Part shown: one piece after another, positions 1 through 55,145 of the stretch
Position numbering within the stretch: position 1 is the first letter of the stretch
Layout: each line of letters starts with the position of its first letter
DNA from: Deltaproteobacteria bacterium
Lineage (GTDB): Bacteria; Myxococcota_C; UBA6777
Direction: 5' to 3'
Assembly (NCBI GenBank): GCA_002731275.1
Contig: PCBK01000157.1
Location: forward strand, 1 to 55,145
Length of the DNA: 55,145 bases
Made by a program: the position numbers and the translations under genes
The notes under the pieces: generated by a model
Seen by the model: the letters and a program-made list of their open reading frames with translations, nothing else
Told to the model about the DNA's origin: nothing
Database searches by the model: none

Positions 1-292
1 AAAACGCACCTCAAGGGCGTTCAGTACTTCATCTTTATAAAGCAAAATCGCACCTTTGTCAACACCAGTGATGCTTTTTTGTCACTTTTTCACCTTTTTC
101 CTCTCACCCCTGATAAAAATATGGCATATTGTCTACTTTTCACCCACAAAAAACCTATCTCAGTCCCCTCTTCTTCCTCTTCAACCAAAACCCACAAAAA
201 ATCCCCCTCCCCCAAAATCATCCCAAAGCGAAGCGTAAAAAAACAACCCCGAAGGGGTTCAACAGAGGGGGAAAGCAAGCGAAGCGCGCTTG

Positions 293-454
293 GGGGGCAT
301 TCATGTCCCCCGATAGCCCTAAACCAAACATCGCGGCGACAATGCGCCAGTTTCTAGAGGCGTGGGGGCATTCATGTCCCCCGATAGCCCTAAACCAACC
401 CCCTCAAAAAAACCCTATCAGTTGTATTCACGTCCCCCGATAGCCCAAAACCAA
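293..454. repeat. CRISPR-like or REP-like repeats beside cas6
   Basis: Two identical 35-base units (293-327 and 364-398) begin GGGGGCATTCATGTCCCCC, a 5-bp stem with a 9-base loop, and end GATAGCCCTAAACCAA. The 36 bases between them are unrelated, so the period is 71, as in a CRISPR with repeats and spacers of about 35. A third copy (about 426-454) keeps only the 3' part with changes and lies 56 bases after the second, so it is decayed. The repeat does not resemble that of the array at 28.4 kb. The position just past the 3' end of cas6 favours a CRISPR remnant, but a REP-type intergenic repeat is also possible. Bases 1-292 hold no convincing gene. Confidence 0.5.
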
Positions 455-466
455 ACCCAAAAAACA

Positions 467-1492
467 TCATAGACTCATACGAATCGAACCATCAGATACA
501 TGCTCAGGGATGACTCCCCTACGCTCATCAGTGGTGGAGTCCACCAAACGATATGAACCAAGCCCCTGTGCGGTGCTCTTGCCAGCGTGAAGCAGCTGCC
601 CAACCTGCAAAAGTGGCCATAACTCCGCAATCGCATCACCTTCCCACACAATATCTCCCCTCAAACCTCCCAACCATACCTCGCGTCGCTGCCTTCCGCT
701 CGACCTCTTCTGATCAAAGATCCTTAGCTCCGAAGACCTCACCCCAACCGTCGACGCACGCTCCAACAAACCGCGAAAGTCAACATCCAACTCCACACCA
801 CAATGGAACGCCAGAACGGATGATAATCGTGACAACAAACTACGCACGAATGCTCGAAACGAAAGCTCCCTCAGCAACTTCTTCTTCTCTTCAATACGAA
901 GCGGCGTCTCAAACCGGACATGACATTCACGACTCACAGATGACGGTGCCTCAAACAATGAATCCGCCTCACACCCCCTCAAGGACACAAACTGCCTGTC
1001 TTCATGATGCCACAACAACGTCCCCAACGCCGGACCAAGAGACTCTCGCACCTCCAAAAGTTGGAAGGGAATCCATCTCCCCTTCCGACCAAGTCCACGC
1101 TCAGCCATCCACTCGACTGCCGCCACAATGTGAGGCATATAGTCCAGACCACGCCCAAACAACGTCATCGAAAAATACAAATCATCCCCCCTCTTCCAAT
1201 CACCATCGTGAAAAGGAGGTGGGATCAAAACAAATGGATGTGGAAGAAATTGGTTCTTCCGCAAACGCTTGGTCTCTTCGGAGACAGGTGTCTCAAATAG
1301 ATAGACATAGGCACAAGGAGAAGCCAGCTCACAACGCTTTTTATCCTCACAACGTCTCGGACACCCTGCTCGCAATAACGCATGACCAAACGCCCCACGG
1401 ATCACTGGTCCCAAAAATCTTGGCATAGCTCCACTTCCCAGCGCTCGCAAACGAAATGTCATACGACCAACACGTAGCTTATCTAATGAATA
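467..1492 (-). CDS. cas6: Cas6-family CRISPR RNA processing endoribonuclease
   Basis: Cas6 cuts the CRISPR precursor transcript inside each repeat, leaving a short repeat-derived 5' tag on each crRNA. The 341-residue length fits the family. A cysteine cluster (C45, C49, C55, C61) followed by an aromatic YVYLFE stretch is typical of the PF10040-like branch, and the C-terminus carries a glycine-rich loop (HAGKSTAQGLGSY, about 302-314), the RAMP signature. I chose the ATG at 1492 because AAGGAGGAGCG precedes it; a longer frame to 1522 lacks a ribosome site. No other cas gene is visible in the window. The gene lies next to degenerate repeats (293-454) and 27 kb from the main array. The catalytic residues of this branch are poorly conserved and I did not assign them. 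Confidence 0.8.
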   Translation of the reverse strand, partial: YSLDKLRVGRMTFRLRALGSGAMPRFLGPVIRGAFGHALLRAGCPRRCEDKKRCELASPCAYVYLFETPVSEETKRLRKNQFLPHPFVLIPPPFHDGDWKRGDDLYFSMTLFGRGLDYMPHIVAAVEWMAERGLGRKGRWIPFQLLEVRESLGPALGTLLWHHEDRQFVSLRGCEADSLFEAPSSVSRECHVRFETPLRIEEKKKLLRELSFRAFVRSLLSRLSSVLAFHCGVELDVDFRGLLERASTVGVRSSELRIFDQKRSSGRQRREVWLGGLRGDIVWEGDAIAELWPLLQVGQLLHAGKSTAQGLGSYRLVDSTTDERRGVIPEHVSDGSIRMSL

Positions 1493-2091
1493 CATTCGCT
1501 CCTCCTTGTATATGTTTCTCAAAGTCTCACATACTCAAAACGAAAAATGACCTCCAATCTGACAAATAACGATAGCAAGTGATCACCAACAGGCAACAAA
1601 CACTCCTTTAAACTTTTACGAACACACAAAATAAACCACATCTTGACCTAATAAACAAGCTCAAAACAACAAAACCAGCTTACTCCCTCACATGGTAGGA
1701 CAATACATCACAAAAAAGTTTGTCAGATCTGTTCCGCGCCGTTCGTTTTCATGTATTTGACTCAAAAAAACACATGAAAAATAAAGAGAAAAAAGTCGAA
1801 CTCATTCACTGCACGACGCGTAAAACATACCACAAGCCACAAAGGCTCAGTCCAAAAGAGGTCATCCAACGGGAAGAAGACAACACACAAAAGAAAGCAT
1901 GTCGCAGAGCATCAGGCAAGACACAACAAAGAGTCTTTGGGTCGCTCCCAATCACAAAACACAACACCCTGAATATCCGACATCATCGACACATACCTCT
2001 TCCTACAAGCTTCTTTTTTGAAAAAATACAAGCGAAGTGGAAGGTTCGTCTCCCCAACCATCGTCTTACCTATACAAGCAAGGAGGACACG
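1493..2091. other. Intergenic region, no gene seen
   Basis: This gap of about 600 bases lies between divergently oriented cas6 and the small plus-strand genes. It is A- and C-rich. An open frame runs through its second half, but only as an upstream extension of the zinc-ribbon gene at 2092, where the first good ribosome site lies. Promoters for both directions presumably sit here. I see no clear -35/-10 pair or dyad to place them. Confidence 0.4.
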
Positions 2092-2310
2092 ATGATGGTT
2101 GGAAAACAAAAAGAACCCATGAGGAAACGACAACACAAGACACAGAATAAGTACCTCTGTGTTGCATGCCAACAACGACGTGCGATCTGTAAAACACCCA
2201 AGGGGTATCGATTCCTCCCAGATCACAGACTCTGTTATAGCTGTTACGAATCCGTGATGTCTTCGGCATTCGCGAAACAAAAGTCATCGAGTCCCAAAAA
2301 CAATAAGTAA
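2092..2310 (+). CDS. Small cysteine-rich (zinc-ribbon-like) protein
   Basis: This 72-residue basic protein has a CVAC pair at 23-26 and a CYSC pair at 48-51, spaced like a zinc ribbon, and lysine-rich ends. Binding of zinc and nucleic acid is plausible but inferred. The start at 2092 follows AAGGAGGACACG; the frame is open upstream for 124 codons without a comparable site. Its stop overlaps the ATG at 2310 (TAATG), and the LRAT-like gene follows, so the two are probably co-transcribed. It may be a small regulator of the accessory block. I do not recognise a named family. Confidence 0.6.
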   Translation: MMVGKQKEPMRKRQHKTQNKYLCVACQQRRAICKTPKGYRFLPDHRLCYSCYESVMSSAFAKQKSSSPKNNK

Positions 2311-2363
2311 TGGTTTCCCCAATCAACTTTTTTACTTGGAATCGCCTAAGGAGCATCATCACT

Positions 2364-2786
2364 ATGCGACATCATACACTCGACATGGAAGTAGGTTCAC
2401 ATCTCAGCGTCAGACGTACGGGATATTCACACCACGGGATCTACATCGGCCGTGGAATGGTCATCCACTTCACAGGTGATAAAGGTGCCTCAGCCTTCAT
2501 TAAGAAAGAGACCCTTCAGGACTTTCTATATGGTGGAACACTCAAAATCATCAGACACCGTAACCCCAAATACACTCCCCAAGAGGTCGTCGCACGTGCC
2601 TACTCCAAACTTGGACAGAAACAGGGGGAGTACAACTTGCTGTTCGACAATTGTGAGCACTTCGCCAACTGGTGCATCGAAGGCAAACATATCAGCCACC
2701 AAGCCAACACAGGCTTGGGCATCGCACTCGGTTCAGCCGCAGGTATCGCTATCATGATCCTGACAGGTGGACGCATCCGAATGTAA
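2364..2786 (+). CDS. LRAT/NlpC-P60-like cysteine hydrolase or acyltransferase
   Basis: The 140-residue protein has the LRAT (NC domain) layout. GSHLSVRR and YSHHGIYIG (histidines 23/24) come near the N-terminus, VIHF (H35) follows, and the NCEHF motif carries the likely nucleophile C97. LRAT-like members move acyl groups or hydrolyse thioester, amide or ester bonds by a Cys-His mechanism. A C-terminal hydrophobic segment (about 117-135) could anchor it in a membrane. I chose 2364 because AAGGAG lies ten bases upstream; the ATG at 2310 would add 18 residues. It follows the zinc-ribbon gene. A role in envelope lipid modification or superinfection exclusion is possible but unproven. Confidence 0.7.
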   Translation: MRHHTLDMEVGSHLSVRRTGYSHHGIYIGRGMVIHFTGDKGASAFIKKETLQDFLYGGTLKIIRHRNPKYTPQEVVARAYSKLGQKQGEYNLLFDNCEHFANWCIEGKHISHQANTGLGIALGSAAGIAIMILTGGRIRM

Positions 2787-2845
2787 CGCATAAGGCGACT
2801 CACAAAAAATACAGACAACGAAACGCACACAAAAGGAGCATACAC

Positions 2846-3208
2846 ATGAAGCCTAACAAACCATCTAGAGGAGAAATCATGACATTTGAAAAACCATCCC
2901 AACGACATCGTACACAACAGACAGCGATGACTGTGTTCCAAGACGCCTCACAGATCGTCGAATCCGTCAGCAACGCCTACACTGCGCACCAACAACGAAG
3001 AGCTGTCGAAGAAGAATGTGCCACACGCCGAGACGAAGCTCGATACGCGCTCGAAACACAACGTGAGCGCTCACATGCAAACTTGCGTATGTCTTCCGAC
3101 ATTCGGGATATGTACAAGCAAACAGATGATCCCGAGACACAACGCACACTTGCAAATGCCCTCTACGCACTTATCAAGGGTGATGAGTTCGGTAAAAAAG
3201 ACCGTTAA
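2846..3208 (+). CDS. Hypothetical charged helical protein
   Basis: This protein of about 120 residues is rich in Arg, Glu and Ala and predicted mainly helical, with no membrane segment or signal peptide. Two starts have good ribosome sites. The ATG at 2846 follows AAAAGGAGCATACAC; the ATG at 2879 follows GAGGAGAAATC. I give the longer form. The stop codon sits in the loop of a perfect 8-bp hairpin (3199-3217, AGACCGTT-AAG-AACGGTCT). A T run begins 14 bases past it, so this may end transcription weakly. It lies between the LRAT-like gene and another small coiled-coil gene. Function unknown. Confidence 0.55.
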   Translation: MKPNKPSRGEIMTFEKPSQRHRTQQTAMTVFQDASQIVESVSNAYTAHQQRRAVEEECATRRDEARYALETQRERSHANLRMSSDIRDMYKQTDDPETQRTLANALYALIKGDEFGKKDR

Positions 3209-3283
3209 GAACGGTCTGTTCACACATTCCTTTTTTGTATTCGCTCGTCTCTCGTCCTCTGACATCACAAAAGGAGTCACAAT

Positions 3284-3583
3284 ATGTTACCAGTCCCTTT
3301 ACTTATCGGAATTGGCTTAGGTGTAAGCGCGTTCATCGCAAGCGCCAAGGATGGAGCGATAAAGTCCCAACAGAGGGAGCGTGAAGAGGCACAAAGACAG
3401 TATGATGCAGAGCTGAGGAGGCAGCAAGAATACGCTCGTTCTCACGTTATACAAGAACTGCAACAACGTGTTGAAGAGATCGACAGAATCCTCGAACGGC
3501 ACCCAAACCTGTCAAGAAGAGCACGTCGCAAACTCACAGATCTGGCTGATGATTGGTGGGAGCGTTCTCGCGTCGATTCGTAA
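3284..3583 (+). CDS. Small membrane-anchored coiled-coil protein
   Basis: The 99-residue protein begins with a hydrophobic segment (about 3-21, LPVPLLIGIGLGVSAFIA) that can serve as an anchor or uncleaved signal. A long charged helix rich in Gln, Glu and Arg follows. The ATG is preceded by AAAGGAGTCACAAT. This layout matches many small phage-encoded envelope proteins, but I recognise no family. It belongs to the same plus-strand series of small genes (2.1-4.2 kb), which probably act on or near the envelope. Confidence 0.6.
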   Translation: MLPVPLLIGIGLGVSAFIASAKDGAIKSQQREREEAQRQYDAELRRQQEYARSHVIQELQQRVEEIDRILERHPNLSRRARRKLTDLADDWWERSRVDS

Positions 3584-3604
3584 ACCAACTCCCTCTTGAG
3601 TGGT

Positions 3605-3704
3605 CCTCTCGCGAAAAGGGCATACAACATTGAGGTCGGACACAAGGCCCGACCCTACCGATAAAACATGCAACATTATACTCATGCGCTTACTTCGCGA
3701 GAGG
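3605..3704. promoter_or_regulatory. Long inverted repeat enclosing a second hairpin
   Basis: CCTCTCGCGAA at 3605-3615 is repeated inverted as TTCGCGAGAGG at 3694-3704, a perfect 11-bp match across 78 bases. Inside it a shorter hairpin pairs GGTCGG with CCGACC (about 3634-3653), followed by a TATACT that could be a -10 element. The structure lies between two small genes in the same direction, so it could be a nested RNA structure controlling the gene at 3768, or an operator pair. Confidence 0.5.
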
Positions 3705-3767
3705 AGCGCTTACAGGTTTCCCAAAAGGTTCTTGACATCATTCTATTTGACATGAGGAGCTCCCACA

Positions 3768-4190
3768 ATGGTCGTTCGATTTGTATCCCAACACCCAGCC
3801 ATCATCGCAAGCAACGTCGCGCGAGAGCTTTTCGAAGCCCTCAGCGACATCTATGTGGAGTTTGAACGCACAAAAAGATACAAGGCTGAGTTGGCGTCAG
3901 CGCTCTTTGAGTTCGAGTGTGCGCTTGAACAATTCCTGTTGTGCATCAAGTCTAACACTGCGCAAGTTGAGATCATCTGTGACATGCTCATGTCGACACC
4001 TCCAGGCGAAACACAAGACATTCTTGTCGCAAGCCTGCTCTCCATACGCAACCAAGAAGACAACTATTTTGAAGAACGACGTTCACCAAGATTTGAAGAA
4101 CGACGTTCACCAAGATTTGCAAGTCGCCGCTCTGAGAGAGCTGACAATCGACGTTCACCAAGATCTAGAAGAAGCCGTTCTGCGAGATGA
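3768..4190 (+). CDS. Protein with five C-terminal RS-type octapeptide repeats
   Basis: This 140-residue protein has a helical N-terminal part (1-100) with no recognised family and a tail of five 8-residue repeats. These begin FEERRSPR twice and degrade to FASRRSER, ADNRRSPR and SRRSRSAR. In DNA they are five 24-base tandem units (4068-4187), the first two identical. The tail is strongly basic and rich in Arg-Ser pairs, suiting RNA or DNA binding. GAGGAGCTCCCACA precedes the ATG. The repeats can vary in number by slippage. It is the last gene of plus-strand block A. Function unknown. Confidence 0.65.
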   Translation: MVVRFVSQHPAIIASNVARELFEALSDIYVEFERTKRYKAELASALFEFECALEQFLLCIKSNTAQVEIICDMLMSTPPGETQDILVASLLSIRNQEDNYFEERRSPRFEERRSPRFASRRSERADNRRSPRSRRSRSAR

Positions 4191-4228
4191 GCTAATATTG
4201 TGAGGATGTAAAAAGAGGGGAGAGAAAG

Positions 4229-4300
4229 TGACCGGGGAGGGACTTGAACTCTCTGGAGGCGTTTTGAAAAAATACCGCCAACGTTGAACAATCTCACACC
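4229..4300 (-). other. tRNA 3'-end-like sequence (possible attachment site)
   Basis: On the minus strand, GAGAGTTCAAGTCCCTC fits a tRNA T arm (one mismatch), and CCCGGTCA after it fits the 3' acceptor strand plus discriminator base. CCA is not encoded. No matching 5' acceptor strand (GACCGGG) or D arm is found upstream, so this is at most the 3' part of a tRNA. Phages often integrate at tRNA 3' ends, and this spot separates the lysis genes from the accessory block and cas6. The rest of 4191-4470 holds nothing I recognise. Confidence 0.3.
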
Positions 4301-4470
4301 ACCGAAACAAAAGCAGCCTCTCCGTTGTGATTGATTGCTATCCATTGCTATCTGTTTCTCTTCACAATCGTACACATTTCGTACACCAGGAAATCTGTTT
4401 GTGGGATGTGATCAAAGCACCACACAAAACGAACCAAACACTTGAAGCTAAAGATTCGACGATATCGAAA

Positions 4471-4707
4471 TCATAGAAAAGACACCTCCCAACCAAATTC
4501 CTCCAACACCTTGTTCAGCATATCCAGTGTTGGCTTGGGAACGTTCTTGGTGTCGGCCACACTCCACGAGCCTACCTCAGCTCCGGTGTGTGCCTTCATC
4601 CCGTCATGAAGACAGAACGACTCCTCTGAATCATCGGGCATTTGGACATAGAACTTCCCACTCGCATCAACAACAAAACAAACAGGCACCTTGTTCTCAG
4701 GAATCAT
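4471..4707 (-). CDS. Small hypothetical protein after spanin genes
   Basis: This 78-residue acidic soluble protein has no signal or membrane segment. I chose the ATG at 4707 because GGAGGACACA precedes it and its ATGA overlaps the stop of the upstream spanin-like gene, implying coupled translation. A longer frame to 4785 would run inside that gene. It is the last gene of the late minus-strand operon. A short FYVQMPDD stretch and a helix-turn-helix-sized C-terminal segment are visible but support no function. Confidence 0.5.
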   Translation of the reverse strand: MIPENKVPVCFVVDASGKFYVQMPDDSEESFCLHDGMKAHTGAEVGSWSVADTKNVPKPTLDMLNKVLEEFGWEVSFL

Positions 4708-5225
4708 TGTGTCCTCCGCGTCGTCAAGCCCACAACAACACCAACTCCCACACCTCCCAACACTGCAGCCCCTATCCCAAGCCAAAACAATGGCTCGTGA
4801 TGGATTGGCTTGAGCCTCTTCTTGAGCTCCACAAATCGCCTCTCTTTCAGCTTGATGATCTGGTCCTTTTGTTCCACGATCTTTGACATCGTTTGTGACT
4901 GGATAGCCTGCTGCTTCCGCAACAACTTCACATTCAAACCCACTTGGTGCAACACAATATTGAGCTTTCCAAACAGAGCCTTTGTGTCCTTTTGCAACTG
5001 GGCTTGCTTTTGGTACACGCTCAACCGAGAAAGAGCATTGGCTCCCTTCTCAAGGCGAAGCAAAAGTCTCTTGTGCTCAGGCGATGAATAGGAGATGTAG
5101 GGTTTGCCCTGCCACCACAGCTTCACAGGCTTGAGTGATGTAGGCTTCACACCCCTTCCACTCGAATCCCCCGGAACACACGAAAGAAATAGAAAGATCA
5201 AAACCAGTACTCTCATTGCTGCCAT
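4704..5225 (-). CDS. Putative u-spanin-like lysis protein
   Basis: The 173-residue protein has a hydrophobic signal ending at a cysteine (LIFLFLSC, C16), close to a lipobox though with Leu at -2. A long periplasmic helical region rich in Gln and Lys follows (about 60-140), then a C-terminal membrane helix (about 147-167). A lipoprotein N-terminus plus a C-terminal membrane anchor is the layout of unimolecular spanins such as T1 gp11, which join inner and outer membranes in the last step of lysis. It overlaps the i-spanin-like gene by 13 bases. The start follows GGAGCAAGCG. The lipobox is weak, so a plain membrane protein is the alternative. Confidence 0.55.
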   Translation of the reverse strand: MAAMRVLVLIFLFLSCVPGDSSGRGVKPTSLKPVKLWWQGKPYISYSSPEHKRLLLRLEKGANALSRLSVYQKQAQLQKDTKALFGKLNIVLHQVGLNVKLLRKQQAIQSQTMSKIVEQKDQIIKLKERRFVELKKRLKPIHHEPLFWLGIGAAVLGGVGVGVVVGLTTRRTQ

Positions 5226-5677
5226 CGCTTGCTCCTTCGTTGGATTTCCTTCATTTGCTCATCGATGTCGAGCGCCTTCAGACGCTTTGCTTCTTTCTCA
5301 CCATCCCGTCTGATGGATTGGATCTTCTTCTTCAGCGCAGAAAACTGTTGGATGTTCTGTTGGATTTGGCTGATCAACTTCGTCTTGTCTTGTTGCAGAA
5401 CTTCCGCGTGCTGTAGTGTCTTGTAAATCTTCAGAGCGATCTGGTGTTGCCGGCTCTGCAACTTCCCCACCACCTTCTCACGACGCAAGAGCTCGTTATT
5501 TTGTAGCGCTTGAGCGAGATGTTGCTTTGTCTCTTTTAGTGTTGTTTGCAAAGCCCCCACCTGGCACGTCATGACTGGTCCAAAAACACTCAGGATCAGC
5601 AGTAGACCAACAACCAACAGGGTAAACACCTTCTCTTTTGTGCTTGATGTCGAAAACCACAAAGAAATGATCTCCAT
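5213..5677 (-). CDS. i-spanin-like (Rz-type) protein
   Basis: The 154-residue protein has one N-terminal membrane helix (about 16-36) preceded by a short cytoplasmic stretch. A long periplasmic coiled coil rich in Gln, Lys and Glu fills the rest. This is the layout of inner-membrane spanins (Rz), which pair with an outer-membrane lipoprotein to fuse the envelope membranes. It lies between the holin-like gene upstream and the u-spanin-like gene downstream, with 13-base and 2-base junctions, so it belongs to the lysis cassette. Sequence families of spanins are very diverse, so the call rests on layout and position. Confidence 0.6.
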   Translation of the reverse strand: MEIISLWFSTSSTKEKVFTLLVVGLLLILSVFGPVMTCQVGALQTTLKETKQHLAQALQNNELLRREKVVGKLQSRQHQIALKIYKTLQHAEVLQQDKTKLISQIQQNIQQFSALKKKIQSIRRDGEKEAKRLKALDIDEQMKEIQRRSKRWQQ

Positions 5678-5679
5678 GT

Positions 5680-5994
5680 CTACTTGTCGTCCTTCGTTGT
5701 TGTCGCTTGTGAAGCGCTTGGTTTTGGTGGGAGAGGGCTTGTTGGATTTTGATTGGTCTGGATCTTGGTCTGTGTGATCTTGGTCGTACTGAGCTGCGTG
5801 GAAATCCCAGAGACTGTCGCCCGGCCAAGAAGAATCCCTACCATCGCAAGGCAGTAATTCATCGTCACAGAAGAGCCAAACAATCCCCAGAATCCGAAGA
5901 ACAACCCAAAGAAAAAGGAGAGATACTTCTGGATCTTTTCGTCGTCAGGCTCTCCCGAATCCTGCGCAAACAACCGATACAAGAAGTCTTTCAT
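5680..5994 (-). CDS. Holin-like membrane protein
   Basis: This protein of about 104 residues has two adjacent hydrophobic segments (about 24-43 and 45-62) and a long polar C-terminal tail rich in Thr, Ser, Pro and Lys. Small size, two membrane helices and a place directly downstream of the endolysin-like gene fit a class II holin, which perforates the inner membrane at the time of lysis. AGGAGCTTGTG precedes the ATG at 5994; an upstream in-frame GTG would add one residue. The phenylalanine- and glycine-rich FFFGLFFGFWGLFG stretch is notable. Another small membrane protein at 6952-7137 could instead be the holin or its antagonist. Confidence 0.55.
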   Translation of the reverse strand: MKDFLYRLFAQDSGEPDDEKIQKYLSFFFGLFFGFWGLFGSSVTMNYCLAMVGILLGRATVSGISTQLSTTKITQTKIQTNQNPTSPLPPKPSASQATTTKDDK

Positions 5995-6003
5995 CACAAG
6001 CTC

Positions 6004-6588
6004 CTACGAGAACAAAGACTCATCCATCTTTGCGATGTACCACTCTCTGGTCTTGGACGCCTTGGGATGGTCGATAGACCAATAGTCCTCGCCTGTTTTG
6101 TGGAGCGCGATATCATCAGCACTGAATGTCCACAAGGCTGGTTTTTTGCTTTTGTTTTCCCATTGCTTAAGACAGACAACTGCGTGTCCAAGATCGGGCT
6201 TGGGACTTCCAGGTCTCCAATCGTAAAATTGGCCAAAGAAGATACCATCTTCGTCGACATCTTCAGGCTCAACCGCTTCAGCCAACCCCAAGCTAATGAG
6301 CCCAACTGGCAATCCCCAGAAGTATTTTTCATCGAGGTCTGTCCGGACATAACATGACTTAAAGAGTTCTTCGCGTGCGGACTCTTTCAATGCATCCCAC
6401 TTTCCCAGCTTGACCAGCATGAGATAGAGGAACTCAAACACGACTCCGCTGCAGTAGCTCGTCTCGGATTTGCGGAGCGAGATGTTTTGGCTGATCTTGA
6501 TATCCCTTGTGACCCCGTGACCTTTCCACTCGTAGGGCATGACGGGAATCGACTGGATCAACTCACGGCGCAATTGCTTGGTGTCCAT
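6004..6588 (-). CDS. Endolysin, NlpC/P60-CHAP-like cysteine peptidase
   Basis: The 194-residue protein carries SYCSGVVFEF with likely nucleophile C46 and, 89 residues later, GHAVV with likely H135. This Cys then Gly-His order is that of NlpC/P60 and CHAP hydrolases, which cut peptide bonds in peptidoglycan. There is no signal peptide, so release would depend on a holin. The start at 6588 follows AAGGAG with six bases between. Four bases separate it from the coiled-coil membrane gene upstream and ten from the holin-like gene downstream. A membrane-active neighbour set supports the lysis role. The family is inferred from motif spacing. Confidence 0.6.
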   Translation of the reverse strand: MDTKQLRRELIQSIPVMPYEWKGHGVTRDIKISQNISLRKSETSYCSGVVFEFLYLMLVKLGKWDALKESAREELFKSCYVRTDLDEKYFWGLPVGLISLGLAEAVEPEDVDEDGIFFGQFYDWRPGSPKPDLGHAVVCLKQWENKSKKPALWTFSADDIALHKTGEDYWSIDHPKASKTREWYIAKMDESLFS

Positions 6589-6591
6589 CTC

Positions 6592-6948
6592 TCACTCCTT
6601 CTTTGGGTATATGCGAGGATATCGCTGAAAAATTTCCAGGATCTTATCGATCTTGCCTTCGACCTTGTCGAACTTCTTATTCAGGTGCTTGATGTCTCTT
6701 TGTAAACTACGAAGCTGCACACCTCTTTGTGCGTCTCTCAGCTCCAGCACACGCAAACGCTTGCGAAGATTGCGTTGCTCAGACTGGATGGTATCGAGCT
6801 TTCTCACTGCGGCCTGTTGGCGATCTTTGATCTGCCCGACATCGCTCCCACCGCGAAATACCAATCCAATCACGGCGAGCAAAACAGTCGTCGCTGTTGC
6901 GATCGCTCCAACAATTCCCCAACGCTTCACACCCACATCCAAATCCAT
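6592..6948 (-). CDS. Membrane-anchored coiled-coil protein of the lysis cassette
   Basis: The 118-residue protein has one membrane helix (about 12-31), then a continuous charged coiled coil to the end. Its form resembles an inner-membrane spanin or a small XhlA/hemolysin-type phage protein that works with holins. It lies between a tiny membrane protein and the endolysin, with GAGGAGTAGAAG before its ATG. Because a second i-spanin-like protein exists at 5213-5677, this one may be a holin partner or a regulator of lysis timing. No sequence motif decides between these. Confidence 0.55.
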   Translation of the reverse strand: MDLDVGVKRWGIVGAIATATTVLLAVIGLVFRGGSDVGQIKDRQQAAVRKLDTIQSEQRNLRKRLRVLELRDAQRGVQLRSLQRDIKHLNKKFDKVEGKIDKILEIFQRYPRIYPKKE

Positions 6949-6951
6949 CTT

Positions 6952-7137
6952 CTACTCCTCGCTATGTCGGGAACACACCTTGAAAAAGAACACCACAAAA
7001 ACCAGTACAAGGAAGCAGACACCAAGAAACCAAGCCCATCCGAGCCAGAGAAGTAACAACACAAACAGAACAAAACCAACCGCAAAAAAAACAACCACCG
7101 AGTGACCTGATTTCAAGCTGAATGATGGCCCCATCAT
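6952..7137 (-). CDS. Tiny two-helix membrane protein, possible holin or antiholin
   Basis: The 61-residue protein is almost wholly hydrophobic from residue 13 to 52, enough for two short membrane helices with a tryptophan-rich turn (LLLLWLGWAWFLG). A polar, charged C-terminus follows. AAGGAAAG precedes the ATG. It opens the lysis cassette, three bases before the coiled-coil gene. Size and place suit a holin, antiholin or pinholin, and the second hydrophobic protein at 5680-5994 makes a holin/antiholin pair possible. Confidence 0.5.
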   Translation of the reverse strand: MMGPSFSLKSGHSVVVFFAVGFVLFVLLLLWLGWAWFLGVCFLVLVFVVFFFKVCSRHSEE

Positions 7138-7144
7138 CTTTCCT

Positions 7145-7864
7145 TTATGGCTTAAGAACCGAGGTCAGAGCCTCAACCTGAGCAGCATTCAACGCAGTGT
7201 GGTAGAGAGCAACTTGAGAGAAGTCGGCGTAGGACCAATCTGCATTGGGACGCCCACCAATACACACCCCCTCAACAGTGCTGGAAGGTACAGGAATGGC
7301 TGCGGATTCGGCTCCGATCTGAACACCATCTCGGTACACGCGGTGCTTGTTTGACTCGCGAACAAAGACATAAACACACCACTCTTTTAATCTTCCGACT
7401 GTCCCAACAGCAAACTGAAGTTGACCACCTTGCCAGTAATGCAGGGTACTTCCATAGAATCCCCACCATTGGTAATTGGCACCGTAATCTCCGTCGCGAA
7501 AACCAAACATCGTCTGGTAAATAGATGCGGCGATATGGAGCCGTGCCCTGATGACAACCGTCAAATCTCCGGTCGTATGGTAAGGCACTGAATCAGCAGG
7601 AGAGAGGTAAATATACTGACCACCATTACAGTTGAGATAGCTTCCATCAGGAGGAAGATCTCTATCAACGATGTCCAGTGGAGTTGCCAACTTTGAAAAA
7701 GTCTTCCCACCACTTCCAATGTCAACGAGATTCCCATTGAGAGGAAGCCTCAGAACCGGCGAGTGCTCACCTGTCAAAAATGAGCCGACACTCAAGTCTG
7801 CATATTTGTCAGGAAGGAGAAGACTCCCAGCTCCCTGCTTTACACCATCTTTCCAAACAGGCAT
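7145..7864 (-). CDS. LamG/concanavalin-like lectin-fold virion protein
   Basis: The 239-residue protein contains a LamG/concanavalin A-like sandwich (about 30-235). It shows LRLPLNGNLVDIGS at the first strand, YIYLSPAD, TVVIRARL, and a terminal segment reading VALYHTALNAAQVEAL, which is typical of LamG_3 domains. Such domains in phages bind glycans on the host surface and occur on tail fibres or capsids. It is the last structural gene before the lysis cassette, downstream of small beta-rich proteins, so a tail-tip or capsid decoration role is likely. Ligand unknown. Confidence 0.7.
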   Translation of the reverse strand: MPVWKDGVKQGAGSLLLPDKYADLSVGSFLTGEHSPVLRLPLNGNLVDIGSGGKTFSKLATPLDIVDRDLPPDGSYLNCNGGQYIYLSPADSVPYHTTGDLTVVIRARLHIAASIYQTMFGFRDGDYGANYQWWGFYGSTLHYWQGGQLQFAVGTVGRLKEWCVYVFVRESNKHRVYRDGVQIGAESAAIPVPSSTVEGVCIGGRPNADWSYADFSQVALYHTALNAAQVEALTSVLKP

Positions 7865-7917
7865 CTTTCAGCGCTCCAAAGCAACGGTATCCAAGGTTCT
7901 CAGCAACAAAAGTCCGA

Positions 7918-8418
7918 TTACTGAAGATCGACGATCTGTGTACTGTCTTGATCCGAGACAGCTCTGAACATGAGCTCAAGCCCAATCGAACCTGCAGCAC
8001 CTGTTGCAATCGCATCCACATTGAAGACAAGCTCTTGACCACCAGGCAACAACGTTCTGGCAAGACTCCCCATGTTGACGAAAGTGTCATCACCATCTGT
8101 GTTCGCGATGGTTGCTGTTGCGAGATTGGTATTGGGATCTTCTTTGGTTGCGACCTGGACAATCGTGTCGTTTGCAGTCCCTGTCGTTCCCAACTTCGCT
8201 CTTTGATCTGCAGTGATGGGGACGAGTTGCCACTTCACACCCTTTGGGAGTCTTGGCAAAGTACACTTGCCAATGCCATCCCCCGGAGCCAACGGAAGCG
8301 CCAAACTCCCTGTCACAAGAACATGATCCTTGGATTGAATGACCTCTTCCAAAGTCTTGTCGTACTCGCTTTGCAAGACAGGTCGATGGCTATCAAGCTC
8401 TCTTTGTAAATCTGACAT
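7918..8418 (-). CDS. Hypothetical beta-rich structural protein
   Basis: This 166-residue soluble protein has a short helical N-terminus (1-35) and a glycine-, threonine- and valine-rich remainder typical of beta-sandwich virion proteins. The start is preceded by AGGAGAGAAGATCC. It lies in the run of four or five small genes between the fibre and the LamG protein, which probably build the adsorption apparatus or decorate the capsid. No family recognised. Confidence 0.55.
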   Translation of the reverse strand: MSDLQRELDSHRPVLQSEYDKTLEEVIQSKDHVLVTGSLALPLAPGDGIGKCTLPRLPKGVKWQLVPITADQRAKLGTTGTANDTIVQVATKEDPNTNLATATIANTDGDDTFVNMGSLARTLLPGGQELVFNVDAIATGAAGSIGLELMFRAVSDQDSTQIVDLQ

Positions 8419-8457
8419 GGATCTTCTCTCCTCAATTCTGTGGTTGCTAGGGTACGC

Positions 8458-8802
8458 TTACGAGCGAGGGCGACACAGGATGATGACTTCTTTTGCCCCA
8501 CTCACTGCATTCTGACTGATGACTTCAAGCTTCTCTCCTATGGCAACGGGGAGTACATCACTCGAAAAATGTTCTTCTTCATCGACTGTGAGAGCGTTGT
8601 CAGTGAATTTGATAGCTTCGCTCCCATCGGTATGTGTAAGTGTAGAGGAGACCTCTGATGCTTTGGGGGCTTTGATAGTAAATCGAATCACGTCGAGGGG
8701 TTGGTGGAAGGTGATCTCCATCGCCAGCTCATCTGTACCAGACACAATCTGACGGTATATGATGTCTCCATCTGGCCGAATTTCAGGCAAAACAACAGAC
8801 AT
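8458..8802 (-). CDS. Hypothetical small virion-type protein
   Basis: The 114-residue protein is predicted mostly beta, with alternating hydrophobic residues (AMEITFHQPLDVIRFTI, KLEVISQ, EVIILCRP) and no signal or membrane segment. GAGGAGCCTCAC precedes the ATG at a good distance. It is similar in size and composition to the next gene upstream (8829-9179). Both could be trimeric fibre-tip or decoration proteins. No family recognised. Confidence 0.55.
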   Translation of the reverse strand: MSVVLPEIRPDGDIIYRQIVSGTDELAMEITFHQPLDVIRFTIKAPKASEVSSTLTHTDGSEAIKFTDNALTVDEEEHFSSDVLPVAIGEKLEVISQNAVSGAKEVIILCRPRS

Positions 8803-8828
8803 GTGAGGCTCCTCTCTTTTGGCCCTTC

Positions 8829-9179
8829 TCAGACCGCCTTAAAGTGGACAAAAGTGTCGAGAGCAAAATTCAACTTCGAACCGGACACAACAGGCGCAAG
8901 TCGATCGTAAAGACCCATCGAAACGTTCTCTTTGCTGTACACTTTCTCGCCGAGATTGACGTTTCCAGTTGTCGCATTCTGGATTGAAACCCACTGGCCA
9001 GTCGCAACCAGCCGTCCCTTCCAACTCAAAGGAACCACTGCAAGATTGTCAGATTCCTTCACAACCCCCAGAAGATCAGCAGACAACGCAAAGTCAGGCA
9101 CCTCGATCCCACTCTCCACTTCCAAAGATGTTGTATCTCCAGTGATATCCGACACAACCTTGTCGACTCTCTTGCTCAT
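8829..9179 (-). CDS. Hypothetical small virion-type protein
   Basis: The 116-residue protein is rich in Val, Ser and Gly and predicted beta. A recognisable stretch, WKGRLVATGQWVSIQNATTGNV, resembles carbohydrate-binding or decoration folds only in a general way. GGGAGTTGATGG precedes the start. It lies between a tiny 36-residue gene and the 114-residue gene and is part of the late operon. Function unknown. Confidence 0.55.
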   Translation of the reverse strand: MSKRVDKVVSDITGDTTSLEVESGIEVPDFALSADLLGVVKESDNLAVVPLSWKGRLVATGQWVSIQNATTGNVNLGEKVYSKENVSMGLYDRLAPVVSGSKLNFALDTFVHFKAV

Positions 9180-9210
9180 CCATCAACTCCCTAAAGAGAA
9201 AAGAACGTTC

Positions 9211-9321
9211 TTACCTTGTGCCACCATCCAAAAAGGGAGCTGGTCCAGGAAGAATGATGATGACCTCAAACACGAGCTCTCTCAGCACAACGACTTCCCA
9301 TTCAAGTGACTCAGCAGCCAT
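9211..9321 (-). CDS. Tiny 36-residue protein with strong ribosome site
   Basis: A short frame fills the gap between two virion-type genes. It has a good AGGAGA seven bases before the ATG. The product is acidic at the N-terminus (MAAESLEWEVVV), then hydrophobic (VFEVIIILPGPAPFLDG). It is in line with the operon and leaves little spacer on either side (26 bases to the upstream gene's stop, 31 to the next gene's start), which supports translation. It could be a small assembly or membrane-active peptide. Function unknown. Confidence 0.5.
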   Translation of the reverse strand: MAAESLEWEVVVLRELVFEVIIILPGPAPFLDGGTR

Positions 9322-9347
9322 CAAACTTCTCCTGTCGCACAGACGCT

Positions 9348-9698
9348 TTATGTCCGAAACAAGGGTTGCACGTACAACGTGACAGCACTTCCCTTCAGGA
9401 CTTGGCCAGATTGCTCAAATCGAGGCTGGATTGTGTACGGTCCTGCGATATCCAAATCGTCAGCTTGTAGGGTGTAAGAGATATACCCATCAGCAGCCGG
9501 TTCCTCGATCGTGGCCTCCCACACCACATCCTCTACCGTTCCCTCCTCCCCTGAAGTTGCATTTGGTTTTCGAACATCGAGGTAGACATTTGTGAAGTCT
9601 GCAAGACTCAAAACAGGATCTGTGACCTTTGTCCCTGTCTTGCATTTGAGTTTGAGCTTGACACCCACGCTCCCAACAACCAACCCATCGAGCCTCAT
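9348..9698 (-). CDS. Baseplate-upper-protein-like Ig-fold adaptor
   Basis: The 116-residue protein reads as one Ig-like beta sandwich. It has LKLKCKTG, then YLDVRKPNATSGEEGTV, WEATIEEPAADGYISYTL, and GPYTIQPRFEQSGQVLKGS. This order of strands and the DVRKP motif resemble N-terminal domains of BppU-type upper baseplate proteins and phage adaptor domains, which attach fibres. GGGAGG lies two bases before the ATG, and its ATGA overlaps the stop of the sigma-like gene, so translation is coupled. The fold assignment is by eye. Confidence 0.55.
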   Translation of the reverse strand: MRLDGLVVGSVGVKLKLKCKTGTKVTDPVLSLADFTNVYLDVRKPNATSGEEGTVEDVVWEATIEEPAADGYISYTLQADDLDIAGPYTIQPRFEQSGQVLKGSAVTLYVQPLFRT

Positions 9699-10672
9699 AG
9701 CCTCCCCCCATCGCGGAGTGCTCGTTCCAACAGGTACTTTTGGAACTCCTGAACATAAGGATATCCACGAATATCATCGACCCAATGAGAGAGCCGTCCC
9801 TTCGAGAGAGAAAGGAGTTGAGCGATCTCAATTTGTTGAAACCCCAAACACAAAAGCCTCCACACATTGGCGTAGCTTCTCCACAAGATGTACTCACCCT
9901 CTTCCGCCTCTGGCCAAGAGAGACGCTGCACCAGACCAATCTGATAAACCTGCCAATCTACCGCAAACAACACACCACTCATAGGACATTGCTCAGCACG
10001 TAATTGAACCGCGATAGCTTCCATCTCGCGAAGCAAACATGGTTCAAACAAAGGCGTCGTATCAGCGAGGCCAAACTCCATGTCTTCGGTGTGGAGGTTG
10101 ATAAAGACTTGCTTCTCTCTCTTTTTGCGCTTGTACTCGTCACAAAAGTGATTGTAGATAAAGCGATTCAAGTACGATGACTTTGAGCCTTTCGCTGGAT
10201 CGAATGCCCCCAGGTAGTCCTTGCGAAGCAGAGCGCAGATGATCTCATGTTCCTGATCCTCGATTTCTGTGACCCTGAATTTCCGACAATGTGTTTTCAC
10301 CAGCTTTGCGACCAGCACCAAGTCTTCTTGTGTCAGCTGATATGGAGGCTTCTTCTCCTCCGAATCTTCGGACTCGACGCTGTCCTCTTGGGCGGAGGTC
10401 ATCCCCTCATGAACGTGAAGAAACCTCGAAGCCAGGCTGTGTAAAAACTCCCACCGCTCAGTGAGATGTTCCTGTCCAGAATCTTTCGGTTTGTGCTTGA
10501 ATTTAAACCACCTTTTGCTGAGGGTCAGCTGTTGCTCCAGTCCTCCAGCACGCTTCCTTTTGTGTCTCTTGCTCCCTCCAGAGACCGGAGAACGACCTGC
10601 GAGCATCCCTTGCTGTAGTGGCAACTCACAATGCTGAAAAAACGAGAGTTGCTTTTGATTTGTTGTTTGCAT
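9695..10672 (-). CDS. Sigma-70-like transcription factor in the late operon
   Basis: This basic protein of about 325 residues has a sigma region 2-like helical core (about 119-189). It contains YLGAFDPAKGSKSSYLNRFIYN followed by DEYKRKKREK, resembling the stretch that binds core polymerase and the -10 element. A C-terminal helix-turn-helix like region 4 (about 275-300, FQQIEIAQLLSLSKGRLSHW) follows. The first 100 residues are basic and unusual. I start it at 10672 because upstream in-frame starts lie on the -10 element of its own promoter (10697-10742). A DNA-binding regulator of other kind is the alternative. It probably switches on late segments interrupted by plus-strand islands. Confidence 0.5.
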   Translation of the reverse strand: MQTTNQKQLSFFQHCELPLQQGMLAGRSPVSGGSKRHKRKRAGGLEQQLTLSKRWFKFKHKPKDSGQEHLTERWEFLHSLASRFLHVHEGMTSAQEDSVESEDSEEKKPPYQLTQEDLVLVAKLVKTHCRKFRVTEIEDQEHEIICALLRKDYLGAFDPAKGSKSSYLNRFIYNHFCDEYKRKKREKQVFINLHTEDMEFGLADTTPLFEPCLLREMEAIAVQLRAEQCPMSGVLFAVDWQVYQIGLVQRLSWPEAEEGEYILWRSYANVWRLLCLGFQQIEIAQLLSLSKGRLSHWVDDIRGYPYVQEFQKYLLERALRDGGRL

Positions 10673-10696
10673 CTTGCTTTCGACTCCGCCTTTAAA

Positions 10697-10742
10697 GTTT
10701 ACAATATCACTCATTATCGTAAACACAAAAGACGAAAGTCAA
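10697..10742 (-). promoter_or_regulatory. Promoter with 28-bp operator before sigma-like gene
   Basis: On the minus strand TTGACT (10742-10737) and GATAAT (10718-10713) are separated by 18 bases, a good sigma-70 promoter. A 28-bp dyad (10697-10724) covers the -10 and start region: GTTTAC and GTAAAC at the ends, ATA and TAT inside. A repressor bound here would block transcription of the sigma-like gene and the downstream adsorption and lysis genes. Confidence 0.6.
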
Positions 10743-10782
10743 GCACATATGTTTGTTTGGTATGAACTTGTAGGGTGAGACG

Positions 10783-13662
10783 CTATGCGTTGTAGGGGAT
10801 GGATCCGAAAGAGTTTTGCACTCTGGACTTGATGTACAAACCACCTATCTCAAAGGTGTCACCGTTTGAGAACGATGCTACAGCCTGCACGATCATGTTC
10901 CCCTGATTGTTGTTGGTGTTGGGATACGAGCCCGCCAAGTCCACATCTTTGACGAAACGCTCTTCATATCCGGTTGAAGAGAAGTTTGTGGGGGGTTTGG
11001 AGATGTCGATGGCCTGGCCGGAGTCGTAGACTTCAATGTTGAAGAGAGCGCCTGTGTTGGAACACTTCACAGGGATCACGATCACATCAAGATTATCAGC
11101 TCCCCAGGACTCAAAACCTGGAGGAAGAGGAACACACCAAGACACGATCAACGAAGCACTTCCTGTACCTGTTGCGACGATCGCAATCTCCCCTCGGGAG
11201 AGATTGAGGATAGGACTCCCGACATTGGCATTGGAAGCCGAAACGTGCGCGAATGTCGGAGGAAAGTACATCACTTCCCCAAGTCTTCCAGGGACACGCT
11301 CCCAACGTCCATTCCCAGCGCTGTACCGAAGGACATCTTTGTCAGCTGACGCAATGTCTTCAACATTCCCGACCTTGCCCAATGTAGAGGCGCGGACTGT
11401 ATCCCAAGATGTCCCATCATGAAGATACAATCCACCTGCACCCAGACCTGTCGCGGGAATCGTCAGATCCCCCTGTTGAGAAGATGAAGGAAGGCTCGAA
11501 GAATCACCAGACGGGATCACGCGGATATGTGGATAGTTTGGATTCGTTTTATCAACGTGTAGACCGATCCCACCAGTTGCCATGACACCAGGCCCAGCGT
11601 TGCTTACACCTGTCCCAGTCGAACCAATCCCCATCACACCGACTCCGTTAAAGAAACTCGTCGCCATACCCAAAACACCAATCCCACCATCAAGCTGTGT
11701 CTGCCCTTTCACACCGTGAAATCCACCAACTCCTGAGACACCAGCGTCACCAATGTTGGGTTCACTTAATCCCTCCACACCAACAGCAGCTCCCTGGCCT
11801 TGAAACGAACCTCCAACTCCATCAGAAGGCCCACCTGTCGCCTCAATACCTGGATCACTTCCTGTCGCAGAGATCGCAAGACTTCCAGTCATAGAGTCCC
11901 CGGACTTTGAGACTTTGGTCGCAACATCTTGGGGCTCAATGAAAGATCCGAACTTGGTAGCTCGTATGGGAACTTCGGAGTTTGCGACAATGCTCTGGCC
12001 ATTCACTGCGTCAAACTCACAAAGAACCCCATCCGTAATGAGCACCTCGTTGTCCTTCAGGATCGGTGCAGGTTGATCGTATGGTTCGATAACAAGCTCA
12101 GCAGACCAGCGGTACAGATTCGCGCCCTGCTGCACAGTTGAAACACCAGGCATAGACACCTGAATCACGTCAGGATCGGTCTCGTATGTAAGGCGCCGCT
12201 CTGTCACACGCACCTTCAAGAAGCTCTGTTCACCGACGATCGCAGACAGTCTGGGGATATCATCAAGTGCAACATTGTATCCCTCGAACGCACAACGACC
12301 GGATGTAATGTCCCACCCTCCATCAGAACCATTCACCATCCCTTCCACTGCGAAGTCCTCATGTGAAACTGTGTGGGTCAGGGTTTCATTGTAAATGCTT
12401 CCTGGAGTGGAGTTCGTGAGAAGGACTCGAGCGCGATACCCAAGAATGGGAGCTGTCAAAAATTCTTGGTGCGTGATCGTGTGGGTGATGTCACCAACAT
12501 TTGCAGAGGATAAGGTCTTTCCGTTTGTGAGCGTAATCCGCTTACCAAAACCTGGATTTGAAGCTGTGATTGCGAGCGTCCCCACGTTATTAATCGCAGT
12601 GATCATCGCCGCTCGGACTTCCTGCATATTCCCAGCTGACGCGATATCAATTGCGACATGGCCAGGCTCAACAGAAGCGTCCTTGTCAAATTCAAATGTC
12701 GTGGGTGGGTTGGTACCATCATCAAGGACAAAGGTCTCTCCATCCTGAAACTTTCCAGCCTCCAGCGCGGTGATAAAACCCGACGCAAGAATGGGGACGA
12801 TCGCAGCTTGGATATCTATCGAGTTGGAGTTGATTGTGCTCGCGAGAATATCAGCGACAATTTGGGCATGGCTTGCCGAAGAGATATCAACAGAGATATT
12901 CCCAGCCCCAACTGTCGCGTTCTTGTCGAACTCATAGACTTCCTGTGGATTGCCTGCCTGTGGTGGTATGATGACAACTTCGCCATCGTTGATCTCATCA
13001 GGTTCCACAACAAAGATCGCACCAACAGCAGTGTTCAACCGGGCTCCAGCCATGCCGCGATGAGTGAAGCCTTCATCAACGACGGTGTCCACAATCCGTG
13101 TGTTTTGTTGTTCACGATCGATGACTCCTGCAAATGAAGTGTCTGTGTTGAACAAATCGATCCCTGGCCCAACACCTCCTCCACCTAATGCAACGGGCTT
13201 GCTCAAGGTTGGTTGCGCGGTGATGTTGAGACCAGAGGTGTTGATCGCGTTGATGACAGCGTTCCGAACGTCATCAACAGAGGACACAGCAGAGACGTCA
13301 ATTGCAGTATGTCCAGGGTCAACACCATTCCCGATCACATCGAACTCAAAAGTGATTGTTGTGCTGCCATCTGAGATCGAGAAGGTCTCTCCATCGCTGA
13401 GGCGATCTTGGCCAACAATGGAGATATGACCATCTGCAGGCTTGCTTTGCCCGATGAGTCGGTATGTTTTGTGAAGTCCTTCCAGACGCAACATACCCAC
13501 AACATCGCGCCACATCTCCACCATCGAGCGCAGGAGTACTTCGGTGTTGAGATTGAGTTGAAAGTCCGCAATGATTGAGGGGATCGGAAGAAACTCGACC
13601 TTGCGAAGATGGCGCTCTTGCTCCACAAGGACAGAAGTATTTTTGAGAGGGAAAGGTGTCAT
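10783..13662 (-). CDS. Large tail fibre protein with three repeated domains
   Basis: This protein of about 959 residues starts with a short baseplate-binding part. It then carries three copies of a 65-residue beta-alpha module (near 92-155, 228-292 and 310-372), each reading roughly DGETF, then TFEFD, G, IDI and a VR-AMI-AIN helix. Residues 620-750 are a glycine-rich, low-complexity beta region like trimeric fibre shafts, and the C-terminal 200 residues form the probable receptor-binding tip. The ATG at 13662 follows GGAGAGCCCA better than the one at 13674. It opens the 13.7-4.5 kb late segment after plus-strand block B. The module also occurs in the sheath and a neck protein. Confidence 0.7.
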   Translation of the reverse strand: MTPFPLKNTSVLVEQERHLRKVEFLPIPSIIADFQLNLNTEVLLRSMVEMWRDVVGMLRLEGLHKTYRLIGQSKPADGHISIVGQDRLSDGETFSISDGSTTITFEFDVIGNGVDPGHTAIDVSAVSSVDDVRNAVINAINTSGLNITAQPTLSKPVALGGGGVGPGIDLFNTDTSFAGVIDREQQNTRIVDTVVDEGFTHRGMAGARLNTAVGAIFVVEPDEINDGEVVIIPPQAGNPQEVYEFDKNATVGAGNISVDISSASHAQIVADILASTINSNSIDIQAAIVPILASGFITALEAGKFQDGETFVLDDGTNPPTTFEFDKDASVEPGHVAIDIASAGNMQEVRAAMITAINNVGTLAITASNPGFGKRITLTNGKTLSSANVGDITHTITHQEFLTAPILGYRARVLLTNSTPGSIYNETLTHTVSHEDFAVEGMVNGSDGGWDITSGRCAFEGYNVALDDIPRLSAIVGEQSFLKVRVTERRLTYETDPDVIQVSMPGVSTVQQGANLYRWSAELVIEPYDQPAPILKDNEVLITDGVLCEFDAVNGQSIVANSEVPIRATKFGSFIEPQDVATKVSKSGDSMTGSLAISATGSDPGIEATGGPSDGVGGSFQGQGAAVGVEGLSEPNIGDAGVSGVGGFHGVKGQTQLDGGIGVLGMATSFFNGVGVMGIGSTGTGVSNAGPGVMATGGIGLHVDKTNPNYPHIRVIPSGDSSSLPSSSQQGDLTIPATGLGAGGLYLHDGTSWDTVRASTLGKVGNVEDIASADKDVLRYSAGNGRWERVPGRLGEVMYFPPTFAHVSASNANVGSPILNLSRGEIAIVATGTGSASLIVSWCVPLPPGFESWGADNLDVIVIPVKCSNTGALFNIEVYDSGQAIDISKPPTNFSSTGYEERFVKDVDLAGSYPNTNNNQGNMIVQAVASFSNGDTFEIGGLYIKSRVQNSFGSIPYNA

Positions 13663-13734
13663 TGGGCTCTCCATGGTGTATAAAGCTGAATACCCTCTCT
13701 ATACAGGAGAGCCAAAGAAACAGTTGCAAACACA

Positions 13735-13776
13735 GCATCCGCAATGATCACTCACACTGAAGAGAAATGCGGATGC
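13735..13776 (-). promoter_or_regulatory. Hairpin in the leader of the fibre gene
   Basis: GCATCCGCA (13735-13743) pairs perfectly with TGCGGATGC (13768-13776) around a 24-base loop. It sits upstream of the fibre gene and downstream of nothing on the plus strand, so it is probably part of the fibre transcript's 5' leader or a barrier between the divergent fibre and XRE transcripts. No T run follows, so it is not a normal terminator. Confidence 0.4.
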
Positions 13777-13832
13777 AAAACCCATAAAAAACATACATGT
13801 AAATCATCAATGTTTTTTTTCAATCTTTTTTC

Positions 13833-13885
13833 TTGACAACCCTTGGTAAGTGCCTACCTTACATTGGTAGGTGGTCGCTTACCAA
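13833..13885 (+). promoter_or_regulatory. Promoter and nested operator of XRE-ImmA genes
   Basis: TTGACA (13833-13838) is followed after 16 bases by TACCTT, a likely -10. Two nested dyads overlie it. The outer pair is TTGGTAAG (13843-13850) with CTTACCAA (13878-13885). The inner pair is CCTACC (13853-13858) with GGTAGG (13866-13871). This arrangement fits autorepression by the XRE protein encoded 35 bases downstream. Confidence 0.7.
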
Positions 13886-13919
13886 CAGGTGAATCACATA
13901 CACTGAAGGAGAAACAGAT

Positions 13920-14276
13920 ATGACCCAAAAAACCCCTTTCAGCAAATACTTGCGTGAAAAACGCATTGAGGCTGAAATGAGTCTGCGTCACTTGGCCAGT
14001 ATCTTGGGGGTTTCACATGTCTACTTGGGAGAAGTCGAAAGAGGTGTACACAAGACACTTCCACGTCGACACTGGCCCAAACTGATCAACGCAATAGAGA
14101 ACATCACACTCGAAGCACTAGAAGAAGAAGAAGCAAAAAGCAACCCGGTATTGCTCTCCCTCGAACAAGTCCCTCCCAAATACAGGGATGTGGGTATTGC
14201 TCTCGCGAGAAGAGTAAGGGATCAGGATCTAGAAGAAGACGATCTTGAAATGATCTTGAAACTACTTTTGAAATGA
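13920..14276 (+). CDS. XRE-family transcriptional regulator
   Basis: The 118-residue protein has an N-terminal helix-turn-helix (about 8-62), with YLREKRIEAEMSLRHLASIL and VSHVYLGEVERG as the recognition part. A charged helical C-terminal tail follows. AAGGAG stands before the ATG. The gene is followed eight bases later by an ImmA/IrrE-type protease, the pairing known from ICEBs1 ImmR-ImmA and related immunity switches, where the protease cleaves the repressor. It probably binds the nested dyads just upstream. This is one of two repressor systems in the window. Confidence 0.85.
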   Translation: MTQKTPFSKYLREKRIEAEMSLRHLASILGVSHVYLGEVERGVHKTLPRRHWPKLINAIENITLEALEEEEAKSNPVLLSLEQVPPKYRDVGIALARRVRDQDLEEDDLEMILKLLLK

Positions 14277-14284
14277 GATGATGG

Positions 14285-14920
14285 ATGTCAGGCTTTTTTG
14301 ACAGTGAAACAATCACAATGCCCGGTCTCTCAATGAGAGACATTGAGTCTATAGGAGAAGACCTACTCCAAGAAGTGGAGCCATCAGCACTCACAGAACC
14401 TACGCAGCTCGATGTCTTGGATTGGTCAGACCACAAACTCCAAACAATAGGATTCCATGTCGTACCAGTCCGTCGCTCGGAGCTTGAGCTTCACAACTGT
14501 CGAGAAGGAATGGCAGACCATAGAGGACGTCCAGGAGATCCCATTGAGCTTTTGATTGAAGATGAGTTTTTTAGTGAATTGATTGAAGGTGGAAGACTTG
14601 CCAATCGTGCACGTGCGATTATCATTCATGAACTCAGCCACGGAATCTTGCATGTGCCTTTGCTCAGACAATACCAATACGATCTTGAAGAAGCTTTTCC
14701 ATTGAAACGAGCCCCTCTCCGAGAGATAAAGACTTTTCAACAACCTGAGTGGCAAGCCTGGGCCTTAACTGGAGCAATTATGGTGCCTCGATGCACTTTG
14801 TTGCAGTTTCCACCAAACACACCCCGGAGCCAAATTGCAAGCTTCTACGGAGTAAGTGAAAAGCTATTAAGCCATCATATCAGACGATTAAGACTCGAAG
14901 CTAGGTATTCGTGCCCCTAA
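14285..14920 (+). CDS. ImmA/IrrE-type metalloprotease
   Basis: The 211-residue protein carries HELSH at 115-119, the zinc-binding HExxH motif of ImmA/IrrE peptidases, in the context RAIIIHELSHGILH. A C-terminal segment (about 180-205) resembles the helix-turn-helix-like region of this family, IASFYGVSEKLLSHHIRRLRL. Such proteases cleave the partner XRE repressor on damage or conjugation signals, releasing lytic or transfer genes. It follows the XRE gene by eight bases. No clear ribosome site precedes ATG 14285, suggesting translation coupled to the upstream gene. The partner assignment is from gene order. Confidence 0.8.
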   Translation: MSGFFDSETITMPGLSMRDIESIGEDLLQEVEPSALTEPTQLDVLDWSDHKLQTIGFHVVPVRRSELELHNCREGMADHRGRPGDPIELLIEDEFFSELIEGGRLANRARAIIIHELSHGILHVPLLRQYQYDLEEAFPLKRAPLREIKTFQQPEWQAWALTGAIMVPRCTLLQFPPNTPRSQIASFYGVSEKLLSHHIRRLRLEARYSCP

Positions 14921-14926
14921 AGCACA

Positions 14927-15104
14927 AACAGCCGCAGCATTTGATTTTTGGCTGTGGCCATTTGAAGCTGAACCCTCCGGCTCATTGGTCACAAGACATT
15001 TTACCGAAGAATAAAGCTGACATTGTTGTAGCAAACATAATCTGCATATTCTTCCACAAAATGTCAAGTCTTCAAGGTGAGGGAAGCAATGAGGAGCGAA
15101 CATC
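14927..15104 (+). promoter_or_regulatory. Conserved leader of the 50-residue orphan gene, copy 1
   Basis: This stretch shares ordered blocks with 39790-39965: AACAGCCGCA at the start, GGCCATTTG after 29 bases (23 in the other copy), and GTCAAGTC, then CAAGGTGAGGGAA before the ATG. GCCGCA can pair with TGTGGC in the first part; the other copy pairs GCCG with CGGC. A structured 5' leader or promoter region carried along with the gene is likely. I see no known riboswitch. Confidence 0.5.
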
Positions 15105-15257
15105 ATGAGTCGCAAATCCCCAAGTGCGCCCGAAGGTTACGAGTATATCTACGTCACTCATTATCGACATGCCAAGTCAGGCAAAGTGATATACGCACGG
15201 AACTACGGGAAAAAAGTCTTTAGGCTTTGTGTCCCCGTAAACCGAACAGAGAAGTGA
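15105..15257 (+). CDS. Orphan 50-residue basic protein, copy 1
   Basis: The protein reads MSRKSPSAPEGYEYIYVTHY, then continues with a lysine- and tyrosine-rich beta-like segment ending VFRLCVPVNRTEK. It is a clear paralogue of the product at 39966-40121: the APEGYEYI start, VTHY, HAK-GK, YA, YGKKVF and VP positions agree. A GAGGAG-type site lies before the ATG. Both copies are followed by a hairpin terminator and then by nuclease-like genes, and both have the conserved leader. Function unknown; a small nucleic-acid-binding or inhibitor protein is possible. Confidence 0.65.
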   Translation: MSRKSPSAPEGYEYIYVTHYRHAKSGKVIYARNYGKKVFRLCVPVNRTEK

Positions 15258-15280
15258 TCATCGGTTGTTCAAAACCCTGA

Positions 15281-15315
15281 GGGGGAGAGTTGGTATCAAA
15301 GCCAATTCTCCCCCC
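15281..15315 (+). terminator. Hairpin terminator after the orphan gene
   Basis: GGGGGAGAGTTGG pairs with CCAATTCTCCCCC around TATCAAAG, a 13-bp stem with one mismatch, followed by a loose T-rich stretch (TTCCTTTT). It should end transcription of the XRE-ImmA-orphan unit before the GIY-YIG genes. Confidence 0.65.
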
Positions 15316-15347
15316 ATTCCTTTTCCCACTCACTTTGGAGAACAAGA

Positions 15348-15614
15348 ATGTACAAAGTGTATCGTGGTATCAACCACACAAAAAAAGAAGTGTATTTTGG
15401 TGTCGCAAAAGACGTAAAGGCACGACGTGACGGAAGTCATTGCCGAGGAGGAACAAAGGCCCTGAAGCACTGGAATTGTGAAAAAGATCGCATCGTTTGG
15501 AAAGAAATCTCCAATCACTACAAACAAGAGAGAGCATCTCAAACAGCCCACGCGCTCGAAAAGAACTACAAACATCCCCAAAGGTTCAAAAACATTCAGA
15601 CATCAGGCATTTAG
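15348..15614 (+). CDS. Small GIY-YIG-like protein
   Basis: The 88-residue protein reads YKVYRGINHTKKEVYFGVAK, then RRDGSHCRGGTKALKHW, matching the GIY-YIG layout: aromatic pair at VYRG and YFGVA, basic residue soon after. The catalytic glutamate near the C-terminus may be E72 in HALEKNY. GIY-YIG proteins cut DNA or act in homing and repair. GGAGAACAAG precedes the ATG. The gene is followed nine bases later by a second protein of related layout. The pair could be a minimal homing or host-DNA nuclease system. Confidence 0.6.
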   Translation: MYKVYRGINHTKKEVYFGVAKDVKARRDGSHCRGGTKALKHWNCEKDRIVWKEISNHYKQERASQTAHALEKNYKHPQRFKNIQTSGI

Positions 15615-15623
15615 GAGGAAGAC

Positions 15624-15941
15624 ATGTTCAATTTTACCGAAAGAATAGGCAGTTCAACTCAAATCCACAACACAATAAAAGCACACATCGACGAGGAAGG
15701 AGACTCGTACGACAAATGGTACATTGGGATCACCAAGGACGTAGACGCTCGCCTCTTTGGAGATCACAAAGTCGCAAAGAAAAATGCATGGTGGATCTAC
15801 AGGAAAGCCATCAATAGCGACCACGCGCGCGCTGCAGAAAAAAGCCTGATAAACCTAGGATGCGATGGTGGTGACGGTGGCGGTGATGATGAGACAGTCT
15901 TTGTCTACGCTTACAAAAAGACACCCACCACAGATCCCTGA
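15624..15941 (+). CDS. Second small GIY-YIG-like protein
   Basis: The 105-residue protein has KWYIGITKDVDARLFGDHKV (about 31-50), a GIY-YIG-like core, and AAEKSLINLGCDGGDGGG (about 70-87), placing a glutamate (E72) and a glycine-rich turn where the family needs them. It ends FVYAYKK. This pattern, YIGIT with the G-GG loop and VYAYK ending, appears in small phage and island proteins of unknown role. AGGAGGAAGAC precedes the start. It lies nine bases after the first GIY-YIG-like gene, likely one transcript. It converges with the tail gene at 15961. Confidence 0.6.
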   Translation: MFNFTERIGSSTQIHNTIKAHIDEEGDSYDKWYIGITKDVDARLFGDHKVAKKNAWWIYRKAINSDHARAAEKSLINLGCDGGDGGGDDETVFVYAYKKTPTTDP

Positions 15942-15960
15942 GCCCCTCCACTCTCGCCGA

Positions 15961-17331
15961 CTAGGCAAACACAACATTTACAGGCTTCGGATTTTCCGCA
16001 TCATCCGCATACAACAACTCCCTCCTTATCGTCGTGTTGATAAACTCCTTCATCTCATCGCTCACAACCCCCTGAATCGTGATCGTGATAGCCTGATCAA
16101 CCACAGGACCAAACAGGTAATTGTTTTGGTCATTTACACTACCAGCTGAATCGATCATCGCCGCCGTGGGCAACCCCAACACAGAGCTGTTCGCAAACAC
16201 AAACGACCCTCGACGAAGCCCAGAGAGCGTGACAGAAGCGTTGGGGATCAACAACCCCAGGTAGAACTTCAAACCATTCTCGGTGAAGCGAGAGCTGTGT
16301 ATCTCGTTCGCCTTGGACAACAACCGTCTCAGGTTGGCTTCAGGGTAACCCGGTACATTTGGGAACAGCAACCCAGCCTCTTTGAACAGCCAAGGCAATG
16401 CCTCAACAGGAGCCGTCTCAGGATCGATCAAGTCAGCCATACCATCCACGATCCCATCGAACTGACCAGCCAAAGCATCCCACACTGGAAGATACTTCCC
16501 CATCAGGACAGGATCTTGATCCTTCACACCAGGCGGAACAGCATCGCGATATCGATTGTCCAACTCTTGAGAAAACGCAGAGGCCACCTTCAACTCAAAA
16601 GGCAAGACCCGCAACTCCTTCTGTCCAAAGGCGTCCTCAACCAAACAACGAACAACCCCCTCCTCTCTATCAGAGAGAACATTCAACGAACCAACATCGT
16701 CATTTGCGAAGATGATTTGTGTGGCCACCAAACCAGCACCATCAACATGAGGAGGAAACACAGAATCCGTCGACAAAAAGTGCCCCAATACACCAAGTCC
16801 AGGAAACTCAATTTCCACAGCCTGGCTCCAGCCTCTGGAGGGAATCGCTCCATCCTGCCTTGCCACTTTGAATTCCCTGTTAGCCGACAATATCAAAGAC
16901 GAAGCGATCTCACTCTCATGGAGAACAAGATCAGAAACTTCGATCTCAGGTGGACGGCGCCAAAGATAAATGGACAGTGACGCTGCGCCTCCACCCAACT
17001 CTATCCACTCACTCGTTGCAGCATCCCGACCATAGATGTATAGGGTGCGAAGACCATCTTCCTCGTCGTCATTCAAGATGAGATCGTCTATCAAGATCTG
17101 CGTTTCGACAACGCTCCCTGCATGAAGAAGCACACCCAAACTCTCTGTGTTCTTGCTACCATGTACGTTTGGAATGTATTGGCCTGTACTGTGACTCCCA
17201 CCTCCTACACGTACTTTGTACGCGTTGAGAGCTCGCGTGTCGTGGTGCCAGCGAAGTGTGAGAACATTGAAGGGAGGAAGAGTCGCGAGCTCAATTCTAC
17301 TTTGGAAGTCAAGAACGATCATGTCTGGCAT
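15961..17331 (-). CDS. Tail protein I-like baseplate component
   Basis: The 456-residue protein has beta-rich N-terminal and middle parts (1-290) and a C-terminal portion like phage P2 protein I: LPWLFKEAGLLFPNVPG, then LRRLLSKANEIHSSRFTENGLKFYL (about 325-375). In P2-type tails this protein sits in the baseplate wedge and links fibres to the baseplate. It lies 17 bases after baseplate J, as in P2-like order (V, W, J, I). The long N-terminal extension may attach the large fibre encoded past block B. Only the C-terminal match supports the family. Confidence 0.7.
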   Translation of the reverse strand: MPDMIVLDFQSRIELATLPPFNVLTLRWHHDTRALNAYKVRVGGGSHSTGQYIPNVHGSKNTESLGVLLHAGSVVETQILIDDLILNDDEEDGLRTLYIYGRDAATSEWIELGGGAASLSIYLWRRPPEIEVSDLVLHESEIASSLILSANREFKVARQDGAIPSRGWSQAVEIEFPGLGVLGHFLSTDSVFPPHVDGAGLVATQIIFANDDVGSLNVLSDREEGVVRCLVEDAFGQKELRVLPFELKVASAFSQELDNRYRDAVPPGVKDQDPVLMGKYLPVWDALAGQFDGIVDGMADLIDPETAPVEALPWLFKEAGLLFPNVPGYPEANLRRLLSKANEIHSSRFTENGLKFYLGLLIPNASVTLSGLRRGSFVFANSSVLGLPTAAMIDSAGSVNDQNNYLFGPVVDQAITITIQGVVSDEMKEFINTTIRRELLYADDAENPKPVNVVFA

Positions 17332-17348
17332 CGTGCGGCTCCCCTCAT

Positions 17349-18836
17349 TTATGGCGTGTATCCAACGGTCTGTACGTTGCGCGATGTCGCGATAATCGTC
17401 GCCCCCTCATTCGTCACAAAAGCATTTGAAGGCACAGGGATATCAGCGACTGGACTCCGAATGACAAAGTCATTTTCGACTTCTGATCTTGCAGCCAGGA
17501 CACCACGAATCTCATTCACATGAAGTGTCTGGCCAGCTTCGCGCAAGAAGGAGACCTCTTGGGTTTCTCTGTCAACTTGCGTTGTCAAAGGATCGAGCAG
17601 CTTCTGCAAGTCAGCGACAACTGCAAGCTCAACTTCTGCACTGATGAATCCTTGCTTAGTCGTGAAAAGTACATCGATCACAGGAACCACAAATGCAGGA
17701 TCATCAACCTGCACAAAAAACCCCATCCCAATTTTTGGCTCAAGGGCTGACCTCAAAGCACTCTTCAAAGAAGGTGTTGCGGTGCCTCCACCACTCGGAA
17801 CAATCCCCACGATGATCTGGTCTCCAATCAACACACTCTTTGCGCGTGCGATACCAGAGAACAACTCCGAAAAGGTATCGATCTCTTTGAGCGTTCCCAA
17901 AAACTCTCGGGTTCGAGTCCGCAGTTGAGCCTTCTTGACGATCTCTGTCTTCGAGTCTTTGGGCTCCCCACCTTTTGCACGTAGCGGATTTGTCACAGAT
18001 GATGGTGCTGGTGACGGTGATTCAAAGACATACGTAAGGTTGTCCTTGGGGACATTCGACTCAAGCCCACCACCCACACGATAAAAGACCTCCACACTTT
18101 GGAGAGCTGTCGGAATAACACCATTTGCGCCATCTCCAAACTCTATTTGTGTCTTGCCATCTGTTCGCAAAGATGTGGTGAAGTGCTTATCTGTTGCTCC
18201 TGAATCAACAAGGGAATCCACCTTGTTCCAAAACACACCGAGGACTTTGACCCGAACTGAACCGTCGATGACCAGTGGTTCGTTCAAGATGACAGCCTGA
18301 AACTTCGTACCGTCTGAAGTGTATCCTTGCTCCAAAGAGCGACCAGCGATCATCGAAACGGACACTTGAGAAACACCACTCCCAACACTGAAGGCCAGCT
18401 CGTTCTCAAAAAAGACCTCTTCGACTTCTCCCACGATATTTCTGTTTGTCACCTTCAAAGCATACTGGTTGAAGGTTCTAGCTGTATACGGTGAAGGAAG
18501 TGTCACAAGGAGATCGACACGAGCTGGTGTTGCACTCTTGGGTGTGTAACCTGCTTTCTTTGCGTGTGCGATGATCATCTTCTCTTCGCGTGCTGTAAAC
18601 AAAGAGAATTCTTGTGCAAATGCATTCGCCAGATTGACTCCCTGCACCAACGCTTTGATGTAAAGTCGGAGTGCAAAAAAGCCAACATCCCCAGGTGCAT
18701 CAATGTTCCAGTCTGGAAAGACCTTTCTGGCGATGTCTCGGGCATGTGCAATAAAGTCGCCTTCGTTGATGGTCGAAAAAGGATACTGCCAACCATCGAA
18801 GAATTCGGCAAATTGCACAAGTTTGTTTTCAGCCAC
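17349..18836 (-). CDS. Baseplate J-like wedge protein
   Basis: The 495-residue protein fits the J family of contractile-tail baseplates. It has a helical N-terminus (about 20-95), a beta-rich core with VFYRVGGGLESNVPKD, KGGEPKDSKTEIVKKAQLRTRT (about 300), and VVIGIVPSGGGT-like strands. The stretch with R-A-R-T-R-EFLGT is the conserved hinge of the family. J-like proteins form the wedges that trigger sheath contraction. The gene lies between gp25-like and protein I-like genes with 10-20 base gaps. Confidence comes from both order and the conserved core. Confidence 0.8.
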   Translation of the reverse strand: MAENKLVQFAEFFDGWQYPFSTINEGDFIAHARDIARKVFPDWNIDAPGDVGFFALRLYIKALVQGVNLANAFAQEFSLFTAREEKMIIAHAKKAGYTPKSATPARVDLLVTLPSPYTARTFNQYALKVTNRNIVGEVEEVFFENELAFSVGSGVSQVSVSMIAGRSLEQGYTSDGTKFQAVILNEPLVIDGSVRVKVLGVFWNKVDSLVDSGATDKHFTTSLRTDGKTQIEFGDGANGVIPTALQSVEVFYRVGGGLESNVPKDNLTYVFESPSPAPSSVTNPLRAKGGEPKDSKTEIVKKAQLRTRTREFLGTLKEIDTFSELFSGIARAKSVLIGDQIIVGIVPSGGGTATPSLKSALRSALEPKIGMGFFVQVDDPAFVVPVIDVLFTTKQGFISAEVELAVVADLQKLLDPLTTQVDRETQEVSFLREAGQTLHVNEIRGVLAARSEVENDFVIRSPVADIPVPSNAFVTNEGATIIATSRNVQTVGYTP

Positions 18837-18847
18837 AGCTCACTCCT

Positions 18848-19228
18848 CTACTCATCAATGTCCAGACCAAGCCCAAGACGTTCTGAAGACAGGTCTTCAA
18901 ATCGCGAACGCTCCATGTACTCAATCTCAATACCAAGCTTGCGGCTTGCTGGTTCCCTCGCAACATCAATGGAAGACAGCAACATTGTCGGAATGTATTC
19001 CGTGATGGCCTGCTGTGTCAGCACCAACGCAATCGGCCTGCTCGACTCATCAGCAAGTGTCTCTTGTTCAAAAGAGTGTGGGGGAAAGCCATACCCCACA
19101 TCGTCGATTCGTTGACCTGTTTGGGTGCCAGCCAACATGTTGAGTTGCGAGCGAGATGTTTCATCTCGTGCGATGGCTCCACCGGAGTCGAGCTTCATCG
19201 GGAAAAGAAAAGTGAATGGCTTTGACAT
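18848..19228 (-). CDS. gp25/gpW-like baseplate wedge protein
   Basis: The 126-residue protein matches the GPW/gp25 family by size, place and pattern. FLFPMKLDSGGAI comes early, YGFPP, then IALVLTQQAITEYIPTML, and an RKLGIEIEY near the end. Members nucleate sheath assembly at the baseplate. The gene lies between spike and baseplate J, the usual order. The C-terminal acidic tail is longer than common. Confidence 0.75.
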   Translation of the reverse strand: MSKPFTFLFPMKLDSGGAIARDETSRSQLNMLAGTQTGQRIDDVGYGFPPHSFEQETLADESSRPIALVLTQQAITEYIPTMLLSSIDVAREPASRKLGIEIEYMERSRFEDLSSERLGLGLDIDE

Positions 19229-19238
19229 TGCGTGTCCT

Positions 19239-20039
19239 CTAGTTGTCCGGGAACTTCAGCTTATTCCCTTTCACAGAGACTGGCATATCAGGGAATGGCG
19301 GTGTAGGAGCGGGTGGACTCGTCGGGCCTGATGGTGAGGGGTGAACGTGACTAGCAGCCCATGTCTTGAGCTGTGTCCACAATTCGTTCATGCGTTCATA
19401 TATCGCAGGATGCACAGCCCCATTGCCCACTGTAAGCTCGGCATCTGCATCTTTATTCTGCAAAGTCATCCCAAGACCACCATCAATCCCCAAGACAATG
19501 GACTTGTCGGGCTTCAACTCGATGGATGTCCCTGATGGCGAACCATCAATGATCTGCGAGATCTTGATGGACTCCCCCCCTGGCTTTTGGGAGATGCGAA
19601 AGAGCGTTGCACCAGGCTCTTGTGGCGCATTCACTTCATCAGGATCACCTGTGTATCGCAGCTCCAGAAAGGGCTCGTTGGCATCTTGCGCTTGCACGAG
19701 CTCCCAGCGGCTTGAAAAAGAGAGCTGCTTTTGTGGAAAAGCATCTTCGATATCAGTGGGGAGTGTGTCTTCGAGAGGAAGAAAACCAGTGTACACGAGA
19801 TGGTCTTCGTCTTCTTCACCAAGCTCGGCGCGCTCTGTTGTCACCCATACTGCGAGCTTCTCAGCGTATTTCTTCAACCATAAATCATCAGGTGGAGAGA
19901 AGCGACCAAAGGCATAGCAAGGCCGTGCCCAGCGAGGCTCTCCCTTGTACACGACTTGAAGCCAGCCCTTCTTTGAACTCTCAGGTTGGGTGTCTTGTTG
20001 GCCAGACTCTGGCTGGATGATACGGGCAAGTGTCAGCAT
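19239..20039 (-). CDS. Baseplate spike protein (gpV/gp5-like)
   Basis: This protein of about 266 residues has an OB-like N-terminal domain, a middle beta domain ending with repeated short strands (ISQIIDGSPSGTSIEL and IVLGIDGGLGMTL), and a proline-rich C-terminus that could meet a tip protein. This is the layout of the trimeric central spike that punctures the outer membrane. A GGAG site suits the ATG at 20039; a start four codons upstream overlaps it. It begins the tail segment left of block C and is followed by the gp25-like gene. No PAAR protein is visible. Confidence 0.65.
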   Translation of the reverse strand: MLTLARIIQPESGQQDTQPESSKKGWLQVVYKGEPRWARPCYAFGRFSPPDDLWLKKYAEKLAVWVTTERAELGEEDEDHLVYTGFLPLEDTLPTDIEDAFPQKQLSFSSRWELVQAQDANEPFLELRYTGDPDEVNAPQEPGATLFRISQKPGGESIKISQIIDGSPSGTSIELKPDKSIVLGIDGGLGMTLQNKDADAELTVGNGAVHPAIYERMNELWTQLKTWAASHVHPSPSGPTSPPAPTPPFPDMPVSVKGNKLKFPDN

Positions 20040-20239
20040 CACAAACTCCATAACGCATTGTTTCGCTCTGGCTTGTTACTGGTAATGAATTAAATCTGTT
20101 GCGGTTTTCTTGATTTTAAAAAAGCATGTGGCTACTTTGTTGGATATGTGGTTGAACGCATGACACGTTAAGACACTGAACATACGTACACTGACTTTCG
20201 TAAATCATGAAATCATTCAATCGCAATTGCGAGGACAAC

Positions 20240-21025
20240 ATGGATCAACAAAAAGTAGACAAAATCATCCAGTGTGCATTGGCTATAGCTTCCCAGGCTG
20301 ACGACTTCAGAGATCGTGAATTGGGACCAATTCACCTGATCAAATACGTTTACCTTGCGGATTTGGCTTACGCACAATCTCATGATGGCGAAACATACAC
20401 AGGAATCCCTTGGCAATTCTATCACTTTGGTCCATGGGATTTGGGGCTATTCCAGCATTTGGATGATGCAACTTCTCTCAACCACATCCAAAGAAGAGAA
20501 ATCCAAAGCGAATATGACAAAGACTTTACCCGATGGCGCTATACCAACCGCCACGATGCTAGCATTGATGAAGAAGCATTCAGATCGCGCCTACCTGTTT
20601 CCATTTTTTCAACATTGAAAAACAACATAAAGCGTTTTGGACAAGATACGTACGAACTCTTGGATTTTGTTTACAAAACATCACCAATGTTGAACGCAGC
20701 TCCTGAAGAGTTTTTATCCTTTGACTTCAAAAAAACAACTCCCCTTCCATCCAGTCAAGAGGAAAAGCTCACTGCCAAGCAACAAAAAAAGAGAAAAGCC
20801 ACCCTCAAAAAAATCCAGGAAAAGCTCGCAGAGAAGAGAAAAAAACCTCGCCGAAAAAGGCTAAAAAAGGCTGCCGAACCAGTGTACGATGAGGTTTTTG
20901 AGAAAGGTGTTGAGTGGCTTGATAGCCTTGCAGGGTCGCCAGTAGAGGAGCATTCTGGCAAAGTGCTTTTCGATGAAAATGTGTGGAAATCTCCAAGCAG
21001 AAGGAATACAGATGACGACTGCTAA
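20240..21025 (+). CDS. Panacea-domain (SocA-like) antitoxin
   Basis: The 261-residue protein has a Panacea (DUF4065, SocA-like) domain. It reads IHLIKYVYLADLAYAQ, then IPWQFYHFGPWDLGLF, the helical core with the tyrosine-glycine-proline turn. A lysine- and arginine-rich C-terminal region (about 185-235) is unusual and may touch DNA or the toxin. Panacea domains neutralise many unrelated toxins. GCGAGGACAAC precedes ATG 20240; an earlier ATG at 20207 lacks one. Its end overlaps the next gene by 14 bases, the usual antitoxin-toxin coupling. Confidence 0.75.
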   Translation: MDQQKVDKIIQCALAIASQADDFRDRELGPIHLIKYVYLADLAYAQSHDGETYTGIPWQFYHFGPWDLGLFQHLDDATSLNHIQRREIQSEYDKDFTRWRYTNRHDASIDEEAFRSRLPVSIFSTLKNNIKRFGQDTYELLDFVYKTSPMLNAAPEEFLSFDFKKTTPLPSSQEEKLTAKQQKKRKATLKKIQEKLAEKRKKPRRKRLKKAAEPVYDEVFEKGVEWLDSLAGSPVEEHSGKVLFDENVWKSPSRRNTDDDC

Positions 21026-21749
21026 ACAATACCCTTCCGATTCGATTCAATTCAGTGTGGAAGCTGGAGGCGATCCATGGTGGGAAAAGACTGCAACCAA
21101 AGAAATAGAAAGGGGGCGGTTGGTTTGGGCTTTTTTACCACATGTAGATCAAATCCCCAGTATACTGCTCCCAGAAGGAAGAGACGATCCCACAGATCAT
21201 AATTCAGCACTTTTCAGGATCAAATCACTGAACGTAAAAAAACCACCACCAGAAAGCAGAGACAGCTTACCAATAGCGGCAATGCCGAAGTTTGCAGGTG
21301 AGGTTTACAGCGTTCATAGAGCGAAGAAACGACCAGCTCTCCTCCTGTCCCGACCGATGGAAGAGGTGGATAAAAAAATGAGGCAGGGAATGGCAAGGAT
21401 AAAAACGAATCCAACCTTGCTGTTGGTACCATCATACGGAGCAAAAGATTCAAGAACTTCAAAGGGATGGAATACAAAATTCCTCAAAAGAATGAGAAGA
21501 GGGCATTACCCACAGTTTATATGGGATATGCTTCCAATGCCAGGTACGACAACAGAATCCGTTTTTCGACTAGATCATCTGCAACCAATGGGTTCTCATC
21601 ACCAAACATACGAACCAACCGAATACAAGTTAAGTGACACAGCACTACAAATAGTCGAGGATTGGTTTTTTTGGTACCTGACAGGTCTCATCGACGAAGA
21701 AAGCGAACTTGAAACAATCAGAGAGTTGTTGATGGAGTTGAAGGCTTAG
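21012..21749 (+). CDS. PemK/MazF-like toxin partner
   Basis: The 245-residue protein has features of PemK/MazF-type endoribonucleases. GRLVWAFLP (about 29-37) comes first, then FAGEVYSVHRAKKRPALLLS (about 82-101), the RP-A-L signature of the family. FRLDHLQPMGSH follows (about 182-193). It is longer than the 110-residue norm, with extra segments between the strands. It follows the Panacea gene with a 14-base overlap and AAGGAATAC before the ATG, so the two are a toxin-antitoxin pair. In a prophage such a pair typically stabilises the element or blocks other phages. The catalytic residues are not certain. Confidence 0.6.
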   Translation: MTTAKQYPSDSIQFSVEAGGDPWWEKTATKEIERGRLVWAFLPHVDQIPSILLPEGRDDPTDHNSALFRIKSLNVKKPPPESRDSLPIAAMPKFAGEVYSVHRAKKRPALLLSRPMEEVDKKMRQGMARIKTNPTLLLVPSYGAKDSRTSKGWNTKFLKRMRRGHYPQFIWDMLPMPGTTTESVFRLDHLQPMGSHHQTYEPTEYKLSDTALQIVEDWFFWYLTGLIDEESELETIRELLMELKA

Positions 21750-21761
21750 TCAAACAAACTC

Positions 21762-23300
21762 CTACCGCCCAAACTCTACCTGCACCTTGAATGTATCTCC
21801 CCACCTTTGCTCAAGCTTGTACAAATACCAAAGCCCTTTGTATCGACCAAATGGAAACTTCACCTCATAGGATCTTCGGCAACTCACAAAGACATTCCCG
21901 TGAGTCCAGCAAGACAAGGTGGTACCGTACTTTTTTGCTCGCGGCTTTTGGATCTGCACGCCAGATGCCTTCGTCCCCTTGGCTCCTTTCCCACCACTCC
22001 CCTTCCCCAAGCCACCTGTAAATCCCGTTGGAGTCGTTGCCTGTCGAGGAACACCTTTCCCTCCAGGCAAAGCTCTCGCTGATGGCACAAAGGATGTCTG
22101 TCGTGGTACGAAGTACTTCTTCACATCCTTCCACTTGTATTGACCGCTCAACGTCCCCGAAAAGAGGCTCCCAATAGCAAGCCCCTTCGGGAGCAATCCA
22201 GCCTTTTGATCTTTCACCAACAACTCTCTGTTGATACGGTAGTTAAATCCCAGGTCCGAAGGCGGATTGTCACCATCACTTCCAGACAATACATCCTTGC
22301 GTTGTGCGCCTTTGTTCAACGTATCCGATGGTTGCACTGCACTCCCCACAGAACGTCTACCACGAGCATTCTTCTTGACGTCCTTGTGGTGTTGAATCTC
22401 TTTTCCAGCTGCGTCTTGCTTGTTCTCTCGCAAACTGATCCCACGAATCACGAGCTCCGCATTTGGACTCGTTGGATCGTATGCAGCCTGGTTGACAGAG
22501 ACCAAACCAGGACTTTGGTATACAAACGATACAGTCCCCTTGTCCGCGATCAGATCGTCTTCAGGGACAACGTGGACTTTCTGTATGCCATCCGAAGAGT
22601 CTGGCTCCATGAAAAGACGAGCTCGGGCATTCACGAGATGGTTGACCTTCTTCTTTGCACCCCCATCTTTTTGTGTCTTTTTGCTCTTACCCATCAACAA
22701 CCGAATCACAAAGTCATAGTCGTTTTCGTCTTCGTTTTGGCTGACATGGTTGCCATATGTGAACTCGTAATCCAGCTCTGGATGAATCTTGATCTGCTTG
22801 ATTGCGATCCCATGCTCCGTCAGTATCCCCTCAACGATATCGCTGATCTTCAAATGGGAACGAAAGTGGAAGTCCCTGCTGTACAAGAATGGGAATCCCT
22901 TCACAGGGATCGCCGGATAGGTGACACGACCAGGCTTGCTTCGAGTCAACTTGAAGAGTTCTGTATGACAGACCATTTTAATTTCGGGCTTCCCATTATC
23001 CGGCAAGATCGGCTGGTACTTTGTGACAATCCCTTCAAACACCAAACGCTTTGTTGTTCGTCCAGGGATGTCCACAGCATATCCACCTGTAAATCGGCAC
23101 TTCAGGCCTTCAATGACCTTCTCAATCCAGTATGTTGCCCCGTGCTTGAGTTGAAAGGAAAGTTGGTCGATCGCACTCTCCTCTTGCAAAAGTGACACAA
23201 CCGAAGATCCCAGCTGCTTTGTCACGTCAAGGTACGTCCCTCTTTTGTCTGGATCCTCAAGCTCCAATTTACGATAAGGAGTCAACTCATGTTGTGGCAT
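21762..23300 (-). CDS. Baseplate hub protein (gpD/gp27-like)
   Basis: The 512-residue protein fits the late-control D/gp27 hub family. Early strands with FEGIVTKYQP come first, a middle domain with FHFRSHLKISDIVEGILTEH and YGNHVSQNEDENDYDFVIRL follows, and then a lysine-rich insertion and a C-terminal domain ending LYKLEQRWGDTFKVQVEFGR. The hub forms the ring under the tail tube and holds the spike. It overlaps the LysM gene by its start codon, and block C separates it from the spike gene. The glycine- and lysine-rich low-complexity segment (about 420-455) is unusual. Confidence 0.75.
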   Translation of the reverse strand: MPQHELTPYRKLELEDPDKRGTYLDVTKQLGSSVVSLLQEESAIDQLSFQLKHGATYWIEKVIEGLKCRFTGGYAVDIPGRTTKRLVFEGIVTKYQPILPDNGKPEIKMVCHTELFKLTRSKPGRVTYPAIPVKGFPFLYSRDFHFRSHLKISDIVEGILTEHGIAIKQIKIHPELDYEFTYGNHVSQNEDENDYDFVIRLLMGKSKKTQKDGGAKKKVNHLVNARARLFMEPDSSDGIQKVHVVPEDDLIADKGTVSFVYQSPGLVSVNQAAYDPTSPNAELVIRGISLRENKQDAAGKEIQHHKDVKKNARGRRSVGSAVQPSDTLNKGAQRKDVLSGSDGDNPPSDLGFNYRINRELLVKDQKAGLLPKGLAIGSLFSGTLSGQYKWKDVKKYFVPRQTSFVPSARALPGGKGVPRQATTPTGFTGGLGKGSGGKGAKGTKASGVQIQKPRAKKYGTTLSCWTHGNVFVSCRRSYEVKFPFGRYKGLWYLYKLEQRWGDTFKVQVEFGR

Positions 23301-23617
23301 CAGAACAACTTCCTTTGTAGCTCAGCCTCTTCTTGAGTCGAGACCAAGGCATCCCGAAAGTCTTTGGGGATGATGATTGTCTCGCCGACACTCCAATCTT
23401 TGGCGCGCCTGATAGGATTGGCATCAGCAATAATCCACCAAAGCCCAGTATCATCGTAAAATGTATCAGCAAGAGAGTGATACAAAAAGTTCGGCCAATT
23501 CATGAGATCGGCTTGCGTGACTTTGTACTCAAGAGGATCATCACTCTCAAAGCGAGGACGAATGGCCGGCTCAAGTCCCCTGTTTGTTTGGTGTTGTTCA
23601 TAGAAAGGCTCAACCAT
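23300..23617 (-). CDS. LysM-type baseplate protein (gp53/gpX-like)
   Basis: The 105-residue protein ends in a LysM-like stretch. YKVTQADLMNWPNFLYHSL begins it, then WWIIADANPI and WSVGETIIIPKD, which is the normal ending of phage tail LysM proteins. They connect hub and wedge or the tube initiator in contractile tails and injection systems. The gene lies between the tube-initiator and hub genes with a one-base overlap and nine-base gap, the order also seen in extracellular injection systems. Confidence 0.8.
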   Translation of the reverse strand: MVEPFYEQHQTNRGLEPAIRPRFESDDPLEYKVTQADLMNWPNFLYHSLADTFYDDTGLWWIIADANPIRRAKDWSVGETIIIPKDFRDALVSTQEEAELQRKLF

Positions 23618-23626
23618 ATTGGTCTC

Positions 23627-24232
23627 CTAGATGACCTGCGTAAGTAGTGTCGAAGCCAAGCCAAGTGTCGACTCTTGTGCTGCCAACGAAGCCCGCATCC
23701 GTTTGTTGATCCTGTTTGACGTCCCCTCTTCAAGCACGACCAGCTTGATGGGAACACTACATCTTTCGGGGACAAGCAAACCATTGAAGAGGATTTCGTT
23801 GATGGGTGCTGTCAAGAGCTTGCACTTCCACCAACGCACACCAAACACAAACAAACAATCTGGAGGTGGTTGGTTCGTCTCCTTCCCGCTGATCTGGTCA
23901 ATCAGTCGTCCTCGTTGTCGGATAAAGGATTCGAGAACAGCCTCAACACCGAGCGTACCCACAAGAGGCGAAACGACTTTCACGAGGTTGGAGTCAACAG
24001 ATCCTTGTGTCCGGTCAAAGAGAAGATCAAAGGAGATGAACTTCGGTCCACCAGAAGTCCATGTGACAATCGGCGCATCAAAGCCAGGTACATTGTCGAT
24101 CTCATAATTTGGCTTCTTGTCAAACGTGATCTGGATGGGATTGAATTGGAAGGCCAACGCCAAAGGAACCTTTGTGTTGATCAACGCCCCTCTCACAGCA
24201 CGAGCTCCAAAGGCATCCTGGATCGTCGTCAT
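23627..24232 (-). CDS. Tube initiator/CIS_tube-like baseplate protein
   Basis: The 201-residue protein resembles the CIS_tube family. LALAFQFNPIQITFDK is near the N-terminus, GPKFISFDLLFDRT follows, and FGVRWWKCKLLTAPINEILFN in the second half. Such proteins form the first ring of the tail tube on the hub. It overlaps the stop of the tape measure gene by one base and precedes the LysM gene. Order tape measure, CIS_tube, LysM, hub matches contractile-tail systems of the Mu/P2-eCIS type. Confidence 0.7.
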   Translation of the reverse strand: MTTIQDAFGARAVRGALINTKVPLALAFQFNPIQITFDKKPNYEIDNVPGFDAPIVTWTSGGPKFISFDLLFDRTQGSVDSNLVKVVSPLVGTLGVEAVLESFIRQRGRLIDQISGKETNQPPPDCLFVFGVRWWKCKLLTAPINEILFNGLLVPERCSVPIKLVVLEEGTSNRINKRMRASLAAQESTLGLASTLLTQVI

Positions 24233-26976
24233 CAGTTGGCTCCTCTGAGCTCGGCGTCTTCCACAACACGCTTCAGGGCTGGCAACAATTCGCGAGCGAG
24301 CTCCTCAGCATCTTTGATCTGGGTCTCGATATTGATGGCCCCCTCTTCAAATTTAAAGATGAGCATCTTCTTTGCCGCCGAACCCTGGACTTGACGGGAT
24401 TGACTCGCCATCTGCTTTTGTGTTCCAGCTTGAGAGAGCGCCGTTTGGCCAAGGTCACTCGCTTTGGGAGCAACCGCGCTCTGCTTCAGGGCTGGATTCA
24501 TGAAACGCTTTGGGACACTAGGCATTTTGGATGTTGAGAAAGATTGTTGTGCCCTTTTCCTGGAAGCAATGAATCTGTCAGCAAAGCTCAGCATGGGCTT
24601 CGTGGGCTTTGAGCTTTGGCGTGCGTCGCTGACATCTTTGTTCCGTGCTGTGATAAAGGCCTGCACAGCCTTCCCAATGATCGGAACTCTCTTCAAACGC
24701 TGAAGTGCTGCATCAAGATACCCCATAAAGCCGCGCCACACCCACAACACACTGTCGCGAATATCTTGCCAAAGAGCCTTCACCAAAACGCCAGCGGCAC
24801 GCCAGAGCATCGTGACAGTGCTTGTCATCCACTTCCACTTACTGACAAACCAGTTGATCACAGCACTCGCTTCCATTTTGAACTCGCGCCAAAGAGTCGA
24901 GAAAAAGGCCTTGAGGGGATTCCAATACGTCACAATGAGAAGAGGAATGCGCAAGAACCCAAGCCCCAAAAAGCTCAAGCTGAGGATCAACAAATCCAAC
25001 CAAATCCCTGATCGCTTCATCCAGCCTGTCCAAGTGTCCCAATACCGAATGGCCAAGAACACAACCCCTACAAGAGCTACGATCCCAGCAACAACCAATC
25101 CAATAGGGTTGGCGTACATCGCCACGTTGAGTCCCGTGGTGGAAGCCGTCGCGGCTGTCTGTGCAGGGATCAGAAAGGTAAACAAAGTCGTGGCAATACG
25201 CTGGACACCAAGTACAAAAGCGGTCGTGGTTCCGATGATAAATTGAGGGATCATCAACGATATTTTCGCCAAAGCAAACGCACCGAAGATACCAATCACA
25301 GCACCGATCGCCTCACCAAACTTCCTCGCTTGGCGTCCACCTTTGCTGAAAAACCCAATCATCTCACCAACAGCCATCCCAACTTTGAACACGACCCCAA
25401 TGAACGGAAAGATGATGTTCTTTGCTGTACTGAATCCCTTTCGGAGCCCGACAACCAAGCCCTCGATGAAGTTGAGAACCTCTATCTCGATCAGCGCTAC
25501 ACCCAACAGCAACGGACCAAGCACATTTTTGATGGCCTCTTTCGACATCTTTCCCTTCTTTGAAAGAGTCTCAAAAGCCCGGCCTATACCACCAAGAGAG
25601 AATTGCATGACCTTTAGCGTGAACCGAAAGACACTACCAATGAGGCCAAACGTAGCCCTAACCACAGGGGCTCCACGCTTGACAGCCCTCATGATACCGT
25701 TAACGAGACTTGCCATGTCCGACAGATCTTGTTTGACCTTCGGCTTGATGGCATCAAACAGCTCTATCTTGAGCGCTTCGACGGCGCTCTTGAAAATATC
25801 CATGCGGCCAGCGACTGTGTTCATCATCTTCTCATAGAGCTCCGCCGTCGTCATGGCCCCTGCCATTTTCCCCTGAACCTCCCCAAGGGACTTCCCTATC
25901 GCCTTAATGATCGCATTGAATGCAGGCCCAGTTCGCTTCCCAAAGAGTTTGAAGACCAAGTCTTGCCGCCTTGTTAACGGAGCTAAGCGTTGAAAAATAG
26001 TGATTAAGCCGTTGGTCTTGGGATTCAAATCAGCCATCGAAAGATTAAGGAAAGACAAAGATCGTGTGAGGTTTTTTGAGGGCGTCTGGATTGACGCCAG
26101 AACATTTCGCAGCCCAATACCCCCGGCCTGTCCGCGAAATCCACCTTTGGCAAATAACGCAAGGACCGTGACGGTCTCCTTGAGGCTTCGACCCGTTGCG
26201 GCCGCAACGGGTCCAGCTTGCCGCAACGCATCCTTCAGTTCAACCGCAGATGTGTTTGCCGCGTTCATTCCGGCCGTTAAGACATCTGTCACGCTCTTCG
26301 CTTCGCTGGCTTTGAGCCCAAATACATTAACTGTATCTGTAACCATCTGCGTTGACTTTTCCAACGTCAGCATGGCCCCACCAGCAAATTTCAAAGCTGG
26401 CCCAAGGACACTGATAGACGCATCAATCCCTAGCCCAGCCTGCCCCAGGATCTTGAAACCACGCGCAGCATCACGGGCTGCAAATGACGTCGTCGCCCCT
26501 AAGCGCTTAGCTTCGGCCCGGAGTCTCGCAACTCCTTCGGATTTGGCTCCCATTACACCAGCTGCAAATGTTAGCTGCTTATCAAAGTCCGCTCCTGTCT
26601 TGATCACATCCATCAACCCGGAGCTGATTCCTCGAATCCCACGTCGAATCCCACTAAAAACCCTCGCTGCAGTGATTCCTATCAACACATTGCGTAAGGC
26701 GCTCATGCTCGTACTGGCACTTCGAGTTCGTCTAGTTAAACGAGAAAGGCTTGCGGAGAGCTGCCCCGATGAGCTTGTAAATTGCCGAGCCGATCGCGAG
26801 GCTCCCTTTGCGTTTTGAGCAAATCGTTCGATCCCTTGTGGCTTGAGCTTCTTATCTCGCCTCGACATTTTATCGATGGATGTAGATAGAAGGTCGATTT
26901 CCTTGCGTATCTTTGCAGCGTTGGATGTTGCATTGTCTACCAATTTCACGATGAAACCGAAAACGAGATCTTCCAC
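24232..26976 (-). CDS. Tail tape measure protein
   Basis: This protein of about 914 residues carries a TP901-type tape measure core (about 120-440), with VIKTGADFDKQLTFAAG and LGATTSFAARDAARGF. Hydrophobic segments (about 475-650) follow and a helical remainder. GTG at 26976 follows AAAGGAGAGTGTC; a longer frame to 27069 has no ribosome site. Tape measure length sets tail length, at about 1.5 A per residue in known phages, so roughly 135 nm. The gene is cut off from the tube and assembly genes by 13 kb of block D, which is unusual because the chaperone genes normally lie next to it. Confidence 0.85.
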   Translation of the reverse strand: MEDLVFGFIVKLVDNATSNAAKIRKEIDLLSTSIDKMSRRDKKLKPQGIERFAQNAKGASRSARQFTSSSGQLSASLSRLTRRTRSASTSMSALRNVLIGITAARVFSGIRRGIRGISSGLMDVIKTGADFDKQLTFAAGVMGAKSEGVARLRAEAKRLGATTSFAARDAARGFKILGQAGLGIDASISVLGPALKFAGGAMLTLEKSTQMVTDTVNVFGLKASEAKSVTDVLTAGMNAANTSAVELKDALRQAGPVAAATGRSLKETVTVLALFAKGGFRGQAGGIGLRNVLASIQTPSKNLTRSLSFLNLSMADLNPKTNGLITIFQRLAPLTRRQDLVFKLFGKRTGPAFNAIIKAIGKSLGEVQGKMAGAMTTAELYEKMMNTVAGRMDIFKSAVEALKIELFDAIKPKVKQDLSDMASLVNGIMRAVKRGAPVVRATFGLIGSVFRFTLKVMQFSLGGIGRAFETLSKKGKMSKEAIKNVLGPLLLGVALIEIEVLNFIEGLVVGLRKGFSTAKNIIFPFIGVVFKVGMAVGEMIGFFSKGGRQARKFGEAIGAVIGIFGAFALAKISLMIPQFIIGTTTAFVLGVQRIATTLFTFLIPAQTAATASTTGLNVAMYANPIGLVVAGIVALVGVVFLAIRYWDTWTGWMKRSGIWLDLLILSLSFLGLGFLRIPLLIVTYWNPLKAFFSTLWREFKMEASAVINWFVSKWKWMTSTVTMLWRAAGVLVKALWQDIRDSVLWVWRGFMGYLDAALQRLKRVPIIGKAVQAFITARNKDVSDARQSSKPTKPMLSFADRFIASRKRAQQSFSTSKMPSVPKRFMNPALKQSAVAPKASDLGQTALSQAGTQKQMASQSRQVQGSAAKKMLIFKFEEGAINIETQIKDAEELARELLPALKRVVEDAELRGAN

Positions 26977-27115
26977 GACACTCTCCTTTGGTACAAGTAT
27001 CCCCCTTGCCATTACCGGCAGAAAAAGAGGATGGTTGCTTTGGAAAAAGGCTCGTGCTAGTTTCTTCACATATTCTTACAACGGACAAAAAATGACAGGA
27101 CAGGAGTCTAGCGCA

Positions 27116-28354
27116 ATGGAGTATTACAGGGCGGATGCACGGAAAAGAACAGAGAAAAACAATGGCTGTTTGCTCTACGGATGTAGTTTGGTCCCTGCAG
27201 TATTCGTATGGGGAATTGTCTCAGTAATGGAGCCCACCTGGGGAATGCTCGGGAACATAATGCTCCTCGGGCTCATCTTTATCTATCTCGGGATCTCGCG
27301 GATGAATACAAAGCTCCCACCCGCCAAAATGAGCTTGGTTCTATGGCTATCCTTGCTCTGCGTTTCCGGCATCCTTTTTGCTCACCTCGGACGGATAGGC
27401 GAAGGAATCCAAAGGGAAGAAGAAAAACAGCTAGCCCAAAAGCAAAAAGATAAACAAGAAAAGCTAGCCAGGATAAAAAGCCTTATAAAAGAAGCTAAAA
27501 AAAGCATAACAACTTCAGATACATCAAAAGCATTCACCTTGCTACGCAAGGTCCATAGGGTGACCTCTGGAAAAAACGGCACCGCAAATCGTGTCCTCAA
27601 GGAGCTGAAACTCATAACCTCAAAGAAGTACCTGATCCAAGTGATAAAAAACATGAGCGAACAAGAGTATAGTAAATTCGAGAAGAATGGATACGTCGCT
27701 GCACGTCATAAAGTATCCACACCTGAAATCAACAACCTCCTCAAAAGAAAGTTACACCTCCTGAAAAACGAGGCAACAAAACTAAGAAGGCAGATGAAGA
27801 GAGAGAGAAGGCAGAGAGTCCAAAACTGGATAAATCAAGCAAATCATGTCGCTAGAAGTCGTGATCTGTGTGGGCGTCCTAAGGCTATAGCAAATGCATG
27901 GAATCTCCTCCGCAAAATTCGCAGACAGGATCGAGTTTACAAAAAAGCATCCAATGCAACAAAGAGGCTCGAAAGATGCAGGAGAAGGGCTGAAAGGGAA
28001 TGGGGGCAGGCTCTTCGGGGGGTGATGAAAACCCAACGTTCCACTCACTGTGCTAAACTACACAAGATCATGGTTTCAAGGGGTATCCGTGTTTCCTGTC
28101 ATGGAAAATACAGCGAAACTATAAAGTTTAAATGGGTACTCTTTTCACGATCTAGTTCAAGGGTCTTCCTGAAGCCGATTTTTCAAGGGCTTGAGAAGAT
28201 AGGATTCCGTTACATTTATGTCGATAATTCCAGGAGAGCATGGAGCTACAAACTCCACCCCCAAGACGAAAGCAAAGCGGGAAAAATGATCTTGAACCAG
28301 ATGGGGTTGGGCTCCCCACTAAAATTCCGCTACCCAGAGACAAAGACAAGGTAA
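27116..28354 (+). CDS. Membrane protein with long basic cytoplasmic region
   Basis: This protein of about 412 residues has three membrane helices (about 17-37, 41-60, 71-91), a charged helical stretch (about 95-160), and a basic region to the end. The last 110 residues (WGQALRGVMKTQRSTHC onward) look like a small folded domain. I chose ATG 27116 after CAGGAG; a frame open back to 26843 overlaps the tape measure gene. It is the first gene of block D and its stop is 17 bases from the first CRISPR repeat. It could be an exclusion or defence protein. No family recognised. Confidence 0.6.
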   Translation: MEYYRADARKRTEKNNGCLLYGCSLVPAVFVWGIVSVMEPTWGMLGNIMLLGLIFIYLGISRMNTKLPPAKMSLVLWLSLLCVSGILFAHLGRIGEGIQREEEKQLAQKQKDKQEKLARIKSLIKEAKKSITTSDTSKAFTLLRKVHRVTSGKNGTANRVLKELKLITSKKYLIQVIKNMSEQEYSKFEKNGYVAARHKVSTPEINNLLKRKLHLLKNEATKLRRQMKRERRQRVQNWINQANHVARSRDLCGRPKAIANAWNLLRKIRRQDRVYKKASNATKRLERCRRRAEREWGQALRGVMKTQRSTHCAKLHKIMVSRGIRVSCHGKYSETIKFKWVLFSRSSSRVFLKPIFQGLEKIGFRYIYVDNSRRAWSYKLHPQDESKAGKMILNQMGLGSPLKFRYPETKTR

Positions 28355-28371
28355 TCCCCTAAAGAAGGCTG

Positions 28372-28951
28372 ACTTTAATGGGGCCGCCCTTTTTACGGGG
28401 CGGAGAGAGCCTTGAGCATCCAAACCTCCAAGGCGAGCGAGAGGCTGGCTTCAATGGGGCCGCCCCTTTTTATCGGGCGGAGAGGCTCGTGCGCAAGGCT
28501 ACCGTTCGGAGGCGACCGTGAAAGCTTCAATGGGGCCGCCCTTTTTACGAGGCGGAGAGTCCTTCAAGATGCTTGTGGTCCTTTGGGTCTTTCAGCCTGC
28601 TTCAATGGGGCCGCCCTTTTTACGGGGCGGAGAGCAAGTGATCAGTAACTTAAAGGATCTTTTGATTCACCGTGGCTTCAATGGGGCCGCCCTTTTTATC
28701 GGGCGGAGAGAGAGTAAAACGGCCTCATTCACACTTATCGATTTTTTACCGACGGAACTGCTTCAATGGGGCCGCCCTTTTTATCGGGCGGAGAGCTACC
28801 GGGAATATTGTGGAGAGCGGTAATGCACATACTAGCTTCAATGGGGCCGCCCTTTTTATCGGGCGGAGAGCAGCAAAACACACAACCGACCCCCCTGTCT
28901 TCCTAGAAGAGATAGCTTCAATGGGGCCGCCCTTTTTTATCGGGCGGAGAG
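28372..28951 (-). CRISPR. CRISPR array, eight 36-base repeats, seven spacers
   Basis: Repeats begin at 28372, 28448, 28524, 28599, 28675, 28760, 28835 and 28915. Most are 36 bases; the second and last are 37. Written on the plus strand they begin GCTTCAATGGGGCCGCCC and end TATCGGGCGGAGAG, with a CCGCCC/GGGCGG stem. Spacers are 40, 39, 39, 40, 49, 39 and 44 bases and are unrelated to one another. The minus strand ends ATTGAAGC, the usual 5' tag of mature crRNA, so I infer minus-strand transcription. The leftmost repeat is the most altered, as expected for the end far from the leader. No adaptation or effector gene is adjacent. Confidence 0.93.
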
Positions 28952-29037
28952 GGTTCACTTCCAAGTGTACACACCCAAAAGACTTTTTTCATCATATGCG
29001 AGCGTCTCACTTTTGCAACCCTTTTCAGCACTCCTCC
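28952..29037 (-). promoter_or_regulatory. Probable CRISPR leader with promoter, copy A
   Basis: The 86 bases right of the array match 34009-34094 without gaps at about 73 positions. On the minus strand TTGCAA (29018-29013) and TATGAT (28996-28991) stand 16 bases apart and are identical in both copies, while the bases between vary. This supports a promoter firing into the array. Some of this region could also hold an integration motif. Confidence 0.65.
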
Positions 29038-29095
29038 AATGCAAAATAAGCCACACACACAACACCTATCCTCCTACAAAAAAAAAAAGGAAAAA

Positions 29096-29401
29096 TCATT
29101 TTGCGAGCGTCTCCAGAGTTTTGCTCACCACGTCGACGCTCGCACTTTCTTCTGTTCTTGTCATCCATGGATGTTTAGCTAGCTGGATTGCTTCATCAAT
29201 GTAGGTGTTCAGATCACCATTTTCGAGGAGTATCTTGTACCATTTTGGTGTCTTCGTATGGTTTGGATCGGCTCTCCCTGCTCGTTGTTGAGAAGGGGTT
29301 CCCCACATACTGATCATAATCTCTCTCGTCACGGGATGACAGGCAACAAGACATCGCACAAAATCATCCCAGAGAGGACTAGGCTGCGTATCTTGCGCCA
29401 T
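29096..29401 (-). CDS. Hypothetical protein, second gene of a two-gene unit
   Basis: This 101-residue soluble protein has a helical pattern with several tryptophans (PLWDDFVRCLVACHP, MWGTPSQQ, KWYKILLENG) and no signal or membrane segment. GGGAGGTGAGTC precedes the ATG, and it overlaps the end of the upstream 131-residue gene by 23 bases, so they are translated together. It lies between the CRISPR leader and the CI-type repressor. Small protein pairs next to a repressor are often lysogenic-conversion genes. Function unknown. Confidence 0.6.
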   Translation of the reverse strand: MAQDTQPSPLWDDFVRCLVACHPVTREIMISMWGTPSQQRAGRADPNHTKTPKWYKILLENGDLNTYIDEAIQLAKHPWMTRTEESASVDVVSKTLETLAK

Positions 29402-29774
29402 GACTCACCTCCCTCAGTTCATTCATCGTGACACAGATAGCCTTAAGAAGGCCACAGTCTGATTGAGTGGATGCCCACGCCTTGAAGGCTTGTAGGGTAG
29501 CTTCAAGCTCTCCGATCAAGGTTTGTTGTCCGTGGATTGTGAACGTGTCGAGGTTGTTGATGTGACGACATGTGGCTTGGTGAAGATCAGAGACGAGATC
29601 ACGGTCGAGTCTGGGAAAGAGTCGACCTGTGTCCATCGCAATAATTGAATGGATCGCAACAAGTTCCCTTGGGGCTTCCCGGGGGTTATAGCCGAGGGAA
29701 CCGGCGGTTTGACGGCGAATGTCAGGGTTGTGGTGAATAAGACGCTTGCGGATTTGGATCGAAGTGGATATCAT
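29379..29774 (-). CDS. Hypothetical helical protein, first gene of a two-gene unit
   Basis: The 131-residue protein is helical, histidine-rich at the start (IRKRLIHHNPDIRRQTAGSL, then LVAIHSIIAM), and soluble. GGAG lies eight bases before the ATG. It has its own promoter and operator-like dyad at 29863-29899 and a terminator-like hairpin in the leader at 29808-29847. That control suggests expression from the lysogen or conditional read-through. No family recognised. The 101-residue gene follows with an overlap. Confidence 0.6.
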   Translation of the reverse strand: MISTSIQIRKRLIHHNPDIRRQTAGSLGYNPREAPRELVAIHSIIAMDTGRLFPRLDRDLVSDLHQATCRHINNLDTFTIHGQQTLIGELEATLQAFKAWASTQSDCGLLKAICVTMNELREVSHGARYAA

Positions 29775-29807
29775 GTCGATTACTCCATTCTGATAAAGGT
29801 TGAGAGT

Positions 29808-29847
29808 AAAAGCCTCGGAAGACCGACCAAAGTGCTCCGGGGCTTTT
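29808..29847. terminator. Terminator-like hairpin in the leader of 29774 gene
   Basis: AAAAGCCTCGG pairs with CCGGGGCTTTT with one mismatch. On the plus strand six T follow, a normal terminator look; on the minus strand the stem ends in TTTT. It lies between the promoter at 29863-29899 and the minus-strand gene it should drive, so it may act as an attenuator. Confidence 0.5.
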
Positions 29848-29862
29848 TTGTGTCTAGCTCAT

Positions 29863-29899
29863 GGTGTTCACTATACACCAACACTTTAAGTGAAGTCAA
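29863..29899 (-). promoter_or_regulatory. Promoter and operator for the 29.4-29.8 kb genes
   Basis: On the minus strand TTGACT (29899-29894) and TATAGT (29875-29870) are 18 bases apart. A dyad GGTGT-N7-ACACC (29863-29879) covers the -10, and GTGTT (29864-29868) with AACAC (29880-29884) form an alternative wider dyad. The GTGTT half-site also occurs at the Cro operator, so the CI-type protein may control this promoter too. Confidence 0.55.
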
Positions 29900-29918
29900 T
29901 CACAATGTTTACTTTTTA

Positions 29919-30284
29919 TCAACACTCGCCTTCTTCCTCGACCTCTCTCTCGTTTTCCAATTCTTGCAACTTTTTCATCTCCAGAGCAAGCTCCGCCAAA
30001 AGCATTCTTCTTTCAGGACTCAAGTCGATTAAAACAGATTCAACAACAACTCCTTCGACACTCTCTTGCAGCAAGATAGATGGTGGGTACTGTAGCGCGT
30101 TGGCAATTTTGAACAATGTGGATAGTCGCATGTTTCCACTGCCATTTTCTATCTTATTCAATGCCGCTGGACTCATGTTGATAAGCCTAGCGAGCTCTCT
30201 TTGTCCTATGCCTCTGTTGTTTCGCGCATTTTTTATCGCATTGGTAACCATTATTAAGCGAAATTCCAAGTCCGCATCATCCAT
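29919..30284 (-). CDS. CI-like XRE repressor
   Basis: This 121-residue protein has an XRE helix-turn-helix (about 12-67): AIKNARNNRGIGQRELARLI, then MSPAALNKIENGSG. An acidic C-terminal helix (EMKKLQELENEREVEEEGEC) follows. It is divergent from a small Cro-like gene at 30419 and shares a 134-base control region, the layout of a lysis-lysogeny switch. AGGAGGCTGAC precedes its ATG. TTGCGA (30342-30337) and TATTCT (30319-30314), 17 apart, are its likely promoter. It has no peptidase domain, so induction would need an antirepressor such as the product at 30717. Confidence 0.8.
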   Translation of the reverse strand: MDDADLEFRLIMVTNAIKNARNNRGIGQRELARLINMSPAALNKIENGSGNMRLSTLFKIANALQYPPSILLQESVEGVVVESVLIDLSPERRMLLAELALEMKKLQELENEREVEEEGEC

Positions 30285-30349
30285 GTCAGCCTCCTAAGAT
30301 CTGTGGATTTCTGAGAATAGATCAGATGACGAGGTTTCGCAAATTGGGC

Positions 30350-30400
30350 TTGACTTGTTAATGTGAATGACAATAATAGTGTTTGCAAAAAGTTAAACAC
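30350..30400 (+). promoter_or_regulatory. Cro promoter and operator of the switch
   Basis: TTGACT (30350-30355) and AATAAT (30372-30377), 16 bases apart, form the rightward promoter. A dyad GTGTTT-N10-AAACAC spans 30379-30400, and TTGT-N11-ACAA lies over the spacer. The repressor and Cro-like protein probably compete for these sites between the divergent genes. Confidence 0.6.
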
Positions 30401-30418
30401 CGAAAGAAGGAGGACAAG

Positions 30419-30622
30419 ATGGATTTAGGTCAAAGAATCCGACAGGTCCGGGAGAAAAGAAATATCAGTCAAAGACAGGCAGCCATGTCCGCTGATATTT
30501 GCCCGGCTTCGTGGAATCGTCTGGAAGGCAAGGATTCCAATCCGACATACTCGACATTGAAGCGAGTCGCAGAGACGCTAGGCGTTCCAATTGCGATGTT
30601 GTTTTTTGTGGAGGTGGATTGA
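30419..30622 (+). CDS. Cro-like XRE regulator
   Basis: This 67-residue protein is a single XRE helix-turn-helix. LGQRIRQVREKRNISQRQAA is the first half, CPASWNRLEGKDSNPTYSTL the recognition part, and VAETLGVPIAML the end. GGAGGACAAG precedes ATG 30419; upstream in-frame codons overlap the operator. It faces the CI-like gene and begins the rightward early transcript. A single short domain and this position fit Cro. Its targets are probably the dyads upstream. Confidence 0.8.
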   Translation: MDLGQRIRQVREKRNISQRQAAMSADICPASWNRLEGKDSNPTYSTLKRVAETLGVPIAMLFFVEVD

Positions 30623-30716
30623 GATCAGAGTTGGAGATCAACAGGAGAACAGAGGGCTGTAGTTTGCCGACCGCACCCTCTGCGCTCCCATCAACAAGAA
30701 ACAGGGAGAATATAAA

Positions 30717-31466
30717 ATGAACGTTGTCAAAAAACAAGAAGATTCCGTTTTTGTCGAGCATGTCAGCTTTCTTGACACAGGCAAGGAGTTTGAGATCATC
30801 ACCCAAGGCGACTTCAAAGGAGTTGCCCTTCGGCCCATCGTGGAAGATATGGGGCTCGATTGGAGTGCGCAACTCAAGAAGATCAAAAACCACCCAATCT
30901 TGAGCAAAGGTGTGGTCTTTATTGCCACACCTTCAAGTGGAGGGACACAAGAAACAGCATGTCTCAGCATTCGTCGCTTGCCATTTTACTTGGCCACGCT
31001 CAACACAAAACGGATCAAGAACCGAAGCATCCGTAATCGAGTTGAGCTGTATCAAGAATATGCTGCCGATGTAATCTTTGAAGCGACCTATGGACAGGCA
31101 TTCCTGGAAGCTGATGTTCTTCAATTTCAACTCGAACAACAACGCAAAATCGTTGCCGAGCAATCCATCGAACTCCAGCATCTCCGCCTGCAGGGCTCCA
31201 ATCTGAAGGTGCAGGGCGAACTGTTCGCCAATGCCGACATCCTTCCTGCACGGGCAAAGGTGCGGGGATTACTTGCGGCATACAGTGGCAAGGGGATCTC
31301 GATGGCGGCGATCTGTCGGCACTTGAAAGAAGAGACGGGATTTGACGCTCACAAGATACGCAAAAAGATCCAAGCGATGGGCGGAAAGGCCACCCTGCTG
31401 AATGTGATCACCGCGCACAAGTACGACGAGAAGGCACTAGGGATCCTTTGTCGTATGCTTCGGTAG
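30717..31466 (+). CDS. Phage antirepressor (P22 AR N-terminal family)
   Basis: The 249-residue protein has an N-terminal antirepressor domain (about 28-125): GVALRPIVEDMGLDWSAQLK, then LSIRRLPFYLATLNTKRIK, the family core. A coiled coil (about 130-165) and a C-terminal domain with AKVRGLLAAYSGKGISMAAI follow. Such proteins bind and inactivate CI-type repressors. It follows the Cro-like gene in the rightward transcript, 94 bases on. It could free the switch when another phage or damage signal turns it on, which suits a CI without autocleavage. Confidence 0.8.
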   Translation: MNVVKKQEDSVFVEHVSFLDTGKEFEIITQGDFKGVALRPIVEDMGLDWSAQLKKIKNHPILSKGVVFIATPSSGGTQETACLSIRRLPFYLATLNTKRIKNRSIRNRVELYQEYAADVIFEATYGQAFLEADVLQFQLEQQRKIVAEQSIELQHLRLQGSNLKVQGELFANADILPARAKVRGLLAAYSGKGISMAAICRHLKEETGFDAHKIRKKIQAMGGKATLLNVITAHKYDEKALGILCRMLR

Positions 31467-31535
31467 TTCTTTCAGCCTCCAGTCCTTCCTTTTCCCCCTC
31501 CATGCTGCAAGCCCGCCACCATCAAAACAACCAAA

Positions 31536-32351
31536 GTGGATATCATCAACCTCCCAGGCAGACCCCCGGCAATGCTGGATCGAGACGTCGCAGAACTATA
31601 CGAGACAACCACCGGTCAGACTAACAGGGCTGCCAAGCGAAATCCTCGACGCTTTCCGGAGCCAAGCTATCGGTTCAAGGCGGTCAAGTCAGAACTATGC
31701 CAAATTGGCACAGTCCTTCAAAAGCGAGGACTTACCATCTCGGGACCGCATCCTTGGCTATACACGCAACACGGTTGTAACGCGTTAGCCTTTGTTCTCA
31801 ATTCCGACATTGCGATCGAACGCTCTGTCCAGATTGTTGAAACGTTCACAGCACTGGAACAAGGAAGGCTTGAAGAGTACATCGCCGAGAGAGTCGCGCA
31901 AGCGACTAGGGGTGATGAGATCAAACGACTCCTCCTTTTGGGTGCGCCTGCGGATTGGAGTGAGCGATTCCCTCGCGAATTCTGGGTCGAGCTTGCTCGC
32001 TTGCGACATTGGCACAAATACGATCCAGACAAGCACAACACGCCACAAGACGCAAAGTGGTGGGTCTCATGGACGATCTATCAACGTCTACCAAGCAATG
32101 TCTATGACGCGCTCAAAGAGATGAACCCGGCTGATGAGAACGGCAATCGCTCGCATAAACATCATCAATTTATGCGAACGAGTGACGGTGACGAGGTGTT
32201 GAAAAATTTGGTCAGAGAAGCACTTCGCTTCATGCGTACATCGATAGACTGGTCGGATTTTGCTTGGCGGTGGGATCAATTGAGGCCTCGGCCAGGACAA
32301 CAGTTGAAAATGTTCCCAGCGCCAAAGCCAAGCCTGCAACCCGCCGTATAA
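31536..32351 (+). CDS. ORF6N-P63C domain phage protein
   Basis: The 271-residue protein has an ORF6N-like N-terminal domain (about 1-95): LPGRPPAMLDRDVAELYETT and RFPEPSYRFKAVKSELCQ. A P63C domain (about 135-245) follows, with FPREFWVELARLRHWHKYDP, SNVYDALKEMNPADENGN, HKHHQFM and LVREALRFMRTSIDWSDF. These domains recur in phage regulators and antirepressors. The start used is GTG 31536; no strong ribosome site is visible, so the true start may differ slightly. It closes the early rightward transcript after the antirepressor. Its target is unknown. Confidence 0.75.
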   Translation: MDIINLPGRPPAMLDRDVAELYETTTGQTNRAAKRNPRRFPEPSYRFKAVKSELCQIGTVLQKRGLTISGPHPWLYTQHGCNALAFVLNSDIAIERSVQIVETFTALEQGRLEEYIAERVAQATRGDEIKRLLLLGAPADWSERFPREFWVELARLRHWHKYDPDKHNTPQDAKWWVSWTIYQRLPSNVYDALKEMNPADENGNRSHKHHQFMRTSDGDEVLKNLVREALRFMRTSIDWSDFAWRWDQLRPRPGQQLKMFPAPKPSLQPAV

Positions 32352-32724
32352 CCCACAGCACCAACAACCCCACCCCCATCTTCAGACATATTCTCATTTA
32401 CCAAGAAAGGAAGGGGGGGGATATCACCCTCCCCTCAAAAAGAGATGCCAAAACCTAGGCATTGGACACAATACGCAAAACAAGAAAATAAAAACAATCC
32501 GGCATTTAGCGACATGTATGCGCTTAAGCGCACCCCCCTCTGAATCTGGAAGTCAGGAGACTTTTTGTTTGCACCTTGAAGCTTTGACGCTTTGGCTTGC
32601 GTCGATTTCTGCGGCTCGTGTCAAAGAAGAGACTCGCCCGATGCTACTCGGTACAAACCCTTGAACGACGTGCCTGGAATATAGGGAGCCTTGTTCCATG
32701 CAAGAAACATCAAGGACATACAGT
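32352..32724. other. Intergenic region with a perfect palindrome
   Basis: About 370 bases without a gene. TGCGCTTAAGCGCA at 32519-32532 is a perfect 14-base palindrome. TCAGACATATTCTCATTT at 32382-32399 is repeated exactly at 34644-34661, upstream of the DUF4041 gene. Runs of C and G flank these. The region may be a boundary of an inserted accessory segment. Confidence 0.4.
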
Positions 32725-32835
32725 ACTTCAATAGGGCCGACCTGTTTACTGAACGAAAGGATAAAGTGTAAGCCTTACACCTTGGGTGGAGCATGCAGTA
32801 CTTCAATCGGACCGCCCTATTTTAGGGGCAGAAAG
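32725..32835 (-). CRISPR. Two diverged CRISPR repeats with one 40-base spacer
   Basis: Units at 32725-32759 and 32800-32835 begin ACTTCAATAGGGCCGACC and ACTTCAATCGGACCGCCC and end near GAAAG, resembling the repeat of the array at 28.4 kb. The spacer between them is 40 bases, the size seen there. The minus strand of the second ends GATTGAAGT. They lie 10 bases past the stop codon of a membrane operon whose other end meets a third decayed repeat and a leader copy. Confidence 0.7.
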
Positions 32836-32845
32836 ACAGATGGTG

Positions 32846-33433
32846 CTACAAAGCAAGAACTTTTGTGTCCCCAAAGGTTTTGAACTCCCCAAGGGGTTTA
32901 GGGGATCTTTGCTGTAGCAGCATAGGATTTGTTTCGAACTCTTTCAAGTTGCCCATGAGTTCATCGGTCTTGTCTCTTTGTTCCCAATACTCTTTTACCG
33001 CTGCGTTGAATTTTTCAGCAAACATACTCGCCTCTATGAGGTACTTATCAGGAATGGGTCCATCTCCAGATAGGCCTTCTTTTTTTTGGGTTTCGACTGC
33101 CCACCTCTGGATTTCACGACCTATTTCCTCGACTCTTTGCGCTCTTTCTTCAAGTTCCACAATGGATTTTTCCAAAGCCCAAGTCCCAATAGATTGGATA
33201 AGAGTTGGGTTAATTTTCGTGCTGTAGTAAATGAAACCTACGATGCCAAGCGACAAAATGCCTATCATAGCTAAAATAGTACCAAAAAAGACGATAGGCG
33301 CTTCTATCGCGAAAAACACCATGTATGTCACCACAAAACCCAAAAAGAGAAGGCCCAACATCATGCGTGATTGCATTCGGAATGTTCCCCAAAGGGTATC
33401 TTTTGTCAGGGGAGGTTTTGGGTACTTTTTCAT
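32846..33433 (-). CDS. Two-helix membrane protein, second gene in CRISPR-flanked operon
   Basis: This 195-residue protein has two membrane helices (about 25-43 and 45-70) and a long cytoplasmic coiled-coil-like region (90-195). AGGAGGTGAGAAAGA precedes the ATG, and its first bases overlap the upstream gene (ATGA), so both are co-translated. Its stop is 10 bases from the CRISPR repeat at 32835. The pair is flanked on the far side by a decayed repeat and a leader. It may be an exclusion or defence membrane system. No family recognised. Confidence 0.65.
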   Translation of the reverse strand: MKKYPKPPLTKDTLWGTFRMQSRMMLGLLFLGFVVTYMVFFAIEAPIVFFGTILAMIGILSLGIVGFIYYSTKINPTLIQSIGTWALEKSIVELEERAQRVEEIGREIQRWAVETQKKEGLSGDGPIPDKYLIEASMFAEKFNAAVKEYWEQRDKTDELMGNLKEFETNPMLLQQRSPKPLGEFKTFGDTKVLAL

Positions 33434-33912
33434 TCTTTCTCACCTCCTGGCATTACTGCGAGAGGAAAAACTTCACGCCACTTCGCCCTAAGCAAAGCGA
33501 ACATGTTAAGAGTCAACAATATAGTTGATCCGGACATTAAAATCCAGGGAGCAACATGACGAAAGAAAAAGAAGATTGGTTTTGGTACGTTTGGAGGAAA
33601 GAGCCAGTTCGCAAAGGAAAGGCTCAACCAACTGAAAAACATACAAAGGCAAAAGAAAAGCGTTCCGTAGATCGTGTATTTTGACATTTGTCCAAATTCC
33701 TTTGGAACAAAGGAGTGGACGTTTTTCTCTGCTTCCTTCGCGGCTCTCTTTGCTTCCTTTCTTTTGCACAGCTCTATGGTGATAGCTACAGCTTGTTCGG
33801 TTGTGATTGTACGGTTTGGTGTGTTGAGATCGTCGCAGCCTACAGATTGGCCAATATCCTGAAACTCTTTCCACTCCAATTCCAGCTGCTTATAAAGAGC
33901 ATGTGCTTTCAA
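33430..33912 (-). CDS. Two-helix membrane protein, first gene in CRISPR-flanked operon
   Basis: The 160-residue protein has a charged N-terminal half (1-78) and two membrane helices (about 80-102 and 118-142). TTG appears to be the start codon, with AAGGAGATCGCA directly before it. The gene begins about 65 bases left of a decayed CRISPR repeat, with a strong hairpin (33948-33976) between. The 195-residue partner overlaps its end. The leader-like promoter at 34009-34094 points into this gene and is its most obvious promoter. No family recognised. Confidence 0.65.
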   Translation of the reverse strand: MKAHALYKQLELEWKEFQDIGQSVGCDDLNTPNRTITTEQAVAITIELCKRKEAKRAAKEAEKNVHSFVPKEFGQMSKYTIYGTLFFCLCMFFSWLSLSFANWLFPPNVPKPIFFFFRHVAPWILMSGSTILLTLNMFALLRAKWREVFPLAVMPGGEKE

Positions 33913-33947
33913 TGCGATCTCCTTCTTTCCTCTCCCTTATCTCCTAC

Positions 33948-33976
33948 AAGCCGATATTTAAGGGAAATATCGGCTT
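33948..33976. promoter_or_regulatory. Perfect 12-bp hairpin before the membrane operon
   Basis: AAGCCGATATTT (33948-33959) and AAATATCGGCTT (33965-33976) pair perfectly around AAGGG. In the leftward direction it lies between the decayed repeat and the start codon of the operon, so it could shape the messenger's leader, mark the joint of the inserted operon, or stop rightward transcription at the T run that follows at 33988. Confidence 0.55.
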
Positions 33977-34094
33977 GTTCAATGGTCTTTTTTTTTTCGG
34001 ATGGAAAGGGATAACTTCCAAGCATTTACACCCAAAAGACTTTTTCCATCATATGTGAGTGTTTCACTTTTGCAACCCTTTTCTGTGCTCCTCC
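33977..34094 (-). CRISPR. Decayed repeat plus leader-like flank, copy B
   Basis: On the plus strand GTTCAATGGTC followed by a T run and CGGATGGAAAG (33977-34008) matches the ends of the main repeat; the minus strand ends CCATTGAAC. Bases 34009-34094 match the flank of the main array at about 73 of 86 positions, with TTGCAA (34075-34070) and TATGAT (34053-34048) conserved at 16-base spacing. It is the leader end of a CRISPR locus whose other repeats now lie at 32725-32835. Confidence 0.6.
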
Positions 34095-34158
34095 GACACG
34101 AACACCATCAAACCAAAAGACAACAGTTGCTTGGGGAAGGTTTTTGAGGACACAAGGA

Positions 34159-34434
34159 TCAGTCACCGCTTACATGGCTACCACCACCGCTGCTGTGGAG
34201 AGGAACCACTTTTCTCAAACCTCCACCATCAACGACACCTCCGGATGCGGGTGTTGTAACTCTCTTTGTCCCGCCGCCAGTGTTTCCACCACCTATTGCG
34301 CCAACAACTCCGACAAGCTGTTGCAGCTTCGTCCCACCACCCGTGTTTCCACCATGACAACCAATGACAGCTGCATGAACATCTGCCACAAAAAACCCAG
34401 CGGCCAATACCAAACCAAAAATGAGCGTTCTCAT
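34159..34434 (-). CDS. Small secreted glycine-rich protein
   Basis: The 91-residue protein begins with a clear signal peptide (MRTLIFGLVLAAGFFVADVHA), cleaved after residue 21. The rest is glycine-, valine- and threonine-rich, with two copies of GGGTK and GGNTGGGTK stretches and few charged residues except Lys and Arg. A single cysteine (about 25) could be lost or lipid-free. GGAGGCAAAAG precedes ATG 34434. A secreted envelope peptide is likely, possibly a host-fitness or exclusion factor. No family recognised. The region 34435-34761 right of it holds no gene. Confidence 0.6.
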   Translation of the reverse strand: MRTLIFGLVLAAGFFVADVHAAVIGCHGGNTGGGTKLQQLVGVVGAIGGGNTGGGTKRVTTPASGGVVDGGGLRKVVPLHSSGGGSHVSGD

Positions 34435-34761
34435 CTTTTGCCTCCATGTACTCGAAAAATGTAGTTCGTGAGAGGAAGGTAAGGATCGGTTGGGCAGAAG
34501 GCAAGACAGATGACCTGGCCACTTGGTGGGCTGGGCAGAAAAACAGAGCTCCAGCTTTGACTCCGCTCCCCCTTCTGCGCTTTCCGAAATTCGTAGACAC
34601 TTCCCCCAACATACTCCGCTCTTCCCCCAACCTTTCACAAACATCAGACATATTCTCATTTCATCTTGAATTTTTCCATGATATAACCCACCCATCATAT
34701 AAAACAAGGATTTTGCGTTGAAGCTGACCTTCCCCTCCAACAACAGAAAGGGAAACCCCCG
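34435..34761. other. Intergenic region, no gene seen
   Basis: This 327-base gap separates two divergent genes. It holds TCAGACATATTCTCATTT (34644-34661), an exact copy of 32382-32399. A weakly T-rich stretch near 34670-34710 (ATATAAC, ATATAAAA) could hold promoters. I see no open frame with a ribosome site. Confidence 0.35.
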
Positions 34762-36162
34762 ATGACATCAAGTGCGTATATGGCATTCGCTGTTTGCATG
34801 TTTGCAATAGCTGGCTTGCTCTTGCTTTTTTTCAGGAGCAGAGAAACGATTACTGAGAAAGATGAAATTCTCTCTCAACAACACGAGCTCCTCGTCCAAA
34901 TGCAACAAGCCTTAAAGAAGTACGGTCCTATCATTGATTTAGAACAGGAGCAACAACACCTTACCCAACACAACGCATCAATCAAGACAAAGATCAAGCA
35001 AGAACAAGCAAGATGGAATAGAGAACATCACCAACTCTTGGAGAAGCAACGTCAGCTACAAGAAAGCGTTTCTCTCTTGGAGGAAGAGGAATACATCCAA
35101 TCATTCGGCTTGTACAAACATCGTTATGATTTTGGTTCATCCAATCGCTACAAATTAAAACTTACGGAGGTGAGGGACGAACAAAAGAGGCTTATCAAAA
35201 ACGGAACAGCTGCTCGTTGCAATACAGATTGGCACGTTGGTGAGAGCCGTAAAAAGGGGAAGAAGCTCACAAACGACTTTCTCAAATTGCTATTAAGGGC
35301 CTTTAATGGGGAGTGTGACGTAGCCATCTCCAAGGTGAAATACAACAATGTCGATAGCACGGAGAAAAGGATCGAAAAATCCTGGGAAGCCTTGAACAAG
35401 CTCGGACAGCACTACCATACTGAAATCACGAGAGAGTACGTACACCTCAAACTTCAAGAGTTGTTCTTGGTCCACGAATACCAAGAGAAGAAACAGGAGG
35501 AAAAAGAAGAGGCCAAAAGGATCAAGGAAGAAATGCGAGAGGAAGAGAAGCTCCTCAAGGCCCTCGAAAAAGAAGAGAAGCAAGCCCAAAAAGAAGAGGA
35601 ACGATATATCAAGGCCCTCGAAAAGGCTAGAGCTGAGGCAAGAAAAGCAAGCCAAGACAAAATGAATGCGTACGATGCGAAGATAAGGCAACTCGAAGTT
35701 CTCTTGGCCGAAGCCGCGGAGAGAAAAGAGAGAGCTGTATCTCAAGCCCAGCTCACAAAGTCGGGCTTTGTCTACGTCATTTCGAATGTCGGATCTTTTG
35801 GTGAAAACGTCTTCAAGATCGGATTGACACGACGCCTCGAACCCAACGATCGAGTGAGAGAGCTGGGAGGCGCATCAGTACCATTCCCCTTTGATGTCCA
35901 CGCATTCATCTACTCCCATGATGCTCCTGGACTTGAGAACAAAATACACAAAGCACTTCACAACTACAGGATCAACTGGGTGAACAACCGCAAAGAGTTC
36001 TTTCGAGTTCCTCTCAAAACAATTGAGCAGGTTGTGTACCAGCATCAAAATGACATCGCAAAGCGCTTTGAATTTGAATACTTCCCCCAGGCTGAGGAGT
36101 TCAGAAAGTCCGAATCCGCAAGGTTGGCCGAAGCACAAACCACGGTGCAGGGTGCCTTTTGA
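34762..36162 (+). CDS. DUF4041-T5orf172 (GIY-YIG superfamily) protein
   Basis: The 466-residue protein has an N-terminal membrane helix (about 7-25), a coiled coil (35-110), a DUF4041-like domain (about 115-265), a second coiled coil (265-325), and a C-terminal T5orf172 domain (about 335-425). The latter reads GFVYVISN, VFKIGLTRRLEPNDRVREL and LENKIHKAL, a variant GIY-YIG fold with the arginine and glutamate in place. Such fusions are common in phages and islands; DNA binding or cutting at the membrane, for example against incoming DNA, is plausible. Activity is unproven. No strong ribosome site precedes the ATG. Confidence 0.75.
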   Translation: MTSSAYMAFAVCMFAIAGLLLLFFRSRETITEKDEILSQQHELLVQMQQALKKYGPIIDLEQEQQHLTQHNASIKTKIKQEQARWNREHHQLLEKQRQLQESVSLLEEEEYIQSFGLYKHRYDFGSSNRYKLKLTEVRDEQKRLIKNGTAARCNTDWHVGESRKKGKKLTNDFLKLLLRAFNGECDVAISKVKYNNVDSTEKRIEKSWEALNKLGQHYHTEITREYVHLKLQELFLVHEYQEKKQEEKEEAKRIKEEMREEEKLLKALEKEEKQAQKEEERYIKALEKARAEARKASQDKMNAYDAKIRQLEVLLAEAAERKERAVSQAQLTKSGFVYVISNVGSFGENVFKIGLTRRLEPNDRVRELGGASVPFPFDVHAFIYSHDAPGLENKIHKALHNYRINWVNNRKEFFRVPLKTIEQVVYQHQNDIAKRFEFEYFPQAEEFRKSESARLAEAQTTVQGAF

Positions 36163-36476
36163 AACCAAGAATCTGAATTGTGAGCATAATCTCCCCGATC
36201 GGCAATCAGAGAAAATGAAATGGAGACACAACATTGGTATCACCGAAGCAAGCATCGCAGAAAAGAACAAATGACTTGTTCCTCACCCGTCTGCAATCCC
36301 CCACCTAGAACAGAACTCTAAACACATAAAAAGACAAATCGTCATACGCAATGAATATTTTGGAATATTTATTGCATGAAAACTAGGAGGGATAAAAAAC
36401 TTGCTTGGACCTTGATAGACGAAACCAAGCATGCTATTTTCCTCAAATCCAACCAGAGAGAAGGAAAAACAAAGCG
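36163..36476. other. Intergenic region with 28-bp dyad before TPR-Fic
   Basis: GCAAT (36348-36352) and ATTGC (36371-36375) enclose AATATT on both sides, forming a 28-base imperfect palindrome. It lies about 100 bases before the TPR gene and is a probable operator for autoregulation. AGGAGGG at 36385-36391 precedes a TTG at 36405 in frame with the TPR gene, an alternative start. Nothing else recognised. Confidence 0.5.
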
Positions 36477-37445
36477 ATGTTGTCACAAAAAAAAGAAGAT
36501 ATCAACCAAATACAAACCCTTTTGAACCAAAATTCCGATTTTGGCCCAATGCGTGCAAAAGCTTTGGCAGAAAAATGGGCACAGAACTCTCCAACGGACC
36601 CATACGCTAGGTTGGCTTTGGGCCTATGTTATGGGGTCGCGAAAAAATATGACAAGGCATTGAGTGAATTCAGAAAAGCCCGGAACTTTTCTCCCGACCT
36701 GTACTTGGCTTGGCTAAACGAATCAAAAACACTCATTTTCCAAGGGAGATATGATGAATCCCTTGAGATTATGAAACAAGGTTTGCAACTTGCACCAACA
36801 TCCCTTGATGAAGCAAAAGGAAAAAGGACCATGGCCCTTGCTCTCGTAGAGGCTGGTTCCTTTGATGGGGCTGTGTCAGTTCTTCAAGATGTCATAGCTT
36901 TGGGTATGAAAGATGTAATGTTTGGCGCAGTATTGTTGGCTCAAGGCAAAATTTTGGACTCTTTGGAGGCACTCTCGGAATCACTGCATTCACCTGCTAT
37001 ACCTGATATTTTGGTAGGTGGTTCTCATAATGAAGTTTGTCCCACCAACCATATGCTTGATTTCATCTCCGAAAAGTTTCTTTCTCTTTTGAGAATGGGC
37101 TTCACACCAAAACAAATTCAACCACTACTGACAACTCCACCTACAAACTACAAGCCTGGGACTTTCGAGTATGTGAAGTGGTGGAAAAATGAAACAAGTG
37201 GGGAGAGTTGGGAAAAAGGGCTCCAAGAATCCTTGGAAAACCCCATAGAGGATCGCTATGGGATAACCCACGAAAAGATGGAGAAAGTTTGGCAAGATGC
37301 AATGATGCTTTTGGAAGAAAAGCATCATAATCCAAACGAATACGTGTCCAAGATTTCAGAAAGGATGATGGAAATGCTGGAGGAAAAACCAAACAACGAA
37401 TTTCCTCGTTCGTTGATCGAAAAAGGAACCCCAAAAAATGACTAG
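36477..37445 (+). CDS. TPR-repeat protein paired with Fic
   Basis: This protein of about 322 residues contains TPR-like helical repeats (about 30-175). The first half shows ALGLCYGVAKKYDKALSEFR, NESKTLIFQGRYDESLEIMK and LALVEAGSFDGAVSVLQ. The second half is helical without clear repeats. ATG 36477 follows AAGGA weakly, and TTG 36405 is an alternative. Its stop overlaps the Fic start by eight bases, so the two are one operon. It probably binds the Fic protein or its target, acting as antitoxin or adaptor. No classic antitoxin motif is seen in it. Confidence 0.65.
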   Translation: MLSQKKEDINQIQTLLNQNSDFGPMRAKALAEKWAQNSPTDPYARLALGLCYGVAKKYDKALSEFRKARNFSPDLYLAWLNESKTLIFQGRYDESLEIMKQGLQLAPTSLDEAKGKRTMALALVEAGSFDGAVSVLQDVIALGMKDVMFGAVLLAQGKILDSLEALSESLHSPAIPDILVGGSHNEVCPTNHMLDFISEKFLSLLRMGFTPKQIQPLLTTPPTNYKPGTFEYVKWWKNETSGESWEKGLQESLENPIEDRYGITHEKMEKVWQDAMMLLEEKHHNPNEYVSKISERMMEMLEEKPNNEFPRSLIEKGTPKND

Positions 37446-38076
37446 CTGTCCTGATTGGTTTGATGATGCAGCAGAACGAAAAACCCCAGAATTCTCAAAT
37501 AGAGTCTACTCTGCATTGGTTCATGCACGAACCAATTCCATGTCCTCAATTCCTGAAAATGCAGACATCATGAGTTGGCACAAACAGATTTTCATGGGAA
37601 TTGCACCTCTTGAAATTTATGCAGGAAACTACAGACAAGATACACCGAAGGAACCCTGCTTGGCGGTCAACGTCTCCGTTGGCAACGTGCCAGGCGCTTC
37701 ATACACAATCGTTCCGACAGTGATGGTGAACTTCTTCAACGACCTAGGCAGAGAAATGAAATCACTAGAACTCCAGTGGACAGAGATTTCAGCAGTTGAA
37801 AAGCTGAGAAGAGTTTCGAGCCTAGTGGCTGTCGCTGTAGGTGAATTCATACGCATCCATCCGTTTGTAAACGGAAATGGGCGAATGTCCAGAACCCTAT
37901 GGAATGTCCTTCTTCACCGCATGGGTTTTCCTGCGGAAGTAAGTGTTATTAACAGGCCTGATCCTCCGTACAACAACCTGATGAAACAAGCAATGCAAGG
38001 GAACTACGCACCTTTGGTCGTGTACCTTTTCGACACTATCGCAACCACCCCCCCCAAAACCAACTTACCAAGTTAG
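37438..38076 (+). CDS. Fic-domain AMP transferase
   Basis: This 212-residue protein has the full Fic motif HPFVNGNGRMSR (141-152), with catalytic H141 and the phosphate-binding NGNGR loop. An N-terminal helix carries SSIPEN (36-41), matching the (S/T)xxxE(G/N) inhibitory motif of class II Fic proteins, where the glutamate blocks ATP. Fic proteins transfer AMP to target proteins such as gyrase or GTPases. It overlaps the TPR gene by eight bases. Because inhibition is built in, the TPR partner may regulate rather than neutralise. Likely a toxin or defence effector. Confidence 0.88.
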   Translation: MTSCPDWFDDAAERKTPEFSNRVYSALVHARTNSMSSIPENADIMSWHKQIFMGIAPLEIYAGNYRQDTPKEPCLAVNVSVGNVPGASYTIVPTVMVNFFNDLGREMKSLELQWTEISAVEKLRRVSSLVAVAVGEFIRIHPFVNGNGRMSRTLWNVLLHRMGFPAEVSVINRPDPPYNNLMKQAMQGNYAPLVVYLFDTIATTPPKTNLPS

Positions 38077-38423
38077 CAAAGCCAGCCCCCCCGCACATAG
38101 GCCTTCCAACCCCTCACCCTTCCACGATACAAAGAAACCACAATGGTTTCTGGCAATACACTCTTTTCTCATTGCTAATGATGCATTCATTTCGTAAAAC
38201 ATCCGAGACAACAACTTCCAAAAAGAATATCAAAGTCGGTTCTTCCCCGAAAACAATTCCAGCAGAGGTAAGTTCGTCGACTTTCAGACATCCAGAACCG
38301 AATGAATGTGGGTTTATTTTTCAACACTTGGACATTGGGAGAGTATGTAGGTAGAACTTTTTTTCATTTATGTGGCTCAAAAAATACCAAATGGCTTATG
38401 TACTAATTGAAGGCCGTTGGTAA
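38077..38423. other. Intergenic region, no firm gene
   Basis: This gap of about 350 bases holds GAAACC-ACAAT-GGTTTC (38134-38150), a small hairpin probably ending the Fic transcript. A 60-codon frame at 38172-38354 lacks a ribosome site. The end (near 38340-38420) is A/T-rich and may carry the promoter for the sigma-like gene. Confidence 0.35.
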
Positions 38424-39077
38424 ATGAAAATGCAGACATGCAAGAAGATCAACGAGAGATCGCTAAAAAACGAAAACACACTTCTACCCATTATGCAGGA
38501 TGCTTTTATGAAAAAACAGGCACCTTGGGAACAAGATGATATTTGCGATTTCTACGACTCTCACAAAAGTCGGTTGGAATACTACGTCTGCAAAAAACTC
38601 ACAGGCCTTGCTGGTCGTGAAGTTGCAATAAGCGGATTAAGTGTGGAAGACTTTCTGGGTGAAGCAGTCGTGAGAATCATCGAACAGCTTGATGCAGGTG
38701 CCTTTTATGACTGCCAGTACAAGCTAAGCACAATCTTTTCCAGAACAATCGACTATGTGATTTTCGGACACCTTGAGCGTGTTCCCACTCATCAGTACTT
38801 TGAGGAACACTCAGATGAAAATGGTGGAGTTTACGAACGTCCTGACATGGCTGAAGTGATAGCAGCTTTATGCCACGGATACCAACTAAAAAAAACGTTC
38901 GAGGACAAAGGCGATCCTTACTTGCTCAAAGTTCTCGAATTTACAAGTAAAAATGGTACAAAAAAACCACAAGTCGTTGCATCAGAGCTTGAGATACCAG
39001 TCGCAGTTGTCAAAAACTTGCTTAGAAGACTTGATAGGGCTGAGAAAAGCAGAAGAAGCCCGAACGAGGAAAAGTAA
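38424..39077 (+). CDS. Sigma-factor-like DNA-binding protein
   Basis: The 217-residue protein has a sigma region 2-like portion (about 38-115): DICDFYDSHKSRLEYYVCKK, SVEDFLGEAVVRIIEQL and STIFSRTIDYVIFGHLER. A C-terminal helix-turn-helix like region 4 (about 165-205) follows, VLEFTSKNGTKKPQVVASEL with IPVAVVKNLLRRLDR. The pattern suits an ECF-type sigma or a related regulator. It is followed by a 215-residue gene after 48 bases, which may be its partner or anti-sigma. A second sigma-like protein lies at 9695-10672. Target promoters are unknown. Confidence 0.5.
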   Translation: MKMQTCKKINERSLKNENTLLPIMQDAFMKKQAPWEQDDICDFYDSHKSRLEYYVCKKLTGLAGREVAISGLSVEDFLGEAVVRIIEQLDAGAFYDCQYKLSTIFSRTIDYVIFGHLERVPTHQYFEEHSDENGGVYERPDMAEVIAALCHGYQLKKTFEDKGDPYLLKVLEFTSKNGTKKPQVVASELEIPVAVVKNLLRRLDRAEKSRRSPNEEK

Positions 39078-39125
39078 AGGACACCGCTGGAGCAATAATT
39101 CCAGCGCGATAAAAGGAGCAGGAGA

Positions 39126-39773
39126 ATGGAAAAAAAGCCAGTCGATAAAGCTCTTCTTTGGTTTATAGAGGAACAAGGTGAGGACGAGTTGGAGTGTCGA
39201 ATTTTTGCGATGTCTGAATCCGAAGCTGAAGAAGAACTGAAGCACTACAAACTTCGCAATCGACTGAATTCCAAAGAGAGACCCAACGGGCGAACAGACA
39301 GCTACACAGAGTTACTTCCTCCCCAGATTTCATCAGATCTTTTTGCGAATTGGGCTGAAAGTTCCAACGATCTCATCGAGAAAGCGCTATTGTTGGGAGT
39401 CGCTAGCATTTTGAGAATCATAGAGGATGTCCCTGAAAAGTTCAAAGACTCAAACTACATAGCTTATATACTTCGACGTTGCGTCATCGCAATAAAAACG
39501 TCATCGGGCGAGGGGCGACGTTACACGACAACGGAACACACCTTGGCAGACTTTTTGTCAGAAGTGCTGACAATTATTCAAGGAAACAGACAGCAATTCC
39601 ATGTTGATGACAGTTTCATTGAGTTGTCATTCGAACTCGAGTTCAAAGTGCTCCAAAAAACAGAAACCGTTGCCGCAAAACTACCATCAGACAACTCATT
39701 ACAAAAAACCTTGAATGGGCTGAAACAACGACTAGATGGTTTTCAATCAACAACATCTGCCATGATGGTGTAA
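39126..39773 (+). CDS. Hypothetical partner of the sigma-like protein
   Basis: This 215-residue soluble acidic protein is predicted helical, with LLWFIEEQGEDELECRIFAM near the start and a hydrophobic helix (LIEKALLLGVASILRIIEDV, about 81-100). No membrane segment or known motif. AGGAGCAGGAGA precedes its ATG. The sigma-like gene lies 48 bases upstream, so regulation by binding is possible. It is followed by the conserved leader of the second 50-residue orphan. No family recognised. Confidence 0.6.
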   Translation: MEKKPVDKALLWFIEEQGEDELECRIFAMSESEAEEELKHYKLRNRLNSKERPNGRTDSYTELLPPQISSDLFANWAESSNDLIEKALLLGVASILRIIEDVPEKFKDSNYIAYILRRCVIAIKTSSGEGRRYTTTEHTLADFLSEVLTIIQGNRQQFHVDDSFIELSFELEFKVLQKTETVAAKLPSDNSLQKTLNGLKQRLDGFQSTTSAMMV

Positions 39774-39789
39774 GGAGGCCCCCAAAAAA

Positions 39790-39965
39790 AACAGCCGCAT
39801 CATTACGACTACGGCCATTTGGTCAAACCCTTCGTCCAAATAGTCGTACGATATCCAGATAAAGAACGTGACCTTAAAAACAGTGGTATGTTGGAGAGGG
39901 TACACATTTTTTCTCTGGGTGTCAAGTCAAACAAGGTGAGGGAATGCAGAAAGGAGTGCTCTATC
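39790..39965 (+). promoter_or_regulatory. Conserved leader of the 50-residue orphan gene, copy 2
   Basis: Ordered blocks match 14927-15104: AACAGCCGCA (39790-39799), GGCCATTTG (39813-39821), then GTCAAGTC and CAAGGTGAGGGAA close to the ATG. GCCG pairs with CGGC around 39794-39816, where copy 1 pairs GCCGCA with TGTGGC. Between the blocks the two copies differ, so the conserved parts are likely functional as promoter or RNA structure. Confidence 0.5.
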
Positions 39966-40121
39966 ATGAGTCACAAATACCCTCCTGCGCCCGAAGGATA
40001 TGAGTATATCTTCGTCACGCATTACAAGCATGCAAAGACAGGAAAAACACTCTACGCCAAACACTATGGGAAAAAGGTCTTTTGCCTTCTTGTCCCCATA
40101 GATAGGGCCTCGAAAGACTGA
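39966..40121 (+). CDS. Orphan 51-residue basic protein, copy 2
   Basis: The protein starts MSHKYPPAPEGYEYIFVTHY and ends VFCLLVPIDRASKD. It is a paralogue of the product at 15105-15257: most residues between APEGYEYI and YGKKVF agree. AAAGGAG lies near the ATG. It follows the sigma-like pair and precedes a terminator and an HNH gene, as copy 1 precedes a terminator and GIY-YIG genes. Function unknown. Confidence 0.65.
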   Translation: MSHKYPPAPEGYEYIFVTHYKHAKTGKTLYAKHYGKKVFCLLVPIDRASKD

Positions 40122-40142
40122 TTTGACTTTTTGGCTTTACCT

Positions 40143-40165
40143 AGGGGCTTCGGCCCCTTGTTTTT
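40143..40165 (+). terminator. Hairpin terminator after orphan copy 2
   Basis: AGGGGC pairs with GCCCCT around a TTCG tetraloop, followed by TGTTTTT. A textbook intrinsic terminator. It ends the sigma-like and orphan transcript, so the HNH gene just downstream depends on read-through or its own promoter. Confidence 0.8.
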
Positions 40166-40190
40166 AACAATCACGCTACAGGAGAAAAAG

Positions 40191-40439
40191 ATGGCACAGT
40201 GTACATATTGTGGAAGCAGTCGCAGCATCGAACAAGATCACGTTCGAGCGCAAAGCAAAGGCGGTGTGACAACCGTTCCAGCTTGTCGAGTCTGCAATAG
40301 GATGAAAGGCGATAAATCGCTGAGTGAGTTTATACGATGGGTGAAAAGAAACGACCCCTACCGCGCACAACGTATGCGTGAACACAATAAAGGGAAGAGA
40401 GGAAAAATCGCACAAACCATCCGCAACAACCTCAACTGA
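40191..40439 (+). CDS. Small HNH endonuclease
   Basis: The 82-residue protein has CTYC (4-7), DHV with H17, SKGG, and CRVCNRMKGDK (32-42), the CxxC-H-CxxCN layout of zinc-binding HNH nucleases. AGGAGAAAAAG precedes ATG 40191. Small phage HNH proteins cut DNA in homing, restriction or packaging. It lies at the far end of block D, between the orphan and the minus-strand tail assembly genes, and not beside the terminase, so a mobility or defence role is likelier than packaging. Confidence 0.85.
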   Translation: MAQCTYCGSSRSIEQDHVRAQSKGGVTTVPACRVCNRMKGDKSLSEFIRWVKRNDPYRAQRMREHNKGKRGKIAQTIRNNLN

Positions 40440-40474
40440 TTCTCTCACCTCATCACATCCCCAACTCCACCCTC

Positions 40475-40521
40475 GACAAAATCCCCTTTACCCAAAGTCA
40501 CAAGGGGGATTTTGTCTTTTT
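40475..40521 (+). terminator. Strong terminator between HNH and tail genes
   Basis: GACAAAATCCCC (40475-40486) pairs perfectly with GGGGATTTTGTC (40505-40516), followed by TTTTT. It stops rightward transcription from block D before the converging tail assembly operon. Confidence 0.85.
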
Positions 40522-40546
40522 ACCTTCCTTCCCACACAAAACTCCC

Positions 40547-40867
40547 TTACCCCTTCGAACTCCACAGCTTGACCATCAGTTCGGTCAGATGCTGAAATTT
40601 TTTTTCCTCATGCTCAATATCTCGAAGAATACGAGACACCCACAACGTCCGCTCCTCCACACTCAAGTCCTCTACCCATCCCACCGGGTTCGAAGTCCTC
40701 GACGAAATCAAATACAAATGCTCCACCCTCGACAACACACAAGCCTTGTCCCACCACTTTTGCTCTTCCTCCTCTTGTGGTGATGGCTTGCCCCCACCCC
40801 GATATTCACTTCCATCCCGAGACCGAGCACGCTCCCAAGGCGACAGAACAGGCCCCTGAAGCAACAC
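40547..40867 (-). CDS. Small tail assembly protein downstream of zinc protein
   Basis: This 106-residue protein, with GTG start, has a helical acidic and tryptophan-containing sequence (EEEEQKWWDKACVLSRVEHL, then LWVSRILRDIEHEEKKFQHL). It begins 14 bases after the stop of the zinc-binding gene, and its frame, the -1 frame relative to that gene, stays open across that stop. Tail chaperone pairs often use a -1 shift here, but I see no slippery heptamer. The tape measure normally follows but here lies 13 kb on. A chaperone role is inferred from position. Confidence 0.5.
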   Translation of the reverse strand: MLLQGPVLSPWERARSRDGSEYRGGGKPSPQEEEEQKWWDKACVLSRVEHLYLISSRTSNPVGWVEDLSVEERTLWVSRILRDIEHEEKKFQHLTELMVKLWSSKG

Positions 40868-40881
40868 TCGACCAAGGAGAC

Positions 40882-41760
40882 TTACTTCACCATGGGATGG
40901 AAGTTGGTAGGGTCCACATCAAGCTTCATGTCTGAACTGCAATGGTTGCACTCGTGGGTGTACATGAAGTCAAGATGAGGCAGCCTGGCAAACGCACCCC
41001 GGATCAACCCTCGATCAGCGGAATCCAAAGAGTCTACCAGTTCCATACCTTCCATCTGCATACTGCCCTCTTCGAGATCGGCAAGCTTGTGCCACACCCC
41101 ATCGACCTCTCCCCAGCTCTCGACACGCACAAGGGCATCCCCAATTACGCGCATGTTGAAGTTCACGCGATTGTTGGGTGAGTAGTATTCTTCATGGCGG
41201 ATGTGATCGCCCAACGTGACAGGACGAAAGAAATACTTGTTCCACACCTTCCCCATATAGGGGAGATTTTCCTGTGGGTTGGAGCCTGCCTCTCGCAAAA
41301 AGCCCGTGCGCAGCTGCACACCAAACTCTGACGACATGTCCTCCTCAGACCGCTTCACCTTCAGCGTGGAGAGATCGGCCTCAATCAGATCGTTTTTTCG
41401 ACACTCAGAACAACGATGCTTCCCCATATCCAAAGTGTTTCCGTGCGTGTGCATGTGAGAAAGAAAGAACACAAAGTCCACATCTCTCATGGGGATAGCC
41501 AACACCGCCTTCGGGACCTTCCTGAACTTGGAAGCGCGAAACTCTTCATAGACTTCATGCTCACCGATCCTCTCGATCAACGAAGAGATCAATCGCCCCA
41601 TCCACTGAAAGGGGTGATTCCCGCGATAGTTTTCGTTGGCGAGGATTGTCTCTGTCACGCTCGATGATTTGCGAAGCTCCAAACTCTTCTCTCTCTCCCC
41701 ACCATCGACGGAGATCCCCAATAGCAACTCACTCTTGAATCCATAAATGTCTGACGCCAT
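40882..41760 (-). CDS. Zinc-binding baseplate/tail assembly protein
   Basis: This protein of about 292 residues has two CxxC pairs, C117/C120 (HRCSECRKND) and C271/C274 (HECNHCSSDM), which could bind one zinc ion as in T4-type baseplate assembly proteins (gp26/gp51-like, T4_baseplate family) and related tail chaperones. The part between them is beta-rich with FFRPVTLGDHIRHEEYYSP. AGAGGAAAAGGAC places the start at 41760 rather than 41814. It sits after the tube gene, where tail assembly chaperones belong. Function by position and zinc pairs. Confidence 0.55.
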   Translation of the reverse strand: MASDIYGFKSELLLGISVDGGEREKSLELRKSSSVTETILANENYRGNHPFQWMGRLISSLIERIGEHEVYEEFRASKFRKVPKAVLAIPMRDVDFVFFLSHMHTHGNTLDMGKHRCSECRKNDLIEADLSTLKVKRSEEDMSSEFGVQLRTGFLREAGSNPQENLPYMGKVWNKYFFRPVTLGDHIRHEEYYSPNNRVNFNMRVIGDALVRVESWGEVDGVWHKLADLEEGSMQMEGMELVDSLDSADRGLIRGAFARLPHLDFMYTHECNHCSSDMKLDVDPTNFHPMVK

Positions 41761-41999
41761 GTCCTTTTCCTCTTGGTGATGTTTGAAAAAAGGGATCGCT
41801 GCAGCAATCCCCAAGTGTAAGGAGAGACCTCCTCAACATGCAGGAACGACTTACAATGTGTAGGGTCGGGAAGTTGCCTGGATGAAGACGCCCCCAACAG
41901 GATATCTTGGAAAATCAGAACGTGTCAGGAGGCTGTGTCATGTAATCTGAGTCGGAAGAACAACGGGGATGATTACTGAGATCGGAGGAGGGACAGGTG

Positions 42000-42458
42000 C
42001 TAGATGCGAGCTTGTTGGTTGTAGGTGATCTTTGTAAAGTCAACTTTGCACTCGTATGTCTGCTCGGACTTGTTGCTTTCGTTGATGTTCATGTCAGACA
42101 AGGAGAACTTCCTCATCAAGAGCCCTTGGAACTTGATCTTCGTGACAACCTGGCCGAACCTGTACTGGATCAAGGTACCGTTGTACTTCTTGCCAGTCCC
42201 TACCATCTTCTCGAAGAAATCACCAAAGACCTGATCATCATTCGAACCATCTCGTGTCCGAGAGATCGTCAAGTCACCGTGCTTGAGCACCCCGTCAGAA
42301 AAGTAAAATGTACGGTTTGTCCCACCATCAACCATCTCCAACTCACCAGTTTCCTTTGAGATCCCAGAGACCTTTTCGATGTGTGGACTTGTGAGACCAG
42401 GCAGCTCCATCACCCAGCCGTTATTTGGAATTGCATCCTGCGGAAATTGTTCGGACAT
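42000..42458 (-). CDS. Tail tube protein
   Basis: The 152-residue protein fits the gp19-like tail tube family. GWVMELPGLTSPHIEKVSGI is near the start, HGDLTISRTRDGSNDDQVF (about 60-80) follows, then FQGLLMRKFSLSDMNINESN (about 109-128) and the closing strand CKVDFTKITY. Tube proteins of this family stack as hexamers inside the sheath. It follows the sheath gene by 63 bases, the expected order. Size is typical. Confidence 0.85.
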   Translation of the reverse strand: MSEQFPQDAIPNNGWVMELPGLTSPHIEKVSGISKETGELEMVDGGTNRTFYFSDGVLKHGDLTISRTRDGSNDDQVFGDFFEKMVGTGKKYNGTLIQYRFGQVVTKIKFQGLLMRKFSLSDMNINESNKSEQTYECKVDFTKITYNQQARI

Positions 42459-42521
42459 CTTGTATCTCCTGGTTTATGCACACTCCACAAAGGAAGAGAA
42501 GAACATAAAGGCACAAATGGA

Positions 42522-44690
42522 TCAGGCGTCTACCACCTGGATACCATCGCGGGTTTGAATGAGGTTGACAGCAACCTCTTCGGCGATCTCAGCTGGACGA
42601 TATGCGACATCACATACCATGCGACGCTGCTGGACGGTGCGTTGTGGGTTGTTGGATTCATCACACACAACAGCGACATTGTTGCCAAATCCACCAGACT
42701 TTTCAAAGGCATTCTGGTTGTCGAGTTGCTCCATAAAGTCGATGACAGAATCACGAAGCCGTCGACGTGTATCGGGGTTGTTCCCTTCTTGTTCGAGATC
42801 GCCAAGAGACTCCTGGAAGCTGACCTTGATGTGGTTGGTCAAAAGCCGAACGTGGATCGAGAGCCACTTGTTTTCGGTCGACATCGTGCGGCTGGTCTTG
42901 ACATAGAATCCACTCTTGGACTCGAAGACGATGGAGTTGATGTGTGTGTCGTTGGCAAGCTCTTTCAACTGCGGTTGGCTGTAAATGGCATCATCCACAG
43001 ACAGAACATCCAACAGGAACGTCGACTTACCCGCTGGCGCTGTATGTACGATGTCACCACGAGAACGAGGTTTCCGAATGTATGCAGCTCCAATCACGTG
43101 TCCGATCACGGGGACTTTGATTGCTCCACCAAAGCCATCGTTGACTTCACAGTACGAACGATATCCAGCAATGAAACTCTTTCCTTTTCGGAGGGATGCA
43201 AAGTCTGCTTTGATAGCTGCGATGGACGCACCTTGTGGCGTTTGAAACACACCAAGAACATCAGCACGACCAGCACAATACGATTCGAGTGAGCCTGCCC
43301 ACATAGCGTCATCCAGATCGAAGTTGGTAATGACTTGCGTGTCCAAACCATTGAACGAGGCGAGACCACCCTCATAATCAGAATTGGTCGGTGAGGCCAC
43401 TGCGTCTTTGCCAACTGTCCCACTGGAGAGCGCTGTCTCATTGGAGGACACATCAGGCACACCGGAATCACCTCCCTCAATGTTGACAACGACGTACTCC
43501 GATCCTTGCGTTGGGTTGTTGAGCACAGACACAACATTGCTCGCATCCAGACCTGTCCACCGCTCAACCTCGACAGCTGTTGTTGATCCGGGTTCTTTGT
43601 AACGAACAGAGAGATCGCGTTTGTTGCTGTCTGTGAGATTGGCAGAGAGAAAAAGGTACACGCTCCCGTTCGCCCAAGCACCAGGATCCTGTCTCCCGAG
43701 AAAACCAGCGGTGAATGTCCAGACATCAGTGGAGCTGCGTTGCAGTGTGACAAACGCTGGTGTTGGTGCTGCGGAACCTGTGTTTGTTCCGTTTGTCGTC
43801 CCGACAACGTGCCCCAACTTGCTGACAGCAGCACCAGACTTGATGTCAACTTCGCCACTCACCCCTGTTTGTGTCCCTGTGAATCGGACTTTTCCACCAT
43901 CGCTTAAGACATTGAGAGCGGTTGTAGCTGCTTCCACGATGGCCTTGACTTCAGCGACAGTCACCTTCTTGATGTTTGTGACATTCCCTGTCCCCAGAGA
44001 CGTACCGGCAGTGAGACCAAGTCCCGCAAGTGCTGTCCCTCCAGCAAGGATCTCGATACTCGAAGACGTCCCAAAGACATCAGAAAGGATTTGAACTTCG
44101 CCACCGGAAGCCTTCGCCGAAAAACCTTCTCCAGCTGCGTTGATCTCAACAAGCACGTCGTTGATGGCCTGTGCAGCCGCTGTAAATATGACATCGATCT
44201 GTTTGCCTTCAACCCGAAAGGACAAAGTCTCTCCACCAGCAAACGATGTGGGAAATGTACCACCGTTCCCAACAACGCTCGCCTTCGTCGCGAGAAAGGT
44301 CGCAGTCTCATCCCCACCATTATCGGTATCGATCACGATGTCATCATTGGGTGCCAGGGCAAAAGGCTCGACAACAGATCCCAAAATGGTCGCGGCGATT
44401 GCGGCGTTCATCGCAGATGTAGTGATCCTGGTACCGTACAGAACAGCACCATACTGTCCAGCATTCTTGAACAGTCCTCGCATACAGTAGCCAGCTTTGT
44501 ACTTTTTGCTCAGACCTCCCCAGACCTGGCGACAACGCCCCAGAGATGTTGCACGGACAGCAACATTCAATGGACCTCTGGGGCTCTCGAAGACAGCTCC
44601 AACTTGCCCAATGGGAGGTGCGCCCACAAGGGGTGTGTCAACAACATCTCTTTCCTGGACATTCAGTCCGATGGCCGTTGCTTGTGTCAT
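42522..44690 (-). CDS. Contractile tail sheath protein with inserted domains
   Basis: This 722-residue sheath protein is longer than the usual 390-500. N-terminal (1-100) and C-terminal (about 480-722) parts fit sheaths: YVKTSRTMSTENKWLSIHVR, then RRRLRDSVIDFMEQL and the last strand. Between 101 and 310 is an insertion with FAGGETLSFRV, GKQIDVIF and GTSSSIEILAGGTA, a module shared with the neck protein at 44816-45826 and, more distantly, the fibre. Inserted domains probably decorate the outside of the tail. It lies in the order tail terminator-like, sheath, tube. Confidence 0.85.
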   Translation of the reverse strand: MTQATAIGLNVQERDVVDTPLVGAPPIGQVGAVFESPRGPLNVAVRATSLGRCRQVWGGLSKKYKAGYCMRGLFKNAGQYGAVLYGTRITTSAMNAAIAATILGSVVEPFALAPNDDIVIDTDNGGDETATFLATKASVVGNGGTFPTSFAGGETLSFRVEGKQIDVIFTAAAQAINDVLVEINAAGEGFSAKASGGEVQILSDVFGTSSSIEILAGGTALAGLGLTAGTSLGTGNVTNIKKVTVAEVKAIVEAATTALNVLSDGGKVRFTGTQTGVSGEVDIKSGAAVSKLGHVVGTTNGTNTGSAAPTPAFVTLQRSSTDVWTFTAGFLGRQDPGAWANGSVYLFLSANLTDSNKRDLSVRYKEPGSTTAVEVERWTGLDASNVVSVLNNPTQGSEYVVVNIEGGDSGVPDVSSNETALSSGTVGKDAVASPTNSDYEGGLASFNGLDTQVITNFDLDDAMWAGSLESYCAGRADVLGVFQTPQGASIAAIKADFASLRKGKSFIAGYRSYCEVNDGFGGAIKVPVIGHVIGAAYIRKPRSRGDIVHTAPAGKSTFLLDVLSVDDAIYSQPQLKELANDTHINSIVFESKSGFYVKTSRTMSTENKWLSIHVRLLTNHIKVSFQESLGDLEQEGNNPDTRRRLRDSVIDFMEQLDNQNAFEKSGGFGNNVAVVCDESNNPQRTVQQRRMVCDVAYRPAEIAEEVAVNLIQTRDGIQVVDA

Positions 44691-44815
44691 GCCTCTATCC
44701 TTTCAGAAGAAAAAGAAAAACGTGATGGCCAGGAAGACAGTTCCTGCGCGCACTGACGTCTCGTAAGACCCTCCCCTCTCTTACTCATTCATCTATTTTT
44801 GGTTGCGGTATAACA

Positions 44816-45826
44816 TCAAAGGAGTGGTTCTTCTGGTCCCTTGGCCTCTACATTGATCTCGAATGTTACGACAACTGGAGTTTGCTTTCGAGGATTGATG
44901 CCTGTACCGTCGTAATTTCCGCCGTTGTAGTTGTCCCCTTCAAATGCTTCGACATCCCAAGCGATAGGCACCCGACGCAACGTGAAGGGATACGTCGTCG
45001 CAAACTCACCACGCTCGATGAGCGGATCATCCACAGGCTCTCCACGTGTCACCTCGAATGTTCGCGTCGAGATCTGCAACCCTCTCTCGCTTGGGGATTG
45101 TTCGACCCTGAAGAGTCCTTCAACAAACATCTTCAGAGCACTGTGATTGTCAAAGCGCTTGGTCAACGTCGCGATCTGGAAAGGAAAGTCGTAGTGACTA
45201 GCTGGTCGCCTGACCTGCTGCTCCTTTCCCGCATCTCGTCCAATCACCTCATACACAGGAAATGTCGCCAGCAACTCACTCGCAGTTCCGCCAATGACCC
45301 TCAACGTCGAAGAGCTTCCAACCTCATCATGAATAACACGCACAACACCTCCACTCACAACAGACGCGCTCACGCCAGCTGTCGCGTCAATGACAGCTGC
45401 AACTTCGGCAGGTGTTGGGTTGATGATATCCGCAAAGTCCGAGGTTTGAAAATGAACTGTCAGGCTCTCTTCATTGTATACTCCACCAACAGAAAATCCA
45501 CGTTTGAGAATCAATGTTTGTCCATCTGACAGGTGAGGTGAGATGGCTCCAAACCCATCGAGATACGGCGCCTCGGCAGTCACATCGACTAGGCACTTTA
45601 CGGATTCTTGAACGCGCCAACCGGACGACTCCTGAGGACGTCTCGTTGTCAGGATAACACCTGGAAATCTCTTTTTGTTTGGTGGATTTCGAAGCTCTGG
45701 TTGTGTGTTGAAAAAGGTATACTGCGCCTTCAACCCTCCATCGTTTGTGAAGATGGTCTGTGATTTGATGGAGTCGATCAAGTGGTTCCACACCTCAAAA
45801 AAACTCTTTGGAAATGAAAAGCTCAT
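44816..45826 (-). CDS. Neck or tail terminator protein with inserted module
   Basis: The 336-residue protein has an N-terminal part (1-95) and C-terminal part (205-336) like tail-terminator or neck proteins by place, and a central module (about 98-190) reading DGQTLILKRG, LTVHFQTSDFADI, TPAEVAAVIDATAGVSASV, then GSSSTLRVIGGTA. The same pattern occurs in the sheath insertion. The start abuts the stop of the HK97 gp10-like gene. Terminators normally have 150-200 residues, so the insertion accounts for the size. The module may bind glycans or add bulk. Confidence 0.55.
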   Translation of the reverse strand: MSFSFPKSFFEVWNHLIDSIKSQTIFTNDGGLKAQYTFFNTQPELRNPPNKKRFPGVILTTRRPQESSGWRVQESVKCLVDVTAEAPYLDGFGAISPHLSDGQTLILKRGFSVGGVYNEESLTVHFQTSDFADIINPTPAEVAAVIDATAGVSASVVSGGVVRVIHDEVGSSSTLRVIGGTASELLATFPVYEVIGRDAGKEQQVRRPASHYDFPFQIATLTKRFDNHSALKMFVEGLFRVEQSPSERGLQISTRTFEVTRGEPVDDPLIERGEFATTYPFTLRRVPIAWDVEAFEGDNYNGGNYDGTGINPRKQTPVVVTFEINVEAKGPEEPLL

Positions 45827-46327
45827 CTACTTGCCCTCAAAATATTCACGAGCTTCCTTCTCAAATTCTTCTTTGATCAGCTTGATAAGTTCTTCTTTGA
45901 CAGCCTCCGCTGTTTTTCGCAGAATGGGACGGGGTGGGATATTCCGTGAAGGAGAGCCAAACTCAATCACTTTGAGTAGATCTTCCAAGAGAATCCCTGT
46001 ACTTGTATGCCTCTGTCCCTTCGGAGGTGCAACGACATGCGCCCCACTCTCCTCCAGCCTTTGTACTTGCAGCGATCCGATGAGTTCGCGTGTCGCCAAG
46101 AGAATCCTTCGATCCAACCCCTCCCTCTTTTTATGCGCAAGATAGGCCGCTGACAACGGTGCCAAGCCAAGTTTTTTGTTCCTCCAATTTCGCTTGAGCT
46201 CTTTGAGAAAGCGCTTGGCCACCTTCTCTTGTATCTTCTTGCCACGGCTCTTGAGAAAGGCTGGCATCTTTTTGGCCACATGCTCCAAAAGATTCAGATT
46301 GCCTTCCTGGATGATCTCAATTCCCAT
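45827..46327 (-). CDS. HK97 gp10/Mu gpG-like virion morphogenesis protein
   Basis: The 166-residue basic protein has the usual ending of this family, IEFGSPSRNIPPRPILRKTA (about 121-140), followed by a charged helix. The early part is lysine-rich and helical. Such proteins complete the neck and help join heads to tails. It lies between a head-closure-like gene and the tail terminator-like gene. The pattern IPPRPIL is the best evidence. Confidence 0.75.
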   Translation of the reverse strand: MGIEIIQEGNLNLLEHVAKKMPAFLKSRGKKIQEKVAKRFLKELKRNWRNKKLGLAPLSAAYLAHKKREGLDRRILLATRELIGSLQVQRLEESGAHVVAPPKGQRHTSTGILLEDLLKVIEFGSPSRNIPPRPILRKTAEAVKEELIKLIKEEFEKEAREYFEGK

Positions 46328-46332
46328 CTTCT

Positions 46333-46809
46333 TTATCCGTAATGACCGGGGTTATCTTCCTGGGGTTTTCTCAAAGAGCACCAACAGCATGTGATGATGC
46401 TTGAGGTGTTGGTCTTTGGGAGCCCTTGAACAGCCTCTATGCGATACTCTTCCCCCGTCTCAAGTCTGAAGAACCCATTATCGCGATTGATGGTGATGCC
46501 CTGTTCGATAAGGGCCTGTGTCGGGAGATTGACACGCACATCATATTCCCCTTCGAACTCATCGCCGACCTTTGGGATACGCTTGGCTTTGTGTGGCTTT
46601 TGCCTGATGAAAAAAGGAATACGCCACATCTGCGTCTTGGGGTGCTCCGAATCGTTTGTCTCTTCAACAAAACCAAAGTTTGCGTTGATCGTCGAGCCTC
46701 CGAATGTGGGTCCATCGAGAATCACCTCGTGATACTCGATCTCCTGTTCGAAGTCTTCAAACTCATCGAGCATGTCTTCGCGACATTCCAAGAGATCTTG
46801 TTGTTTCAT
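46333..46809 (-). CDS. Head closure-like neck protein
   Basis: This 158-residue protein is acidic at the start and then beta-rich (EIEYHEVILDGPTFGGSTIN, then YDVRVNLPTQALIEQGITIN and FFRLETGEEYRIEAVQGLPK). These resemble head closure proteins that seal the portal after packaging. A CCWC cluster lies near the C-terminus. It sits between the adaptor-like and gp10-like genes. Assignment is by order and fold pattern. Confidence 0.5.
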   Translation of the reverse strand: MKQQDLLECREDMLDEFEDFEQEIEYHEVILDGPTFGGSTINANFGFVEETNDSEHPKTQMWRIPFFIRQKPHKAKRIPKVGDEFEGEYDVRVNLPTQALIEQGITINRDNGFFRLETGEEYRIEAVQGLPKTNTSSIITCCWCSLRKPQEDNPGHYG

Positions 46810-46825
46810 GAGCCTTCAAACTCCT

Positions 46826-47542
46826 TTATAAACTCGCCACATAAGATCGCCCAACGACACCATGTGCGGCTTCGAGTCGGGCTTGGGCTTCAGCTCGCAA
46901 CTCCTTTTCGTTAAAGCGGATCTCTGGAATTCCCTCTGTGTCTACAATCGTTTTGCCCCGCAATTCTTTGGTCAGGATCTCGTTGATCGCCAAGTACATA
47001 GCGTAATCAATCACAGCACGTCTGTACGTCCCAACACCAATGACATCATTCTCTTCGGGGATACCGTAGTAACGAAGAACAAAAGGACCAGCTTGTAAAG
47101 CACGCTCAACAACCACCTGGCCTCGACTCCTCACAAACGGAAGATGACCACTGTACAACCCAAGCACGTAAAGATATCGTCTGTGAACCTTCCAAGAACC
47201 ACAGAAGACACCAAGTCCTTGGCTATGATCCATCCGGGCTTCTTCAAAGACCTCATCGCCCTGCTCAATCGAGGTGACCTTTCGGATCTTTGAAGTACTC
47301 TCGCTCCCCAAATACAAACGTCCATTGGCCGGAATCATAAGTGTTGAGTCCTCCAACTCAATGGGGTCGGCTCTTCCCAGCCACCACAACGCGCTGTCGA
47401 TCAACTCTCCAAGCCTAGCTGTGTTCCCGTCAGGATCTTTGGGATCAGCTGGATTGGGAAAGTAACGTCGCACCTTCTTGGGTGTGAGTGACTCGCGAAG
47501 TTGAGAGAGAAGAGAGCGATCCTGGGGCATGGTTGAAGGCAT
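46826..47542 (-). CDS. Head-tail adaptor-like protein
   Basis: This 238-residue protein has an N-terminal helical region (LGELIDSALWWLGR), a middle beta region, and a helical end (YRRAVIDYAMYLAINEILTK), similar to connector adaptors that dock on the portal. It lies one place after a capsid-associated gene and before the head closure protein. It may be gp6/gp15-like, but the size is greater than usual (100-150 residues). Confidence is moderate. Confidence 0.5.
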   Translation of the reverse strand: MPSTMPQDRSLLSQLRESLTPKKVRRYFPNPADPKDPDGNTARLGELIDSALWWLGRADPIELEDSTLMIPANGRLYLGSESTSKIRKVTSIEQGDEVFEEARMDHSQGLGVFCGSWKVHRRYLYVLGLYSGHLPFVRSRGQVVVERALQAGPFVLRYYGIPEENDVIGVGTYRRAVIDYAMYLAINEILTKELRGKTIVDTEGIPEIRFNEKELRAEAQARLEAAHGVVGRSYVASL

Positions 47543-47578
47543 CTCGCTATGTTGGGATGGATTGAAGACAGTGTTGAA

Positions 47579-48373
47579 TTACAAATTGAATTGCTGTTTG
47601 AGCCACGTGTAGGTCGCTTTGTAGCCTTCGCTCATCAGCTTGTCGACGATCGCAACGTCATACAGTTCGGAGAACTCCTGAAGAGCCTTAGCGCCAGCGT
47701 TGTACGGCGGGAACTTATCCCCTTCTTTCAGTTCCAAAGAGGAAACAGGTTGTTCGTTTTCTTCGATTTCCTTTTGCTCATCGAGCGCTGTAACAGACTC
47801 CTCCTCGGTCGGAGTTTGTGAAGACTCCTCCTCGCTTTCGCTGGATTTGGTGGAAGAAGAGACAGGCTCGACTGTGCTCTTTGGCTCATCGCTCTTTGGT
47901 GGAGAATCAGAAGAAACCACAACATCTTCTTTGACATGTGAATCTGTGGGTGTGGAAGCTGAAGAGGACGCAGGTTCACCAACACTCATCCCCTCGTCTT
48001 CCTTCGACTCACGAGATGTCTTTGTCTCCAAAGCGTCCTTCGAATTCTCTGCCGAATTGAGCTCAGTCACAACAGGTTCTTTCTTTCTGTCATCAAGAGG
48101 CTCAGCAGTCTTGTTGTGATGGTCTGTGGAGATGTTGGTGGCTGGGGTTGGGGGCTTTGGCTTTGGTTGGTTTTCTTTATCGAGGAGCTCCAACAACTGC
48201 TCTGTGGAGAGTTCTTCTCCTTGGCTGTTAAAGCAGCGCGCCCGATCGTGAAGCTGCAGGGTGCCCATCGCTTCGTGGATAGATGTGGTAGCCTTCAACA
48301 AGGCTGGTGGATTCATCGTCAAGCCTCGGATAATCGCGGGGCGGTCTCCTGTCAATCGGACTTCAAATTTCAT
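47579..48373 (-). CDS. Head-associated protein with long disordered linker
   Basis: The 264-residue protein has a folded start (1-75), a long Ser/Glu/Thr/Pro-rich linker (75-205), and a small C-terminal helical domain (210-264, ending FSELYDVAIVDKLMSEGYKA). Two short domains with a long flexible tether can span capsid surfaces or anchor in the portal vertex. It directly follows the capsid fusion gene, so a head fibre, decoration or completion protein is likely. No family recognised. Confidence 0.55.
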   Translation of the reverse strand: MKFEVRLTGDRPAIIRGLTMNPPALLKATTSIHEAMGTLQLHDRARCFNSQGEELSTEQLLELLDKENQPKPKPPTPATNISTDHHNKTAEPLDDRKKEPVVTELNSAENSKDALETKTSRESKEDEGMSVGEPASSSASTPTDSHVKEDVVVSSDSPPKSDEPKSTVEPVSSSTKSSESEEESSQTPTEEESVTALDEQKEIEENEQPVSSLELKEGDKFPPYNAGAKALQEFSELYDVAIVDKLMSEGYKATYTWLKQQFNL

Positions 48374-48472
48374 GATGTATCTCCAAGGAAAAGTGCCAAC
48401 AAACTAAGAAGCTCAGCAGTTCCCCACAGACAATGTGAAGAACAACAGAGCCCCTCAACGGGGCTCATCTGG

Positions 48473-51400
48473 TTACGAACGGAAGAAGGTGACCAAGGAG
48501 AACTTTTCAACGAGAGGTGTTGCAATGGCGTCTTCTTGGTAAGCGTAGTACTCTTCGCCGCCAATCAGTTGCCCAGAACTGTTTCGAGATTCGACAGGTC
48601 CGCGAAGGTTCATCGGCTCGTAATTCTGGAATGCCACACCATCACGGTGCCCAACAACAGAGAAGTCATCAGGGAAGATCTTGGAGCCCCAGTGTGCAAG
48701 ACCAGCGGTGTACCCATAATTGCCTTCCATCACGTTGGCGTCGGCAGTGTAACCATTGCGTCGACCGTCAGTTTGGTAAGCACGAGCTTGCTTCATGAGC
48801 TCGGACATTGTGACGGAAGCGAGCAACGTTGTCGCATCGTAGAATCCCACGTCACTGATGCGTCCACTTGAGAGCGCTGCACGTTGGTCTGAGATGTTGA
48901 ACAGCAAGGCGTTCATGTGTTGCTCTTGTTCTCTGCCCGATGGAAGAGACAGATCGAAGCGCTTCTCCTTGTCAGCTTTGAAACCGATGACTTCAATCGC
49001 GTCGTTCGCAACAGTCGGGGGAGCGAGGGGGACACCTGAGATATCAACAAAGGTGATCTTCGAAGTGCTGTGTTCGAGGACGTAGAAATAAGCATTCCCA
49101 GGACCACCACCTGTTTTGGATGTCCCATACTCAGGGACATTTGTCCGGTCAGATGAGCTTGTTCCCAACTTCACGGAAAGAGGCGAACGAGAATCGTTGG
49201 GAACGATCGTGCTTGTGTTTGCGTCTGTCGTTCCGATGATTCTGTATGTGGACGTTGCACCGAGGGTGTTGATTGTCTTTGTGAATTGACTGGCGCCGTG
49301 CATTGCCGCTGCACGAATCCACTCGTAGAAGATATCCATGAGGATGGAGCGTTGGATCTCTTGCGTGAGATTCTTAAGCGCCATCGCTGTTCCTGTGATA
49401 TCGGTGCGACGCTTCGATCGTGTAATGAATTCGAGGGAGAGAGTGGCGCTGAGTTTGCGAGCTTCTGCGTCGACGGGGAAGAACTCCGTTACGAGCTTAC
49501 CCCCTTCCATCGCATTGAGTTCTTTGACCTTCAGACTGTTACGCTGAAGAACACTGGGACGGAAGGTCGAGGCGCCATCTTCACGACGATATCGCGTGAT
49601 GGGGATACTTGAACGATCGTTGTCCATCACACCAAAATCGGTGATTTCACGGATGATGTCTGCAGCGTACACCTCAAAGAGAACGATACGACCGATCGTT
49701 GCAGGTGTATTGAAGTCAGCTTCCGTCGTCGCATCGAGGAGATCTTTACCTTTCCCAAGCCGTTCCTTCATGTCGAGCAGGTATTTTCTCTCTTGGGAGA
49801 GCTGTCCGGCGTTGAGTTCGTCGTAACGATCCAACACCTTTTGGAGCTTGGGAGGCACGCTCTTCTTTTCTTTGTGAGCCAAAGAGAATTGGCCGGTGGC
49901 TTCCAGTGAGTCTGTGAGGAGCTTGGCTCCTTCGAGATGAGAACCACCAAAGGCATGGTTGTCTCCGAGGACTTGGACAGACATGTTGCTGACTCCTTTT
50001 CCATTGTGGCCCATGCCCGCGAGTCGCTCGGAGGCCTGGCCTGCTTTGACCAGTTGGATTGAATCTTTGATCCCATCCTCGATCTGCTCTTTGGTCGAGC
50101 CTGGATGGATCATCTTTTCGACAAGACCGAGAACAGCCTCACTTGTTTTGTCTTCAAGCTTTTGCCGCGCCACAGCCTCTTTGGCATACTGCTTCAAGTC
50201 GATGAGCGCGTTGTACTCAGACTGTTTTTGGATCAAGGCCTTCACGTCATCGCGAAGGCTTGAGCTCGCAGACAACGAATCATTGACGGTGCTCTCTTGA
50301 CCACTCGGTTCCACAGGGGGGACGTAAGAGACGCTCTTGTCGTTGAGCTTGCTCTGTTGTGTCGAAGCGTCAGTTCGTTTGTCATTGGCGTTTTCATTCG
50401 AACCATCAGGTGCTTTCATGTGCGCCATGACGTAGGCTTCGGAGATCTCAGAGAAGCACTCTTTCATTTGCTGGAGAAGTTCTTGGAGCTTCGCGTTCTT
50501 TTCTGCAGTGGAGAGATTGCCATCGTTGTTAATGACACGGACCTCACGACGGGCAACATCCGCAGCTGTGTAGATACGGGTGTAGAGAGTTTCAGTGGAT
50601 TCGATGTTTGTGTAGAGCGACTTGAAATCATCGTTCAAGTTGTCCAAGCGCCCTTTGAATCCAGTCGCTGTCTCTTGAACCTTGTCGATCAGCTCAACGA
50701 TGGTCTCTTCGAGCTTGATATTTTCCTGGGCGAGCTGCGCCCCCAACTCTTGTGCAGACAACGCTTTTGCATCGTTGAGTTGCTGGGGGGTGGTTTTGGG
50801 TGGGGTGTGATTGTTGGCCTGGTTTTCGGTTCTCTGTTTTCCCATGAGATCAAGCTCCTGTGTTTTGTCATGGATGCCCAGGTCTGAAGAGTCCGAAACA
50901 GAAGACCTCAAGGCATGGATACACTTGTCAGATAGAGGTTGAAGTTGCGTGACACGACCCGCATTCGCCGCATCGAGGTGAACAAAGTCCCAACCAAGAA
51001 TGTCCCAGATGTTCGTGACCAAAAGAACAATACGTTCTTCACCACTTTCATCCTTCATCTTGGAAATCTCTTGCTCACCAACAGCCCGTTGAGACAGACC
51101 GAACAAAACCCCGGCATCGATCAACTCGACAAATTTCCGTCCTTCTGGGACATCGATCACGTCGATGCGATCGAGAATGGTTTCCTTGGTTGATGAGTCG
51201 TAGTGGTACTTGCACGCAATTCCCGCAGTCAAAGCCACACGCCCAAGCGAACCTTCGTTCATTCCACAGTTCACACCGGGCGCTGGATGGTCGATGTACA
51301 TGAGCATCTGTCGTCCATCTTCGATCGCCTTCTGGATGGCTCGCTCTTGCACCTCAGCAGGGATAACGCGGCCACTGTGATAACGAGTATCCGCGACTGC

Positions 51401-51571
51401 ACCAACAGCTCTATACGAACGCAATACTTTTGGGTTGCTGCCTGGAGCAATGTTGTCGAGGAGCTCTTGCTGGACGCCTTTGGTTGGCAACGCAATGGGT
51501 TCGAGCTTCAGGGGGACGACATTATCGATGAGAAGGACGTGACCATCGGGCAAAATCTGTTTTTTATCCAT
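48473..51571 (-). CDS. Prohead protease-scaffold-major capsid fusion
   Basis: This 1032-residue protein combines three parts. Residues 1-230 are a prohead protease like T4 gp21-type enzymes, with DHPAPG (H95) and FGLSQRAVGE (S160), the likely catalytic pair. Residues 240-525 are helical and look like scaffold. Residues 530-1032 are the major capsid protein, with EVYAADIIREITDFGVMDND and ITRYRRE near the N-arm. Two inner Met codons have ribosome sites: 50845 (AGGAG, residue 243) and 49984 (AAAAGGAG, residue 530), so scaffold-capsid and capsid alone are probably also made. Fused protease-capsid genes exist; three parts with nested starts is unusual. It follows the portal gene. Confidence 0.8.
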   Translation of the reverse strand: MDKKQILPDGHVLLIDNVVPLKLEPIALPTKGVQQELLDNIAPGSNPKVLRSYRAVGAVADTRYHSGRVIPAEVQERAIQKAIEDGRQMLMYIDHPAPGVNCGMNEGSLGRVALTAGIACKYHYDSSTKETILDRIDVIDVPEGRKFVELIDAGVLFGLSQRAVGEQEISKMKDESGEERIVLLVTNIWDILGWDFVHLDAANAGRVTQLQPLSDKCIHALRSSVSDSSDLGIHDKTQELDLMGKQRTENQANNHTPPKTTPQQLNDAKALSAQELGAQLAQENIKLEETIVELIDKVQETATGFKGRLDNLNDDFKSLYTNIESTETLYTRIYTAADVARREVRVINNDGNLSTAEKNAKLQELLQQMKECFSEISEAYVMAHMKAPDGSNENANDKRTDASTQQSKLNDKSVSYVPPVEPSGQESTVNDSLSASSSLRDDVKALIQKQSEYNALIDLKQYAKEAVARQKLEDKTSEAVLGLVEKMIHPGSTKEQIEDGIKDSIQLVKAGQASERLAGMGHNGKGVSNMSVQVLGDNHAFGGSHLEGAKLLTDSLEATGQFSLAHKEKKSVPPKLQKVLDRYDELNAGQLSQERKYLLDMKERLGKGKDLLDATTEADFNTPATIGRIVLFEVYAADIIREITDFGVMDNDRSSIPITRYRREDGASTFRPSVLQRNSLKVKELNAMEGGKLVTEFFPVDAEARKLSATLSLEFITRSKRRTDITGTAMALKNLTQEIQRSILMDIFYEWIRAAAMHGASQFTKTINTLGATSTYRIIGTTDANTSTIVPNDSRSPLSVKLGTSSSDRTNVPEYGTSKTGGGPGNAYFYVLEHSTSKITFVDISGVPLAPPTVANDAIEVIGFKADKEKRFDLSLPSGREQEQHMNALLFNISDQRAALSSGRISDVGFYDATTLLASVTMSELMKQARAYQTDGRRNGYTADANVMEGNYGYTAGLAHWGSKIFPDDFSVVGHRDGVAFQNYEPMNLRGPVESRNSSGQLIGGEEYYAYQEDAIATPLVEKFSLVTFFRS

Positions 51572-51573
51572 GC

Positions 51574-53043
51574 CTAACTCTCCACTTTTTTGCCCGGTGT
51601 ATCCGTAGCGTTGGATGTAGTCTTCGAAGATGTTGGGTTGTCTCGTTTTGGTTTTTGTTTGGCGAGCTCATCGAGATACCTTTCGACATCCACCTCTTCA
51701 TCGCGAAGGATCGCGACAAGCAAAGATGCCGTCATTTGAGCGCCAGGGAGATCGAAGAAAGGATGCGGGTGAGGAGGAAGACCAGACGCCTTACGAAGCT
51801 CGTTCATCGAAACGGCTCCTGCCTTCACTGCGTGTTCGTTGACTTTGGGTATCCGCAGCTGCTCGAACTTCCCCCCCTCGATTCTGTAAGGCACATCCTC
51901 GGGCAAGATCCCATGTAGCAAGAGTTCGAAATCGATCAACTTGCGGAGAGCTGCAAAAAGCCTGGATTGGATTTTGTTGAGAAGCTGGTAGTAATTGTCG
52001 ATGGCCACGGTGATCATATCGCGAATCACCGCGTGTGCTTTGAATCCCAAAATCTCCTTTGGCACACCAACAGCCAAAAAGAAGAGTTCCAACATGAAGT
52101 CAGCAGGATCGATATTCGCAGAGGCCTTTCCATCCGCAAGGATCCGCTCGATACTGACCTTGCCTTTCGTAAAAAATTGACGAACAAGGTTCTCAGGACT
52201 GGCGGCCAATCCGACTTCATTGATCTCCTTGAACTTCTCAATCTCCTCCCACTTGTCAGCTTCTTCGAGATTGAAGTGTTCGATGGAACCAGACTCACGC
52301 ACCCACTTTTGCATGAGGCCCTTGGTCATCAAATTGATAAAACCAAGGAGCTGCCGAGACGATTGGAGATGAGGAATCCCTCGATCGTGATAGTAGGAAT
52401 CTTCCAGATTGACGTCCACGATTTGCCACAGCGCAAACGTCGCGAGCTCAGCATGGGTACAGGGATCGATTTGGGTATACGCTCTTGTTGGGTCTTGAAC
52501 ATTTCCAGATGAGTCTACTTGGGGAAAGATGGTGTTGTGTGGTCTGTACTCAATACGATCGACGGAATCGCGCTTTGACGACATGATGACTTCGAAGGAG
52601 AGTCCACCCTCATTGAGCATGTGTTTGATAAAGGCTTCTTTTTTGTCGTTCCACAACGTCCGCCGAAGCAAGTCGTTGATGACCTTTGAGGCCTCTTCGC
52701 TTTGGGGCTTTGTCTCATCAAACGTAACGGTCGTTGCGATCTCTCCGATGGTTCGCGTCAACTTCCTGGAGACAGCAGAGAAGATGGGATTTTGTTCGGA
52801 GAGTCGACGACATTGGGAGACGGCTTTTTGGTAATCGTGAGAGATGCCAAAGAGTTCGAAGACATGATTGAGTTCTGGACGTCGGCTCCCCAGCCGAGTG
52901 AGGTATTCATCAGAGCCAGGAACAACGAGGTCTTCGGGGACATCAACATTCCCACGAAGCCTCTGTAACCACGAAGTGATACGAGCAATGAGTCCCTTGC
53001 GCTGCTGTTTGTTTGTGGCTGTGACGACCTGTAAATTTGGCAC
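51574..53043 (-). CDS. Portal protein
   Basis: This 489-residue protein fits phage portal proteins. A charged N-terminus comes first, then a helical wing with RRLSEQNPIFSAVSRKLTRT and FIKHMLNEGGLSFEVIMSSK. A stem-like helical region (ILGFKAHAVIRDMITVAIDN) and a C-terminal crown that is proline- and lysine-rich follow. The portal ring is the DNA gate and motor dock. It starts at a GTG 32 bases after the terminase stop and ends next to the capsid fusion start. The order terminase, portal, protease-capsid is standard. Confidence 0.8.
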   Translation of the reverse strand: MPNLQVVTATNKQQRKGLIARITSWLQRLRGNVDVPEDLVVPGSDEYLTRLGSRRPELNHVFELFGISHDYQKAVSQCRRLSEQNPIFSAVSRKLTRTIGEIATTVTFDETKPQSEEASKVINDLLRRTLWNDKKEAFIKHMLNEGGLSFEVIMSSKRDSVDRIEYRPHNTIFPQVDSSGNVQDPTRAYTQIDPCTHAELATFALWQIVDVNLEDSYYHDRGIPHLQSSRQLLGFINLMTKGLMQKWVRESGSIEHFNLEEADKWEEIEKFKEINEVGLAASPENLVRQFFTKGKVSIERILADGKASANIDPADFMLELFFLAVGVPKEILGFKAHAVIRDMITVAIDNYYQLLNKIQSRLFAALRKLIDFELLLHGILPEDVPYRIEGGKFEQLRIPKVNEHAVKAGAVSMNELRKASGLPPHPHPFFDLPGAQMTASLLVAILRDEEVDVERYLDELAKQKPKRDNPTSSKTTSNATDTPGKKVES

Positions 53044-53075
53044 CAGGCAGGGCTCCCAAGGGTTATCCTTGGGGT

Positions 53076-54668
53076 TTACAAATCTCCCAAGGAAAGATTG
53101 AAGACACGACTCGACAACGTCGGGAGAACGAATTCGACATCCAGAGCCATCCTGACGAGACCTTCCAAAGCCAAAATCCCATACTCTTTTGGAACATATG
53201 GATAAGCGACAAGTTGGCTGGCGAGCCAGCGGAGTCGTGGTTTGTTCTCGAAGTCAGACGGGAAAAGAACCTTTCCTTCCTTGGCAAAAGCTTGCAGCGA
53301 AGAGAGTCGGACATGAGCAGACAAAGAAACATCGGCTTTGGTCAGGTCGATGGATGGGGCTTCTTCTGCAAATGTCCTTTTGAGGTGGTCCAAGAACGGC
53401 AAGTCCGGAGCAAAGAACTCAATGGATTGCCCTCTTCTTGTTTGGAAGAAGGGTTTGTCCCGATACGCCTCCTCCATACCAAGCAATGTTTGGGCGAGTT
53501 GCCTTGGTGTTTGCTTGAGCCTTTTCAGCTCGATCACCTTGCAGGAGTTGTCCTTCATCGAGACAGCTCCCAAGGCTATGATGACAGTGTCGGGATCCTG
53601 GCTGTCGTTGTAACGACAGTAGACATAAGCCAACAACGCGTGTCCGTTATTCGGCAGCTGTCGTTTGCGAAGCTCCGCAGACGGATAGCTGCTCGTGATA
53701 GGTTCTGTGTAGAAGAAGTCAAAATTCGATGGGTAGTGGTCCAAGTCAGAGAGTTGTAGGGCCTCACCTTGATTATCTTGGACGTACTTTTGGCAGAGGA
53801 AGATCGCATTGACGACAGCGTCCCACACGTCTTTGCTGTTGTGAACCCCTTCGGATGAGAGGTGATCGATGCGTTTGTCATTGACGACTTGGAGTTCTTC
53901 AGCTTCACCAAGGAACACTCGATCACATTCACCATAGATGAGACGACCTGCATGAATAAGCTCGTGGATCGTGTTGCAGCCTTGGAGGGAGTCTGCGTAT
54001 TTGACCACCTCACAGATGAAGCCCTCATCTTCGAGGAGGTTGAAAGTGTCGTTTGATTGGTGTTGGTCAAACCCGATGGCTGCGATCCTGAACCCACGAT
54101 TGCGCAGCTCACGAGCCAATTCACGGAAAGGTCGATAGTCGACACGAGCACCAGGTGGGATTTGGATTTGGAATGAGAAGTCGAGCACGTATCTTCGCGT
54201 CGACTGGTCAAAGTGGACAAGTGCGATCCCCGTTCGATCGCGCGAAGTCGAAAAGTCAGCGGCCAAAGTGTACGAGGCGAGGAGATCGGGTTGTAACCAG
54301 CTGGCGACATTGATGGACTCTCCAGTCTGCACAACACCAGAGCCATCGTTGATTGGACATTTGCGGTTGGGCTCTGCGTTCTTTTTGAGGATCGTCGCTT
54401 CCTGGAAAAAAGGGCGCTTACCACCACCTGGAAGTGATGCAAAGTCTCGACGAGCTCTTGCTCTTGTTTTGGGGTTTGCAAGATCGTCGATGAAGTCTCC
54501 GAGAGTGCGGGTGGGGTTACGCATCTTCCAAGTCGGCGCTTTGATTGCAAGACGATTCTTGTAGCGGTAGCGCTCGACCTCGAGGGATTTATATGTCTCC
54601 CAATCTGCGAGCGTGAGTTCGCCGCTTTCGATAAGGAGTTGTGCGTATTCTTCGAGTTGTTGGGACAT
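53076..54668 (-). CDS. Large terminase nuclease half without ATPase domain
   Basis: The 530-residue protein has the RNase H-like nuclease of large terminases: AADFSTSRDRTGIALVHFD (first Asp about 137), FDQHQSNDTF (about 199-208), and DHLSSEGVHNSKDVWDAVVNAI with the third acid. It begins in the linker (APTWKMRNPTRTLGDFID, 44-61), so the Walker A/B ATPase half is missing. There is no ribosome site before the ATG and a stop lies just upstream in frame, so it is not simply a shorter start. The residual C-terminal 170 residues extend past the normal end. ATPase may be a separate gene outside the window. Confidence 0.7.
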   Translation of the reverse strand: MSQQLEEYAQLLIESGELTLADWETYKSLEVERYRYKNRLAIKAPTWKMRNPTRTLGDFIDDLANPKTRARARRDFASLPGGGKRPFFQEATILKKNAEPNRKCPINDGSGVVQTGESINVASWLQPDLLASYTLAADFSTSRDRTGIALVHFDQSTRRYVLDFSFQIQIPPGARVDYRPFRELARELRNRGFRIAAIGFDQHQSNDTFNLLEDEGFICEVVKYADSLQGCNTIHELIHAGRLIYGECDRVFLGEAEELQVVNDKRIDHLSSEGVHNSKDVWDAVVNAIFLCQKYVQDNQGEALQLSDLDHYPSNFDFFYTEPITSSYPSAELRKRQLPNNGHALLAYVYCRYNDSQDPDTVIIALGAVSMKDNSCKVIELKRLKQTPRQLAQTLLGMEEAYRDKPFFQTRRGQSIEFFAPDLPFLDHLKRTFAEEAPSIDLTKADVSLSAHVRLSSLQAFAKEGKVLFPSDFENKPRLRWLASQLVAYPYVPKEYGILALEGLVRMALDVEFVLPTLSSRVFNLSLGDL

Positions 54669-54698
54669 GTAAAACTTTGATAAAGGAAATAAAAAAAT

Positions 54699-55061
54699 TC
54701 AGTTTTTAGCTTTGATAATTGATGAAGCAGAATCAAACATTTTCTTCAACCGATCTTTTGCTCTCATGCTTTTCTGTAATCCGGGAGGCAGCCATTCCGG
54801 AAGAACAGGCGTCTTTGCAATAACCCTACTGATAGCAATCTTTTTTGTTTCATATTGTTTTCGTAAATCCTGAGCAAAGTCCTTTGCTCTCAGTTGATCG
54901 CTACCGATGTACATCATGATCATCACAATCATTACAAATGCATGTTCTTGTAACTCAAGGAATGTTTTTAACAATTGAGCACGATCGCCCACCTCTTTTC
55001 TAGTATCTGATGTAATCGAAATTACAACTTCTACAAGAGTTTCTATTTCCAAATTACTCAT
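54699..55061 (-). CDS. Hypothetical protein upstream of terminase fragment
   Basis: The 120-residue protein is helical, with a hydrophobic stretch LQEHAFVMIVMIMMYIGS (about 39-56) that may be one membrane helix or a core helix, and a basic end. AAAGGAGAGATT precedes ATG 55061. It has its own promoter and a perfect palindrome (55090-55114) upstream, unlike its late-gene neighbours, so it behaves as an inserted moron. Its place where the ATPase half of the terminase should be suggests it split that gene. No family recognised. Confidence 0.6.
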   Translation of the reverse strand: MSNLEIETLVEVVISITSDTRKEVGDRAQLLKTFLELQEHAFVMIVMIMMYIGSDQLRAKDFAQDLRKQYETKKIAISRVIAKTPVLPEWLPPGLQKSMRAKDRLKKMFDSASSIIKAKN

Positions 55062-55089
55062 AATCTCTCCTTTATTGATCTTCAATCAG

Positions 55090-55120
55090 ATCAATATAAT
55101 CCTGTTATATTGATTGTCAA
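55090..55120 (-). promoter_or_regulatory. Promoter and palindromic operator at right end
   Basis: On the minus strand TTGACA (55120-55115) and TATATT (55098-55093) are 16 bases apart. ATCAATATAA (55090-55099) and TTATATTGAT (55105-55114) form a perfect 10-bp palindrome with a five-base loop, lying between the hexamers and over the -10. The gene at 54699-55061 is therefore probably repressed in some conditions. Confidence 0.75.
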
Positions 55121-55145
55121 AAAAAAAAAAAAAAAAAAAAAAAAA
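55119..55145. other. 27-base A run at window end
   Basis: Twenty-seven consecutive A close the window. It joins the -35 element directly. In a raw genome sequence this may be an assembly edge, padding or a true homopolymer. It gives no evidence for a phage end type. Confidence 0.5.

Follow-up and report, generated by a model that had tools for sequence, protein, structure and literature searches.

A lone cas6 gene at the edge of the contig

The window analyzed here, 55,145 bp in length, is an entire contig (C146) of a 10.75-Mb Myxococcota genome assembled in 200 contigs, with an estimated completeness of 94.65%. Near its left end lies an intact Cas6-family gene without internal stops (Table 1). 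Because an AGGAGG motif precedes the ATG at position 1495, this codon is the likely start, giving a product of 342 amino acids and a coding sequence that extends three bases beyond the interval 467-1492 delimited earlier; initiation at an upstream TTG (position 1522) would instead yield 351 amino acids. The product matches the Pfam family PF10040 (CRISPR_Cas6; E = 3.3e-14, 53.8 bits for a cut-off of 25) and, over nearly its full length (residues 15-327), the PADLOC Cas6 model PDLC01477 (E = 5.9e-84); the match to the NCBIfam equivalog TIGR01877 is weak (20.9 bits, under the cut-off of 58.65). By curated family model, the product is thus assigned to the Cas6 endoribonuclease family. The protein aligns end to end with its relatives and retains the conserved cysteines and the C-terminal HxGKxxxxGLG loop, in which H303, G305, K306, G311 and G313 (glycine-rich loop of the RAMP fold) are invariant across seven relatives. 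The AlphaFold model has a mean pLDDT of 55.9, too poor to judge the two-ferredoxin (RRM) fold.

Relatives of this Cas6 are encoded next to cmr operons, RT/PrimPol/Cas1 modules, csx1 or a cas10d-like gene, and Cas6 domains from Cas6-RT-Cas1 proteins are among the solved structures giving the best profile matches. These neighborhoods and structure matches mark the protein as a type III-associated Cas6. When a two-member Cas6 alignment was scanned over genome contigs, the sole match was a gene of Myxococcota MAG.451 (G002), which belongs to the same family as the present host.

The gene had been described in an earlier note, made from the sequence alone, as a stand-alone cas6 far from the arrays, and this description holds: 26.9 kb separate it from the main CRISPR array of the window. 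The same note regarded the repeats beside cas6 as decayed and unrelated to the arrays. They are indeed not CRISPR repeats; the 35-mer found three times at positions 293-454 belongs to dispersed host repeats that occur on many contigs, and the contig break at the left end of the window itself falls in a repeated element.

Table 1. Coordinates of the features identified in the window (dots, no strand assigned).
Feature	Position	Strand	Basis
Chromosomal DNA with dispersed host repeats	1..458	.	Copies on C47, C43, C143, C4, C84, C55 and many more contigs
cas6	467..1495	-	PF10040, PADLOC Cas6, AGGAGG before ATG
att core AGTGACCGGGGAGGGACTTGAAC, host/prophage boundary	4227..4249	.	Exact copy at C138:19755
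Left 51 kb of the ~70.5-kb contractile-tailed prophage, remainder likely on C138	4250..55145	.	Baseplate, tape measure, sheath and terminase matches; continuation in G193
Probable integrase arm-type site	4367..4386	.	19/20 match to C138:19688-19707
Prophage CRISPR array, 8 repeats and 7 spacers, distal repeat degenerate	28371..28952	- (crRNA strand)	Repeat also on C171 and C136
Leader of the prophage array	28953..29100	-	28930-29100 87% identical to C171:1568-1734
Two decayed repeats of the array's family	32726..32838	-	Same repeat family
Isolated second leader copy, without intact array, 5 kb away	33990..34094	-	84% identical to the array leader

cas6 lies outside a prophage inserted in a tRNA-Leu gene

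Two origins had been envisaged for cas6 in the earlier note: either a phage carries Cas6 plus arrays but no effector, as a minimal crRNA supply system, or, should the tRNA-like site at 4229 be an attachment site, cas6 is host DNA, for which a search for an att duplicate was advised. That search bears out the second. By sequence comparison the tRNA-like site is real, a duplicated 23-bp tRNA-Leu 3' end (AGTGACCGGGGAGGGACTTGAAC), of which an exact second copy lies at position 19755 of another contig of the same genome, C138, within an intact tRNA-Leu gene (anticodon TAA; tRNA-Leu(UAA)) and beginning 87 bp past the stop codon of an integrase gene. No further copy of the core was found in the window, even allowing three mismatches, and ARAGORN with default settings detected no tRNA gene there. 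Each core is accompanied on its phage side by a 20-bp arm-type sequence, and these paired sequences are probably integrase arm sites, judging from their placement. The sequence left of position 4227 is unlike the integrase-side sequence, which argues that it is chromosome rather than the phage's own att arm; a reading of the contig as a circular phage was rejected on the same observation. Joining both outer flanks reconstructs an empty site with an intact tRNA-Leu gene. The positions of the two cores thus delimit a prophage of ~70.5 kb, from position 4227 of the window to C138:19777, inserted in the 3' end of tRNA-Leu(UAA), and leave cas6 2.7 kb outside it. We therefore consider cas6, with high confidence, to be a chromosomal gene and not a phage gene, its location being well supported.

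It is correspondingly very improbable that cas6 is phage DNA forming, with the arrays, a minimal crRNA supply system. Prophage records in IMG/VR do contain the end of the contig bearing cas6, but both of the records found there represent this same prophage, and no cas6 relative was found among 50,697 phage records. Both the duplicated core beside the integrase and tRNA-Leu genes and the dissimilarity of the sequence left of it to the integrase-side arm speak against a phage origin, as do the dispersed host repeats that adjoin the gene. G+C content does not separate host from phage DNA.

Since tRNA sites collect islands, cas6 could also belong to a second mobile island that shares the tRNA-Leu site and separates the prophage from the core chromosome. 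Several small ORFs with no assigned function between cas6 and the att core would fit such an island, but no integrase was recognized among the ORFs at positions 1-4226, and neither the single att core of the window nor the host repeats beside cas6 favor it; we regard this as unlikely. The same flank holds an LRAT-domain gene (positions 2310-2786).

The prophage probably extends onto a second contig

The match of the window to baseplate, tape measure, tail sheath and terminase proteins indicates a contractile-tailed phage. Queries with the tail sheath and tape measure proteins for related phages returned only the same two IMG/VR prophage records. One of these, G193 (74,576 bp), corresponds to the window from position 90 onward (100% identity, both ends compared) and extends 19.5 kb rightward past its end, with genes coding for a RecD2-like helicase, a DUF3854 protein, a D12 DNA methylase and a terminal tyrosine integrase. 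This extension is carried by C138, which continues beyond the integrase gene into tRNA-Leu. A poly-A run (55118-55145) closes the window, and there G193 joins the window to C138 from position 121 onward; the first ~120 bp of C138 differ from this join (L072 (C138), 1-148; L065, about 450-480). From these sequences, one of the two assemblies is chimeric, wrong or variant at the poly-A join, and the link between C146 and C138 depends on G193. The two pieces nevertheless likely form a single prophage, given their complementary genes (structural on one, replication and integrase on the other), the att core common to both and the matching arm-type sites.

Accessory genes of the prophage (20207-21025, 30717-32351, 34762-36162 and 37438-38076) gave matches to SocA/Panacea (weak), P22_AR_N, ORF6N/P63C antirepressor-like, DUF4041/T5orf172 and Fic. 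A 138-bp sequence is also present twice, at 15102-15239 and 39963-40100, the two copies being 76% identical and 25 kb apart.

The prophage carries a CRISPR array in the host repeat format

The main array falls inside the att bounds. Read on the crRNA strand, its repeat is CTCTCCGCCCCGTAAAAAGGGCGGCCCCATTGAAGC or a near variant, 36 bp in length and ending in ATTGAAGC. The same repeat occurs in 68 copies on contig C171 and in 13 copies at the end of contig C136, and in no other array of the assembly; the C171 segment that resembles the prophage leader is itself the leader of that large host array. Spacers associated with the 36-bp repeat are mostly 33-45 bp long. When folded, the repeat leaves a 12-nt tail, so that its stem is not flush with the 8-nt tag; by contrast, in the repeat next to the G002 Cas6 the stem reaches the tag. 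Searches with the spacers tried yielded no target, and an apparent match on C178 was discarded as it spans the artificial junction of two concatenated spacers. The prophage array is genuine, with a degenerate distal repeat as in ordinary arrays and a host-like leader. The matches of the genome to PF10040, Cas10 and Cas1, the families considered here, are all outside the prophage.

CRISPR-Cas loci elsewhere in the host genome

PF10040 identified two genes in the genome, cas6 of the window and one on contig C79; a PF01881 search for further Cas6 proteins gave only a sub-threshold match (E = 0.3). The C79 gene is part of a type I-B locus comprising cas8b, cas7b, cas5b, cas3, cas6, a cas1 fragment and an array of a different repeat. 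No Cas1 match other than this fragment (L003, 10833-11171; 112 amino acids) was found in the genome, and spacer uptake may have been lost or may be encoded in DNA absent from the assembly.

Two type III effector loci are also present. On contig C122, cmr1-6 (type III-B) have one TIR-SAVED and one NucC gene as neighbors (L039, 4046-18544), with no cas6 or array within about 10 kb on each side. On contig C49, a type III-D locus contains cas10d, csx10-like, cas7-like and CARF-HEPN genes, and neither cas6 nor an array was found from there to the contig end; a strong match to the PD-T4-6 defense family adjoins this operon (L040, 13769-15565).

The C171 and C136 arrays are orphans; the ORFs scanned next to them include no cas genes. 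On its leader side the C136 array is cut off by the contig end, and its leader end is missing from the assembly. Given this and the completeness estimate, parts of the system may be absent from the data, and unseen cas genes may lie past the point where this array is cut off.

A possible role for the lone Cas6 in trans

Since the other Cas6 of the genome already has an array of its own in the type I-B locus, the simplest reading is that the lone enzyme processes the dispersed repeat family. The type III-B and III-D effectors lacking a nearby cas6 are what a trans-acting Cas6 would need. In the pathway that we favor, the lone type III-like Cas6 would cut pre-crRNA from the C171, C136 and prophage arrays in trans, and the resulting crRNAs, each bearing a ATTGAAGC tag, would then be loaded by the III-B and/or III-D effector; the prophage array would in this way use host processing and effector proteins. 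Cleavage of the repeat, specificity for it and effector loading are all predicted steps, and the pairing of this Cas6 with this repeat is reached by elimination for a repeat that also fits type I-G. We find it reasonably probable that the chromosomal cas6 beside the tRNA-Leu prophage serves the dispersed repeat family in trans; our confidence goes no further because of the fit of the 36-bp TTGAAGC repeat to type I-G and because of its 12-nt tail.

The dispersed arrays, including that of the prophage, may alternatively be type I-G arrays processed by Csb2, in which case the lone cas6 would serve a different type III locus, or be a relic of one, and would leave the prophage array untouched. Myxobacterial I-G repeats are 36 bp long, form a hairpin, end in -TTGAAGC and are scattered through the genome with mean spacers of 36-37 bp (PMC11237760), and the repeat length, the ATTGAAGC end and most of the spacer lengths observed here agree with this. 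Csb2 is predicted to contain Cas5- and Cas6-like domains (PMC11237760), so that it would be the expected I-G processing enzyme, with no Cas6 used. The loss of the C136 array at its leader side would also allow a cas operon to sit in the gap. Against these points, scanning of ORFs next to either host array revealed no cas genes, and the assembly contains no further array of the prophage repeat; moreover, no array would remain for the lone Cas6. We judge the type I-G reading to be possible, but doubtful.

A third explanation is that cas6 is a decaying remnant with no present function. No effector gene, adaptation gene or array lies in the 2.7 kb of visible host flank, and the sole cas1 match of the genome is a fragment. 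However, the full-length frame, the good ribosome-binding site and the intact conserved motifs do not suggest decay, and crRNA clients are present in the same genome. A functionless remnant is accordingly quite unlikely.

A further, tentative possibility is that a temperate phage with a leader-bearing array in the host repeat format draws on a host type III pathway with mutually unlinked cas6, effectors and arrays, its spacers arming the host effector against competing phages. Whether the prophage spacers use the host type III (or I-G) machinery can now be tested.

Comparison with known systems

The striking claim of a phage with its own Cas6 is replaced here by a host arrangement in which the enzyme, the effectors and the arrays of one repeat family are apparently unlinked. 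This is a known kind of biology: a real gene in an ordinary location on the host chromosome, with a plausible role. Among the papers searched, none used the phrases sought for a lone or in-trans cas6. Among the closest known systems are the Cas6 proteins of type III loci with RT/PrimPol/Cas1 modules; one relative, the G002 Cas6 (39% identity), belongs to the same PADLOC PDLC01477 group and has the same conserved motifs; it is encoded in a csx1-cas6-RT/PrimPol-cas1-array locus, whereas cas6 of the window stands alone.

Type III-B clusters without cas6 are common in myxobacteria (PMC11237760) and have been reported more widely too (PMC5576922). In the Marinomonas III-B system, crRNAs are processed by Cas6f (PMC5576922), and there, as here, the effector operon lacks cas6 and is unlinked to the arrays and the enzyme. 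The partner enzyme of Marinomonas belongs to a type I-F locus, while the candidate partner in this genome is a lone type III-like cas6 whose pairing we infer. The scattered I-G arrays of myxobacteria (PMC11237760) resemble the present ones in their 36-bp hairpin repeat ending in TTGAAGC and in the occurrence of several arrays genome-wide, but differ in that no I-G cas genes were seen here beside the C171 or C136 arrays.

Finally, the prophage array with its host-like leader offers a bacterial parallel to the mini-CRISPR arrays of archaeal viruses. Archaeal viruses are known to carry arrays whose leaders resemble those of their hosts, and bacteriophage mini-arrays were stated to be without leaders (PMC6858448), a point on which the present array departs. 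Virus-borne mini-arrays combine a host-like leader and repeats with no cas genes of the virus (PMC6858448); the leader and repeats described here are host-like too, and the genome's matches to PF10040, Cas10 and Cas1 lie outside the prophage. The present array differs in that the spacers tried gave no target and in being carried, with eight repeats and a leader, by a bacterial prophage.

Follow-up and report, generated by a model that had tools for sequence, protein, structure and literature searches.

A two-gene membrane protein operon in the first spacer position of a phage-borne CRISPR locus

Can a CRISPR leader carried by a phage serve as the promoter of protein-coding genes? The question is raised by a locus in which two overlapping genes lie between a repeat that adjoins a leader (R1) and two further repeats enclosing one spacer (R2 and R3). 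A first-pass annotation of this DNA had placed the operon in a spacer position of a CRISPR locus, and we agree: it occupies the first one, between R1 and R2 (Table 1). We give a probability of roughly one half to the reading that these genes form an accessory (moron) operon of the phage that uses a captured CRISPR leader as its promoter, the repeats persisting as untranslated regions. The observations behind this leader-driven reading are the anatomy of the locus, the conservation of the promoter, the coding potential of the two genes, and the pattern of stem loss and retention among the repeats.

Table 1. Coordinates of the two CRISPR loci, the operon, and the cas6 gene in the window
Feature	Position	Strand	Description
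cas6 gene	467..1522	-	PADLOC Cas6 model, E 6e-84; Pfam PF10040
Array 1	28371..28951	-	8 repeats CTCTCCGCCCGATAAAAAGGGCGGCCCCATTGAAGC and 7 spacers; younger copy of the shared CRISPR type
Array 1 leader	28952..29150	-	Host-like upstream sequence; upstream edge approximate
R3, divergent terminal repeat	32725..32759	-	Score 15; stem lost
Locus 2 spacer	32760..32799	-	Exactly 40 nt between R2 and R3
R2, divergent repeat	32800..32835	-	Score 19; 6-bp stem kept
Gene 2	32846..33433	-	195 aa; two predicted membrane helices; Shine-Dalgarno site AGGAGG; ATGA overlap with gene 1
Gene 1	33430..33912	-	160 aa; two predicted membrane helices; TTG start; Shine-Dalgarno site AAGGAG
Perfect 14-bp inverted repeat	33946..33978	-	5' UTR hairpin or operator-like palindrome
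R1, decayed repeat	33977..34008	-	Contiguous with leader; both repeat ends kept
Locus 2 leader	34009..34094	-	73/87 versus array 1 leader; 72/87 versus host C171 leader
Promoter-like TTGCAA-N16-TATGAT	34075-34048	-	Inside locus 2 leader

A temperate-type phage with two copies of a host CRISPR type

The window, by which we mean the whole stretch of DNA analyzed, is contig C146 (55,145 bp) of a 10.75-Mb bacterial genome assembly and matches the virus record IMGVR_UViG_2778261369_000001. A longer record, IMGVR_UViG_3300020386_000437 (74,576 bp), is the same phage, with 99.995% identity across the 20.6 kb compared. Terminase, tape measure, baseplate, and sheath-like genes in the window mark a contractile-tailed phage, and an integrase gene that the longer record carries at its far end, together with antirepressor-type genes in the window, suggests, from gene content, that it is temperate. 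No closely related phage was found with the sheath protein as the query. Both CRISPR loci sit well within the phage, flanked by tape-measure and sheath genes. At 4070 to 4188, 24-bp tandem repeats lie within or beside a small gene.

The repeat of array 1 is 36 nt long, begins with CTCTC, and has a consensus Cas6-type fold (6-bp stem, 8-nt loop, -13 kcal/mol). The same repeat type occurs in the host-bin contigs C171 (68 repeats) and C136 (13 repeats), and the C171 leader is 88% identical to the array 1 leader over 186 bp, repeat counted in. Array 1, which is intact and apparently usable, fits the virus-borne mini-CRISPR type with a host-like leader and host-type repeats; its 7 spacers exceed the 1 to 2 usual for viral mini-arrays. 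Mini-arrays that serve in interviral conflict have spacers that match related viruses. Phage records contained no match to array 1, a search of viral contigs with stretches from two of its seven spacers returned this phage alone, and the host spacers gave no convincing protospacer in the phage.

The array 1 and host leaders are identical at 81 of 87 positions. The locus 2 leader is less like either of them, which makes locus 2 the older or more distant copy. Part of the likeness appears as a direct repeat of 105 nt (28933-29037 and 33990-34094, 84%). Two acquisitions of one host CRISPR type seem to have left the phage with an old and a young copy, now 5 kb apart.

Which Cas proteins could act on these repeats bears on any role for them. 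The host I-B locus on C79 encodes cas8b, cas7b, cas5b, cas3, and cas6, but the array beside it is built from another repeat, which ends in AGATTAAAAC; the locus is therefore an unlikely partner, and we dropped it as the cognate system. The host also has Cmr-type III-B genes on C122, and a PF10040 search of the genome found two Cas6 genes only, that of the I-B locus and the one at the left end of the window. A 39% homologue of the window Cas6, from a member of the same family, belongs to a locus with a reverse transcriptase, cas1, and an array ending ATTGAAAC, a repeat end that resembles ATTGAAGC in the phage and host repeats. At L066 (relative G003:C183, 8907-16760), in a bacterium of the host's family, a Cas6 gene lies beside a reverse-transcriptase/primase-like fusion, cas1, and a ATTGAAAC-type array. 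The variable spacer lengths (34 to 64 nt) are also compatible with type III, and, as far as sequence can tell, the host III-B genes and the window Cas6 are likelier partners than I-B, with this Cas6 possibly cognate to the ATTGAAGC repeats of phage and host. Three 35-nt GGGGGCATTCATGTCCCCCGATAGCCCTAAACCAA repeats at 280 to 470, considered as a third CRISPR array, were rejected as a dispersed host element: they match C47 at 92% over 181 bp, and copies of the element occur on about a dozen host contigs. Because the cas6 gene adjoins this element, the left contig end may be host DNA rather than phage.

Anatomy of the second locus

The first-pass annotation had described a leader-like flank with a promoter, and the match to the leaders of array 1 and the host, with the promoter-like pair kept, bears this out. 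The two hexamers, their 16-nt spacing, and the flanking blocks are unchanged in all three leaders; leader 2 differs at 14 to 15 of 87 sites. Sameness of the hexamers has a chance probability of about 12% (0.84^12) and is not significant alone. The pair is the sole promoter-like site on the operon strand from the upstream gene to the operon. The leader core matched this phage alone among viral and genome contigs. A small glycine-rich protein with a signal-peptide-like start is encoded at 34159 to 34434 on the minus strand; since this same-strand gene for a small secreted protein ends 64 bp upstream of leader 2, read-through into the operon is possible.

Repeats were scored against the 36-nt repeat of array 1, and six Markov-shuffled copies of the window reached 11 at most. 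R2 and R3 score well above this, so the proposal of two further repeats that resemble the array at 28.4 kb and enclose a 40-base spacer stands, although both differ by about 25 to 30% from the consensus. For R1 the outcome was divided: its score of 8 is at chance level alone, and it is credible as a decayed repeat because it borders the leader, where a first repeat is expected, and retains both repeat ends. All three repeats of locus 2 begin with CTTTC, as opposed to CTCTC in array 1, and R2 and R3 end with GAAGT, so the three look like one lineage distinct from array 1. In R1 the Cas6-type stem is replaced by a run of A (-0.1 kcal/mol versus -13 for the consensus). R2 folds at -9.7 kcal/mol with the consensus stem and 8-nt loop, including one C-to-U change that preserves pairing; that just one R2 change falls in the stem has a P value of 0.11 to 0.16 and is not significant alone. 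Locus 2 resembles a CRISPR array in its host-type related repeats, regular spacer, and leader adjoining the first repeat; it departs from one in that its repeats are not near-identical with only spacers between them, as 1,141 bp and two genes extend from R1 to R2. The stretches after R2 (32760-32799) and R3 (32685-32724) begin nearly alike (ACTGCATG and ACTGTATG), as though the repeat unit extended further there. A palindrome in the 40-nt spacer has no further copies as operator sites. The spacer search proposed in the first-pass annotation yielded no target, the first 20 nt matching this phage alone among viral contigs.

Further parts of that annotation also agree with our results, namely a strong hairpin after R1, two overlapping membrane protein genes, and the start of R2 at 10 bases past the second stop codon. 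The hairpin has a predicted energy of -18.9 kcal/mol (z -5.7). Whichever way it is read, its 14-bp stem has no T-run directly after it, and the hairpin is therefore no plain terminator. Its exact arm has no other copy in the window and is not repeated as an operator site. Both genes have good Shine-Dalgarno sites, their annotated frames are the best coding of the six frames, and each protein contains two hydrophobic stretches. A structure model of the gene 2 product has long helices, predicted to be cytoplasmic, beyond the membrane helices; single-sequence models of both proteins (pLDDT 73 and 75) gave no significant fold match. Searches with the operon proteins in viral contigs, phage and plasmid records, Pfam, PHROGs, NCBIfam, PADLOC, and sampled relatives found the same phage alone, as did a search of genome contigs with the gene 1 protein, and Rfam gave no match. 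Phage moron operons are short accessory operons that run antiparallel to their neighbors in temperate phages and have a dedicated promoter. The operon resembles them in running antiparallel to the neighboring genes at 31536-32351 (ORF6N/P63C) and 34762-36162 (T5orf172), and the promoter-like site in the leader is its candidate promoter; it would differ from the usual moron in apparently taking a CRISPR leader for this purpose.

No empty site or relative of the site turned up in any collection searched, viral and genome contigs included, and no related phages with and without the operon were found for comparison. The two edges share no direct repeat longer than 6 bp that could mark an insertion footprint. 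Insertion of the operon, the first-pass reading, is thus inferred from anatomy.

Weighing the explanations

Under the leader-driven reading, locus 2 would descend from a host-type CRISPR locus that the phage took up long ago and would now work as an expression unit. From the promoter in the leader, a leftward transcript would start some 30 to 40 nt before R1, and the 5' end of the operon mRNA would survive because R1 has no stem for Cas6 to cut. The strong hairpin and a Shine-Dalgarno site would follow, and then the two translationally coupled membrane genes. Since the stem of R2 persists, Cas6 may still cleave at that repeat. Such a cut could fix where the mRNA ends on its 3' side and free a single crRNA-like tail, which might act as a crRNA or as a decoy. 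The operon would be expressed in lysogeny, where its products most likely alter the cell envelope or exclude other phages. That all of this holds together, with one transcript giving two membrane proteins and a guide-like RNA, the CRISPR leader turned into a lysogenic-conversion promoter, R1 disarmed, and R2 kept for Cas6 trimming, is quite unlikely in our estimate.

The same anatomy could be a plain relic, in which the phage gained a host-type array on two occasions, the earlier array has since degenerated and received an unrelated moron operon, and the CRISPR parts are unused. This possibility carries some weight but is doubtful. The loss of the R1 and R3 stems, the resemblance of R3 to an ordinary degenerate terminal repeat, and the failure to find a spacer target would all be expected of it, whereas the unchanged promoter and adjacent leader blocks in three leaders and the kept stem of R2, neither of them significant alone, speak for continued use. 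A third explanation would have the leader and R1, and R2 with the spacer and R3, come to flank the operon by independent recombination without ever having been one array. It would fit the search outcome, in which neither a duplicated target site nor an empty site turned up, but we hold it very unlikely, given the CTTTC start common to R1 through R3, the GAAGT end common to R2 and R3, and their placement on the same strand in the right order.

Two further alternatives draw on known RNA-based systems. Solitary repeat units that act as RNA anti-CRISPRs include the bicistronic acrIC5-racrIC1 locus (PMC10651486), a precedent for joint transcription of the operon and R2, where R2 by itself or together with the spacer would be an RNA decoy for host Cas6 or Cas7. 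As in Racr units, a phage-encoded divergent repeat, structured by virtue of the R2 stem, comes directly after a protein gene, probably on one transcript, and the phage setting, an upstream promoter, and a host with matching arrays suit this explanation. We judge it unlikely, however: a Racr unit is a solitary repeat with a promoter within about 250 bp, and at locus 2 the predicted promoter, in a CRISPR leader, lies about 1.2 kb upstream beyond two genes, and there are two repeats with a spacer. The operon contains no known acr gene, its membrane proteins lack recognized relatives, and the apparently usable 8-repeat array in the same phage fits poorly with a block on the system. In creTA modules, two divergent degenerate repeats flank one spacer beside a gene (PMC8501985), an arrangement that R2, the spacer, and R3 share downstream of the operon, so that a CreA-like guide RNA could direct a host effector to repress the operon promoter. 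This is highly improbable. The spacer seed (nt 1-5 and 7-11) is not complementary to the adjacent promoter, its fit to the leader and 5' UTR is at chance (1,967 of 2,000 shuffled spacers do as well), and neither the I-B cas locus nor the rest of the phage contains a 9-nt seed match; CreA-like self-repression was accordingly rejected. Moreover, the toxin of creTA is an RNA, whereas the genes of locus 2 encode membrane proteins and lie in a phage.

Relation to known phage-borne CRISPR loci and significance

Alongside the bicistronic acr-racr RNA, the nearest precedents for the leader-driven reading are the virus-borne mini-CRISPR arrays with host-like leaders of Sulfolobales viruses SPV1 and SPV2 (PMC6858448), which combine a leader and host-type repeats in a virus, a promoter in the leader, and reliance on host Cas proteins, a pattern that array 1 fits. 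Unlike those arrays, locus 2 has two protein genes in its first spacer position, divergent repeats, no spacer target found, and a bacterial host. In Clostridioides difficile, CRISPR arrays, some of them in prophages, lie beside genes for small membrane type I toxins (PMC6563280). Proximity of prophage CRISPR arrays to membrane-protein genes is common to both cases, but in C. difficile short toxin genes and their antisense antitoxins adjoin the arrays, whereas the genes of locus 2 are longer and lie between the leader and the repeats. A narrow search of open-licence literature found no genes expressed from a CRISPR leader, which is a weak sign of novelty.

If the leader-driven reading is true, phage-borne CRISPR loci can be exapted for protein expression, beyond their roles in interviral targeting or as decoys, and host Cas6 could shape phage mRNAs. 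An immune locus would then have been put to unusual use as a gene switch.
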